This document shows, one piece after another, positions 1 to 64,000 of a stretch of 64,000 bases of DNA (its first letter is position 1; each line of letters starts with the position of its first letter). The notes below the pieces were generated by a model. The model made no database searches and had not been told where the DNA came from. It was given only the letters and a program-made list of their open reading frames with translations. Position numbers and translations under genes: made by a program. The stretch covers positions 869,001 to 933,000 of the forward strand of contig BRXU01000020.1 of the NCBI GenBank assembly GCA_030267565.1, given 5' to 3'. Source of the stretch: Pleodorina starrii (taxonomy: Eukaryota > Chlorophyta > Chlorophyceae > Chlamydomonadales > Volvocaceae).

Positions 1-2454
1 GGCAATCGTACGACAACAACAACGGCCTCGACCAGCGACGGGCTGGGTGACGGCGACGTGCCGCCACCGGCGGTGGACGAGTTTGCTGCCTTTCGAATGG
101 CGCAGGTATCGTACAGTCGTACACATACGGTTGTTCTATTTGTTGCTTGTGTCGTTTGTGCGAAGGAAACGGTGCGGAATGGAATGGGATGCCTTGGAGT
201 GAAGGATGAAGGATCTTAACCCATCCCACTCACCCACCCACTCCGCACCCTACGCCCCCTCGCCAACGCCGTCTCCGTCCCTCTCGCTCCGGGGCACCTT
301 CTTTCTTACCCCTCAGCTACTTTTCCCTCTTTGACTAACCCTTCCCTTCCCCCTTCCCTTACCCCCCCCCCCAATGTGTGCCATTGTACCCGGTGTGTGT
401 GGATGTTGGCATTTGTGTGTGTGTAACTGTGCGTGTAACTGTGTATGTACGGGTTGTACTTCAGGTTTTGGAGCTCAGTCGCTTCGTCCGCCACGTCAGC
501 ACCGGGGCGGGAACCCCCGGGGGTGGCCTGGGAGGTGGAGGTGGAGGTGCAGTGGGTTTGGTGCTGGCGGGAGACCTCAACTGCGAGCCACACACGCTGG
601 AGGCGGCGGTGCTGCGGGTAGGTTGGTTGGTGGTTGGCTGTTTGACGGTTGGTTGACGGTTGAGCAACTGTTCCCTCCCTCCCTCCCTTCCCAGGGCCTC
701 AACTCCGCACCCATCCCAACACCGACTCGACCCCATTTCCTCCCAACACACACTGCCCCCCCCCACATCTCCTCCATCCTCCCGCGCCCTCCCTTTCTCC
801 CCCACATCTCCCCCTCCCTGAACCCCCTCCCAACTCCTCTCCCGAAGGCCCCACCACGCCTCCCTTTCCCCACCGCGTTACACACCCACACACAAACACA
901 AACACAAACCCACATCCGCACCCCCATACACCCACACGCAGGCCGAGCTGCCGCAGCTGCACGACGCGTGGTCGGTGACCCACGGGTCGGCGGACCCGGG
1001 CCACACGTGCAACGCGGAGGGCAGCAGCTACAAGCCGCGGCGGCAGCGCGCCTCCCGGATCGACTACCTGCTCACCAACCTTCGGGTGGCGACGTGCGAG
1101 CTGGCGCTACAGGTGGGGTGGGGGCTGGGGGTTCAGGGAGTGATATGCTCCTTCATAAAACAATGGGGGGCTGGGGGGTGGGTGGGTGGGGTGGGTGGTG
1201 GGGGGAGACGTGGGGGATGGCGGTCTTGGGGGGGAGACGTGGGGGAGGCCTGGGGGGACGGGGGAAGAGGGACTGGCGTGTCGTTTTTTTTTGAACGTGT
1301 TGGGGTTTAGGGCCCTTCGGAGACGGACCCGCCCCCCCTCCAGGTAGATTTGTTTATATCTTGCTTTCCTTTTTTCTCGATTTCGGATCTGTATGACACC
1401 ATTTCCGCCTCCCTTTCAACCTCCCCTCCACCATTCAACCCGCATCGGCCCCCACTTACGGCCGTCATCTCCCACCGCCGCCGCCGCTATCCACCGCCGT
1501 TGGCTCCAGAGGACCCCGGACGGTCACTCCTTCTCCGACCACATCGCCGTCAAGGCACGACTGGAGCTGCCTTCCGCGACTGCCGCCGCCGCCGCCGCGG
1601 CGGCGGCGGCGGCGCCATCTGCCGCCGCCGACGGCGACGCCACGGCCGTACGGCAGCGGCAGCGGCGGGCGGAACTGCTGGTGGCGGCCCGGGGGGTGCT
1701 CCAGGAAGGGGTGCAGAGAGCGTCGCAGGCGTCGGCGGGGCACGTGCTGTTTGCGATCATCATGATCGTACAGGTACGACAGCATACGGCAGCTTGTCGT
1801 ACGGCACGTGCCATACACGACGGCAGGGGTTGCGAGTTCCGGAGGGCTTGCCTGGGGAGAGTCGGGTGAGGGGGAGAGATGGGGTTCGCTGTGCAGTTTC
1901 GGTGGCTGGGTGGGTGGGTGATAAGGGGTATTGGTTGAGGTTCCGGCCCTTCTTCTTTTGTAGGCAGCGATAAAAACCCTAAAACCCAAAACCCAACCCT
2001 TTACAATATGAACAGGAAGCGGCTCTTCCGCTTCACCTCCACCTCCACCTTTGCCCCCTGCCCTGCCCTGCCCTCCCCGCCCCCCGCTTCATGTCACCGC
2101 CTCAACCTCCCCTTCCTGCCGCTTGCACACAAAATGCGTGTGTCCCCCCCCTCGCAGGCCGTGTTGCTGTGCGCCTTTGAGCCCGCCATGTCGTACATGG
2201 GCCGTACACTCAACCCCGTCACGCGGCAATTGGTGCCCGCTGCCGTACTGTTGCTGGCGGGCGGTGCGGGACTGTTTTTCCTGACGGGCTTAGTGGCGGA
2301 TGGTGGGCAGGTTCGTGCCCTGCAGCAGGCACTGCAACAGATACAGCTAACGGTGATGGCCGCCGGTGGCGGCGGCGGCGGCGCCGCCGCCTCCGCGGCT
2401 CCCGCCGCCGCCGCCGGCGGGGCAAAGCCACAGAAGACGCAGAAGAGGCGCTGA
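1..2454 (+). CDS. neutral sphingomyelinase (nSMase, EEP family), 5' end missing
   Basis: Hydrolyses sphingomyelin-type phospholipids to ceramide plus phosphocholine, probably at an internal membrane. Visible exons are 1-105, 465-617, 942-1112, 1510-1773 and 2158-2454. All introns are phase 0 with GT-AG ends, and about 329 residues are visible. The exonuclease/endonuclease/phosphatase fold is shown by GDLN in exon 2, the DAW...TH...TCN block and RIDYLL in exon 3, and FSDHIAVKA in exon 4, which supplies the catalytic Asp-His. The C-terminus has two hydrophobic segments (end of exon 4, LFAIIMIV; exon 5, AAVLLLAGGAGLFFLTGLV), as in nSMase1/SMPD2-type enzymes, then a short Ala/Gly and basic tail. 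The N-terminal third lies outside the window. The exon joins are inferred, but the frame is kept at each. Confidence 0.85.
1972..2000. repeat. degenerate telomere-type repeat in an intron
   Basis: About four units of an A-rich CCCTAAAA/CCCAAAA-like repeat lie in the last intron of the sphingomyelinase gene. They resemble the Chlamydomonas telomere repeat (TTTTAGGG on the other strand) but are imperfect. Confidence 0.5.
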
Positions 2455-3748
2455 CGGAGGCGATCGTGGGGACAGTAGGTACAGTGGCGGCGACGGCGGC
2501 GGCGGCGAGTGACGGCTGGCGTCGGCGCAGGCAGGCAGAGGCTACTAAACTGCCGTACAGATACTGTACGGCAAGTATTGCGAGCGGATGGCGGGCGCGG
2601 GGGCGGGGTGCAGGCGTGGCACGTACAGCAACGTATGGGAGAGGAACCCCCGTCTTGTGAATCGGATCGGATCGGATCAGACAAACCTTACGGCAGGTAT
2701 TCTGTTGTACTGCCGTACGTTTGGCGCTCGCTGTGTGTATGTGTGTATGCGTGTGTGAATGCGCGCGCTCGCGCGGGGGAGGCGACGCTCGCGCGCTGGG
2801 TGTGTGTGCGTGCGTGCGTGCGTGCGTGCGTGGACACGGGTGTGGTCCTTCCCGTGGTGATGGTGGTGGGGGGCCGGGCAGGGTGCCCCGCATTGCAATG
2901 GTGACGCTACTGTGGGCGATGAATCTGCGGGATCCAGACGGTTATGGTGGCGGCGGCAAAGGCGGAGTGCGGAGTGGGCCCTCGCGCATCGGTGTGTGCG
3001 ATCGGCGGTCTGAATGACGGCGGAGAGGCCGCTTCCGGAGCAGTGTTCTGTAGCAGCAACCGAGACCCAGTAGACCCGATCGATTCCCGTTAGACTCGAT
3101 AGACTCGACAGCGAACCTAACCTATACAACACCGAGCGGTCGCGTGTTTGTTGTAACGTAACAAATGTACAGATGTGCAAATGTGCGTATTGCATATTGT
3201 TGCCGGAATCGTAATATCATAACATCTGACAATTTCCTCTTATGTTTGATTATACACGCATTGCCGGTGTGTGCCTCGGACAGGGCGGAAAGGGTTGACA
3301 GGACAGGTCGGCTTTGTTCGGCCGACCTGTCAGTCACGTGTCACCCCTCTGCTGCCGTCCATCCGTCGCCTGCCCGCCGTGATGTCGCCAAATGCCTGCA
3401 CCTGTAATTCATTCAGCTGCTTGGCTAGGGGTTTTTTGGGGGGACCCTCCCATTCCACGTCATGCCGTGGGAGACTTGCAACTGGGGCGCGTGACTCGCG
3501 GCCACTAAGCCATGAACAAACAAGATGGCCGTCTGAGACGTAGCGATGTGGCCGAAAGGCGGCGCGGAATGTACGCGCCGACTGAACAGGTTGGCTCCTG
3601 TCCGCCGGCTGAACAGGTTGGCTCCTGTCCACTCATTTTCCCCACGACGCACCCCGTAAGCCATGATGACGTAAACCTCGGAAGCTTAAAGTCACGTATC
3701 AGTAACGCATGTTTAGCCTTTTGTCATCCAGGTTTCAGTCCCGAGATA
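2455..3748. other. 3' flank of sphingomyelinase gene, no further gene seen
   Basis: Contains the probable 3' UTR, with a TGTAA poly(A) signal at 3152-3156. It is rich in GTAC-centred words and in GTGT/GCGT runs (2730-2840). A 22-bp sequence beginning CTGAACAGG is repeated at 3582-3603 and 3609-3630. No open frame here has convincing coding character. Confidence 0.6.
3152..3156 (+). terminator. TGTAA poly(A) signal
   Basis: Volvocine-type polyadenylation signal about 700 bases after the sphingomyelinase stop codon. It is the most plausible one seen by eye in that flank. Confidence 0.4.
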
Positions 3749-3821
3749 GCTCGGTTAGCTCAGTCGGTAGAGCGTACGGCTGTTAACCGTAAGGTCGACA
3801 GTTCGAACCTGTCATCGAGCG
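3749..3821 (+). tRNA. tRNA-Asn(GTT)
   Basis: Full cloverleaf. Acceptor stem GCTCGGT pairs with ATCGAGC, D stem GCTC/GAGC, anticodon stem TACGG/CCGTA with loop CTGTTAA giving anticodon GTT, T stem GACAG/CTGTC with loop TTCGAAC. The discriminator base is G, as is usual for Asn. No intron and no encoded CCA. Confidence 0.95.
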
Positions 3822-3826
3822 CGTGT

Positions 3827-3921
3827 GGGGTCGTAGCTCAAATGGAAGAGCGCCCGCTTAGCATGAGGCTGAGCGCCGCAGAACATGCGGGAGGTAGGGG
3901 GATCGATGCCCTCCGACTCCA
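3827..3921 (+). tRNA. tRNA-Ala(AGC) with 22-nt intron
   Basis: Acceptor stem GGGGTCG pairs with CGACTCC and the discriminator is A. The D stem is GCTC/GAGC, the anticodon stem CCCGC/GCGGG, and the T arm GGGGG-ATCGATG-CCCTC. The anticodon AGC is at 3860-3862. A 22-base intron (3864-3885) sits at the canonical 37/38 position, so the spliced loop reads TTAGCAT. The gene starts five bases after tRNA-Asn, so the two could be transcribed or processed together. Confidence 0.93.
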
Positions 3922-5714
3922 ACATTTTGACGATGATGACGTCCTTGTCGGCCATGCCTGCAGATATATGAGCCACCCGCTGTCCGAGACTAGCTTTGGC
4001 TCCTTCCCCGTTGAGGTCGGCTCCAGACCCTAACCTTGGAAGGAGGGCACAGCCAGCACGACTGAGCTTTGACCGTGTGCTGCAGCGGACATGACCCCTG
4101 CAACACGACTAGGGCAAGGCAAAGGAGAAATGCTTGCTGAGGCAAGACAAGGCCCTAAGTCGCCAGGAAAGACAAGCCCTAAGTCGCCGCGAATTTGACC
4201 CGGGAGGAATTGCTCGTGTGCCCGCGGCCACGGCAGGATGAGCAGTTAGTCTGCCCGATTGGCGACGCGCCACTGGGAGCCAATCGCATCGCCGAAAGTC
4301 CGATGTTCGACTGCAGGCCCATCCTCGGCCGCGCCGTAAGGCCGTATGCGTGAAAGGGCGGGATTTTGGTCGGCGCGCTCATCACTCTCGCGATCTTCAG
4401 GCGGTCGTTACCTGCAACTCACACGCCCCATCTTCCCCCACCGAAAGCACACCAGCGCTTGATGCAGACCCTTGGATTTGAGGGCCTTTGAAAAGCGACA
4501 TATCACCCTAATCGCTTGCCTTCAGCAGGGAAACTTTTCATCCTGTGGAATCGACGGCAAGCCTGGATTGCTGGATACCTTTGACGCGGAAAGTGCGGTA
4601 CATGGTAGCGTGGGTCTCAGTAACCTCCAACCGCGTGTGTACACAGCCTTGGGAATTTTTATTACAGAATGCTACCGGCTTGCAGTTGAAAAAGTACAAC
4701 AGTGCGCAAGTAGGTTGTCTCCCAGCAGCCCCTTGGGCGGTGTCGCACCCAATGCATGCCACTACCTGATGCCATCTTGGCGAGCACCTACTAGCTTAGA
4801 TGGCTTGCTGGGTTTCTTTCCGTAGCCTGCCAGTCTAGCTTTCTCGGACTGTAACCATTTACTTACTTGTATGCCACAGCTTTACTGGTTCACGGCACGT
4901 TTATCTAGCGACGTATCTAACTTGGCCATCAACCTTCTGCGACACGTTTGTAATCCCATAGATAAAGGTTTGAGGCTTCTATCAAAACGTCCTCGCCCTG
5001 AAAGGTGGGTTGAAAGCCTGGAACTTCATCAGACGAAAGCCTAAAACTGACAAAACCAACTGGCAGTTGCACTTTTGGCAAGCGACCGAGCCGCGTTTAC
5101 AGATCCGACACAACGACCAGAATGCCTCATTTGCAATGCCACATGCACTGGCACCTGGCATCTCACGCCTCAGTGACTCGGTGGTGGCCCCCGATGCCCC
5201 GAATGCGCCTCGCTTAGGCAAGGGCACGAGGATTACCGGGCCGCCCTTAGTACTTAAGATTGCTCCAAAAATACGCTGATGTTTATGAAATATACTACTG
5301 CCGAGGTGATCAGGGCCCACAGCGAGCTGATGATCCCTGTTTAGGTCGACCGGAAGGTCCTTCTCAACGCTTATAAACAGGATATGCGAAGAAGGGTTAC
5401 CTAACGATATTGCGAGACTGCATAATAGAACATACAAAACACGGGGAACCTTGGGCTTGCGAATTGTCGTCGGTATGCAAGCTTGAAGCAGCGACCATTG
5501 GCGCCGTCAAACCCTCCAGCAATGTAGGGGTGTTGCAGCATCTCGTGTGCTTGCCGTTTTGATGGTCAAACAGCCCGGCCCGAGCGCTGCGATCAAGGTT
5601 CCGTACGATTCGGGGGCCCTGTGCATCGCTGCAAGCTTAAATATCCGAGCGTGCATCCTTGTAATCACACAAGAACTTCGGTCCAGAGTCAAGTGTCATA
5701 TCGTACATTTTAAA
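3922..5714. other. spacer between tRNA genes and LHCBM, including the LHCBM promoter side
   Basis: Base composition is less GC-rich than elsewhere. A near-perfect 19-base direct repeat containing CCCTAAGTCGCC lies at about 4147-4184. The open frames here (for example 4472-4825 plus, 4982-5437 minus) show no recognisable domain or splice pattern and are not called as genes. Confidence 0.5.
5637..5644 (+). promoter_or_regulatory. possible TATA-like box of LHCBM
   Basis: TTAAATAT lies about 70 bases before the ATG at 5715. Position and A/T content suit a core promoter element with a short leader, but this is inference from sequence alone. Confidence 0.3.
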
Positions 5715-7301
5715 ATGGCCGCCATTATGAAGTCCGCTGTGCGCAGCTCCGTGCGCCCCACCATTGCCAGCCGGGTGAGTCGCGACATCTCGCGGAAGCT
5801 GCGTCCCAACTATTCATCTCGGGAGATCCTTGTCAAGCTACTTATAATGGAAGGACTAACTGGCTTGGGCTCTGGATTACTTGTTCCGCTTAGTCGTCTT
5901 TTCTCGGAGATTCAGTTTTCGGTTGCGACGTTTGAGCCTGGCTCCATCGCTAAGCCCGCCGGTGCTGTTCCCTGCTGGTCCGCTGTCCACCTCATTGCTT
6001 GCAGGCTGCCCGCGTTGTGCCTCGCGCGGCCATTGAGTGGTACGGCCCTGACCGGCCGAAGTTCCTGGGTGAGTTCGCGGCAGCCTGGGTCATACGGGCG
6101 GGGCAGGGGGATGATGTGCGGCCAGCTCAGACGCGATCTGCATACTGAGAGCCCCTGGCAGCCTGGCGAAGCTTACGTTTCTTGGAAGGGTTCGGTGGGG
6201 CTCCCCTAAAGGGCAAACGTCCTCAATGGTTGTTCGATGGTGTCTCGGATTCTTCGACCCTACAGCTATTATAGCTCGCTGTCTCCTTTCCGCCGCTGTC
6301 TTCACCTCTCGCCCTGCCCTCCCCCTTTGCCTTGCCCCTCCTCGCTCTCTTCTCTTTCCTGTTTGTCGTCAGGTCCCTTCTCCGAGGGCGATGTGCCTTC
6401 CTACCTGACCGGCGAGTTCCCCGGCGACTACGGCTGGGACACCGCCGGTCTGTCCGCCGACCCGAAGACCTTCAAGCGCTACCGGGAGCTGGAGCTCATC
6501 CACGCGCGCTGGGCCATGCTGGGCGCTCTGGGCTGCATCACCCCCGAGCTGCTGTCCAAGTACGCCGGTGTGCAGTTCGGCGAGGCCGTGTGGTTCAAGG
6601 CCGGCGCTCAGATCTTCGCTGAGGGCGGCCTCAACTACCTGGGCAACGAGAACCTGGTGCACGCCCAGTCCATCATTGCCACCCTGGCTTTCCAGGTGTG
6701 AGGGGCGGGAGGAGAAGCGGGGAACGGGGCATGAGTTCAGGGTTTGGATCCGATTCGGGCCCGATTTGGGTTTTGTTTGGAAGTTGGCAGAGGATGTTCA
6801 AGCTGGGTATTCGTGAGGCGGTCGTTGGGTCCGTTTTTGGTTTCTGCTTCGTCTGCAGTGCGTGTGCATTACCCCGCGCACTACCCCTGCCTCGTTGCCG
6901 TCTTCCCGCACAGCACAAAGCAAACCTCACGCATCCTGAATGTCCTCGCGCCAACCCTTCCTTCATTTCTTGCGCCCCTCCCCGCCCCCCCTAAGGTTGT
7001 CGTGATGGGCCTGGCTGAGGCCTACCGCGCCAACGGCGGCCCGCTGGGCGAGGGCCTGGACCCGCTGCACCCCGGTGGCGCCTTCGACCCCCTGGGCCTG
7101 GCTGACGACCCGGACACCTTCGCCGAGCTCAAGGTCAAGGAGATCAAGAACGGCCGCCTGGCCATGTTCTCCATGTTCGGCTTCTTCGTGCAGGCCATTG
7201 TGACCGGCAAGGGCCCCATTGAGAACCTGAACGACCACCTGGCCAACCCCTCGGCCGTCAACGCCTTCGCATACGCCACCAAGTTTACCCCCTCTGCGTA
7301 A
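5715..7301 (+). CDS. LHCBM: light-harvesting chlorophyll a/b protein of LHCII
   Basis: Binds chlorophyll a/b and carotenoids in trimeric LHCII of photosystem II, in the thylakoid membrane. Four exons: 5715-5774, 6005-6068, 6373-6695 and 6996-7301, giving 250 residues, the normal family length. A basic, Ser/Ala-rich chloroplast transit peptide ends near residue 30, followed by WYGPDR, the LHCII trimerisation motif. Helix B carries [16 protein letters not shown] (ligand Glu and His, Arg partner); helix C is in the [20 protein letters not shown] region; helix A carries [16 protein letters not shown] with the E-x-x-N-G-R ligand motif. The last intron ends in AAG rather than CAG. Closest in kind to major Chlamydomonas LHCBM proteins; the exact paralogue cannot be fixed from sequence alone. 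Confidence 0.97.
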
Positions 7302-7615
7302 ATCAATCTGTGGGGAAGGGTGCCCGGGCGTCGTTTTGTCCTGAGCGGGCCGCTTTGTCCTGAGCGGTGTTTGGTTTTTGGTCCTGGCCCCGGCCAGCCC
7401 CGCTGCGGGCTGCTGGATGGCTGGGATTTGTTGATAGATTAGAAGTCTGCGCGCATTCTGTGATTACCTAGGTAGGTTAGGTTGGCAGGAACAGGAACAG
7501 GCAGTTTTTGGTTGTACTGGTGTGAGCACACCGGTATTTTTCCGAGGATAGATGTTGAGCTGCTTGCTGCTAAAGTGCAAACTGCAAAGAGCGGAGCGGG
7601 TCTTTCGGAGCGGGT

Positions 7616-7620
7616 TGTAA
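7616..7620 (+). terminator. TGTAA poly(A) signal of LHCBM
   Basis: Perfect TGTAA 315 bases after the LHCBM stop, consistent with a short volvocine 3' UTR. Confidence 0.6.
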
Positions 7621-8340
7621 CACCCCTACTCCCGTTGCGTCACGTACGGCAACAGAGTACGAATTGGGGGGTCCCCGTTGGCCAATACACGACTAGTGCA
7701 GCGTGTGTTGTCCCGCGCCCCTAGATTCGTTGTGGTGGTTACAGTTACAGTGGGCTCCAGACTCCAGAATTTCATTGTACTGGTGAACTATGGTGGTTCT
7801 GGATTGGATGGCCTTCTAGGCTCTCTGGTACGGTAGGTTACACACACACTCGCCCGAATCAAGGGATGTAATCATCTTTGTGCTTCGAAATCCCCACCTC
7901 CATACCTCCCTCCTCCCTCGTAGTAAACTCATTTGATCCAAGCGAGGATCATTGCTGATACCAGTTCGTTTTCAAAGTCACCCATCCCACACCCGAAGCA
8001 TCAGCGTGGATGCATCAAATTGTAAAATCCCGAGCAGCTTGCACGTCTGCCTTTCGCTGACCGTTGTACCTGCATGCGCGGCGCGGCCCTGTGCGGAACA
8101 TGTGAGTAACCCCCTTCAGCTTGTCGGGTATTGAGCTGGGTTTGGGGTCGGGGATACACTTCCTCTCTTCATGGGTGCCGCACAGGGCGCGGAACTACTC
8201 CCGAGACGCTGCCGCAAGCCCCGCCCTGTCGTACATGAAACTTGAGAAGTTGGCCTACCGTTGGCGAAAGCGTTATGGCCACGAGCTTCCTAGCGGCTGG
8301 GACGGGCCACTCCACCGCAGCACGTTCCTGGGCAGTCAGG
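7621..8340. other. spacer left of the retrotransposon, with a coding-like fragment
   Basis: No complete gene. From about 8185 to 8340 one plus-strand frame reads as charged, coding-like protein (containing KLEKLAYRWRKRYGHELP). It runs directly into the left end of the retrotransposon and does not resume to its right. It may be an exon or an older transposon fragment cut by the insertion; no family is recognised. Confidence 0.35.
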
Positions 8341-8844
8341 TGTCACGCCATATCGTGTGATTGCCATAGAACGTGGAGATGCTGAGAACAGTTGCCTAAT
8401 TAGTAAGAACCGTTGTCGGTTAGTTAGGAGCCGTTGGGTGTGGCCCCTTCGGATCAGCTTCCGTGCACCGTTTCCGTGCGACGACAGAGTCGTCGACACT
8501 TTGTTGTTATTACATTTATTTGTTGGCATTATACGGGGCACCGACTGAGCAAGAAGCAATGCAGTGCGGGTTCCCCTGGAGGTACGAAAAGTGCATTGCG
8601 CGGGCTTGTTATAGTCCGGCGGCCGTGCGAGACACCTTATCTGTGTCTCGCACTTTGCAGTGTTAAGACTCTAAGTAGCATACAGTCACAGATCCGCGAT
8701 TGACAGACCGCGTGACGCAGTCTTTGTAAGTTCTTTCGGTGATCCGTTTCGGTAATCCGTCCTCCGAGGAGGACATCGTGCCCAGGTCGCCCTAGGAGAG
8801 AGCTGCGTAGCTCGTCTCCCGAAGGCGCGTGCTCTTCCGTCAGT
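8341..8844 (+). repeat. terminal repeat A1 (left)
   Basis: 504 bp, apparently identical to 24047-24550. Starts TGTCACGCC. It includes a perfect 11-bp stem with 7-base loop (8625-8635 pairing with 8643-8653). The same 11 bases recur just past the end of A1 at 8843-8853. Unlike the right copy, A1 is not followed by the B sequence. Confidence 0.9.
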
Positions 8845-9092
8845 GCGAGACACAGATTCCTGTCGCCCGACAGGATCTGTCGCCGGCATCGTTGGCTGTC
8901 TTCACCTCCTTCGGGCCAAGCCTGTTTCGAGAGTAATTCCAAGTTTATTCAAGAAGTTAATCCTCGCGTCAAGCGCGACAGCCGCCATTAGTCGGGCCCA
9001 AGGCCCCTGCATGTGCGGTTAGCCGGAGTCAAGCTCTCCCTCGTCCGCTTCGCGTCAGCCCCAAGGGTTCGATTGGTCTTTCATCGGTCGTT

Positions 9093-9297
9093 GAGGCTCA
9101 AGGCCTTTGTTGTGGGTGGCTCAAGGCCCCTGCACGTCATCTGTTCGAGGCGTTCTGGTTTGATTGTTTTTCGAGGCTCAAGGCCTTTGTTGTGGGTGGC
9201 CCCAGGCCCCTGCACGTCTTCCGTTTGAGGCGTTCTGGTTCGTTCGTGTTTCGGGGCTCAAGGCCCTTGGTGTCGGTGGCTCAAGGCCCCACCCGTG
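9093..9297 (+). repeat. 80-bp tandem repeats in the retrotransposon leader
   Basis: Units start at 9093, 9173 and 9253, giving about 2.6 copies with a few substitutions. Each contains CAAGGCC followed by GTGGGTGGC and CAGGCCCCTGCACGTC or close variants. A more degraded copy may precede at about 8996. The repeats lie upstream of the polyprotein and do not look coding. Confidence 0.75.
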
Positions 9298-9937
9298 CTG
9301 TGTGAGGAACTAAGAGCCCCAGGCTCGGCTGGTTGCGCTGGCGGACGACCAAGACCCTCTTGTAAATCGCGTCCGCCTTCATTCTCCTGTCCGTCCTGAG
9401 CCGCGACTCCAACCTGCGCCGTCCAATCAGCAGCTTCCGCCGCGTCCAATCAGTGAGCGGGAGGGGCGGGGCAGAGTTACAAGGAGTCAGTCAGGGGGGG
9501 GCAATCTCCTGCAGCTCGGGGATCGAGGGCAGGCAGAAGAGCAGCAGTCCGGGCAAGCGGGCGTTCAGGCCCTGCCTAGGAGGGCAAGTGCTCAAGGGGT
9601 TCTCGCTTCTCTTCTGCGCGGTGCGGCAGGCGCCCTTTCGCCTCAGCGAGGATCTGGGTCACGTGCGCACTCGCGCGCAGACAGCTTAGAAAGCGGAGAG
9701 CTTCCTGATCTAGCCAACAACCCGTTGCACCTGCTGGGGGTGGGTGACAGCGAGTCTGACGCCGAGAGCCAGCAAGGGGAGAACGCGAGCGCGCAGGCAG
9801 CAGCACAACAGCCGCCGCTTGGCTTAGGAGCAGCACCCGTCGCACCAGGCCATCTCCCGGCTGCCGGTCCGCTTCCTCCTCCCCCGTACGTTGATCCGCC
9901 TCAGGCAGTAAACCCTGCGTACGACTCAGACGACGAC

Positions 9938-11961
9938 ATGGACGAGCATCCGACGTCCACCTCGGCTCGGGACTTCTGGCCCATGGAGCCGTGGAGCCAT
10001 GAGTCGCTCCCGGCCATGCGGCGCTTCATGAACAACCTAGTTATGCAGGCGAGCAGACAGCAGCGCTGCTCGCTTACGCAGATTGATGCCGAGTCCATGA
10101 TGTACTTCCTTAACCAGGCACCGAGGCTCACATCGCGGTTCGAGCACTACCACAACGATATCAGGGCAACCCTGATTGAGAAGGCCACCGCGTGGCTGCG
10201 GTCCAAGCCCGGTCAAGCCGGCGCGACCCTGTATGGCCACCTGCTGGCCGAATACTACATGGAGCAGCTGCAGCAGCACTTCGAGCCGGAGAAGAAGGGC
10301 GAGTATCGGCAGCGCTACGCCAAGTTGGTTCAGGCCAACGTGGCGCCAACGGCCTACCTGCAGGAGGCGCTGAGCTACAAGCCGTACCTTGGCATCAGTG
10401 ACCTCGAGTTCGCAACCAACTGGGTACAACGGCTCGACCCAACGATCAACGACCGTGTCTTGTCCAAGTGGGGCCTGGTCACGCAAGATGACTGGTTCGG
10501 ACGCCTCAGTGAGATCGCTGCGGATGCGGAGACAGCTTGGAACAACCAGCGGTTTGCCGCCGCCTCTGCCGTCTCCACGCAGCCCGCCGTGTCGCCGGCA
10601 ACCGGCCAGCCCTCTTCGTCGTCGGCGGCAGCATCGCAACCGCCCAAGGCGGCGCGGCCCAGCAGCAGCGTCAGCGCGCTCCCGGAACAGAGCGCCAGCT
10701 CCAGCGCCGGCGCCAGCGTCAGCGCAGGCTCCTCCAAGTCGTCGCGTACCAAGTACTACTGCAGCACTCACGGCTGGGGCGGCCACACCACGGAGCAGTG
10801 CCGGCGCGGTCAAGCCGCGCTGGCCTCGGCGAGTGCGGCGCCCGGCGCGGATCAGCTCAAGGGGCTAATTGAACAATTTTTGGCAGCGACTGGGCAAGGG
10901 CCCACAGGGGCCGCGGCTGTGACCACTCCGGCGCCCACCACCAAGTGGCAGGCGGACCGCGCCAAGCGCCCGGGACAGCAGCAGTCCGCTCAGCAGCAGC
11001 AGGGAGCAGGCGGAGGCGCGGGTGAGTCGCGCCCGCGCTGCGACTACTGCTCGCGGCTCCACGCCGGCGTGTGCTTCATCCGCAACCCGGAGCTGGCGCC
11101 GCCCAACTACCGGGCACCGTCGGGCGTTCTGCAGGCCGCGTTTGACAACAACCTGCAGGCGTACCGCGCGCGGCAGCCGGCCCAGCCTGCGCAACCCGCC
11201 CAGCCGGCCCAGCCTGCCCAGCCGGTGCAGCCGCCGGCGGTGGCGGCGACGGCGCAGGTCTTTGACGCCTACGGAGAGGAGCTTTACGCGCCGGCTCACC
11301 CGGCGCTCATCACGTGCCACGGAGCGATCTGCTGTGGGCAGCAGGTGGCCGGCGGCGTGAGCCTCGAGGGCTCAGGAGCAGCCTGCGCCACGCTCAAGCA
11401 GCAGCAGGTGCCGGTCAGCTTCACGCCGGCGCCCATCCCGGAGATCAGATTCACCGCGCCCAAGGCGCGGCCAAAGCCAGCGACGGCCACCGAGGGAGGT
11501 GGTGACCGGCTGACCGGCAAGATCACGCTGGAGATCCCCTTCCCGCTGGACTACGGACAAGATTTCACGGTCCGGCTGCGAGCCATGATGTCCGCGCTCG
11601 GCCTGTCCGAGGGCGCTGACGCGGCGCCAACCGAGTCTCTTGAGGAGCCGGCGGCGGGCGCAAACAGCAGCAGCGGCAGCCAGCAGGCGGCCCAGCCGCA
11701 GGCCGCCATCCAGAGCAGCGGCGCCGAGGCGCCCACGGCAGCGGCAGCTGCCACAACGGTTACCCCGGCGGTGCAACACCGTGCGGCAAACGGTGTCAAA
11801 TACTACGTCTGCGGCGACCCCCAGGGGCCCTTCGCCACCATCAGCAGCCTGGCGCCGGAACGCAAGCAGCAACTTCTGGCGGCGAACGCGGAGGCACGGA
11901 GCTACTTTGGCTCTGAGCCGCACATGTTTTACTACACCGACGGCAGCATTGGAGTGGCAGC

Positions 11962-11993
<32 letters not shown>

Positions 11994-14311
11994 TGCTTTG
12001 CCACCCGCAGAGCCTACGGGACCACAGCGCCACCATCAACCTCATCACCGAAGCGATGGTGGAGGCGCACGGGCTGCCCGTGCGGCCAACGTCCAGGCAG
12101 CTGGCGACGGGAGCGGTCAAGGTGGCGGTGACGCACGAGCTGGTGCACGAGCAGCTCAGCGTGTGCCTGCTGCCGGGGTCACGACACGCGGTGCGTGTGC
12201 CCATGACGCCCACGCTGGTCGTCCCAAGAACGCATCTGTTCGACTTCCTGATCTCGAATCCGCAAATGCAAGCTGTCGCGGACTTCGTCACTACGTATCC
12301 GTCGCCGCAGCTGCACTTCAGGCCAAACCTGCTGGAGCACCCGGACCTGCTGGTAACCGTTCCCATGCGCAACGCACCAGGCGTGCGCCCGGCTTTCGTC
12401 AATTGCTCCGCTGCCTGCTGCACCAGCTTCTGCTCGGCGACCGACACGAAGCTGGGGGGGGGATGCAACAGCAGTCAGCAGCACAGCGGCAGTCCGGACA
12501 GCGGCATCCCGGCCGACGGCAGCGGGCCGCCCGGCATCGTGGGCGCTCCATCGCCCTGTTCCGGTTCGGAGCCCCAGGCTCCGCGTGTCAGCACCAGCTC
12601 GGCCAACGGCAGCGGGTCGCCAGGCGCCCAGGGCGTTCCCTCGCCCCAGGCTCCGGCCGACGGCAGCGATCACCAGCAGCCAGGCAACCGGGAGCCCAGC
12701 GGATTCCTGAGCAGCCTCACCAGGCCCGTCGCGTGGGCCAACAGCAAGGTGCTCAAGGGCGCTGAGGTACTCTACGGGCAACTGAGCAAGGCGGAGGTGG
12801 TGTACAGTGAGCCCGAGCGCCCGAGGCGCGAGGGCAAGCGCAAGAAGCGCGTCACGCGGCAGCCGACCACCATCGTGAGCGCCAAACGCACGTGGACAGC
12901 GTGGCTCTCGCTCTTCATCGTCGCGGCGCTCCTGGTCGCATTCTCAGCGGGCGTCGGGGCCACGGGAGGCTCCCACTGCGGCGAGGTAGGGCTCCAGGCC
13001 ATGCGGCAGATAGGGGCAGTTGGTGTCGCCTTGAAAGGCGCGAATGTCAGCTTTGCGGAAGCGCAGTCCGACCCGTCTCACCCGTGCGGCGCGGGCCAAG
13101 CCAGCGCGTTAGCCGCGGTTGACAGCTACTCTTTTGATGGGCGTATGGCGGCGACTGCTCATGAGTTCTACGAGAAGGACGCGGATGGCGGCTGGATCTG
13201 GGGCAACGCGCGCGACTTCGACCCTGCGCTCAAGGCGCGGCTTCAGGCGGTGGTACGCGACCGCAAGGGCTCGGCTTTTGCTTACAGCATGGATGAATTG
13301 CCAGGCTACAGCGGTGATCTGGGGCCTTTCCGGCTCAATCTGACCGCCACCAAGCCTGTCGTGCAGTCCCCGCGCCGCTACAGCCCCAAAGAGACTGAGA
13401 TCATTCGTGAGAAGACCGCCGAGCTGCTCAAGCCCGGCATTTGCGTTGAGTGGACTGGTCCTACTCTTGCTGCGGTCAACCCCGTCATCGCCGCCAAGAA
13501 GGACGAGGCTTCAGGCCTCTGGACCGCCGCACGTATGGCCCAGGACTATCGGCCTGTCAACAAGGTGACGGAGCCGGACAAGTACGGCCTGCATCGTCCG
13601 GAGGACATCTTTCAACGGGTAGGGAAGGCCCGTTTCTTCTCCAAGCTGGACATGCGGCAAGGCTTCCTGCAGATTCCTGTCCATCCCGATGATCAGGGCA
13701 AGACGGCGTTTTGGTGCGGCAACCGCCTAATCGCCTACACCCGCATGCCCTACGGTCTTAAGAACGCGTCCGCGGCCTTCCAGCGACGTATGGACTACGA
13801 GCTGCGCAAGGGGGGGGTGGATCAGTGGGCCGTTGCTTTTATTGATGATGTTTTGATCGCCACCGACACTGCTGAGGAGCACGTGGAGGCGGTCGCTCGT
13901 GTGCTGGATGTGCTCAACGCGTGTGGGCTCCGCGCTCACCCGGACAAGTCCATCTTCGGCGCCGACGTCGTGGAGTATTTGGGTCACAATTTGTCTTCGT
14001 TTGGCATTTCGCCGCATCACGCCAAGGTCGCTGCGATCCTTGCGCTGCCCCCGCCCAAGAACGTCTCGGAGCTGCGCACCCAGCTTGGTTTTATCAACTA
14101 CTACCGCTGCTACATCCCGCGGATGAGCGAGCTGGCCGCGCCCCTCAACCACCTGCTCAAGGCGGGTGTCCCCTGGAGGTGGGGTGCGGAGCAGGAGCAG
14201 GCGCACGCGTCTCTCAAGGAGACCATCTCGCGCCCGGACGTGGTTCTGCGTCGCATCGAAATAATAATAATAATAATAATACGCCCGACCGGAGGCCGAG
14301 GCGTGGGTTAA
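9938..14311 (+). pseudogene. retrotransposon polyprotein, part 1: gag, protease-like, reverse transcriptase (cut by LINE)
   Basis: The first in-frame ATG is 9938, although the frame is open from 9314 with no ATG. Domains by residue: capsid-like Gag about 80-200; Cys/His cluster (CSTHGWGGHTTEQC) about 272-290; a second CxxC cluster near 368; retropepsin-like block near 693, where the usual D(S/T)G is DHSA before TINLI; a predicted membrane segment about 986-1008 (LSLFIVAALLVAFSAGVGA); then a Ty3/Gypsy reverse transcriptase with LDMRQGFLQIPV, MPYGLKNASAAFQ and catalytic FIDDV near 1302. The frame is intact to 14259, then reads into the LINE tail and stops at 14311. Joined with 19730-23897 in the same phase it would encode about 2,829 residues, so the element was coding-competent before the LINE arrived. 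Confidence 0.85.
14161..14259. repeat. 99-bp target-site duplication, left copy
   Basis: Identical to 19631-19729. It duplicates retrotransposon coding sequence at the reverse transcriptase/RNase H border and flanks the LINE on its 3' side. Confidence 0.9.
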
Positions 14312-17300
14312 GGGAGCAGAGGAGGTGGGGTGACGGGTTTCCCCGGTCCCAGTCCTCCCCCGCCACCGCGGTGGGGGTTGAGAACGAGTGTGTGTTGGTT
14401 ATGTGCCCGTCTGCTGTGGCGTCTCGTGCGGGGCGCGTTCCATTTGCCGCCGGGTGATCACAATCTTGTTGAGCGCCCGGACAGCGTGATCGTGGAGTTC
14501 GTTGCAGCATGTTTTGGCCGCTTCGCTGCCCGCCCCTAGGGTGCGGAGAAGGGGGCGTAAGTCTTTTCGGATGGTACCGGCGAAGCCTAGGCTGATGGCC
14601 TCCTGTGCTGTGTAGCAGACTTTCCATCCCTCCTTCGTGAGGAGCTTGGCTAGCTCGGTGTGTTGGTGGGCTTTGTCGTGTTGTTTCTGATTGTGGTTGG
14701 AATCTGCTGTGTATCCTATTTCTATGATGTGCACGGTGTGCTGACTGGGGTCCGGAGGTCCCATGTATTCGGCCTCTTGTGCCTCATTGAGAGGGATGCT
14801 AGGGATGAGGAGTAGATCGGGGCGCATTTTGAGCCGTTCTTCCTCCGGGGTGTTTGGGAGCAGCCAGTGCGGTAGTCTTGTGCCTGCTACATAGTCCGGC
14901 CGGTCGTCTGCGGGGCAGGCGTCCATGACCGTGTAGCAGCCCCCGTTGATTCCCCGAGCGAGCGTACTGGTGATGGTTTGAACCGCCTGATTGTGCCGAA
15001 GAATGTATAGGGCGCGCATCCGTGGGTGGCGGCAGCCACCCAGGATATGCCCCCCGGAGTCGGGGTTGTGGCACAGGGGGCAGCTTCCTGACGCAACTGG
15101 GCCTCCCGGGGCCAATGATTTCCTGAAGCGGTTCGCGAGCTTGGCGTTCCATAGTTGGCCGTACAGGTAGTCGAAGCACCGTTTGGCGTGCTTGTGTCGG
15201 CCTATCTTGCGCTGTAGGGTGCGTGCGCTGGCGTTGATGTCCAGGTCGGGTATGGTATTGGCAACAAACTTCATGTAATCTGTCTCATTTGTGTAGCCCG
15301 AGTGCGTTTCCGGACGCACTAGGGCTTCGATGCCCCGGTTGAGGTCGTTGGCAAAGTGCCCAGCATTCTTCTCAGGCCCATGTATCTTCCGTAGCCACCA
15401 GTATTGGTTACGTGGGTTATTGTCAGATGTTTCGGTTGTGCTCAGTGCGTCGGGGTCGAGCTTTGCAAGGCCTCGCGCGGCCCGTACGGCTGCTTTATCT
15501 GCTGCTTCGTTGTATTTCACGCCAGTGTGGGCTTTTACTTTAAGTAGGGAAGTTGTTAAATTGCATGCTGCTCTCTTTTTAAGAGTAGTGACTATCTGCT
15601 CAAGCAAGGCCTTATGTTTGCTGAGCCGGAGTTTCTGTGGGTTATTGATCATCTTTTTTATTAGGTAAAGGGCTGCGGCTGAGTCCGTCCAGATGGATAA
15701 GTGGGTGTTGTCCTCAGGCGTGCCTCTGCGCATGTAGAGTGCTTGGTGGATGGCACTTAGTTCACACCTCGTGATGGTTTGGCAGCCATGATGTCCAGCA
15801 TTTACATCGATGTGGAGCGTCTTATTGGTGAGTGCGTCGACGGCCGCGGCTCCCAGTATTTGTCGTTCCTCGTCGCCATCCTTTACCTTTTGAACAGATC
15901 CGTCCGTGTAGATTGCGTTCTGGGAGTCGTATCGCAGCGACTGCTTGGCGTGGAATGTCCGGAAGACGGCCTGTCGCTCAGCAGAGGTGAGGTTGTCGCA
16001 CGGACGGGAGAGTACCGCCGCGGCGGGTGGCCGGTCGCTCATACTGCGCACCCGTGTCCGCACCCACTGGGGCGGGTTCCAGGGGTGGGAGGGCTCCATG
16101 GGGGCGGCGGTTGCAGCCGGCATGCCAAGAGTCCGACGGAGGCGTTCGGCGTGGGTTCGACCAGTTGCGTTGCTGACTAAGAGAAGAGTGAGGCCCATCG
16201 GGTAGGGTTGGGGGGTATCTTCAAGGGTTTCACTGTACAGGCTGGCTGTGCCCGTGAACGCGTCGATTCTGCCGATCATAGTGACCAGCGGGTGGGTGAG
16301 GTAACGGGTATATGGCGCCGTTCGAGCCGTGGGCAGCAGGAGGAGGGTGGCGGTGGGTGTGCTCTCAGACCGTACTGTCTCGGCCCATCCCAAGGCCCAT
16401 CTTAGGGCGTGATGCCCCTCCTCCGGCGTAGGCTCGGGGTGGGCGATGGAGAGGCCTGTGAATGGCTGCGTATATGCATCGTGGTTCGCCCCAAAGAGCT
16501 GGTCCTCTGAAAAGCGTGAATAGTATGTATCTACGCAGTCGGCTACATTGAGGGGGGATGCAAAGCGTTCGGTTGTGGCGCCGAGCGCGGTCGTGAGGCG
16601 CTTCATAAGTGCTTCGGGCAGCCGGCGCTCGTTTGCCGCTTTGACGGGTTGCAGTTTGGTGCCCCCGCCGTTCCGGTACCGCAGGAGGAGGCGTGCGACG
16701 TCTTCCGCAAAGCCGCCCCTGGCGGCGAGTCGGGCATGGTCTTCCGGGCGGTTCTGCTGCGCGTCTTGGTACCTGTACCACAGGCTGCGGAGACGACAGA
16801 CGGAGATTGGGCCTACACAGTTGCCTTGGGGGCCGTAGACGAGGGCCAGTCCGATGGTCTGCAGTCCTTCAGGTATGTCCCCGTCACCCTCCCAGGGTGT
16901 TCCGCAGAGGGGGCCGTTGTGTTTGCCGATCTGGATAGTGTAACGCCCTGTGGGGTAGATGTCCTTGTCCGGGTTGCCCGGTTGGACGTTGATTTCGACA
17001 AACTGTCTGAGGAGGCGCTGCCCTCGGGTCGTGTTTAGGCATTCGGTTTCCCATCGACCTTGTTGTTGCCTATCCGTCAGGTGCTTGTCGCGTGTCTCCG
17101 CCGCGCGCCCCGGGTCATGTTCGGCTTCCTGAGCGCGTCGATCCCGGAATGCATTGAGCAGTTCGATCCAGTTATCTTGTTGGGCCAGACGCGTGCCCTC
17201 GTCTTCAGTGGGCGCCCAGTCCACTTCGACTAGGCCCACCTGCGGTGGTGTGCCGTTGGGAGGCGCATGGGGGTGTACCGCCTGGGGGTGGTATCCGTTG

Positions 17301-19630
17301 GCAGCGTAGAGGGTGAGGGCTCCTTTGGTTACTGCCGTGCGTTCCCAGTCGACCAGGTAGTAGGTGCGGTGGGTGCCTTGGCTCGGTGGGTGGATTGTGC
17401 GCTGCTTCTTTGGGGTCGGTTTGTCGACGGCGACCCGTTTACGTATTTCTGCGTTGATGCACGCCACCCTTTCCTGGTCTCCGAAGAGGAATTGCGTGAT
17501 ACTGATTCCATACCGCGCCGGGACCTCCGCAGGCCATGGTTCCTCGCCCAGCAGCATCTGGAGGAGCCGTTCGGCGGAGCCGACCCTGGTTAACAGGCCC
17601 TTGTGGTGCGGGTGGCGTAGGAGCACTTCGCAATGTTGGATGGTGAGTGGGGTGTGTCGGGGGTTCCAGCCGATGGCGTCGGTGTCCACGATGCCCGTTA
17701 CCGGCTTGAGGTTTTGACGCAAAAGGTATGCTTTGAGGCGGTCACGGTCGGTTAGCCGCCGTGGCTGGTGTTGCCGGGCGTGACATCTATGCTTCGAGCG
17801 TCGTGTGGTGGGATCTGCCGTCGCTCCCCCGGGCGGCGTCGGTTGGGTCGCCTCGTTGGCGGTTATCACGCCTGGGGGTGTGGGGGCTGTGTCGGCGTGT
17901 GCGGTTTGCATGGCTTCGACCGGGTCACGGGGCTTCGGGGCGAGGTACTTTGTTATGCGTCCGTACGGTATGGGTTTGGGTCCAGCCGCTTCGTCGGTTA
18001 GGCCGGTCAGGCCGGGGTTGTCTGGAATGAGCCGCAGCTCGGGGGGTAGAGATGTGGATCCGCGGTATCTGGGTGCCCGAGCCCGCACGCTGGGGTCAGC
18101 ATTCATGGCGAGACTGAGCTGGTTCAGGGCTATCGTATGGCGCGATCCCACGTTCCGGCCTCCGATTAGTTGCAGCTGATCGGTGGTGATGATGTGCGTG
18201 CCCGTGTTCTGATCCCTCAGGGCCCTGAGGTCGAGACCCAGCTCAAGCAGAGGTTGTACGCATCGGAAGAGGAGCGCAAGCGCCTTGGGTTCGGCCGCTG
18301 GGTTGAGAGATCCGATCAGGTGGGCGAGGCTGCTCATTGTCGTCTCGTATGCTGTCCCTTTGTCCGTGAGTTCAATCCCCGCCTCCCTCACGAGAGCGAG
18401 CTGTTTCAGTGTGGTGTAGAATTTGCATTCCCGTTTGAGTTCATGTGCCGGTACGGTGCCCATGTATCGACTTTGCAGGTGGAGGAGAGCTCTGGTCACC
18501 GCTCCGAGACGGCCGTCATCATTGAGGGAGAGGACGAGGGTCTTTGCCGCCCGGACGGCGTATAAGGTGCGTACGGTGCCAACCCCCAGGCCGAGCCGCG
18601 CGGTCGGGTTGAGAATGGCGCGGGTGGGGAAGCCCATCTTGAGTCTGTAGCTGCGTTTGGCTATGCCCGCGATTTGCGCATCGAAACTGGCAATGTCTTG
18701 TGGGGTGTACGCCATGGTGGGCAGGCTGTACGCCACGAAGGGGTGTATGAGGGTTCTGATCATGTTGATGCGTTGGTCGGGGGTCGCGAGGGAGCTCTGA
18801 ATGCCCCGTCCTCGTCTGTCGACTTCGGCGCGCACATAGGCCACTTGTTCTGCCCAGTCTAGCGTGGGGGTAATATGTACTCCCAGATACTTGTACGGCT
18901 GCGTGGGGGGTGCGTACGGGATAGGCGTGTCGTCTATTCGAATTTGGTTTTTCAGAAGGCGTTCCAGGGCGGTCTGGTATTTTTGTGTGCCGGGGCCTCT
19001 GCTCAGATCCTTGTCCGAGCGCGCGCGGCCATGGAGAATGCCTTGTATCTGGCACTTGCTCACGTTGACCTTGAGGGCCCCCCACCTCGCATACCGTTCA
19101 ATTTTTGAGCATTGGAGCCGCAGATCCGATACCGCGTTCGTAAGGATAACTAGGTCGTCAGCGAATGCCCCCGAGCTGAAGTGATGGCGATCGTTTTCTT
19201 CCGCCCGGAGGCAGCCATATCGGTACCCCCTGCCGCCGCTGTGCAGCCATCGTAGGAGGGGTTCCATGTAGATAATGAACAGGACGGGTGACAGCGTGTC
19301 TCCCTGGATCGTTCCGCGCTCAATCGCAATGTTCGCAGTGCATCCGTGCTCGGTTCGTATGCGTGTCGCGGCGTGCGAGTACAGGTTCGCAACCACCTCG
19401 ATGAGGTCATCTGGGTAGCCCAGGTCGTACATGATCATAAGCAGTTTATCATGATCGATGGTGTTGAACGCGGATGTGAAATCAATATAAAGGAGGAACA
19501 GGTCGCGCCCGGTAAGGCCCGCGTCCTCGATAGCGTGCAGCACGTTCTGGATTTGCCGTTCTGTGTTGCGCTGCCGGAGGTACCCTTCCTGGGCCTCGGT
19601 AAAGATGTGTGCTTGCTCGCTGTAAGTTAC
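14260..19630 (-). mobile_element. 5'-truncated Dualen/RandI-like LINE
   Basis: Non-LTR retrotransposon inserted in reverse orientation in the Gypsy polyprotein. Its 3' end is the low-coordinate side and finishes in a short (ATT)n tail (14260-14281 on the plus strand). Its 5' end stops inside the reverse transcriptase domain at 19630, so the upstream part of the element is missing. It is flanked by 99-bp duplications, far longer than the 5-20 bp usual for LINEs. Confidence 0.85.
14399..19630 (-). pseudogene. LINE polyprotein: reverse transcriptase, RNase H, zinc finger, endonuclease-like C-terminus
   Basis: Open for about 1,743 residues from the truncation point, with no internal stop. The reverse transcriptase begins mid-domain (TEAQEGYLRQRNTERQIQN), then YIDFTSAFNTIDHDKL, GDTLSPVLF and catalytic FADD. 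An RNase H domain follows far downstream, starting IYTDGS (near 15900) with CELSAIHQAL, WTDSAAALYLI and KVKAHTGVKYNEAADKAA. After it comes a zinc-finger block CPLC...H...C.H (15017-15088) and a C-terminal block with RPDLLL and HIIEIGYT that resembles the restriction-like nuclease of R2/Dualen elements. The stretch between reverse transcriptase and RNase H (roughly 900 residues) is unassigned. The Dualen assignment rests on this domain order; it is inference. Confidence 0.75.
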
Positions 19631-19729
19631 GGCGGGTGTCCCCTGGAGGTGGGGTGCGGAGCAGGAGCAGGCGCACGCGTCTCTCAAGGAGACCATCTCG
19701 CGCCCGGACGTGGTTCTGCGTCGCATCGA
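19631..19729. repeat. 99-bp target-site duplication, right copy
   Basis: Identical to 14161-14259; the second half of the Gypsy polyprotein resumes in frame at 19730. Confidence 0.9.
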
Positions 19730-22700
19730 CTACAGCAAGCCGTTGGTTCTACACACCGACTTCTCCAATCGCGGCATCGCAGCGGTGCTGGGTCAGCTGG
19801 ACGACAACGGCAACGAGTACATGTGCGCGAGCATCAGCCGTTCGCTGAACAAGCATGAGGCGAATTACAGTTCGTACAAGGGCGAGATGTTGGCGGCCGT
19901 GTGGGCGATGAAGATGTTCCGGCACCACCTGATAGGTGCCGACAAGCCCTTCAGGTTGGTCACTGATCACCAGCCGCTGCTGTACCTGATGAGCTCCGAG
20001 GGCTTGACGGGTCAGTACGCGCGCTTCGCTCTGGTACTCCAAGAGTACAACTTCACCGTCGAGCATCGCCCCGGGGTGCTGCATCAGAACGCGGACGTGC
20101 TGTCACGCAACCCCGTCGCCAGCGCCGTGGATGATTCCGGCGCCCGCATCGACGATGATCCCGCCGAGACCGCCGTCACCCCTGCTATCCTGGCGTCAAG
20201 CGCCAAGTCTTGTGAGGTTCTCAGCGTCGCGCTTCTGTCGGCCCCAAGGGTCGCTCCCTTCTGCGAGGATTTTCTGCCGTCTCCCGAGGAGATGGCGTTT
20301 GGCTGGAATGGCTGGGCTTACGAGGCGGCGTTCCCACCGCCCAGCGATCCGGCGGAGGACGTACAGGCTGAGCGAGACGGTCTGCGCAGCGTGGCCCGAG
20401 AGTGGAACGCCACACGCAAACGCCGCTGTCAAGCAGCGGCGGGCTCGGCGCGCTCCGGGTCCCCATCACCGTCAGCGGCAGCTGCAGCCCAGTGGTATGA
20501 TCAGGCCATGCGGGAGGGTGTGGTTGTGTATGAGCCGCTGGGCGGATTGGCGTCAGGGCTCGAGGCCTGCCTCCGCAGCGGCGTGCCAGTGCGGTCCTAT
20601 TTGTATTCTGACGTCAGCGAGCAGGCTCGAGGCCTGGCGCTGCGCCGTTTCCAGCAGCTGTCGGATCGTCACGGAGACCTTTTTCCGCCAACAGCCTGGG
20701 GCTCCGCGCTCATCGGTCTTCCGCAAGACGTGACCAAGGTCACCGCAGCCGAGCTGCGCGCAGCGATTCCCGACAGCCTTCCGGTGCTTATCATTGCTTA
20801 TTGGGAGCCGGACGACGTCAGGGCTCAGCAGGCCGTGTTGCGAATTGTCAGCAGTGCTCAGAGCGCCCTAGGCGCCGAACGTGTGAGATTTTGTTGTGGT
20901 GCAGCCGTCAGGGTGGGTCCAGCCCCCCCGCAGGAGCAGCCGTGCGCGGATAGCTTGGTGTGCGAGGCATGGGGCAACCCCGTGCTTGTTGACGCGGCCC
21001 GCCTGGGGTCGGGCGTCCATCAGCTGTATCGGACCTGGAGCAACTTGACGGACATGGAGCTGCTGAGGGAGACTCTGTCAGTCGCCACCCGCCCAGCGGG
21101 CCCCAGCGTTCAGCAACGTCTTCTGCCCGGTCGAGCGGCACCAGTGGCGCAGCAGCAGCTGCGGCCGCCCTTCTATGCGTCCGAGGCGCAGGGGCAGCCA
21201 GTCAATGCAGTCATGCACGCCGCCGTCTCAGCGGATTCAACCGGGGCGGCGCCAAGTGCAGCCTGCCCTGTCAGGGATGGCGCTTCCAGTGTCTACACTT
21301 CGCTCAAGCTCGAGGAGAGTGAGGTGCTGTTGGGATTTCTTCAGGGCTCAACCGAGTCGTCTCGTGTCAGTGACCAGCAGCGCCGAGCGCTGCTGGCTAG
21401 CGCAACTGATGTGTGTTACTTGTCTAGTGTCATCGCGGTGGGCAGGGTGCTTGCGGCGGAGGCAACCTCCGCCCTCCCTGCGCACATTGCTGCAGTCAAC
21501 GTCAGCGCCCCGCAGCCGGGCGCCAGCTTCTGTTCAGCTCTTTCTCAGCGCGGTCAAGCCGTGCCCAACGAGTTCGTCGTCTTCGCCACGGGCGCGCTTG
21601 ATCCCGAGGGCGGCGCCGATGCAGGCCCTGGCTTGGAACCGTGGGCCGACCAGAATCTGCTTACCCTGCTTCAGACCGGACAGCTGCCCCAAGGGCTCTC
21701 GGAGGCCGAGGTGAAGCGCGTCAAGCGACGCTCGCAACGGTACAGATGGCAGGGTGAGCAGCTTTACGTGATGGGTCTCGACGGCCGCACCCGCATCGTT
21801 CCGCGCCCCGCCGAGCGGGGTGAGCTGGTGCTGAAAATGCATGAGCAGTCAGGCCATTGGGGCGTCAAGCGCACCGTGGCTCTTCTTCTTCATACCTACT
21901 GGTGGCGGGGCATCAACAACGACGTCGCCGAGACGGTGAGGCACTGCGCCGCGTGCAGTCGCGTGAGGGCAACCTTCACTGCGCGGTCCGGCGTGCTCAA
22001 CCCGTTGCCTATCGGCGGACTCTTCTACCGGTGGGGCGTGGATCTCTGTGGTCCGTTCAACACGACTGCCCAAGGCAGCCGTTACGTCATGGTGTGTGTG
22101 GAGCATTTTAGTAAGTTTGTGGTTCTGGTTCCTTTGCCTAGCAAGCATGCGACGGAGACAGCCTTCGCCTTTCGTCAGCACATTTTGGGCCGCTACGGCG
22201 CGTGCGCGGAGGTCTGTACGGATCAGGGCAGCGAGTGGAAGGGTGAGTTTGCCAGCTGCCTTCAAGAGGCGCTTATCGATCACCGGCAGACGTCAGCCAA
22301 CCACCCCCAGGCCAACGGGCTGAGCGAGCGCGCGGTTCGTTCGGTCAAGGAGGCGCTCACCAAGATGGCCAACGCCAGCGGCAGCTACGCCAACTGGGAT
22401 GAGCAGCTGCCGTCCATCATGCTTGGCTACAACTGCTCCGTGCAGGATTCCACCAAGCTGTGCCCTTACACCATCGTGCATGCGGTTGACCCAGTCATTC
22501 CGCCAGCAATAAAGGACAGGTTCAGCCCCGACCTCAATCTGGACAACCCCGAGGAGGTCGCCAGGTCGGTTCTGGTCAGGGCAGCCGCCGTTCGGAAGCA
22601 CATGGCTATTGCGGGAGGCAACCTCTCCGTGGCCCAGCACCGTGATCGCCTTCACTACGCACGCCTGCGCGGCGGAGGCTTCGATCCCACTTTGCGCAAG

Positions 22701-23897
22701 GTCGACATTGGTGACTACGTGTACTACCGCAACACCACCGCCCGCAGCAGCTTGGAGGCCGACGCTCGGCCCGAGATCCTGCGTGTGGTAGAGACGCGCC
22801 CCTCAGGGGTGGTCGTGCTGGAGGGCAAGTGCGGCGGGCGTCTGACCGCCCACGTCACTCACGTGGCTCCGTGCCACCTGCCCATCACCGACGAGCAAGT
22901 TGATCCGCGGTTGGCCAAGCCGCCGCTTACCCTGGCCTGCGAGGTTTGCCGTATGCCCGACTCCGAGGAGTGGATGCTGCTGTGCGACTCGTGCGGCACG
23001 GGTTGGCACACGTACTGCTTGAGGCCGCCGCTGGAAGGGGTCCCCCAGGGAACCTGGATCTGCGGCAACTGTCAACGCAAGGGTATCACCGAGCAGCAGG
23101 TGGAGGCTCGCGGCGCGCAACGCGCCACTTCATCGCTGCAGCCCCCGCCCTCTCTCGCTAAGCTTCAGGGTGCTTTCGCCATGCGGGCGCACCGGCGCGG
23201 ACGCTCGCGCAGCAAGGCGGAGGCGGGCGTGGTCATGTACGCCGGTAAGATACGCAACGTGCATCATTTTGTCATAGAGTATCCCGACAAGACGTCCGAG
23301 CTCGTGAGTCTCAAGGACTTGCGGCCTCGTCTCGTCGTGCCTGGCGCCCAGGAGCCCGCAGCAGCAGCGTCGGCCGTGCAGCCGGCGCCGCCCGTAGTCA
23401 TCGATGCTCAGCTGGCGGCAACCGCCAGCGAGTGCGCAGCGCTCGCCGAGGTGCTGGATCTCGGCAGCGCGCTCAGTGTCTTCGCGCCCGTGGGACTCAG
23501 CGAGCAGACCGCGGGATGGGTACGACAGCAGGGCTGCGTCCTGCGCCGCGGCGCAACCGGGGCCGGCCCAGCCGCCCTAACCGCGGGGGAGCTGGCGCGC
23601 GCGCGAGAGAACGGGGTTGATGTAGGAGTATTGATGGTGGAGAATGTGGTCTCTGATGTAGGTTCAGTGCTTGAGTTGGCGGCAGCGCACGCCCGCGAGG
23701 CGGCGGTGGCGCGTGTTCCGCGTGAGTATCTGTGGAGCGCCGGGGAGGCGCGCCTGCGCTGGCTCCGAGCCCGGCAGGCCGATGGGCGTTTGATGATAGT
23801 GCCCTGCGCTACCTGCATCTGGTTGGTGTTGCTTGCGAGCGGCAAGCGCCGCCAGGGGTTCATTAAGCGCACCGTCGCACCCATGCCCGTCTTCTGA
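19730..23897 (+). pseudogene. retrotransposon polyprotein, part 2: RNase H, methyltransferase-like domain, integrase, PHD finger
   Basis: Continuation of the frame ending at 14259. Order by position: RNase H of Ty3/Gypsy type (19730-20110, with HTDFSNRGIAAVLGQ and TDHQPLLYL); a region resembling a DNMT3-type cytosine methyltransferase (about 20515-21430) whose Pro-Cys and Glu-Asn-Val motifs are absent; integrase HHCC zinc domain (21841-21960); DDE core with VDLCGP (22036), CTDQGSEW (22213) and Glu in NGLSERAVR (about 22324); PHD finger, Cys4-His-Cys3 (22939-23074); a Tudor/chromo-like segment (VMYAGKIRNVHHFVIEYPD, about 23230-23330); and about 160 C-terminal residues of unknown fold. Stop at 23895-23897. 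It has no start of its own, because the LINE separates it from gag. Confidence 0.85.
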
Positions 23898-23998
23898 GGG
23901 GCATCCTGTTTGTATGAACTGAGCATTTGTTGCCGTGCCACGACACATGCCTGGCAGCCAGCACTCTTCCGGCGGCTTCGTGCTGGGGGGGGGATTGC

Positions 23999-24046
23999 CA
24001 GTTAGCCACATCAGCTGGTCGACGGCACCTTAGCTGGCGTGACAGC
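23999..24046 (+). repeat. terminal repeat B1 (internal copy)
   Basis: 48 bp starting CAGTTAGCC and ending GGCGTGACAGC, identical to 24547-24594. It lies directly before A2; the B1/A2 junction forms a perfect 22-bp palindrome at 24035-24056. Confidence 0.9.
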
Positions 24047-24550
24047 TGTCACGCCATATCGTGTGATTGCCATAGAACGTGGAGATGCTGAGAACAGTTG
24101 CCTAATTAGTAAGAACCGTTGTCGGTTAGTTAGGAGCCGTTGGGTGTGGCCCCTTCGGATCAGCTTCCGTGCACCGTTTCCGTGCGACGACAGAGTCGTC
24201 GACACTTTGTTGTTATTACATTTATTTGTTGGCATTATACGGGGCACCGACTGAGCAAGAAGCAATGCAGTGCGGGTTCCCCTGGAGGTACGAAAAGTGC
24301 ATTGCGCGGGCTTGTTATAGTCCGGCGGCCGTGCGAGACACCTTATCTGTGTCTCGCACTTTGCAGTGTTAAGACTCTAAGTAGCATACAGTCACAGATC
24401 CGCGATTGACAGACCGCGTGACGCAGTCTTTGTAAGTTCTTTCGGTGATCCGTTTCGGTAATCCGTCCTCCGAGGAGGACATCGTGCCCAGGTCGCCCTA
24501 GGAGAGAGCTGCGTAGCTCGTCTCCCGAAGGCGCGTGCTCTTCCGTCAGT
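24047..24550 (+). repeat. terminal repeat A2 (right)
   Basis: 504 bp matching A1 (8341-8844) at a constant offset of 15,706 with no difference seen by eye. Together with B2 it makes a 546-bp unit with TG...CA ends. Confidence 0.9.
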
Positions 24551-24594
24551 TAGCCACATCAGCTGGTCGACGGCACCTTAGCTGGCGTGACAGC
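24547..24594 (+). repeat. terminal repeat B2 (right end)
   Basis: 48 bp identical to B1. Its first four bases (CAGT) are shared with the end of A2. The inverted terminus GGCGTGACA ends at 24592 and is followed by GC. Confidence 0.9.
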
Positions 24595-25136
24595 GGTACG
24601 AACTGCCAAGTGCCAACCGACTTCTAACGGACATGGGAGTGACCGTTATCGGTAAAGCAAGTCAGGCTCCCAAAGCGTAATCAATCATCATGAGTTGGTC
24701 TGTCATGCTGATCACACACAAAGCCTGTCGTTTGAAGCGAGCGTTGGCACTGTCGATCATTGATGTAACGTGTTGCTTTTGCGTTCTGCACACAATGCGC
24801 CGTAATGGATGAACCTTAACTTTCACCCAAGTGTCTCCATTTGTGATTTAATCGGATGCCAATCACCGTCGCGCCAGGCCGCAAGCTTCGTGGTCGTTAG
24901 CCCCAACTGTTTCTTGTGTTCCGGCTGCTCGGTTCGCCATTCTCACAGCAAACTTTTGTGGCAAGGCTGTTTTTGCTTTGATAATACCATTACACGGTAT
25001 TGTGAACAGTGTATTGTGATTCGCAGCGTCTCGTAACGGGATGCCAAACAAACCTGGTTGCTGATAAGCACATCTCGATTAATACGGTACCTTGCGCATA
25101 CCTGCGTTATTCGCTGTCGACTCAAGAGCAGCAAAG
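24595..25136. other. spacer right of the retrotransposon
   Basis: Lower GC than the neighbouring genes. No domain, RNA gene or repeat was recognised; it probably holds the promoter and leader of the next gene. Confidence 0.5.
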
Positions 25137-26709
25137 ATGCTGGGAAACCTGCGCGGAGCGGTCCAGGTGGCGGGTCTCCGCGGCGTGATGGCGCTCCCTC
25201 CCGGCTCAATAACGGCACCGCGCATGTGCATTCTCAGCTGCATCACCGATGACAGCAACGCAAAGGTAAATGAGTTCCTCCTCAACATCACAAGCGGTGT
25301 CGCACCTGCCCAAGGAGCGAATCAAGACAAATAACTGCCCCACCGTACACGTCGCTTCCACAACCAGCACCTCACAACGCCAAGCTTCATGCGACTGCCC
25401 CGCCTGACATCCTGACATCCTTTTATCCTGACATCCTGATGGATGGCAAGCCAACTCATAGTCACGCGCCTTCCACCTCGCGCGCAATCCTATCTTTCCG
25501 CCTCACCTACCCGAATTCGTGGCGCGGCATCCCTGCATGTACGGTAAAGTGAACCCGCGACTGCCCTTCCTGTGAAATCCGTCTCTGCCCCTTCCCTTCC
25601 CTCCGGCTTCGGCTCCGAAACCACAGGTCCAGTTTTCCACGGGCGCTGGGGGAGGCGGAGCAGGAGGAGCAGGAGCAGGAGCAGGAGCAGGGTCGGCGGC
25701 GGAGGCATCCCGCGGGAGAGCTCTCGACTCGGAGGACGAGGACCCGGCTGTTCTGGAGCAGCGCAAGCGGCGCAGCATTCAAACCTACCTGGTACGAACT
25801 AACTAACGAATTAACTAACGAACTAACGAACAAATAACCGAATGACTGAAGGCGGATGCGTCGGGTCTGGGGTTTCAATGGGTTTAGGGTTTCCACTGGT
25901 TGGCCACCACGCGGCCTCCCCCCCGTTTTGTTTTACCCCCCGGGCCCCGCCCCCTTGCGTGTGGATAACCGAACTATCGAAGTCCACACACAGTCCTCTC
26001 CCTCCCCCTGTCCCCTCTCTCTCTCTCCCTCGTCATCTTGCCCCCTCTCTCTCTCCCCCCCGCTTCTCTTATTCCCTTCCCCCCTCGCGACCTTGCAGGA
26101 GCAGCAACTGGGCGGCGGCGACTCCGACCGTGTCACGCTTGCCGTACTGCTGCAGCGGCACGGCGTTGTCGTACGGGGGGGCCAGCCGGAGGCGCTCAAG
26201 CTCATGGAGGCGCTGGCGGTGGGGTGGATTGGGACTGGCGTCCGGGTTTGGGGTTTCGGGATGTACGGCATGACGTGTATGCCGCACGTGCCTTGTGTGT
26301 ATGTACGTTGGTGTTTCATGTCCGTCAATGCGTGTGACCGTTGTGTGCGTGTGTGTGCGTGTGTGTGTGTGTATGGAAAGGGGGGCCCCGATGAAGAGGG
26401 TGGGTGGGGTTAGTGGGAGGGATGGGGCGCCCCGGCCGGCTCCTTGGCCGCATCGAGCACACGGTGAGTTATATCCGGATATATCCGGATATCGGCTTGG
26501 GTTTCCTCCCTTTTCACTTCACAATGACGGACTCTCCCCCCAAATCATCAATCAAACCAGGCCGCGCCCGCCTGCGGTCGTGCCCACGTCTGTTCACACA
26601 GGCCTGGAAGCGCGGCGAGTGGAGGCCGCAGCAGCAGCAGCAGGAAGAAGCGACCACCACCACCACCAGCAACAGCAGCGCCAGCAGCAGCGATAGCAGC
26701 AGCAGCTGA
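25137..26709 (+). CDS. unrecognised small protein, four exons
   Basis: Exons 25137-25265, 25627-25791, 26099-26218 and 26602-26709 all join in phase 0 with GT-AG introns, giving 173 residues. The first ATG is preceded by AAG, and the frame is open upstream without another ATG. The N-terminus is moderately hydrophobic (MLGNLRGAVQVAGLRGVMAL). A Gly/Ala-rich linker leads to an acidic-to-basic stretch (ALDSEDEDPAVLEQRKRR) and a helical part (SIQTYLEQQL, then DRVTLAVLLQRHGVVV, EALKLMEAL). The C-terminus is Gln-, Thr- and Ser-rich. No family is recognised. The consistent phase across three introns is the main reason to believe it is a gene; the start could lie in an unseen upstream exon. Confidence 0.55.
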
Positions 26710-28228
26710 TCCTGAAGCTGAAGCAATGTGAACAACTCGCAGTGTCCAGGTTGTGCGGAAGACGCTCCGCGGCAGCGGTAAACGGCAGCTGGGCGTACGG
26801 TACCTTCGGCGTACGGCAGCCGATGGCTGGTCTGCGCCGGAAAGAAGATCCGGGTCTGTCGTCGGTTCGCAACTTTGCAACGCAAACAGAGAAATGGGCG
26901 GATGAGGCCCCGGTCGTTGTCGGTTTCAGACAGCGGTTGGGACTGTCTTGGAGTAGAGCATGTTGCTGCTTGAGGGATATGCGGAGAGGGGGAGGGGGGC
27001 CATGCATGCGGTCCGGGTGACTGGGCATTACTCACGACGTGAGGATTTTTTTATTGGCGTCAAAGGGCTCGGCTGTCGGCTCGCTGCGTCGCAGGTAGTT
27101 GGGATTCGGTTGGTGGTTTCGGGGGAGCCGCTGACGGGATCCGGAGCCAGAGAGAGCTCGTGGAGAGCAAACTCTCTCATACACACACAAGAAAAGATGA
27201 GATTAAACCAAAAAAATAAAACCACGGCAAAGCGCAAATACACACACGCAAACACACGCACGCACGCACACGCACGCACGCACACGCGCTCTGCGTTCCG
27301 TCCCGCCGCGGCACACGGCACCCAACACCTCACCACATCCCGCCAAATGGAGACGTGGCGGTGTTATAGTTCCCATACCGGGGGTATGGGTATGGCGGCC
27401 ACCCAAAAACTGTCCCCTTGCAAACTCTGTCCCCGTGCAAACTCTGTCGGGCAAGCCCGGCCTTCTCTGCCTTCACCTCTCCCCCCCTCTCTCTCTCCCC
27501 TTCGGCCCGGCGCCACATGCGCGAGCGCTTTCAAAAAAGACGCGGGGCGACCGAACGGCGGAGCGAAACGAAAAACGAGACAGGCGCCATCCGGCTTCCG
27601 CGCACGCGTGTCACACCGCCCTTTCCATGCCGTCCGAATTATGCCCGCCGTACCACGTACCACGACCACCAGACAAAACACTCTCAACAGCTCCTCGCCC
27701 TGCTTCTTCTTCCGGCCGCCGCGAATACATAACCTAATCGAATAGATAATCTAATAATCGATCGGGCGACTCGCTAGCCAGGCGGAGCAGAGCGGCCATG
27801 GAGGCACAGAGCTCATCTAGGGCGGCAGCCTACGCGGTGTGAAGCACCGCACCAGGGCGGCCCTGTCTGGCTTGCTGGCTTTTGGGTCCCACCTGACCCA
27901 ACCTGACTCCACTTGACCCAACTTGACTCGGGAGAGGCACCCACGGGGTTTTGTTCTGGCCGGCCCCCCTCCCGGGCTTCCGGGGTTCCGGGCGCGCGGC
28001 TTCTCCACATTACGAGGGGGGAGGGTGCCCCACGGGGGGTGGAGGGCCCAGTTCCGACGACACGGTGCGATCGGGCAGCCTCGGTCTTCCCATGGCGTGA
28101 TGGCGTGACTCCCACCCACCCACCCTCCCTCCCTCCCTCCCTCCACAGGATAAATATCGTCCTCGTACACCGACCCACATCGCCCCACACCGCCCCCACT
28201 GCCACACGGCTCGTTGCCAGCCGGGCAC
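26710..28228. other. convergent 3' flanks, no gene seen
   Basis: Lies between the 3' ends of the unrecognised plus-strand gene and the PSA2-like minus-strand gene. Holds AC-rich repeats (27240-27290), a 17-bp tandem repeat with CAAACTCTGTCCCC (about 27410-27448) and pyrimidine runs. No open frame shows domain or splice support. Confidence 0.5.
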
Positions 28229-30400
28229 TTAGGCCGCGCCGCCGCCGTTGCGCATGTTCTCCTTGGCCTGGCGCATCAGATCCTGAACCTCGCCTGCGGG
28301 GAGGGAGGAAGGGGAAGCGGGAAGAAAAGAGGGGAGAGACGAGGGGAGAAGACTGTCACACAAAGTCACAATGACTCAATGAGGCAATCCGACAGGACAG
28401 GACAGGACAGGCTGACAGCCGGGGTTGAAAACGAAACATCAACAGAACGGCGATGGCGACGGTAGGGAGGTAGACGGCCGCCGCGGCCGCGGGGCGGCAG
28501 GGGTATGACAGCCCCCGAAGAGGCAAGCGTTGAGAACTTGAGATCGACGTTGGTACGAGAGGTGAGGATGGAGGGGGAGGAGTGGGGAGCAGGGGTTTCG
28601 CCCGTGTATTGGGGGCGGTGGCGGCAGCCGCCGCAGCCGCCGCAGCCGTAGAGTCCTTCTAAGGGAACCCGAAAACCCGCCAGGAAACCATTCCCCCCCA
28701 TCCACGACATGCTGCCGTCGTAGTGTCGTACTGCCGTACCCGGCTTGAGCTCCCCAGTCTGCATCTTCTGGACGAGCAGCGACGCCTCGGGTTTGCGCAG
28801 CAGTCCACGAACGTTGCGAAGGCCAGTGCCTGAAGGAGAGAAAGAGAAAAAGAAATTCGCAATGGAATGGTACAATCAAGAAAAAGGCGCTTCGGGCGCT
28901 CCGGAAAAACGCAAAGTGGCAAGCACAACGCCAGGCATGCATACAAGACATAACAAGTCAGGCCCAGGCCTAGGCCTTGCCTCCGTTCCCTCCCCCCCCC
29001 ACCACACTCACACGTGGCCCCACGAGCATCCCCCCCTCCACCACCACCACAGCCCCCACCTCATGTTTCCCAGAGGCCCCCCTGCGGTGTGTTCTTTACT
29101 TCTTTTACCTCTCTCCCCATCCCACCAGGCTACAACGTCCGCAGGATGGATTTCCTCTTTCGCTCTTGCATTTACCGTACACCCTTCAAACCCCCACCCC
29201 CCCAAAACCCCAACTCCATCTCCACATCCCCACCCCTCAGCGAGCCCCCCCCAAGAGCCCGCCAGCAGACCCACCGAAGCATCGGCCGCAGATGCGCGCC
29301 CCGCGGCCGTAGCACTGGGGGCACTCCACAAACTCGTACTCGTCCTTGGCGCGCTTGCGGCTCAGCGCCCGCCACTTGCCGGTACCGCCGCACATGTCGC
29401 CTGGCGCACAAGCGGGACGGAGGGCGGAGGGGTGGAGGCGTAGGCGTGAGCGGTGGTGGGATGGAACCGGTTGGCGGTCAAGAAGGATCAGTCCCTAACG
29501 CGCTTGGGCTGGTTGATTGGTTGGTTCCTTGGTGGGTGGGTGGCGATGTTGCGATGATAGTGAGGGCCCCGGAAACGTTCAGCCATGCGCATCAGGAGAC
29601 GTAAAGAGAGGGTAATGAGAGGGTCTCTGACGGTGTTTCGACGCCTTGACGCGGTCGTGCGTGGTTGGATGGCTGGCTGTGGCTAGGTTGTGTCCGATCT
29701 GGGTCAGGGGGCCGCGCGCCCGCTCAACTGTGTCCGATCTGGGTCGAGGGGCCGCGCGCCCGCTGGACTGTGGGATTCCGGTTCTGGTGACTTTGCGGCC
29801 GGCCAACGGGTGCCGCCGGGACCGGGTGTCGAGTACGGATCCGTCAAACGCCAGACGTCCACCAACGACGCTTATCCCGAGGAATCTGTTGTAACGTATG
29901 GAACGTCTACTCACAAGGGACGATGCCGGTGCCGTCGCACTCGAAGCAGGAGTTGGACGGGTCGGGCATCTCGCCCGCGGCGGCAGCCGGTCCGGCCATG
30001 GCCGCAGCCGCGGCGGCACAGCACAGGGGCGCGAGCACCAGCGTGCGACGAGTCATGTCGATCAGCTTGGGAGCCGACGGCGCAAGGTCCTGGTCGTCGC
30101 TCTGCCTGGGCTCGGCGCCATCGCGCGGCAGCGATGCTGCGAGCGCACGACGATGAGAGGGCATCTTCAGGACCCGGACACGTCGACGATGCGATCGGCA
30201 AACAGGGGATCACGCAAATATGATTTACCTTGACAAACGACGCCATGCAGGCAACGACCTCCGCGGGCAGCTGTGAAAGGCACGGCCTGCAATAGGTATG
30301 TGGTTCTCCGTAAAGCGATTCCAGGCTACGATACGGCCCAGCTGCCTGTTAATATTATTACCCTTTTATTGAGGGGCGTTCGGTGCGTCAAAGAGCTCAT
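28229..30400 (-). CDS. PSA2: thylakoid-lumen DnaJ-type zinc-finger protein, PSA2-like
   Basis: Member of the plastid DnaJ-like zinc-finger family; Arabidopsis PSA2 acts in the lumen and is needed for photosystem I accumulation. Exons on the minus strand: 30400-30362, 30286-30229, 30136-29915, 29400-29275, 28829-28740 and 28293-28229; all joins keep frame and give 199 residues. Targeting looks bipartite: a basic chloroplast transit peptide ending near VVCQA, then [12 protein letters not shown] and an Ala-rich stretch ending AAAAG, a twin-arginine lumen signal. The core has four CxxCxGxG-type repeats: [24 protein letters not shown] and CGRCFGTG. It is followed by [20 protein letters not shown], as in the PSA2 group, and a short helical tail. 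The PSA2 assignment over other DnaJ-finger paralogues is inference. Confidence 0.85.
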
Positions 30401-30555
30401 TCTGTAAGCTTGTATTGTAGCAGTTCCGCTGCCCGCAGCTTTTTGTTTGTGCCCTTGCAGTGGTAACACAGCGACGTCCACCGTAAGTACGTATTAGGTT
30501 TTGATATAAATATTAGATCTGTTGGCTGCAAGCTGTTTTGCGGTTGCCCTTGTGA

Positions 30556-31045
30556 CGCGTCGTACAGTTGAAGCGCGATTCAAGTCGTCGGTTGTGCGTT
30601 TCTGATTTGGCGGTTAACATTGAAAGCAGTCGGTCTAGAGAGCTTCGTGTATGCAAAGCGTGTCGTTCTGATGGCGCTATCGAGGACGAGAAGCATTTTC
30701 TATGGGAGTGTCCTGCTCTTGTGTCGGCGCGGCAGAAGATTTGGGACTTAGGTGTACCCACTACTGCGAGTGTTCACGATGTCATGCAAGTTGATGACCA
30801 GCGTGGTCTTGCGAAAGCTATATACGAGATGTTTGCTTTGCGGCGTGAGCGTATCGCTTCCTAAGAGTTTGCCTGTGTGCGAGCACATCCAGTCTACTTC
30901 ATCCACTGTATCACCATCGTTTCGAATCTTTCTTTGTCTTTTTGGTTTTCTTTATCTTTTTTGCGCGACTGAGGCGGTTCATGAGCCTCCGGGTTCGTTT
31001 GAGCCGTACGAGCTCATTGAAGCTTGTAACATCCATCCATCCATC
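30556..31045 (+). mobile_element. 3' relic of a non-LTR retrotransposon
   Basis: The last about 100 codons of a LINE: a Cys-His zinc block of the zf-RVT type (CKACRSDGAIEDEKHFLWEC) ends at a stop near 30864. A 3' UTR with TGTAAC follows, then an (ATCC)n tail at 31031-31045, a tail type seen in volvocine LINEs. The frame is closed by a stop at 30553, so everything upstream is lost. This is a 5'-truncated copy. Confidence 0.6.
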
Positions 31046-33232
31046 AAGTCGTTGGCAAGCTTCTCACAGCCATAACGAACAACGGATAGCATTAAAAGAG
31101 ATGGACGCAGGCCGCCGAGTTGGCTGCAAGGTGTCGGCGGTAGGACCGCCTAAACCTCGCCGACACACGTTATCGCACGTCCGGCCTCACGCCTTAGCCT
31201 CTTCGTGCCGCCGGATAGCCGGCAGCCGTCGACCCGCGGGGGAAAAATAACGGCGCTGCGGCCGCAAAGGGCAGTATTCTCCCTGAGGTCCACACGTGCA
31301 CGATATCAGTAGTGCAAGTCGTCGTCTTAAGGGTCCCGTTCCGAGCGCTTGCACGGGCGGTGTGCAGTTATGATGCCCAGAACGCGTCAGAGACAGCTTC
31401 GGTCTGTGTCGCAACAGCCCCAAGTCAACAGGCCCGGCGCCGTCCAACCGACAAGGCCGGCCACCCGCGGCGCCCCTTTTTTTTCGGGCTCCGCACGGGC
31501 AAAACCAAAACCTGTCAGCGCAAACGCCTTCCCGGCTAGACACGAGCGCGGCATACGAATCCTATTTTCCGTGTCTCCACCAAACGTCCATCCGTCGCAT
31601 ATTTCAGCCTCCTTCTTCCCAGGGTTTCTTTCTTCAGGCGCATATGCAGTGCACCCTCTCCCCCCGACTGGCGGAAAAGCCTCCAAGTGCCGGGTGCAGT
31701 TGCCTTCTCCACCTCGCCTCCTCCTCCTCTCAGTCGTGAAGCCGCGGAGTCATGTCCGAGGCCAGCCCGAGACTTCCGCCGGCTGGGAACCGAGAGTCGA
31801 GCTATGTGGGCGGACGGGCGGACGGGCGGGAGCCGGCCCGACTCCGCCCAACACCCTCCTCCTCCCTCCGTCCTCCCGTCTGCCCGCGCCGGCCCCCAAG
31901 GCCCCCACGCTGGCGGGTGCCCGGGCATACCCCTCCCACGGCCCCGCGCGCAAACGGCCTGTGGCAACCCAGAACCCCTTGTCCCACCACCCAAACGGCT
32001 CTTGCACGCGAGCAACCTCGGTAAGAAACAAAGCGGGCCGCACGCCGCAGCGGCAACCGCCGACGCCGCCACTCGCCAAGCGATGAGCGGCACGCCGCCA
32101 GGCCGACCCAACCGTCGAGCCGATGCACTCCACTCCTCCTCCGCCCCGCCAGCTCCCAGCCGAGCAGCAAGTTCTCAAGCGTTGAGAAAGCACCCCGGGC
32201 CAGTCCCGCCCCGCCCCGCCCCGCCAGGCCCCGCTCACGCACACAATCCCCACCAGCCGCCGCCCGCCGATCCAATCCAGCGGCACAGTCCCCAAAATTG
32301 CCGCGCCGCCGCCGCCGCCACTTCAACAGGGGATGAGTGGATGAGCCGCCATCCCCTGCGCTCATCTCTCCCGTCGGCTGGCCGCCCAGCACCACCCCAC
32401 CCCACCCCAGCCCAGCCGGCGTCCGCCTAGGAGGTGCAAGAGCCGAGACCCAACATCGGGACATCGCGGGATCGGCCGTGGGTCTGCGCACAGCCCTCCG
32501 CCAACCGCCCGCGCTGCTGCCTCTTCCCCAGCATAACTCCCCAGCGAGTTGTGGTTCCCGAGACCCCAGAGCATTCCCGTAAACCTCCGCTCTCCCGCCG
32601 TGTCCCTCCCTCTCCTGCCCTTGCCCGGATCGCTCCTGCAGCCGCCGTCGCCGCCGCTGCCCAAGCCGCGACTGGCAGCCGAGGTCCAGCCGCAGACCAG
32701 AAAGACACGGCACGGCTACGCGCGGCAGCGAGCCGCTGCCTTCGCCGCCGCCGCCTAGCCCTCAGCCGCCTGAATCCGCTCCTGGCCGCAAGTCGACGGC
32801 GCCAGCCGGTAGCCGCTACCGGAACCCAGCTCGCGGCCGGCGCCCTCAGCCGCCTGAAGCAGCTCGCGGCCACCGAGACCAGCCGCCATCGGGCAGAGCA
32901 TGCTGCCCCGACCCCACGTTTGGTCGTAGCCGCAACCGGCCCTTAACCCACAGCAGCCCGCTCGCCAACCCAGCCAGGCCAACGCCGATGGGCGCCTCTT
33001 GCGTGCCGCGCCGGCGCTGCCTCGCGACCCGGCCCAAGACGACTTGGCACCGCCGCTGCCGCTGCCGCCGCTCGGCGGCGGCGGTAACAGCTGCTGCCGC
33101 GGGCGGCCCTTCCGCTGCCGCCTGCTCTCCCCTCGTGGTCGTCCGCCGCAGGCCCCGGAGGCCCCTGCGCCCCGCCTGCTCTTCCCCAGCCCTCTTCCCC
33201 AGCCCTCTTCCCAAGCCCTCTGCCGCTGGCTA
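31046..33232. other. GC-rich spacer 3' of CCR4, no gene supported
   Basis: Contains many overlapping long frames on both strands, as expected at this GC content, but none with a domain, repeat periodicity or splice pattern. A short CCCCG-repeat run lies at about 32205-32226. Part must be the CCR4 3' UTR. Confidence 0.5.
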
Positions 33233-36200
33233 CTACTCCCTGGCCTTGTACTGGAACTCGGCCATGATGGCGAGGTGGTCGCTGGAGTACTGCGGGTTGG
33301 GCAGCAGGTCCTCGGGCCGGGTCTGCACGTCGGCCTCCGTGGGCAGCTCCAGGATGGCGGTGGGCTGAGCGGGAGGATGGGGGAGGGTGGAGGGGGGCGG
33401 GGGGTTATCCACGTATAAGCCGGAGCGGGGGGGTGGGGGGGGGGGGGGTAAGGATAAGAGAAGATAGAGGGGAGCGGGGGCACCGAGGGCAAGGATGTTT
33501 TAGGGTTGGTTGTTCATAAGCAAGGGGCGATGGAAAGGACCCGGTCTTCTTTTACGAACGAAAGGGGGTGAGGGGGGGTCTAGGTAATGCGACAGTGTGA
33601 AGTAGGAAGGGAACAGACAGTAAGAGAGTGGGAGGAACTGGCGCTCGAGGGAGTCGAATGGGGAGATTTCGAGGTATACCGGTACATTTGAATGTTGAAT
33701 GAATCCTTCAAAAACAAAACTTCGCCTGGGCCCTCCCTTCCATCCCTCCCTCCCTTCCCTCCCCTGTCCTTACCTGCAGGCTGCTGGTGGTGTAGAAGAT
33801 GTAATCCAGCGTGCCCTTGAAGTCCTTGGTCATGATGGTGAACAGCGGCTCGTGGTGCTTGGCGTCCAGCCGCTGCCGCTGCTTGTACAGCTTGCCGTCG
33901 GCGGACAGCGGCGCATCGTGCATGTAGGCAACGGCGCTGGAGAGGGGCAGCTGCGGTGTCGATGGTCAAGGCGGGCGGGAGGGGGGACGGAGCGATTGGT
34001 GTGGGGAGGGGGGCTCGGGTATAGGCCGGAGGGGTGGGGGGGGGGGGGTTCGGGTGCAGGAGGAATGGGGGGGGCGCACAAAAGGGAACCTGGGGATGTC
34101 GGGGAGCGAGGGGCTGGCCGGAAAAAGCCCCGCGGTGCGGCTGAAAGGGAGGGCAGGGTTTAGGGAGGGCGCAGGGCAGGTAGGAAGACTGGCGGCGGGT
34201 CGGAGATACAAAACGACAACGCAAAGCCGTTTCCCGCGCGACTGGCCCCCGCAGCGCCAGGGAGGGGAGCGGGTCCCCGCCCGTCAGCTCCCCCGCCCTG
34301 CCCAGCCCAGCCCGACTCACCGAGTGCGACATCTTCTGGTCCTTCAGCAGGTGCAGCGGGTCGTTGGCGGCATCCTGTCAAGTGGAGAGAGAAACACCAC
34401 ACCACTGTGAGCGGTGCGCACCTTGGTGGTGCAAGGTCCCAGTGTGCGGCGTACTCGGTCCCTCCTTCGCCGCGGATCGTACTTTTTTACCCCCCTACCC
34501 CCGCAGCACATGCACACGCATAAACACAGCAGAGATCCCTCCCTCCCTCCAGCTTGCGAAGCCAGCCAGCCAGCCAGCCAGCGGGCAGGTGAACCAGATG
34601 CGCTGCTTCAACGTCGGGCGCGCTGCTGCTTTATTCAACGTCGTCCCAACCCCCAAGTCCACTCAAATGGGTTGCACCCACCATCATGCCCGCGTCGATC
34701 TTGCCCTTGACCAGCAGGCAGTGCGCCGGGCTGCCGGGGATGCTGTTGAAGTCGCCCGCCACCAGCATCGGGATGTCCGCACTGTCGTACATTCAGGGGC
34801 GGTGTCGCGGCCGGTGTTGAGATGTTGAGATGGGGGGTATATGGGCGTTGGGTTACGGTATATGGGATGTGTGGGAATGTGGGTTACGGGACATGGGGTC
34901 TGTGAGTCTGTGGGGATGGGGAGATGCAGGGCTTGTGGGGATTCGCGGAGACAGTGGAGCACCCACCCACAGTGACCCGCGTGACAGCCTCCCTGAGTCA
35001 GATACCGGTATGGATATGGGCACGATCGGACGGATTTCGGGTTGGGCAGGTGAGTCCACTTCGCCCTCGGCCCTCATGCCCCATGTCCCCATGTCGCTGC
35101 ATTGCACTCTAAAAACCAACCCCCTCGCAAGAGGTTTCGCCTGAAAGGAAGACCCCCCACCCCGCCCATTCCATTTTCCCCTCGCCCCCGCGTCCCCTTT
35201 TACCCCACCCCTTCGCCACAACGTCCGCAATGTCTCATTGTTATCTAGAGGAGCATATCACTCCCTAACCCTGACCCCACCACTGACCTGGCCGCGATCT
35301 TCTCCCGCCCATTCCCTTACCCCCTCGCCCCCGCGTCCCCTTTTACTCCCTGACCCCCACCCACCCCCCACTGACCTGGCCGCGATCTTCTCCAGGCCCT
35401 TGAGCAGCGTGTGCACCTGCCAGATCTTGACGTCGTTGAGCTCCGGGTTAGCGTGGATGTGCGTGTTGGCCACGCAGATGAGCGTGCGGCGCGTCCCCGC
35501 GTCCGGGGTGCCCGGCTCGATGGCCTCCAGCACCGCAATCAGCGCCACGTTGTCCTGGATAGGGTGTGTTGGAAACCGCAGTGGCGGGGTGGTGGGTTGG
35601 TGGCGGGGATGGTAGAGTTTTAAGTAGACAGTAGACCCAAGGAGGCCAAGGCTGATTTGGCTGGCAAGGAATGGGAGAGGGATGGAGAGTGCGCACTGGT
35701 TGCAACAACCCGCCCCCTGAATAAGGGCGCCTGTGGGCCATTGATTCACGGCCACTCAGGTCCCATCTCGAGTCGATGCGGGCATTGAAAGCTGCCCCCC
35801 ACCAGCACCGGCCCAATCGCCGGGGGTCGCGACACGGACCACCGCTCTCCACCCCTTTCCCCCGCGTCCGCTCCGCCCAACACGCCGTCCCCGTCGACCT
35901 GCCCCATCCCTTAAAAACAAGCAGCCACGGAAAGGTACGCTGGGTGGGCGGCACCCTGGAGCGTATGTCAGACAGCACCGTGCTCATGCCCGGGGCGCCG
36001 CTCCGCCAGGTGGCGCGGCTGTCTGACGCCGCGTTCCAAAGAGGGTACCCTGCGTGCCTACATCCATGCCTACATCCGTGCCTACAGAGCGCAACTGGAG
36101 CCCCACCGACAGCCCCACCGACAAAGAACCCCTTCCCTAATATCGGCTGGGCCTCTCATGCTAATTAAGATCTGGGATGGTGCCCCAGCGCAGCTGTGTG

Positions 36201-39200
36201 CTCTCTGAAACCCGAAATCGGGATCTGGACCGCTCTCCCTCCCGCACCACTGCACCTCAACAACAAACGCAACGGCGGCGCTGCCCCTCCCAGGACGTCC
36301 CCTGGGTTGCATCGTCTTCCCGGAAACGACCGCTCATTCCATTTCTTTCAACTGTGCACGCGAGCCTTAACCCAGTTCGATTAGAGACAGTCGCCCGTCT
36401 TGGGGGCTGTTCCCAAGCGGCAAATTCAACTCCCTCCCCGGCGTCGCGATCGGCTCACGGCGTCTCACCCCGCTCCCACCCAGCACTCCCCTCCCAGGGC
36501 AGCCCCCTGACCCGACCACCGGCCCTTGTTTGCGGATCTTCCTTTTTAATCCCTTCCCCCGGCCATCTACGGCGCTCGGGTGCGCCGGCGTTCCAGACCA
36601 CCAACGGCCCTGCAGAGCTGATCACGCAACCAACCCACCTCGGGCTTCCTTACCACCGCTGCGACACCACCTCCATTGCCCGGCCCCCCCTCCCCGACCA
36701 ACGAACGGGTTTCAGAAGTGCCGGCGTCCCAGACCGCTCTGGTCATCGCTCCCCACCTCCGCCCAGCCTCCTCCATCCTACCCCTGCTGCGCCATCTTGT
36801 TAACGTCCTACCTTGAGCAGCCCCTTTCCCCCATTGCACATATACAAACCCCCAAAGGCTGGTCAGTCGGCCACCCCTCCCACGTCCCACCTTGAGCAGC
36901 CCCCCTTCCCCCACTGCACGTCTGCAAACCCCCCATAGGCTGGTCAGTCGGTCCCCCCTCCCACGCCCAACCTTGAGCAGCGTCCTAACCCTTTCCCCCA
37001 TTGCACATATACAAACCCCCAAACCCCCCAAAGGCTGGTCAGTCGGTCACCCCTCCCCCCTCCCACCTTGAGCAGCCGGTTCAGCGCCGCCTTCTTCTGC
37101 TGCGGGTTGGTCATCCCCTCCGCCAGCGAAAGGGCCGCTTTGTTGAACTCGACCTCGTACTTCTTCACCAGCGAGAACCTGCCGGCGCCCGGACAGGGAC
37201 CACCCACACAACGCACACACGCACGCGCGCGCGCATGCACGCGAAGGCGGAGTGAAGGGGCACAGCATGGGCGTTAGGACGGGTTCAGTCGGCTCGGCTC
37301 TTGGTGCGGTGCATTCTCGTATGGGTAACCCCATCGAGACCCCCCGTCGCATGTCGCGGGATGCCGCACACCTGGGCGGCCTGCGCGCCAACACGACACG
37401 TTTCCCGTGTACCCTTCCTTGAGCGGCGGGGCGTAAGCGACCGGGCTCCGCCGCTGCCCGGCGCCGCTGGTGCCGCGTTTTCCCCCAGATCCCGCCGCCG
37501 GGCCGCCAAAGCCGAAGCGCCCCCTTTGCCCCTCTCCATAATCACCACTCCGCCGACCCAGATGGGCAAAGGTCACAGTTCTTCGCCCCGCCCGGCGCCC
37601 TCCGCGCCTCCACTCCGCCAGCCCCAGAGCCACAGCCCACCCGCCCATCATCCATCAGCCTGTCAGCTTGCCTCTGATGTACTCTACCCCACCAACCAAA
37701 CCCCGCCAACCCCAGGGCCACACGCCTACCCAGCCCAAAGCGCCACACCCCACCAGCCCTCCCCCCTCCCCCGAAGCTCCAACCCACCGGTCCCGGCGGA
37801 AAAAGGTGGCGCAGCCGTCGATGGCGTATTTGTTGTCGGTGTAAATCTCCGAGGTCTTCTTCTTGTAGATGGCCACGTAGCCGGCGCGCTGCAGCTCGGG
37901 CGCCCAGAAGTCCAGGTAGTGGTCGCTCTGCACCTCCTGGAGGCACAGGATGTCCGCCTTGTGCGACAGCAGCTCCCGCAACAGGTTACGCTTCCGGTAG
38001 TGCCAGTGCAGGCACCAGGCCGGACACGTGTTCGAGAAGTCAGCCTGGCGGTGGTGACGGGAGTGGTGGTGAGAGGGGGTTGTGTAAGTGCGGGGGGGTC
38101 AGGAAGTGATATGCTCCTTTCTATAAGAATGAGTCACTGTGCGGGGGGAGGGGGAGGGGAAGGGCTGTTGTAGGACGTCCCAGGCGATGTCGGTACTGGT
38201 TGTGATCGCGGATGGAGGTGAGGGGCGGGAAGGGCGCGTGCCGGCGGGAATGGGGTGGTAAGCGATGGAGGCGAGGGAGATGGTGGTGGTGTGCATCATG
38301 GCAAGGACACTGCGGGTGTCGTTGCGGAGAAAGTGTGAGTGTTGTTCGGGGCCGGACAGGACAGGGCCCTGGGCTGCGGGAAGTGCACCGGTCGCCTCGA
38401 CGGTATGTGTCAAAAAGGGCCTGGCCGCCTTGGGTCCCTCTCGCATGATGGGACCGATGCGTGGGGAGAAAGGCTGCGACGCGGAGGGGTCCCTAACGTT
38501 TGCTGCACACTCCCGTCAACGCTCTTCACCACGTCCCTCCCCATTTTCCACACCCCCCAACCCAGATCACCTTGGCGTACAGGTCCGCGAGCAGGTTGTA
38601 GGTCAGGATGGTGAACCTGCCCGTGTTGGACTGCTGCGAGGGCGGCACCATCTGGACCATCGACCGGACCGGCGGGTTGGGCGCCGGCCGCACGCGTGCG
38701 GAGCACACCGACTGCGAGTGCGCGCGACCCAGGTCGGCTGCGTAGGGGTGCAGCTTGTCGATCACCGTTACTTCGAACTTGAGCACGTAGCCCACGTCGT
38801 CGGACGTCGGCGTGTAGGACTTGCTGCGGCCCACCTGTGTGAGCGCCCGGCGGATGTTGTGAGAGGGCGAACACGCGAACAGGTCCAGCTCCCGCTGCAC
38901 CACCTCAGATTTTTATGCCGCCTTGAGAAACCCAGCATAACTATGCATTTCACGCCCAACGCGCATGCCGCTGCGGCTTGCCGCACCTCGATCCAGCTCT
39001 CCGCTCCGCTGGCGCTGGTACCGTGCTTGGCCCCGTCAACGCCATTTTCCAGCGTACCTATTAATGCATTGAATTGAGAATTCAGCGCGGCAACTGCATT
39101 CCCGGTGTGCAGGCCCAATACCCCCGCGCCATGCACAAAACGGAACTTGCGGAACAGGGGCGCACCTCCGTTCGCCTGCGGCTGCTTGTGATACTCCTTG

Positions 39201-39523
39201 TGCAAATGCCAGTGGCTTTTCAGGCACTCCACTGAGCAGTGATAGCTCAAGTGGGTTGCTACACGGCACTTTTGGCAGACCACGCACTGCAAGGTGGCCT
39301 CCTTGTCCGGGTGGACGCTGCAGACGGCCCCTCCGCGCGGCACAGTGCTGCGATACCACCGAGAGCGCAGCTGAAACTGGCCGTCTGGGGCGCCCTCCTC
39401 CGGTATGTCCTCCGCATTGAGTGTGGCCTCGCCACGCTTGACCAGCACATAGGGCTCTAGGGTCACCCCCTGATAGACGCCGTCCCCGGTCGGGAGCCGC
39501 ACAGAGACCAGGTAAACTGCCAT
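33233..39523 (-). CDS. CCR4: CCR4-type poly(A)-specific deadenylase
   Basis: Catalytic subunit of the CCR4-NOT complex, shortening mRNA poly(A) tails in the cytoplasm. Minus-strand exons: 39523-38987, 38903-38571, 38044-37788, 37178-37067, 35554-35376, 34781-34682, 34374-34321, 33950-33774 and 33364-33233; every junction keeps phase and gives 626 residues. The N-terminus carries a MYND-like zinc finger (CSVH...CVVCQKC...YHCSVECLKSHW...H), as in plant CCR4a/b, then a linker (TPTSDDVGYVLKFE). The exonuclease-endonuclease-phosphatase domain has all key blocks: LTYNLLADLY, CLQEVQSDHY (catalytic Glu), AIDGCATFFRRDRF, NTHIH, LVAGDFNSIPGS and YSSDHLAIMAEF. There is no leucine-rich repeat, as in plant members. 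The first intron (87 nt) uses a GAG acceptor and is the least certain join. Confidence 0.93.
35281..35393. repeat. local duplication of a CCR4 exon end
   Basis: A 25-bp sequence beginning CACTGACCTGGCC occurs at 35281-35305 and again at 35369-35393. The second copy covers the 3' end of CCR4 exon 5 and its splice donor; the first lies in the following intron. Confidence 0.75.
36811..37076. repeat. minisatellite in CCR4 intron 4 built on a splice donor
   Basis: Four units starting at 36811, 36890, 36971 and 37066 (spacing 79-95 bp). Each contains CCTTGAGCAG, and most carry a GGCTGGTCAGTCGG block. The last unit is the real 3' end of CCR4 exon 4 with its donor (minus strand CTGCTCAAG then GTGGGA). 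The others repeat the exon end followed by GTGGGA, GTAGGA or GTTGGG. Confidence 0.8.
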
Positions 39524-40467
39524 AGCACTGCCATAGCACTCTTAAGTAACCTCAAAATGCATGATTCCGTTGTCAAACAAAGTCCACTACCAATGGCTCG
39601 CTCAGATTACTCAAATTGGTGTTTTCCTATACTGAATATCTATGGTGGTTTGTGTTTGTGCCTGGGCAAGGGCTCGCGGAAGAGGGCACGGACCGCACCC
39701 TGGAGCTCGGACAAAATTTTCCACGATCGCGACTCCGTCTCCAAACTCCAGACACGCATCTGAATAGCAGTGTAGTCAACGACTTTCGTCACGCAATCAC
39801 TACGCGTTATCTTCAACTTGGTGTTACTCGGAAGTTGTCCCCTTCGGAGGAGTGCTCTGGCTTAGCTGTACTGTGGCGCTCAGTTGTACAGGTGAGGCAA
39901 AACGTTGTCAGGCTGTGCATATTCCGTTGTCGGGGCTGAGGGCTGGCTTCGGTTGCTGCCGCCCCAAGCGGACCGCACGGTAAAGCCCGGGGGCCAGTTG
40001 GGCACCCTGCCACTGTGCCGGTAGGCTGCCTCCGGTCCTTAGGCTAGTCTGGGGCTGCGTCCTCGCTGGGCTGGCCGGGCCCCGCTCCTCAAGTCCGACG
40101 ACCATCTGCTCCATGCTGCTCCACGCCATCTCGCAGGGCCTGCCAGCAGCAGCCGGGAGTCGCTTTTGTCCATGCTGTGAGGCGTGCCAGATCAGCCACG
40201 ATTGCCTCCAGCGCAGTGCTGCCTGCGGGTCCGGCGCTGCCAGCTTGAACCGGCAGCAATGCTTGGGGCCGCCTCTGCGTGCTGCTGCTCGACTGGTGCG
40301 CAGCTCGGCGGGACAGGCGCACGCCGGCCGAGCAGTCCTTGCGTGCGAGGAGTCAACTCAGCTCTTAGCTGCGCACGTTGGACGCGCAGCCTGAGCGCGG
40401 CCAGACAGGGTCCGCTCATTTTAGCAGCCGGCATCAGGACCACAACGCGGACGGGCGCCTGCGCAGC
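39524..40467. promoter_or_regulatory. shared upstream region of divergent CCR4 and SET genes
   Basis: 944 bp separate the two start codons. The part next to CCR4 is less GC-rich, and GC rises toward the SET gene. No clear TATA box was identified. The frame of SET exon 1 is open upstream from 40378 but without an ATG, so 5' UTR and promoters of both genes must lie here. Confidence 0.5.
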
Positions 40468-43400
40468 ATGCAGCCAGCAGGCGTGACTCCTAGCAGTTTG
40501 CAATTTCACCAGCCTCTCCACGCGGCCCCGCAGCTGATGCCGCCGACCGCAGCCCCGAACGGTCCCGTCGGCGCGGCGGCGACGAACCCCCTGGCAGTGC
40601 CCGCCGGCGCGCTGCAGGACCGTCTGCAGAGCCACTACGCGGCCTCCACATCCTATTCCGGGCCTTATACCGGGCCGCTCGCCCCCGCAGCGCTGCACGC
40701 GCCCGCGGCGGTGGCGCCCGTGTCCTCCTTCATGGCGCCCTTCGCCGCGGCGCCGCAGCAGCGCGGCGGGCCGCCCTGGCCCCCCGGCCCGGCCGCCCCC
40801 GTGCCGCCGCAGCCGCCTGTGCCGCTGCCGCCCTCGGCGGCCCCGCCGCTGCCGTCCGCCGGCTCCGGCGGCCCGCCCGCGCCGGCGATGCCGCTGCCAC
40901 CCCAGGGATCGCTCCAGCTGCAGCACCAGCACCAGCTGCCGCCTCACCCGCTCCAACATGCCCCATCACTCCATCACCAACCACTCCAATACCAGCACCC
41001 CCAGCAGCAACACCCTGGCCCTCACCAGCCCCTGCACCAACAGCACCCGCCGCAGCAACACCCACCGCCGCACCAGCCGCCACGGCAGCAGATCCTCTGG
41101 CAGGTGCGCAAGGAGCTTGCGGCGGCGCTGCCACCGGGCGTGCCGCCGCCGGCCATCCCGCTGCCGCCGCCGACGGCGCGGCGGCTGTCGGAAGACGTGA
41201 TCGCGGGCTTCTGCCGCCGCCTGGAAGTCAACCGCGTGGCGCTACTGGTCGAGGAAGAGGCGGTGCGGCGGACGGAGCGGGACCTTCAGGAAGCCACGGC
41301 GGTGCTGCGGCGCGCGGAGATGCTGCCGCAGCTCCAGGCGCCCGTGTGGTCGTACCTGGACGAGAATGACGTCATCTGCGGGCCGTACAGCCTGCTGCAG
41401 CTGATGACGCTGCTCAAGGGCGCGCCGCAGACGCGCGTGGAGAGCGCCGAGAGCGGCGAGAGCGTGCCGTTCAAGGAGGCGATGGCGGCGACGCCGTTGC
41501 GGAGCTGCGCCCTGGAGCGCAACACGCTGCGGGAGCGGCTGGCGGCGGCGGAGGGCGAGGTGTGGAGGCTGCTCGAGGAGGTGAGTCGAGTCGAGCCGGG
41601 CGGGTGGGGAGAGAGGGAGGGAGGCAGGGAGAGTTCAACAGTCCAAGGAGGCAATCTGACAGCCGTAGAGGGAGGGAGGGAGGGTGTGAAAGGAGAATCG
41701 CGGTGACGTAGCCGCGAGAGACGACCCGGGGCGAACGGACCAAGCATACCCTGTAATATCTTACCGATGGCAAGCATGACTTTTACCATCAGCCAGCGTC
41801 GCATGTCGAACATACCCTGTAGCTTGGGACGAGCTGCGACCCAACGTCGCCACGGAGAGGCGGGCTGGGGGTGGGTGTGCGCTGGGTGGCGGGCTGGGGG
41901 TGGGCACTCTGAGCGAGGGCACGGCAGGGCGCGGCGCACGGGGGAAGGTGAGGTCGCACGGTTTTTGCACCGGGGGCTTCAGGGCCTCCCAAGGGTATAG
42001 CCGCTCCGGGGCAGACGAGTCGGCGCGCGGCGGGGCTCGTCTAGGGAGGGCGCAACGCGCCGCGGTTGTGTGTACCACGGCGGGCGCGACTGAGCCGTCG
42101 TGAGCTTATAAAGTTGCTAGTGGCGCTTGGGCGCGGCGGCGCTCGGGCGCGGCGGCGGGGCTGCGACCGCGGTCGCAGCGGCGCGCTGGAGCCCGGCCAG
42201 CCGGCGACCGCGCGATGTTGTCGGACGGCTTTCTTCCTGGTTCATGGCTTGACGGTTCATGACTCAAGGGTTTCCTTTGGCGCCTGATTGTTTGTTTGTT
42301 TGTGACTCCCAGCGCGGAAGATGTCGTTGTCGCGGCGCCGCCGCCGACGCTGCGATGCGCTCACGCAAGTGTGACGCGGTGCGGAGAGATGCGCCGGAAG
42401 GCCTAGACTGGAAGGGCTGGGCTGGAAAGAGGGAGGGCTGGCGCGTGGGTTGGTTGTGTGTGCTCCTCGTGGGCTCCGGAACCCATGGAGAGCGCAGCCC
42501 CTTGCGTGCACAGCGCAAGCGCCGGGGGGCGGCGTCGGTCTGCGTTTTCGGAGCAGCGGCTTGATGATTGGGGTGATATTGTGCTTCCCAATTGTTTGGG
42601 CAGGGCGGGCGAGGAAGATGGTGGTGGATGTCTCAAGAGTTACACGTGGTGGGATGGGGGTCGGTGCTTGAGGTCAGGCGACGCTTGGTCGTCGCCTTGC
42701 CTTGCGCCGTTCGCCTCTGGAACGGGGGCAACTTCGGGTTTGTGTCTTATTCGCGCCTCGGGCAGCTTGTCAGGGAAGGGTGTTCCGTGTTTTTGTGGAC
42801 GGTGTGACACAAGCACACCTTTACACGCTGTGGAAAGTGGAAAGGGCCGGCGACGCGGCAGCTGGCCCGGCCGGCCGGCCGGCCGGCCCCAGATTGACGC
42901 CACGTTGGCGGCCACGTTGGCGGCCACGAGTGGAAGTAGTTCTGCATTCGTGCCTGGCTGGCTGGTTGGCACGCCTGGCTGGCTCGCGTGCATCGCCGCT
43001 GGCCCCCGACCCGACTCGACCGCTTGACGGTGTGATTTCCCTTGTATTCCTCTTGGCGGCGCGCTGTGGACCGGCGGACGGGCGATGGCGCGAGTTGTGG
43101 CTTATGGGTGGGTGCTGGGTGGTAAGAAAGCCGATACCGCAGCGAAGGGACGGGTGGGTGGACGGGTGGGTGCGGCGCTGGCGGCGGTGATGGTTTACCC
43201 TGCTTGCGTCTGCAGCGAGGGGCTTGCGTCTCGGGGCGACTCGACCCCACCCATTTTCCCCGTCGTTGGGGACTGTTGGGGCCTGTGTGTACCTTTTGTT
43301 GTTGGGAGTTGGCTACGCTCGAAGATAGTAAAGGGTTTACAGGGGCAGGAGGGGACGCAGTTGCTGGGGGCGGCGCGAGGCGAGGCGGGGCGGTTCTTCT

Positions 43401-46400
43401 GACACCTGCCTGCTCGCGCCGTTGCTTGGGAAGGCTCCCAGTCCCAGCTGAGATGCAGCCAGTCTCGTTATGGCGGTCAGTGCCTGCCCGCCTGCCTGCC
43501 TGCGCCCGTGCGTGCGTGCTTGCCGATGGGCGCCCGCCTGCCTGCCTGCCTGCGTACCGATCGCCAATTTGCCCCCGCGCGCGTCCAGAAAGCTGCATGT
43601 CGGCCAGCTTGCCTGTGGGTACCGGTGCGTGCCTGTCTGCGTGCGTGACTCGAGTGTCCGCGTTTCCGTGCTGCGCGTCCGACCCTGTGCGGCCCTGCCC
43701 GGCCCAGGAGTATGCGGGGCCGGTCGGTTTGTTCGGAAAACCACCTTACTACGGCCTGGCCTGTTGTGCTGAAGCAACCGGAGCCGCCCGGGGCCTCCAC
43801 TAGCCACAGCCGCAAAGGCTGGATGGGCGGTCGGTTCGTCCAGTAAATGAGCGGTCGGTTCGTCCAGGGGGGCGTCGTGAGGGGGTAGCATGGCCGCAGC
43901 GCCTGCTGGCACCTGTTCTAGAGACGAGCGGGTGTCGTACCGTATGTCGTTGGTACCGTACGGCGCGGCACTATCGTTTCTGTTGTCGGTGTCGTGTGTT
44001 GTCCTTGATCTTGTTGCCGTCGTTGTTGATGATGTTGATGATGTCGTTGTTGCAGTGGGCCCCAGGGGGCCCTTCAAAAGGGCGCCGCAAGAAGGCGCTA
44101 TAACCCGTTCGGTGCACGGCGCACGGGCGCGCCGGAAGTCCCACATCCGGGTCTTGGATTGGCGCATTGGGGCTGGAGAAGCGCACCCGTCGTGCCAACT
44201 CAAATTATGACTTTTGAAAGGGCGCCGACTTGCGCATGGCTGGGGGTCTGGTTGGCATAGGACGCTCATCATTTCTTTTTTTGGTCACTGGTGACAAGGG
44301 CTTCGGGTTTTCATGTTTGCGGGTGCAGGGCCGGTGGTGGTTTGACCGGCGTGCGGCCCGGCGCGATAAGCGGGGGCGCCGCCCCGTGGTCGTGCGCCAC
44401 GCGAGATGCCCTCCTAACCGTGTCCCTTTGGCCCCACGGTTAGTAAGCATCTCGCGTGGCGCACAACCACGGGGCGACCTTAGGACGGGCTGGCCTAGTG
44501 CCTCGAGTGGCCGCGTGCGACACGTGCCGCATTTGCTTTTGAACGAACACCTCCGCGCCGTTGTCGGACGTGCCCCGCGTCGCTGCGCGTCTGCGTTTGA
44601 TCTGCGGCGGCGGTAAGCAGACGCAGCGGCAGCAGCAGGGGCTTTGCTTTTCTTTCTTTTTGCGGCGGCGGTGCCTGCTGGGTCGTGCTTTGGGTCGCGA
44701 GGGATCGGTCGGGTGCGCGGCGGTGGGCGTGGGTGTCAGGGGGTGGGTGTGGGAGGCCAACTACGGGCGGGCCCCCCAGCCTCGGGCTGAGCTGGCGGGA
44801 GTGCAGCGCAGCGCCGCTTGGGCCCAGTCCTGCGGCCCATCGTGTCCGATGTGCGGTAGTCCCGGTAGTCTTGTTTGTCCGGCCTCTTGCTTACACGTGT
44901 CAACGTTGACATGTGTGCTTTCCGCGCCCGCCTGCCCGTCTGCCCGCCGGGGCAGCTCCCCGTGTCCGTGGTGTTGGGGCGAGGTGCCGCGGTTGGAAGA
45001 CGCTTTATCGGGCGGGATGCCGCTGGATGGCCGCCGCTCCGCCTCCCGCGCGCCCCCCTTCCGCGCGCGTTCCCTTTCACGTTGCTGTTGGGTCTGTTTG
45101 TTTGTCTGTTTGTTTGGTCGTCGGTCACCAGCCCACAGCATTGCACTCACCCGCCCTCGGCAACCACGGCCCACCACCCCTTGCCCCATCCCGCGTGTCC
45201 GCGGCGCTCCCATCGATGCGCGCGATCGCATATCGCATGAGGCACGACCCCCGTCTAGTGCGGGGGCGGCGGGACCCCGCATTGCAGATCACGCGCATAC
45301 CGCGCGTCTTGGGAGACGGCCCTCTATTTGTTCATCACGCACCCTACATTGTTACCCTTTCTCGCCAACGCTGTACCCTCGGTTTGTCTTTCTCCCCTCG
45401 CTGCGGTCCGTCTTTCCTCCGCCGCAGGGTCGCTCCATCTGCCTGGACATCCAGGCGGCCGAGTTTGGCGCCCTGGCGGATGAGCTCGCGGCGAAGCGTT
45501 GGCTGCCCGCTGCGGCGACGGCGGGCGCGGGTTCCGGAGCGGCGGCGGCGGCGCGCGCGGAGGGCGGCCTCACGCCCGCTGCGGTTCGGACGCACCTCAT
45601 CGAGGGCGGCCTGGTGCCGGACGCGCCGCTGCTGCCGGCGGCGCTGGCGGCGCTGCTGCCCGTCGGCGGCGCCGCCGCGCTGACGCCGGCGACGGAGGTG
45701 GTGGCGGAGTGGGAGTGCGCTTCGCACGAGGCCGCGGGCCGGCAGGCGGCCGCGATTGCGGTGGCGGCGGCGGCGGCCGTCGCCGCCGCCGCGCGGCCGA
45801 CTCTGCAGGGCGTGCAGCCGCCGGCGCGCGACACCAAGGCGTGGAGCTACATTTCAGGCGGGCGACCCGCGGGTCCATTTTCCTTTGAGGAACTGTCGTC
45901 ATGGCTAGAAGCCGGCCAGGTTGATCCGTACCTGTTGGTGGCGGCGGAGCAGCCACTCGTCCGCGGCGGCGCCGGCGCAAACGACGGCGGCGATGGCGCC
46001 GGCGCCGCTGTTGCGGCGCGGTGGGTCCTGGTGGCCGAGCTGGCCCGATTGTACGGCGCGCAAACGACATCTACGGGACCCCAGCCCAGCGCTGCGCCGA
46101 TGACCTCTCCGCCAGACCCCATGTTCGCGCTCGGCGGGCTGAAGCCGCCACCGTCGCCGCAGCAGCTGCTGTCGCAGTCGGCGGCCCTGCCGCCGCCAGC
46201 GGCGGCGGCAGCGGCGTTGGCCATGGCGGCAGCGGCGGCGACAGGGGTCGGCGGCAGCGGGGCTGGCGGCGTGCTGGCTCCGCCGCTGGCTGCCGCGCAC
46301 GGCCTCCTCACCGGGATCCCCGGGCTGCCAGTGCCAGTGCCGGTGCCGACGCTCCCGGTCGGAATGCCGCTGATGGCCCATGGGTCGGTGCCGCTGATGA

Positions 46401-49400
46401 CCCATGGGTCAGTGCCGCTGCCTCCGTTGCCCATGACTGCCTCCGGGCCTGCGGCGGCGGCCTGGCAGGGCGACGGCACCGGCGGCATGGTGATGCTGGG
46501 TGCCGCCGGGGGCCTGCCGCCGCGACTCATGCGGACCGGCTCCCTGCTTGGTCCGCCGTTCGGAGGGGCGAGTGAGAAGGTCGACGGCGCCGCTGGGCCC
46601 GGCCACAAGCTGCCCTTGCCGCCGTCGCTGCCGCCGCACCACCACCAGCAGTCACTGAAGCAGCAGCAGCAACAGCCGCAGCAGGGCAGGCAGCGCAGGA
46701 ACTCCAAGCAATCTAAGCAGCAGCAGCCGCGCCGCCGGTCCGCCAGCCCGCCGCCGCACCGGCACGAGAAGCTGCCGCCGCCGCCGCCTCTGCCGCAGCA
46801 GCCTCTGCCACAGCCGCCGCCGCAGCAGCAGCAGCAGCAGCCGCATGAGCCAATTTCCAAGGGAAGGCCCGCGGGCCGGCCGGGCTCGGATTCCCAGCTC
46901 CCGCTGCCGCCGCCGCCACCCCTGCCGCCGCGAAGCGTCCCCACACCGTCCAGGACCGAGCCCGCCGACGGCGGCGGCAAGCCGACGGCGGCGGAGCCGC
47001 CACCGCCGCTGCCACCGCCGCCGCCGCGGCCGCTTCCGCCGGACGTCAGCCCGGCGGTTGTGGCCCAGTCGCTGCGCATGTCCAAGCTGCAGTTCCTGCA
47101 GTACATGCGGGGCCACCTGCCCAAGCTGCTGGCGTCCATGGTGGAGGACGCCTATTGCGATTTCCGCCTGAAGCAACTGGAGGCGCTGGAAGCGCAGGAC
47201 GCGCAGGAGCAGGGACAGCAGGGGCAGGAGGAGGGACAGGAGGGACAGGCGCAGCGGGAACAAGGGCAGGAGGAGGGGCAGCAGGAGCAGCAGCACGGAC
47301 AGGAGGGGGAGGCGGAGGGCGCGGGGAAGGCACAGGCGGCTGCGGCAGCGGAGGGCGGGGGGAAGGCACAGGCGGAGAGGACACGGGAGGCGCAGCAGCC
47401 GTTGCCGTTGTCGTCGCCGCAGTCGTCGGAGCAGGATACGGAAGAGATGGAAGCGGATGTGGAGGAGGACGATGCGGGGAAGCATGAAGAGGAGGAGGAG
47501 GAGGAGGAAGGACGTCGTGAAGGCCAGCAGGTCGAGGCGGATAAAGCGCCGCTGTCGCCTCCACCTTTGCCGCCGCCGCAGCAGCAGCAGCAACAACAAC
47601 AGCAGCAGCACGAGCCGCAAGCGGAGGAGCGCGCGGAGGCGAGGGCGGAGGCGGAGGCGCGTGCACTAGCTGTTGCGCCCAAGGAAGAGCCGGCGGAGGA
47701 GGAGGAGAAGGTGGAGGAGGAAGGGGGCGACGCGCCGGATTGCCCTGCAGCTGGGGCGGACACCGCGGCAGGCGCTTGCCCAGGCGCTGACGCGGACGCG
47801 GGCACAGCAGCCGGGGCGGCAGGCGCGGCGCCTGCGCCGCTCCCTGCCGTCGCAGAGGCGCCGGCGGCGGCGGCGGCGGCAGGCGGCGCTGCGACGGAGC
47901 AAAGCGAGGTCAAGCCGCTGCCTCCGCCGACGGCGGGGGCTTCCCTGACTGTCCCGGCGCCGCCGCCGCTGCCGCAGCCGCAGCCGGAGGTCAAGGAGGA
48001 GGCGCGTGAGGACAGGGGGGCGGTAGATGCCGCTGCGGAGCCGCGGCCAGAGTCGCAGACGTCGTCTGGTGTGGAGCCGCGGCCCCTGGCGAGTGTGGAG
48101 CCGCCGCCGGCAGAGCCCCGGGCGCGCGTGCGGGTGCAGTCGCCTGCCAAGAAGGCCAAGGCGGCCGACGCCGGCGGCGGTGGCGTCGACGGCGCGGACG
48201 CGCCGTCGTCGCGGCTGCGCCGCAGCGGCCGGCTCGGCGGCCCGGCGTCGCCGACGGCGGCGGCGGCGGCTTCGGTGCCAACAAGCGCTTCGCGCGCGGC
48301 CTCCGCTGCTGTTCCTACCTCTCAGGCGGCCGCTGCTGCACCGTCGGCTTCGCAGTACAGCCCCGAAACCATGTCTGTCGTACGAGACATGTTGGACGAG
48401 ATCCTGGCTCTCGCTCTCTTCACGATCGAGGCCCAGTCGTTCGTGGTGCCGACTCGTGAGACCCGGCGTCGCCGCCAGGCCGCGCCCGCCGCCGTCACTA
48501 GCCCGCCGCCGAGCGCCGCCGGCGGCGGCGCCGCCGCCGCCGGCGGCGGCAGAAGTAAGACTCGACGAGAGGCCGCAGGGACGACGGACGACGCCGCGGC
48601 GGCGGCGGCGGCGACGGCGACGGCGAGTCATCATCCCGCCAAGCGACAGCGCACTTCAGCAGCCGCGGCCGGCAGCAAGGCTGGGGCAACCGCCAGCGAA
48701 GGCGGCGCCGCCGCCGAAGCCGTCACCGAGGAGAAGGCGGATGCAGGCGGTGCCGCGGCCGGCGACAGTCGTCGAAAGACGAGGAGCCGCGAGCGCTCGG
48801 TGCCGAGGTCGGAGCACGCGAGTGAGTCGGACGGGGAGGCGGCGCCGCCCCCGCCGCCAGCGGCGGCGGCGGCCGACACGGCTACCGCCGAGGAAGCGCC
48901 GGCTGGGGACAGCCGCCGGCGCGGCGAGGGGTCGCGGCGGAAGCGGCGGGAGCAGCGGCGGCGGCGCCCGGCGGCGAAGCGCGCGCGGCGGGAAGCGCAG
49001 GGCAACGCCAGAGACGATGACGACGGCGACGGCGGCGACGACGACGTCGGCTCGCCCGGGGAGGCGAGCGCCAAAGCGGATGGGGCGACGGGTCCCCCGG
49101 AAACGGATGCGGATGCGGATGCTGACGGGGACAGCCGCGACGGCGCCGCCGCGGACGAGGACTGCCGGCCGGCGGTCTCGGGATCGGCTGACGGCGGCCG
49201 GCCAGACCATCATGCCGTAGATGACGGCGGCGGCGACGGTGACGTCGGCGGCGACGGCAGCGGTGCTGGCGACGACGCGACCGCTGAGGGCCCGGCGGCG
49301 GCGGCGGCCGCGGAGCGGTCAGCGTCACCGAAGCCGTTGCGGGGCTCGCGTCACCGGGGCATCTCTGCCAAGGAGCTCAAGTCATTGGCGGACGGCCACG

Positions 49401-52400
49401 GCGTCGCAGCCGACGACCCGATCCTGCTCGGGAGCGACGGCGGCCGCGCGGGACGCCGTACAAGGGCCGCCGCCGCGGCGGCGGCCGTCAACGCCGCCGC
49501 CACCATGGCGGCGGAGGTGCTGGCCTCAATGTGCGACGGCTCTGCGGGCGCGGAACGCGCCGAAGGCGGCGGCGGCGGCGCCGGGACGAGAACGGAGGCC
49601 GCCGCCGCGGGGGCGGCGGGTGCGGCGCACGCGAACTCGCACGGCGCGCGCTCGTCCCACCGGCGGGAGCGGGAGCCACCGCGTCCGCCGCCACCTCCGC
49701 CGCACAGCCGCGCGTCGGCGCCGTCGGTGCCGCCGCCACCACACCTCAGTCCGACCCGTGGGTCGTCTGAGGCCGCCGGCGGCGGCGGCGGCACCGGCGG
49801 CGCCGACGAAGATGACGAGTTCGACGGCTTTGAGAGTCCGTTTCGTCACTCGGCCGGCGGCGGCGGTAGGCGAGCCGCTGGCGGCGGCGGCGGCGGATCA
49901 TTGGTCCGCGCGCAACAGCGCCCCCTGGACCGTCTTGCGGCGGAGGCGGAGGTGGCGTCGTGGCAGGCCGCCGCCGCCGCCGGGAGGACAAGCCGCCGCG
50001 GCAGCGACAGCGGCCGGCGGCCGCCCAGCCGTACTAGTAGCTGCACGCAGGAGCACCTGGAGGGCTGGTACAGTGCCCTTGTCGTACCCGGGGAATCGTA
50101 CGGCAAGGCCGTACGACACGACAGCCTGACCGTGCTCTTGGAGGTGGGCCTGATGGCCTTGGCCGGCGGCGGCGACGGGGCTGCGCTGGCGCCGACGACG
50201 CCGGTGGAGGCGGCCGCCGGCAGCGGAGGTGACGGCGGCGGCGGCGAGGCACCTGCAGACGTCGATATGGCGGAGGCCGGAGGCAGCGGCGCCGACGCCG
50301 TCGCCACCGGCAGCGGAGGCGACGCCGTCGCCACCGGCAGCGGAGGCGACGCCGCCGACGCCGACGCGGCGCCGGGTGGTGAGGCGCCGGTGCCGTCACC
50401 GCCATCACTAGCGGCGGCGGCGGCGCCGCCTCCTCAACAGCGCGAGGAGGAACCGGAAGGGGAGGCGGAGGGAGAGGGGGAGGACGAGCCGTTTGGCGGC
50501 GGCGAGCCTTGCCTACCCAAACACGCGCGCGGGCCGAGGAGCATGCGGCGGCGATGTGGCGGTAGCTCGTCCATCCTGTCCGCGGTACTGGACGAACGCC
50601 CCTTGTCGCCGCCGCTGCCGCCGCCGCCGCCATCGGCGGTGGCGGTGCCGGCGCCCCCGCCGCCGCCGCCGCTTTCGCCGGCGTCGTTGCCGCCGCTGTC
50701 GCCGGCGTCGTTGCCGCCGCTGCTGCCGGCGGCGGCGGCGCCCCCGCCGGCAGCGGCGTCACCGCCGCCGCCGGCGCTGCCGCTGTCGCTGCCGCCGCAG
50801 CTGCAGCTGCTGCTGCCGTACCTTTTGAAGCAAGGCCAGCAGCCGCACCCGCAGCCAAAGGAAGAGCGCGCGTCGTGCCACCAGTCGTGGCATCCGCAGC
50901 TGCTACAGCAACTCCTGCAGCTTCACCTGCAACAGCAGCAGCAACAGCAACAGCCAGAGCAGCAGCAGCAGCAGCGGCAGCAGCAGCGGCAGTCCCCACC
51001 GTTGCATCCGCCAGGCTCGGAGCAACCGTTGCGGCGCCGCCGGCCGGCCCTCGGCAGCAGCACCACCATAGAGGCAACGGCGGTGGCGGCGGCGGCGGCG
51101 GCCAGCCAGGGGCAATTGACGGGCGCTGAGGAAGAGGTGCCTGCGAGGCCGTGGGCGGAGGGTTCCGGACGGCTTCGGCGGCGCGGCGCCGCGGCGGCGG
51201 CGGAGCCGCCGCCGCCGCCGCCGGCCACCTCCCGCCGGAACGCTGGCGCCGCCAGCCGCGGGCCGAGCCCGCTGCGTGGCGGCGGCGACGACGCCGCAGC
51301 CAGCGGCGGCGGCGGCGGCAGCCGCACGCGGGCGCCCACGCCGGTGTCCGGCAGCGAGCGCAGCGGCGCCGCTGCCTCGGAGGCGCAGAAGGACATGCAG
51401 CAGAGCGCAGCAAGGCTGCGGCAGCAGCAGCGGCAGCGTCGGGAGGCGGCGGTACGGCAGCTGGAACGGGAGGTCGGCTGCTGCCGCGGCCTGCCGCTGC
51501 CGTCGCTGCTGGCCCTGGCGCCGTCGCGGAACGGCCTGGCGCCGCCGCCGCCGGCGGCGGCGGCCGACGGCGGCGGCGCGACGGCGGCGGCGCCGCACGC
51601 GCACCCGCGGGCGCGCGCCGCCGCCAGCGAGCACCGTTTCCTGACGGCGGCGGCGGGGAGCGGTGTCGGCGGCGGCGGCGGTGGCGGCGGTGGCGGCGGC
51701 GGCGGCGTCAGCGCGGAGCAGCAGCAGGTGATGGAGGTCACGAAGTGGCGGCTGCTGGCGGCGCGGGCGAAGAAGCTCAAGTTTGGGCGAAGCCGCATCG
51801 CGGGATGGGGTGAGTTCTCTTGAGAGCAAGTTCTCCAGCATGAGGAGGGGTTTCAAGGGGTTTCAGGGTTCTATGGATTATGTGCCACGTGCTACGTGTT
51901 ATGTGCTGTTTTATTCCGAGTGTGCTGCTTGCCGCTCGTTTGCCGCCGTTTGCTCCACAGAGCGATCCGGCGATCGAATGCTCATTGATGAATATTTCTC
52001 CTCTCGATGAACCCATCTCGATGTTCAATTCGAGATGGGTTCGCCGCCAATCTGCCGGATTTGGATCTCCTCCACCCACCCACCCACCCACCACCCCCAC
52101 CAACCCCTACAAAACACAACACACGCAAACACGCGCCGCACACAGGCCTGTTTGCGGTGGAGCCTATTGAGCCGTCCGAGTTCGTGATGGAGTACTGCGG
52201 AGAGCTCATCCGCAAGCCGTTGGACGATGTACGGCAGCGGCAGTACGACGCAGCCGGCTATGCTGACTACATGTTTGCGGTGGACGAGACGTGGGTGGTG
52301 GACGCCACCCTCACGGTGAGTGGGTAGGGTGGTCCAGGGTGGGTGGGTAGCGAAGCGAAGCGAAGGGGTCTAGAGCAAAGCAAGGCGAGGCGAGGAGAAG

Positions 52401-53309
52401 CGAGGCGAGGCGAGGCGAAATGGCGCGGAGAGTGGGTGGGTGTCCGGCAAGCGAAGCGAGGCAAAGGACTGCGCACCGCCCCTCCCCGCCCCGCCCCGCC
52501 CCGCCCTGCCCCTCTCGGCCCCACCATACACCTTGCACCTGCCCCTACGTCCCTAAACCCTCAACCCTAAACCCTAAAACCCTAAAACCCTACCCCCGCC
52601 CCCCTCCCCCACACCCCCCGGCAGGGCAACGCCGCCCGCTTCATCAACCACTGCTGCGATCCCAACTGTGTGGCTCGCATCGTGGACGTGGGCGGCATGA
52701 AGCGCATCGCCATCTACTCGTTGCGGCGCATTGAGGCGGGGGAGGAGCTGCACTACGATTACAAGGTGAGGAGGAGGAGGCGGAGGATGGGGAGGAGGAG
52801 GAGGGGGCAGGGACAGGGAGAGGGGCCAGGGAGGGGGCTGGGGGCAGGGAGAGGGTAGGGACAGAGGCTGGAGGGAGAGGAGGGAAGGGTGGTATCCCTA
52901 AAAGAGGGTATGACAGCGTCGCGAGGCGAGCTGAGGCTGGCAGGGCGAGAGGCGAGCGGAGGGAGGGCGCACACACGCAACCCAACTTTGCGCACACTGC
53001 CCGCTGGCCGTGCCCCTTGCGCCCGCGCACCTGCTCTCCCCCGCCCCACTTCCCCCACTTCCCCAACTCCGCCGCCCCCTCCGTCTCCCCTTCCCTCTTC
53101 ATCCCTTCGCTGCGGTATCTTCTTTTTTACTCGCCCACCGTCTTACCCACCCCGCCCCCTCCATCTCCCCCCATTCCCCCATTCCCCCGCCCCCTCCGTC
53201 TTAACCCCCCCCCTCGGCCCTCTCCGCTGGACAGCTGTCTGGAGTGCCCGGAGCGGAGCGGATCCCCTGCGGATGCGGCGCACGCACCTGTAAGGGCTTC
53301 ATGAACTGA
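40468..53309 (+). CDS. SET1/ATXR7-class histone H3K4 methyltransferase
   Basis: Predicted nuclear enzyme that methylates histone H3 lysine 4. Exons 40468-41580, 45428-51809, 52146-52315, 52625-52765 and 53235-53309 give 2,626 residues with phase kept at every join. Two GYF-like domains lie near residues 293 ([19 protein letters not shown]) and 509 ([18 protein letters not shown]); Arabidopsis ATXR7 also pairs GYF with SET. About 2,000 residues of Ala, Gly, Pro, Gln and Glu low complexity follow, interrupted by short ordered pieces ([40 protein letters not shown]). The SET domain (about 2487-2600) has [40 protein letters not shown] and HYDYK. The post-SET is [13 protein letters not shown]. The first ATG after the upstream open frame was chosen as start. 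Confidence 0.9.
44380..44476. ncRNA. strong intronic hairpin, possible miRNA-like precursor or foldback element
   Basis: Two arms of about 43 bases pair almost perfectly around an 11-base loop. The left arm starts CGCCCCGTGGTCGTGCGCC; the right arm ends in its complement, with about four mismatches or G-U pairs. It lies inside the 3.8-kb first intron of the SET gene. Length and pairing suit a Chlamydomonas-type miRNA precursor, but no expression is known and a small foldback transposon is equally possible. Confidence 0.4.
52551..52592. repeat. interstitial telomere-type repeat in SET gene intron
   Basis: About five units of CCCTAAA/CCCTAAAA, two of them the exact eight-base Chlamydomonas telomere unit, about 30 bp before the acceptor of SET exon 4. 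Confidence 0.8.
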
Positions 53310-53519
53310 AGCCCCCGTTTGGACTGACGGGAGGGGACTGGCGGGAGAGGCGGGGACGGGAACGGACGGGTTCCGGAGCCGTGGGCCGGTGGCGGTGGCT
53401 GCGGTGCGTGCGGAAAGAAGGGGCGGAGGGCACCGCGGCCCTCTCGGCGGTTCGGACGCACCTCATCTCACCTCACTTTAGGGAGGAAGGGAGGGAGGGA
53501 GGTAGAGAGGGACTGAGAT

Positions 53520-53524
53520 TGTAA
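53520..53524 (+). terminator. TGTAA poly(A) signal of the SET gene
   Basis: Perfect TGTAA 210 bases after the SET stop codon. Confidence 0.5.
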
Positions 53525-56500
53525 CTCAAAAACTAACGGGAACGGGAGCCCCATTGAACTGAATTGAACTGAATTGAACAGAACTGAAAGTCATCGGCGA
53601 TTGGCGTTGCGGCGGCTGCAGCGGCGGCGGCGGCGGCGGATGCCCCGAAACCAGAATGAGCCCACAACCAGCTGGCTGGCTGGCGCGTTGCCCGCCGGGC
53701 TGGCAGTGTGACGGACGGGCGGGCGGTGGCGAGCACCTTGCGGTCTGGGGGTGGGGGGCAGCGGAGGGCTGAAGGGCTGAAGGCGGGCGCAGCCGGGGCG
53801 TGTATTGTCGTGGCGTAGACCGGTAGCCAAAGGAGGAGCGGCGGCATTGTCACACGGCGGCGGAGAGGGGAGGGGGAGGGTATAGCCGTATAGGGGAAGT
53901 GGCATGGTTGGGTATGGCCGTAGAGGGATGGGAAGGAATGCTGGGGTGCGCGGATCGCCCGGGAAATGGGCGGGGGGGAGCGGGGCGAGGGGTTGACCTG
54001 ATGTTGTACCTGCGTCTGCGCGGCTGAGTTTGGGGTGGCGATGATGCGATTTGGGTTTGCGGCCCCGTCTGTGTTTGTTTTGTGTGACTCTTTGGTTTGT
54101 TGCTTCTTGTGTCGTGCTTCTCCGTGTTTTGTTGTGCTTCTTCTGCTCTCACGCGCGTGTGCGCGAGCGTGTGCGTGAGCGTGTATGCCTGCGCGTGCGC
54201 GTGTGTGTGTATGTGTGTGTTTGTGTGTGGGTGTGCTTGCGCATGCAGTCGGGACGAGCGCGCAATGCACGGCGAGTGACGCTGTGGGACCGGTGGGGGG
54301 CACTTGGCGGTGAAGGTGGTGGGAGGGTTGGCTGGGACCCGGGAGGGTCAGGCCGCCTGCCCGCCTTCATTACGGTATATTGACGTCGTCCTCCTCTCTC
54401 CGCAACGCTGCGGAGCCCGTCGCCCCAGTTCCCTACGACATGGGCGGAGGCTGGGAAGGGGCGGCGCCGGTGTAGGTGGGCCGCAGAACGGAAAGAAGAC
54501 ATGGATGTGTGCCGTCTTGGCTACCCCACAGATGTACTGTTGGAACTACGGTACGGCATGGTCGCAGATGTTACCGTACTGTACTGTACTGCATGGGGGA
54601 GGAAGACTCGTACGCAGTTGTACTGCAGTGAGGCTCGCCGCTGTACCGCTCACGTATCAAGTGTTTGCAGCAGCAGCAGGTCGCACCCGGCGTGGGGCGC
54701 GGCGGGGCGGCGGCGGCTTGGGCGGGTGGAGGGGCAGGGGAGGGAGGGAGGACGGCTAAAGGGCAGTTCCGCTTGGCAGGGTTCGAGCGCGGTTCGGTCT
54801 CCCGCTCTCGTCCAGATACGGTACGGGCAGTTGTACGATAGGGGGGGATCAAACCAAGTGGGGATTTCCCGGTGACCCCAGCCCTCACCCCACGCCGCCC
54901 TGGCCGGCCGGACTCCTGGACTCCTGCAAGAAGAGAGCCAGACAGGCATCAAGCTAGATTTGGTCCGCGTTCGGGCCAGGTCAGGTAATGTCCGTGGTCA
55001 AAGGCCGTGTAATCACGGCACGTAGTACGAATATACAACTGTGGTTATGTTGGGGCACGGTACGACAGTACTGACGGTACGGTACGGCATTCCCTTTCGG
55101 CGATCGTACGTGTGTGTTGCCTAGGCATTACGTCAGAAAGGAGAGCTGCAAGTCTCCCAGGTGTTAGGTCAGGTCAGTTTATTATGCTTACAGAGGAGCT
55201 GTTTAATTGATTACATATCAGGTCAGGCAACCCACAGGCCGTGGGGAGAGGAGGGGCGCGCAAGCGTGACCGCGGATGCGGGTGCGAGTGAGCAGGCACG
55301 GATGGCTTTCGGGGATTTCGAAGGGGTTTCGAACTCGGGGCAGGCATTCGCGCCGGCAGCACAGCCAATGTCGAGGGGGGCGGCCCCCGGGGGTCTCCAT
55401 TCCAGAGCCAAAAGGCTGTACGGGAGGTGTACGGACGACGGCTGCGGTCCCACGAGGCCGCTGTGCTGTGTGCCCTGTCGGTAGGAGCTCAGTGGATCCA
55501 CGGGACTCCTATCACCACCCCTTCCACTGCCCCCACTTCCCATCGCGGTATCATTTGAACTACGGTACCACTGTAATTATCACCACTGCCGCCACTGTTG
55601 CCACCACCATTACTGCCACCACCACCACCACCATAGCTGATACCCTCCGGGAACACGCACCCCGCGGGCCGTACCTACTACCTACTACCTAGGGCACCTT
55701 GGGGGTCGGATATTCACACGGGCGCGAAAGTGTCCGGCAGTACGCCGTTGAGCCCACCAGTGCGCCACGCTCCCCTGATCCCTTGAACCAGAACGAGTTG
55801 CGCAGAGAGAAAGGGAACCTCCGTGAGGACTGAGGAGGGGCCTCAATACGGTGTGAAGAGAGAGAAAGCAAGAGAGAGATACAGAGATAGAAAGAGAAAC
55901 AGCGGGAACTTGCTGTGGAAAGGGCTCCTCGCCCAGAAGCCTCGACCCTCCGAAACGTCGTACAACGCCGTACGAGATCGTACATCCACGACGTCCAAGC
56001 GGCGAGAGTAACGCCTCGCGAGAATCGAGGACACAGTGCAAATAAATATAAAGAATTGGGCAAGCGGTGCGCTGCGCTTCGCTGCGACTGCCTCAGCTGC
56101 GACTGGGTTCGGCAGTCTACGGTACTCGATGGTCTACTCGGTCGCTCAGGAAAAGTACGGTACCTGTTCTATGGCGCCCCCCCATTTGGCCACACGCAAA
56201 GTCGAGCGGGCGTAGCACTGACTACTACCTTTCAGCCCCCTGCGCACGAGAGGGCTTCTTCGCGCCCTTGACACACACACACACAATTCGGTGCAGTACG
56301 TCCTCTCCTGCGGTGCAGACTCTCGGCATTCATCTGCTGCTGCCGCCTGCTGCTGCCTTGGCTGCTGCAGCTTTGTTGTTGGTTGCTGTGTCGCTCATGT
56401 CGTCTGCTGCTGCTCCCGTGCAGTACAAGTACTGTACGCTACCGATAGGGGCTGCTAGCTAGCTAGCTACAGTACCCCTTCACTCGCTCGTTCGCGCCGC

Positions 56501-56775
56501 CAATGCTGTCACCGCTACCCTTTCCGCTCCTAGTTACTCCCTCCTAGCTGCTGCCGCTGTTGCTCCCAATCGTGCTACTGCCTTCATTCGGCCGCTGCCT
56601 TCTGCGCCGCCGCCACCTGCTCTCTGCGGCTGGTGCTACTACTGCCTTGGTGCTGCTGCTGCTACTGCTGCTACTGCTACTGCTACTGCTGTTTGTCCCT
56701 TGGGAGATGCTGGCAGTCGCCTGACGGTGCTGCTGCTGCTACTAATCAGTGAAATTCCTGATCATTTCTGCTTTT
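53525..56775. other. convergent intergenic region, no gene seen
   Basis: Between the SET gene and the minus-strand Gln-rich gene. GT-rich repeat at 54150-54240, very dense GTAC-centred words at 54530-55100, an AGAG-rich stretch (55850-55900), a short GCTA repeat (56453-56468) and CTG/TAC triplet runs from 56640. TTACA at 55188-55192 and 55211-55215 would be TGTAA signals for a minus-strand transcript. No coding or RNA gene is supported. Confidence 0.5.
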
Positions 56776-59700
56776 CTACCGCTGTAGCTCCTGCTCTTGC
56801 TGCTGTTGTTGCTCTTGCTCTTGCTGTTGCTCTTGCTGCTGCTGTTGCTCTTGCTGTTGCTCCTGCTCTTGTTGCTGCTGTTGCTGTTGCTCCTGCTCTT
56901 GTTGCTGCTGTTGCTCTTGCTGTTGCTCCTGCTCTTGTTGCTGCTCTTGCTGCTTTGACTGCTGCTGCTGTGTCGCCTGCATCTCCTGCAGCTGCCGCAG
57001 CTGCTCCAGAGCCTCCGGCCCGATCTGCAACATCGCCAACTCCGGTGGCGCCGGCGCCGGCGCCGCCGGCGGTTGAGGCCACTGCACCGCCACCGCCGCC
57101 GCCGGTTCCTTTTGCAGCGGCGCCGCCACCGTCGCCGCCGCCGCCGCTGCCTTCTGCGCCGCCGCCGCCAGCTCCAACAGACCGCTCTGCGCAATGAGGG
57201 CCATGGCGGAAACAAAGGTGCGCTCCTTGGAGGCCAGACGCCGCTGCATCACGGACAGCCGCCGCTCCAGAACCGCCACTCGCTCCTCCGCCGTCGCCGC
57301 CGTCGACATCACCGTCACCGCCGGCGCCGCCAGAACGGTGCCGCAGCCCTCCACCACCGTTGTGACTGCCTCCTCCTCCTCCTTGTCCTCCTCCTTGTCC
57401 TTTTCCTCCTGCACCTCTCCGCGGCTATCCACCAACGCGGCGGCTGCCTCTGCCACCGCCGCTGCCGGTCCCGGCTTTGCTGCTCCTGCTACTGCGACCG
57501 CTACGGCCGGCTCTGCCAACCACCGCTCCTGCCTTACCGCAGGTCCTGCTGCTACTGCTGACCCCCCTGCTACCCCTGCTGTTTCTGCTGCGGCCGCCGA
57601 CAACGCTGCCCTGGCTGCGGTTGCGACGCCGGCACCACCGTCGCCGCCGTCGCCGTCGCCGCCGCCGCTGCGGAACAGCAGCGTCAGCCGCTCCGCCGCC
57701 TCGGCGGGCTGCAGCGTCCGCGTCCGCGTCAGCGGCGGCCCCTCCCGGTCCCATCGCCCAGCGGGCCCGGGTCCATCAGCCTCTGCAGGGAGAGCCGGTG
57801 CGACAGAGGGAGTAGGCAGCGTAGCTCGAAGCAGCAGCCATCCATCCTCCTGTGGCCCTTCTCCGCAAGTTCCGACAACTACGGCCGTTTCGACAGGGCC
57901 CCCGGCAGCGAGCCGTCTAGACTGCTGCCACTGCTTCTCCGCCTCCTCGGCCTCCTGCTTCTGTTGCACGCGCTGAAGCTGCCGTTTCGCCTGCTGCTGT
58001 TGCTGCTGCAGCTGCAGCAGCTCAAGCCGCTGCTGGTGCTCCAGGCGCGCCAGCGCCGCCGCTTGCTCCGAAACCGCCGCCCGCTGCCGCTGCCGCAGCT
58101 CCAGCCAGTCCCCCGCCAGCGCCGCCGCGCCCGCCTGCCGCCGCCGCTCCGCCTCCCGCGCGCCGGCGACGGCCTCCGCCACCTCCGCCTGCCGTCGCCA
58201 CTCCAGCTCCCCCAACGCAGCCGCCCGGTTTGCCACATCGGCCTGCTGCTGCCGCCGGCGGCGCGCCAACCACTCCGCCTCCGCCGCCACCGCCTCCTCC
58301 CTGGAGCGCCGCGCCGCGATGGCCGCCTCCGCCACCGCGGCCGCCTGCGCGCCGGCGGCGTCGCGCCGCCGGCGCGCCTCGCCCGCCGCCTCTGCCACCG
58401 CGGCGTGCCGCCGCCGCTGCGCCTCCAGCATCGCAACCGCTTCGGCGGCAGCGGCCGACAGATGTCGCTCCTGCCGCTCGCCGACCGCCGCCAACTGCGC
58501 TGCCTCCGCCGTCCAACACTGCCGCCGCTCCCACTCCCCGCCGCCGCCGCCGCAGGCGGCGGCGGCAGTCCGCTGAACGCACTGGTACTCCATCTCCGCC
58601 GCCATCGCCGCGTCGTACACCGCCTGAAGCTGCCGTCTGTGCTCCGCCTCCCGCGTTGCGGCGGCCTGCTGCGCCGCCGCCAGGCGGTCCGCCAGCCCCG
58701 CCTCCCGCAGTGCCGCCGCCGCCTCCGCCACCGCCAGCTGCCTGCGGTGCTGCTCGTCCCGCAGCGCCGCCGCCGCCTCACAGATCTGAGCTCGCCGGAG
58801 CAACACGCCTTCGCGGACCGCGGCCACGGCCTCCACCGCAGCCAGGCGCACCTGGTAGGGTGGCTGCTGCTGCTGCTCGTGATGTTTGTGATGCCGCTCC
58901 CTCTGCTGCTGCTCCCGCTGCAGCAGCTGTTGCTGCTGCTGCAGCTGGGGTGGATACGGAGGGCAAAGCTGTTGCCGGACGTTTGACTCATAGCAGATGT
59001 CAGCATCGTCCCCCTGGAGCGCCGCTGCCGTTCCTGTTACCGCTGCCGCCAGGGCCCTGGACGGCCCGCGGCCCGCCGCGGCGAACGCCAGTGCCGCACG
59101 CGCATCCACCATCGCCGCCACCGCCACTGCCGTCGGCGAGGGACCCGTAGGGAGCACTGGATTCATAGGGCCCTTTTGGGGGTGCGCAGGGTCCGCGCTC
59201 CAGCCAAAGCCCGCCTGCTGCGACGACGATGATGGTGGTGATGATGGTGACGGCGCCACACGGGGGGTCGCCCTGGGGCCCTCCCTGGAGGGGGTCCGTG
59301 CTGGGGATTGCGGCCGGAACGAGGGCGCCGCGGCTCTGGGGGTTCGTGGCTTTGAGGCCTCCGCCGGTGCTGCCGCGGCCACTGGCGACGGCGCCGGCGG
59401 TGCCGCCGCCGCCGCCGCCGCTTCCGCGGTCTTTACTGCTGGATCAGGCTGCCGTCGCTGTTGTTGATGTTGTTGCTGCTGCACGGGGTGCGGCTGTCGG
59501 AGGTTCCGCGGCTGTGGTGGGTAAAGCAACTGCTGCGGAGGCTGCTGCTGCTGCTGCTGCTGCGGTTGCCAGTAGGGCTGTTGCGGTAGCGGCCGCGGTG
59601 CCTGGGGCGACGACGGCGTCGGCGATGGGGTTGGGGGTTGCGGCTGCCTCAACGGGAGTGGAGCAGGCGCGGCTGGACATTGATGGTGCAGCAGCAGCTG

Positions 59701-60381
59701 CTGCTGCTGCTGCTGCTCCGAGCGCAGCTGCTGCTGGTGCTGCTCGCGATGCGGGTGGTGATGGTGGTGATGACGGTGGTGATGGTGGTGACCGCCTTGC
59801 AGTGTGTGCTGTTCCACCTGCGGTGGCGGCGGCGGTCGCTGGCATCCGCACCAGCTGTCGGCCTGCGGCGGCTGGTCTGGCGGGTTCTGGAGCCGGTGCG
59901 GGTGCCGATGGCTCGACGGTGGTGGCAGTGCTGCCGCCCGCTGCGCCTCAGCAGAGCACAGCAGCGCAACGGACGCTGCCTCCGCGAGCGCCGCCTCACG
60001 AGCGGCAGCGACCCCAGCAGCCCCGGCCCCGGCCCCAGCCCCGGCTGCGGCCCTAGCCCCGGCTGCGGCAGCGGCGCCATCCCAGCCTCGGACGAGGTGG
60101 CGGTCACGAGGGCTGTCCGCCCCGGCATAAGGCCCCGGTGCGTCGCCAGCGTCGACAAAGGACGACGACGCACATGACAGCGACGCCTCCGGCTGCTGCT
60201 GCTGCGGCGGCGGTGGCCACCGCGGCGATGGCCACGTGTCAGCGGGCGGCGGGTGCTGCTGCGGGAAGAGCGGCCCCGGCCCCGGCGGCGGCGGCAGCGG
60301 CGGCGGCGGTAGGTCGTATGGCGACCAGCGGCCCTCTAGCCACGCGGGCAGCTGCCCAAGGCGGGGCGAGGAGGCGATCAT
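56776..60381 (-). CDS. large Gln/Ala-rich coiled-coil protein, intronless
   Basis: One uninterrupted frame of 1,201 residues from ATG at 60381 to TAG at 56776. The N-terminal third is Pro/Gln/His low complexity. The middle has many degenerate helical repeats of about 30 residues with the pattern AAVAEAAxAxREAxRRRQ, strongly predicted as coiled coil. The C-terminal 90 residues are almost only Gln and Glu. A short ordered piece (RVAVLERRLSVMQRRLASKERTFVSAMA region) precedes the tail and looks like a further coiled coil. No enzyme domain is seen. Length, regular repeats and lack of stops argue for a real gene, though GC-rich triplet-repeat DNA can keep frames open by chance. Function unknown; a structural or scaffold role is inference. 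Confidence 0.6.
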   Translation of the reverse strand: MIASSPRLGQLPAWLEGRWSPYDLPPPPLPPPPGPGPLFPQQHPPPADTWPSPRWPPPPQQQQPEASLSCASSSFVDAGDAPGPYAGADSPRDRHLVRGWDGAAAAAGARAAAGAGAGAGAAGVAAAREAALAEAASVALLCSAEAQRAAALPPPSSHRHPHRLQNPPDQPPQADSWCGCQRPPPPPQVEQHTLQGGHHHHHRHHHHHHPHREQHQQQLRSEQQQQQQLLLHHQCPAAPAPLPLRQPQPPTPSPTPSSPQAPRPLPQQPYWQPQQQQQQQPPQQLLYPPQPRNLRQPHPVQQQQHQQQRRQPDPAVKTAEAAAAAAAPPAPSPVAAAAPAEASKPRTPRAAAPSFRPQSPARTPSREGPRATPRVAPSPSSPPSSSSQQAGFGWSADPAHPQKGPMNPVLPTGPSPTAVAVAAMVDARAALAFAAAGRGPSRALAAAVTGTAAALQGDDADICYESNVRQQLCPPYPPQLQQQQQLLQREQQQRERHHKHHEQQQQPPYQVRLAAVEAVAAVREGVLLRRAQICEAAAALRDEQHRRQLAVAEAAAALREAGLADRLAAAQQAAATREAEHRRQLQAVYDAAMAAEMEYQCVQRTAAAACGGGGGEWERRQCWTAEAAQLAAVGERQERHLSAAAAEAVAMLEAQRRRHAAVAEAAGEARRRRDAAGAQAAAVAEAAIAARRSREEAVAAEAEWLARRRRQQQADVANRAAALGELEWRRQAEVAEAVAGAREAERRRQAGAAALAGDWLELRQRQRAAVSEQAAALARLEHQQRLELLQLQQQQQQAKRQLQRVQQKQEAEEAEKQWQQSRRLAAGGPVETAVVVGTCGEGPQEDGWLLLRATLPTPSVAPALPAEADGPGPAGRWDREGPPLTRTRTLQPAEAAERLTLLFRSGGGDGDGGDGGAGVATAARAALSAAAAETAGVAGGSAVAAGPAVRQERWLAEPAVAVAVAGAAKPGPAAAVAEAAAALVDSRGEVQEEKDKEEDKEEEEAVTTVVEGCGTVLAAPAVTVMSTAATAEERVAVLERRLSVMQRRLASKERTFVSAMALIAQSGLLELAAAAQKAAAAAATVAAPLQKEPAAAVAVQWPQPPAAPAPAPPELAMLQIGPEALEQLRQLQEMQATQQQQSKQQEQQQEQEQQQEQQQQQEQEQQQQQQQEQEQQQEQQQQQEQQQEQEQQQQQEQELQR

Positions 60382-63300
60382 GAGGGCGAGGCGAGGCGGA
60401 CGATGAGGGGATCGATGTCGCTGCGTTAACGGGAATGGAGCGGGCGCGGGTGCCGGGGCGGGTGGCTCGGCTGCGCGCGAGGCAGGGCGAGGGGATCATG
60501 TGGGGGAGGTGGAGCAGCGGATCGATGTCGCGGCGGTTGCTTCATTCGGCACCGGCACTGCTGCTGTTGGCGGTCTGCGCGTGTGACGGGCTTCCCGCAC
60601 GGGCTTCCCGCACGGCCTCGACGATGGGCGACCGACCCACACTGCCCCGCCGAAGGGAGACCGACCCACACTGCCCCGCCGAAGGGCAGTGGGCGGATGG
60701 ATGTGACTCCCGGCGGGCGCAACTGCCTGCGAAGCAAGCAACGAAGCGCGGTCCGGCACCGTGGCCGTGGTGAGAGGGTGGTTAATCATTGCGATGGTTT
60801 GAGATCGGTGGGGCCGGTGCATGGCGTGGGGCAGGAGGAGGAGGAGGAGGAGGAGGAGGAGGAGGAGGAGGAGGGACGCTTGGCTTCGCCCACGCCGGCG
60901 ACTTGTTTGCTTGTCGAGGTTGAATTCGGCGTCTGTGGCGCGTGCAGCGTGCGGGGGATGTTTGACCGGGAGCATGTGGCTGGAGACTTGAACGAGACTG
61001 GCGCGAGTGGTTCTCCAAGGGCACAGAGCGGAGGGATTGGCCGGTTGGGTTTAAAAGGGGCAGGTGGGGTGTAGATGGGGTCTGGCTGCAAGCGGGGGAG
61101 ACTCTGTCAGCAGCGCCTCCTCCACGTACAGGTACTTCCGGCGACAAATGCCGACAAGACCCACCGAACCTCTGCCATTCCAGTTATATCTAAGCCATTA
61201 CAGTTATATCTAATGTGTTGCGTGGGTTCACTGGTCAACTCCGGCGGCGTGCGCCTGTGCCGATGGAAGGACTACAGATCGTCCTTTGCACCCCGCTCTC
61301 CAAAATCACTCGAATGCAAGCATCAAATCACCAGAATTAAAGCTCAACCCACCGTTGGCTCCCAGCCCGAACAACCACGGGGGCGTCGCGGGGCGTCGGA
61401 CTGCAGTTGGCCCTCCAAGTTGCGTTTTGCCCAATCAGCGTGCAGCGTGTAGCTACTAGGCAATATGGGCGAGGGTCCGCGATTACGCTGTGGAGCTTTA
61501 CGCCGTCCTGAACCTAACCGTTGACAAGCTTGGGTGGCGAAACCAGGAGCTGAACCTCAATATTAAATGTAGATCACATGTCTCATAGAAAGTAAAAACT
61601 CAAAACTTTAATAGGGTGCCTGTCTTGCTTGCTTTCTTTGCAGTTGGTTAAAGTCGGCAACAGTACGACTATTCAAAACGAAGTGGCAGCGTGGCACGAT
61701 CAGTGGTCGACCTGTCGGCAAACGCTTGATATCTGTTAAAAGCCTGACTAATTTTGCTCCAGTTTTTGTAACGGTGTTAACTGGCGCCTCTGGCGTGCCC
61801 TTACGCTGTCCCCTGCGAGCGGCCGCCTGCAAAGATGACTAATACAACCAACCAAACCATCCACTTGGACTCCTCACGCGGACAGTGCCTGGAACACCGG
61901 GGTGCGGCCCCCCCACACCGGCAATTGTAGGACGGCTTAGAAGGGGGAGATCGTTGCATGCGTGCGCTGTGGGCTTTGTTTGCACTTGAATCCCATCCTC
62001 CGGTTCCTCCCCGTCCATGCCTCGACATACTTGATCTATCGAGTGTGAACCCTGATGGACCCCGCTTGGCCCTGATGTATGTGCCGATCCCGTGTTCCCA
62101 TCTGCCGTTACCCGGGCGACCCGAACACACATGCTATCGTACCATCGAGCCGCGAGTACCGTGCAGCCCTTTGCAGCCGTATCGGGATCCGGGACCTACG
62201 CCTATGCGGCGACAAATAAATGAAGGACGACTCCAAATGGATTAACTCAACGGAATGTGTTCTTACACCTAATACCTGCCGGACCTGGCCGGACCGTTTG
62301 CACGGCACCGCGATGATCTCATGTCTTCACTCCCAAAGAAGACGGACGGGCTTTGAATTTTTCAAAAAAAGCCTCAAAAGCAGCGAGGTTCTAATGGTAG
62401 TCCAAATGCATGCATGGGCGCGCGCACGTCCCAGTATTGCATCGTGTGCATCCTATACGGGCATGCAACCAATACATCTGCGGCAAACAACCCAATGCAA
62501 AAAAACATGACACAGGCAGCTAGCCTGACGATCGACAAGAACACACAAATGCTGGAATGCATGTGCGACACACCGACGGGCATGTAAACCGGAAGTGACC
62601 ATGCACAACGGCACAAGTGCTCTATCCGCGCGCGCACACACGCGCACCGACGCTGGATGGCACACGTCCGCTGCACACATCTACCGGTATCACTCGGCGT
62701 ACGGCATACGACATACGGCATACGGCGTACGGCATATGTCGACCTTGTGTTACGCACTCTACCCGCCGCAACTAAAAACCGAATTACACGCACGCACGGC
62801 AACGTACCGGTACACCCTGTCTCGGCTCGCTCCTCGCCGCAACGAACTCGACACACACACACACATATCGGCGATTACCTAAAACCTCGATACATGCATG
62901 CCACACGCACGCATTTCAGCAGCGCGCACGCACGCACGCAAACGCCGGCACAAGCACATGCGTGCACGGCGTAAGAACGAGCCGCTCCATCATCCTGTAT
63001 CCTGCTTGGCGCTCTTGGGCGGTGTAAGTGCGTACGACATGCATGTTGCTTTGTACGGGACGTACATCTATCCCTCCATCCATCTATTCGTTCCCTGTGT
63101 TCGCTCCCCCCTTATCATACCCATCCATCTGCCTGCTGTCAGCCCCACAACCGACAGCACACGCGCGCGCGTGCACGCAAACGTAGCGCGTGCGGTGAAA
63201 CGAATTCAGACTGGACCAGGTTATTAGCTTGGGAAGGGCGGGACCACTCGCCCACCCCGCCGCGCGCAATCCGGCGCGCCCCCCCGCCCATCACACAGAT

Positions 63301-63832
63301 ATACACACACATAACCTCATAAGAAACGGCGTATCCTTGGACGTACCTTCCGGGCGACCTTTGATACGGCGTGCCGTGCGTGCACTACTGCCGTGCGTAC
63401 GTGATGATCTAACCCTGCATGTGAATGGGCGCCCGATAGACATACCTACACACTCACTCCGCACGTTCATGAACACCGACACCTACCCGACACTTACACA
63501 CCCCTTACTTGGGCCCTCGATCGGCTCGTATGGGTTTTTCTGTTCATGAGAGGGGCACGCAACCTACCCCAACCATGTAACAAACGTACACACGCACACA
63601 CACATTGCTCAAAAGCACGCACGTCCAGCCAATCAAACAATGTAATAACGCACGCTGTCCTCATCACCCTCCTCGTCCTGATCCTCGTCCTGATCCTCGT
63701 CCTCTTCTGTCCTCTTCTGTCCTCTTCTGTCCTCATCACCCTCCTCGTCCTGATCCTCGTCCTGATCCTCGTCCTCTTCTGTCCTCTTCTGTCCTCTTCT
63801 TCCACCCATCAGTCCTCCATTCATCGCTACAG
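60382..63832. other. intergenic region, no gene supported
   Basis: A (GGA)n microsatellite lies at 60833-60874, a 20-bp tandem pair with CAGTTATATCTAA at about 61177-61214, an AT-richer island at 61440-61800, a GTAC/CATAC repeat cluster at 62700-62745 and AC-rich runs beyond 62800. A 74-codon minus-strand frame (61608-61832) in the AT-richer island was not recognised and is not called. Confidence 0.5.
63658..63801. repeat. 72-bp tandem duplication in a pyrimidine-rich tract
   Basis: Two copies (units starting about 63661 and 63733) of a CCTCGTCCTGATCCTCG / TCCTCTTCTG block. It sits just upstream of the splice acceptor at 63831-63832. Confidence 0.75.
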
Positions 63833-64000
63833 GTGCTCAACGCCCATGATATAGACGTCAGGGCCGACCGGCAGGCGAGGTGGCAAGGGCTGGCTGCCCT
63901 GCTGACCGGGCCGGGGGCTGCAGCGGCGGGCGTGACGGCGGCTGCTGCTGCTCGGGGGGCTGCTGGTTCGGCGGCGGCAGATGCGGCGGGCGTGACGGCG
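63833..64000 (+). CDS. probable exon of a gene continuing beyond the window
   Basis: After a pyrimidine tract and CTACAG acceptor, one frame is open for 56 codons to the window edge: VLNAHDIDVRADRQARWQGL followed by an Ala/Gly-rich stretch. The first 25 residues look like ordered protein. No upstream exon could be identified and no family is recognised. Confidence 0.4.
   Translation, partial: MLNAHDIDVRADRQARWQGLAALLTGPGAAAAGVTAAAAARGAAGSAAADAAGVTA

What the first reader, a model, noticed from the sequence alone, without database searches (positions are those of the whole stretch)
20515..21430. Catalytically dead DNMT3-like methyltransferase domain inside Gypsy pol
Between RNase H and integrase the protein reads VVVYEPLGGLASGLEA and then YLYSDVSEQARGLALRRF, in the spacing of DNMT motifs I-II. 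Next come DVTKVTAAEL and a hydrophobic strand where the Pro-Cys loop should be, but this reads AYWEPDDV. WGNPVLVDAARLGSG...LYRTWSNLTDM then matches the DNMT3 region after motif VI. The block LLGFLQG...SDQQRRALLASATDVCYL matches motifs IX-X. Both the catalytic Cys and the Glu-Asn-Val motif are missing. Retrotransposons that captured cytosine methyltransferases are known in a few eukaryotes; a degenerate but retained copy suggests a binding or structural role.
Basis: partly seen in the sequence, partly recalled or inferred. Interest (0 to 1): 0.9.

Follow-up and report, generated by a model that had tools for sequence, protein, structure and literature searches.

The report
Dead DNA-methyltransferase kept by algal retrotransposons
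In a green alga, several families of jumping genes carry a domain that matches DNA-methylating enzymes and is predicted to keep their fold, but lacks the residues needed for the reaction and is still preserved by selection, so it likely works as a binding part rather than as an enzyme.

The parts
8337..8844 (+). 5' LTR of the Gypsy element
   Evidence: 508 bp, 99.8% identical to 24043-24550; exact ends and target-site duplication not settled
9725..14311 (+). first part of the gag-pol frame, split from the rest by the LINE (open from 9314)
   Evidence: ORF; RVT_1 E 2.2e-22
13526..13993 (+). reverse transcriptase domain
   Evidence: Pfam RVT_1, residues 1268-1423 of the frame
14161..14259 (+). 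99-bp direct repeat, likely target-site duplication of the inserted LINE, left copy
   Evidence: 100% identical to 19631-19729
14399..19726 (-). open frame of the LINE inserted into the Gypsy pol (its start runs into the right repeat)
   Evidence: RVT_1 E 4.6e-21, RNase_H E 6.8e-13
19631..19729 (+). 99-bp direct repeat, right copy
19728..20048 (+). RNase H domain of Gypsy pol
   Evidence: PF17917 E 1.2e-28
20472..21497 (+). DNMT3-type methyltransferase domain without catalytic residues
   Evidence: profiles, predicted structure, relatives that keep the active site, purifying selection
20808..20810 (+). codon at the catalytic-Cys position, here Pro; 14 alignment columns of the following loop are missing
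   Evidence: alignments
21807..21971 (+). integrase H2C2 zinc-binding domain
   Evidence: PF17921 E 3.3e-14
22029..22307 (+). integrase core
   Evidence: PF00665 E 6.1e-8
22938..23072 (+). PHD finger
   Evidence: PF00628 E 1.3e-10
23319..23894 (+). C-terminal domain, predicted Rossmann methyltransferase-like, also degenerate
24043..24550 (+). 3' LTR

Best explanation
The block matches DNMT3-type cytosine methyltransferases, sits inside a Gypsy retrotransposon Pol between RNase H and integrase, lacks the catalytic residues while its copies still show purifying selection, is predicted to keep the DNMT3 fold, and likely acts as a non-catalytic, DNMT3L-like protein scaffold that would help the integration complex engage host chromatin. 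Shown by calls: the profile match (with sister sequences), the position, the absence of Cys, Glu-Asn and Arg-x-Arg, relatives that keep them in the same slot, more than one change between the two states on the integrase tree, and the selection. Predicted: the fold. Inferred: that an ancestor of this chlorophyte Gypsy clade captured an active DNMT3-like enzyme; that catalysis then became dispensable in several descendants; that an interaction surface is what was kept. The PHD finger and the second methyltransferase-like domain on the far side of integrase would give the same Pol further chromatin-facing modules.
Against: No binding partner, activity or expression was tested. Constraint on the domain is weaker than on integrase in four of five families (A 0.30 v 0.04, C 0.30 v 0.19, D 0.36 v 0.08, E 0.20 v 0.14; B is the reverse, 0.13 v 0.17), so part of it may be drifting. 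The window sequence alone matches no DNMT model. Motif II and III Asp are still present in the window, so SAM binding is not excluded. The charge ranges overlap (inactive -7 to +2, Cys-bearing rows over 330 aa -5 to +10) and half of the inactive rows are close kin. DNMT3L is defined by binding an active DNMT3 (recalled), and no DNMT3 gene of the host was found: PF00145 gave two weak pieces at one locus, in an exon-by-exon search of limited reach.
Confidence: 0.5

Rival explanations
1. Anti-silencing decoy: the inactive domain likely binds or titrates host methylation factors and so protects new copies from silencing.
For: Inactive DNMT3-type domain under selection; the host has at least one gene in which Pro-Cys and Glu-Asn-Val of a C5 methyltransferase can be read by eye (L073).
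Against: No interaction data; the one host enzyme located looks like DNMT1 (name recalled), not DNMT3; Pol is usually made in smaller amounts than Gag (recalled).
Confidence: 0.2
2. DNA- or cDNA-binding module: the domain likely still grips DNA near integrase without methylating it.
For: Predicted DNMT3 fold and position beside integrase.
Against: 14 columns of the catalytic loop are missing in the window, Arg-x-Arg is absent in 10 of 10 inactive rows, and the window domain is acidic: net charge -5, pI 5.4.
Confidence: 0.12
3. Spacer: only length and solubility between RNase H and integrase matter.
For: Sister families have diverged to 22-34% identity.
Against: Invariant Gly, Asp-x-Ala and His columns, N/S ratios below the off-frame controls, and a confident DNMT3-like predicted fold.
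Confidence: 0.08
4. Dying domain: catalysis was lost and the rest is decaying passively.
For: Weaker constraint than integrase in four of five families.
Against: All 37 full copies used are free of stops (13, 8, 3, 4 and 9; full copies were chosen) and within-family N/S is 0.13-0.36. A, B, P0001, P0002 and P0010, all inactive, form one supported integrase group, most simply read as an old loss that the domain has outlived.
Confidence: 0.06

Closest known systems
KnitGypsy-Dnmt3 of Klebsormidium nitens (PMC5890265, section 9 read)
   Same: DNMT3-related domain inside the Pol of a Gypsy element; purifying selection on the domain (Ka/Ks < 0.2 in that paper)
   Different: There key functional residues are conserved and the host is a charophyte; here they are absent in representatives of all five families found and the host is a chlorophyte. 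Whether both go back to one capture was not tested.
SymbioDIRS-Dnmt3 and SymbioLINE-Dnmt of Symbiodinium (PMC5890265, part 1 and discussion read)
   Same: DNMT domains carried by retrotransposons, the DIRS ones of the Dnmt3 family
   Different: DIRS and LINE elements; key residues conserved; the DIRS domain methylates CG, while the tested LINE one did not methylate DNA in yeast
DNMT3L (mammalian cofactor of DNMT3A; abstract of PMC10625200 seen, structure and domain facts recalled)
   Same: DNMT3 fold without catalysis, kept for a non-catalytic role, with a PHD-type reader in the same protein
   Different: A host gene with an N-terminal ADD domain; here a Pol domain with a separate PHD finger beyond integrase; no partner known
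DNMT3A/3B catalytic domain
   Same: Best structural and profile match
   Different: Catalytic Cys, Glu-Asn-Val and Arg-x-Arg absent here

Membership tests
DNMT3-type C5-cytosine methyltransferase (active enzyme) | DNMT3 methyltransferase fold | tested here: met
DNMT3-type C5-cytosine methyltransferase (active enzyme) | sequence closest to DNMT3 among solved C5 enzymes | tested here: met
   17-row profile: DNMT3A 2.4e-17, 4onj/4onq 'DNA methyltransferase' 3.6e-12, DRM2 about 1e-7, HhaI 2.8e-4 at best. No tree of DNMT families was built.
DNMT3-type C5-cytosine methyltransferase (active enzyme) | catalytic Pro-Cys (motif IV) | tested here: not met
   Glu-Pro in the window
DNMT3-type C5-cytosine methyltransferase (active enzyme) | Glu-Asn-Val (motif VI) and Arg-x-Arg (motif VIII) | tested here: not met
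   Gly-Ala-Ala and Gln-x-Tyr in the window
DNMT3-type C5-cytosine methyltransferase (active enzyme) | methylates DNA | not testable with these tools
   needs an assay
Ty3/Gypsy LTR retrotransposon | LTRs and Pol order RT, RNase H, integrase | tested here: met
DNMT-carrying Gypsy (KnitGypsy-Dnmt3 kind) | DNMT3-related domain inside Gypsy Pol | tested here: met
DNMT-carrying Gypsy (KnitGypsy-Dnmt3 kind) | conserved key functional residues | tested here: not met
DNMT-carrying Gypsy (KnitGypsy-Dnmt3 kind) | same capture event as KnitGypsy-Dnmt3 | not tested
   no KnitGypsy sequence at hand
DNMT3L | DNMT3 fold without catalytic residues | tested here: met
   fold predicted, residues absent
DNMT3L | N-terminal ADD domain directly before the methyltransferase-like domain | tested here: not met
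   the PHD finger found lies at 22938-23072, beyond integrase
DNMT3L | binds and stimulates an active DNMT3 | not testable with these tools
   needs pull-down and activity assays

The most novel reading that the evidence does not exclude
Green-algal Gypsy elements evolved their own DNMT3L: a captured de novo methyltransferase, inactivated more than once, turned into a selected, non-catalytic adaptor. Together with a PHD finger and a second worn-down methyltransferase domain at the Pol C-terminus it links integrase to host chromatin or disarms host methylation.
Probability: 0.35. Interest if true: 0.9.

Novelty: new variant of a known kind. Interest (0 to 1): 0.75.

Why it matters
Why retrotransposons carry DNA methyltransferases is unresolved: PMC5890265 says that their specific role remains unclear. 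Here is a clade in which some members keep the active site and others have lost it, more than once by the tree test, while the domain goes on being selected. This natural contrast separates the catalytic from the non-catalytic use of one domain in one Pol slot, and makes the question testable with integration and binding assays.

Tried and rejected
Window sequence alone against Pfam and the PDB: no DNMT match. PF00145 over the whole genome: two weak pieces at one locus, C1:5825818, both under the cut-off; none of the Pol domains, so Pfam-based surveys would probably miss them.

Search for active-type copies in this genome: an intact relative's domain (P0018) gave 93 matches, which by their places belong to families A-E or are fragments (sorted by eye, not read one by one). 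The DNA pattern for Gly-Trp-[Pro, Glu and a few others]-Cys-Gln-Asp had 0 hits; no positive control was run for it, and it would miss other spellings.

Outgroups: only two more distant Gypsy places were read. L076 (integrase 31% identical) has no insert; L075 (36%) shows no DNMT-like domain in the stretch read but a PHD finger between RNase H and integrase. Other distant families were not read.

Selection: the RNase H side of family A is unusable (six copies kept, ratio 1.05, large apparent divergence, the same without the window copy that holds the LINE); not resolved and not used. Downstream pairwise ratios are inflated by shifted copies; one search drops copies with stops. Left out of the test: partial or broken matches (L014, L026-L030, L041-L044) and D2 (L032). 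Of family D 4 of about 16 near-full places were used, of family E 9 of the 10 full ones. Three of the 13 A copies have identical domains.

Tree: P0030-P0032 and D2 have no integrase in it; P0004 and P0027 were removed as long branches for the AU test. The bootstrap had not settled.

Literature: ten searches (at most the first 20 rows of each were seen) listed no title or abstract on an inactive DNMT3-like domain in chlorophyte Gypsy elements; the library lacks most subscription journals. Seen: PMC5890265 (part 1 of 7, sections 9 and 11, passages); passages of PMC10256686, PMC12344493, PMC8226300, PMC5093975; abstract and outline of PMC10625200; all others as listings. PMC12344493 (passages) names a ChloroDNMT lineage of green algae; it was not compared.

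Full report
What and where. The window is G000:C20:869001-933000 of a 136.06-Mb genome in 95 contigs. Two NCBI proteins named Pleodorina starrii lie on contigs of 8,594,120 and 3,094,045 bases, the lengths of G000:C3 and C13, and the P. starrii NIES-4479 assembly is described as 95 contigs, 136.1 Mbp (PMC10256686, passages). So the host is this volvocine green alga. The element is a Gypsy LTR retrotransposon, about 8337-24550, with 508-bp LTRs 99.8% identical, hence probably young. A LINE on the minus strand (open frame 14399-19726, flanked by 99-bp direct repeats) splits this copy. Pol reads RT, RNase H, the block in question, integrase zinc domain, integrase core, PHD finger, then a C-terminal domain.

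Identity of the block. On its own it matches no family. The same slot is filled in many elements of the genome: the window domain finds 64 places at E <= 0.01, among them 13 of family A (96-100% identical), 8 full copies of B (35-38%), 3 of C (31-32%), and more distant D and E; E has 10 full copies in its own search. A profile of six of these sequences (A1) was run against 177,635 distinct PDB sequences: 26 matched up to E 10 and all 26 are DNMT3A, 3B or 3C (best 6.9e-6), through three colinear blocks, each weak alone. A search with family B as query found 29 proteins, the weakest at E 1.8e-17 (only the 7,997 candidates sharing most words were scored). Most carry no species name; named are P. 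starrii (P0005), Monoraphidium neglectum (P0030), a label read as Chromochloris zofingiensis (P0025), and a bacterial MAG (P0014). Of five scanned, P0013, P0026 and P0027 pass the Pfam DNA_methylase cut-off (1.9e-9, 2.5e-6, 7.3e-10); P0007 and P0017 do not. A 17-row alignment (A3) matches DNMT3A at 2.4e-17; 45 of 45 PDB hits at E <= 0.01 are C5 methyltransferases. At E up to 1, nine of 17 members hit PF00145 and 11 of 17 hit TIGR00675; the window itself hits neither.

The active site. Over 36 domain rows (P0019-P0022 are near-copies), the 26 with a Cys at motif IV also have Glu-Asn in 25 of the 25 rows with letters there and Arg-x-Arg in 26 of 26. Five have the classical Pro-Cys (P0013, P0018, P0025, P0027, P0032), 20 have Glu-Cys, one Ser-Cys. 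The other ten rows (window, P0001, P0002, P0005 = family B, P0010, P0033, C, D, D2, E) have Glu-Asn 0 of 10 and Arg-x-Arg 0 of 10; Cys is kept in one (family C) without the rest. In the window W-E-P-D-D stands where relatives have W-[P/E]-C-Q-D, and 14 columns of the loop are missing. Motif I Gly-Gly and the motif II and III Asp are still there, so SAM binding is possible. Whether the Glu-Cys type is active is unknown. In this genome no active-type copy was found, within the limits told.

More than one loss. In a tree of the integrase (33 rows; 31 rows without two long branches) the inactive state (nine of the ten rows have an integrase there) needs four changes, and well supported branches force at least two. 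A tree that holds the nine together is rejected (p-AU 0.005; the grouping was set by the active-site state, but a first tree had been seen). A, P0001, P0002, P0010 and B form one supported group; D, E and P0033 lie in another, beside Glu-Cys members. Since C5 chemistry needs the Cys (established knowledge), the changes are read as losses.

Selection. Each variant was counted once among full copies. Nonsynonymous to synonymous ratio per site in the domain: A 0.30 (13 copies), B 0.13 (8), C 0.30 (3), D 0.36 (4), E 0.20 (9). Binomial p against neutrality: 6.3e-8, 2.3e-10, 0.021, 6.2e-4, 1.8e-14. The same counts in the two wrong frames give 0.58 to 5.11, eight of ten at 1.00 or more. Integrase gives 0.04-0.19, so the domain is less constrained than integrase in A, C, D and E but not in B. 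No stop occurs in the 37 domain copies. Full copies were chosen, which favours open frames but should not by itself lower the ratio.

How it likely works. A predicted retained fold and selection without catalytic residues point to a non-catalytic role. The inactive domains have a median net charge of -4 (10 rows), the Cys-bearing ones +4 (23 rows over 330 aa), with overlapping ranges, and the loop after the catalytic position is cut back, so a protein-binding role is more likely than DNA binding. The position next to integrase and the PHD finger beyond it suggest a chromatin-facing adaptor of the integration complex, comparable to DNMT3L, a catalytically inactive DNMT3 relative (recalled). This step is inference; the decoy, DNA-grip, spacer and decay rivals are listed with their tests.

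What is known. Retrotransposon capture of DNMTs was reported in dinoflagellates and a charophyte, with key residues conserved and activity shown for some (PMC5890265, parts read). Ten searches listed no report of inactive, retained copies in chlorophytes. Hence a new variant of a known kind.

Noticed in passing
window 23319-23894: C-terminal Pol domain beyond the PHD finger: predicted Rossmann methyltransferase-like, motifs degenerate in the window, better kept in P0007, P0016 and P0023.
   Followed up: partly
window 14399-19726 (-): The inserted LINE matches Pfam PCIF1_WW (E 1.3e-7, residues 1004-1081). PCIF1 is a cap m6A methyltransferase family (recalled); the sequence reads GLSIAHPEP where its NPPF motif might be expected, possibly another worn-down methyltransferase-like domain in a retroelement.
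   Followed up: no
P0027: A relative whose DNMT domain lies before RT instead of between RNase H and integrase, with Pro-Cys-Gln and Glu-Asn-Val: a relocation or a separate capture.
   Followed up: partly
20 of 26 Cys-bearing domain rows, such as P0007, P0011, P0017: Glu-Cys instead of Pro-Cys at motif IV, with Glu-Asn and Arg-x-Arg kept: an unusual active-site variant of unknown activity.
   Followed up: partly
G000:C5:2034439-2097171: Many short, broken pieces of the family C domain within 63 kb, apparently a tandem array.
   Followed up: no
L075 (G000:C10:3067300-3069000): A more distant Gypsy has a PHD finger between RNase H and integrase, the slot used here by the DNMT-like domain (read by eye).
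   Followed up: no
L073 (G000:C1:5825818): A host gene, apparently with introns, in which Gly-Pro-Pro-Cys-Gln and Glu-Asn-Val can be read: a C5 methyltransferase, DNMT1-like by recall.
   Followed up: partly
P0014: A protein labelled as from a Minisyncoccia bacterium MAG reads as a Gypsy Pol of this algal clade, probably contamination.
   Followed up: no
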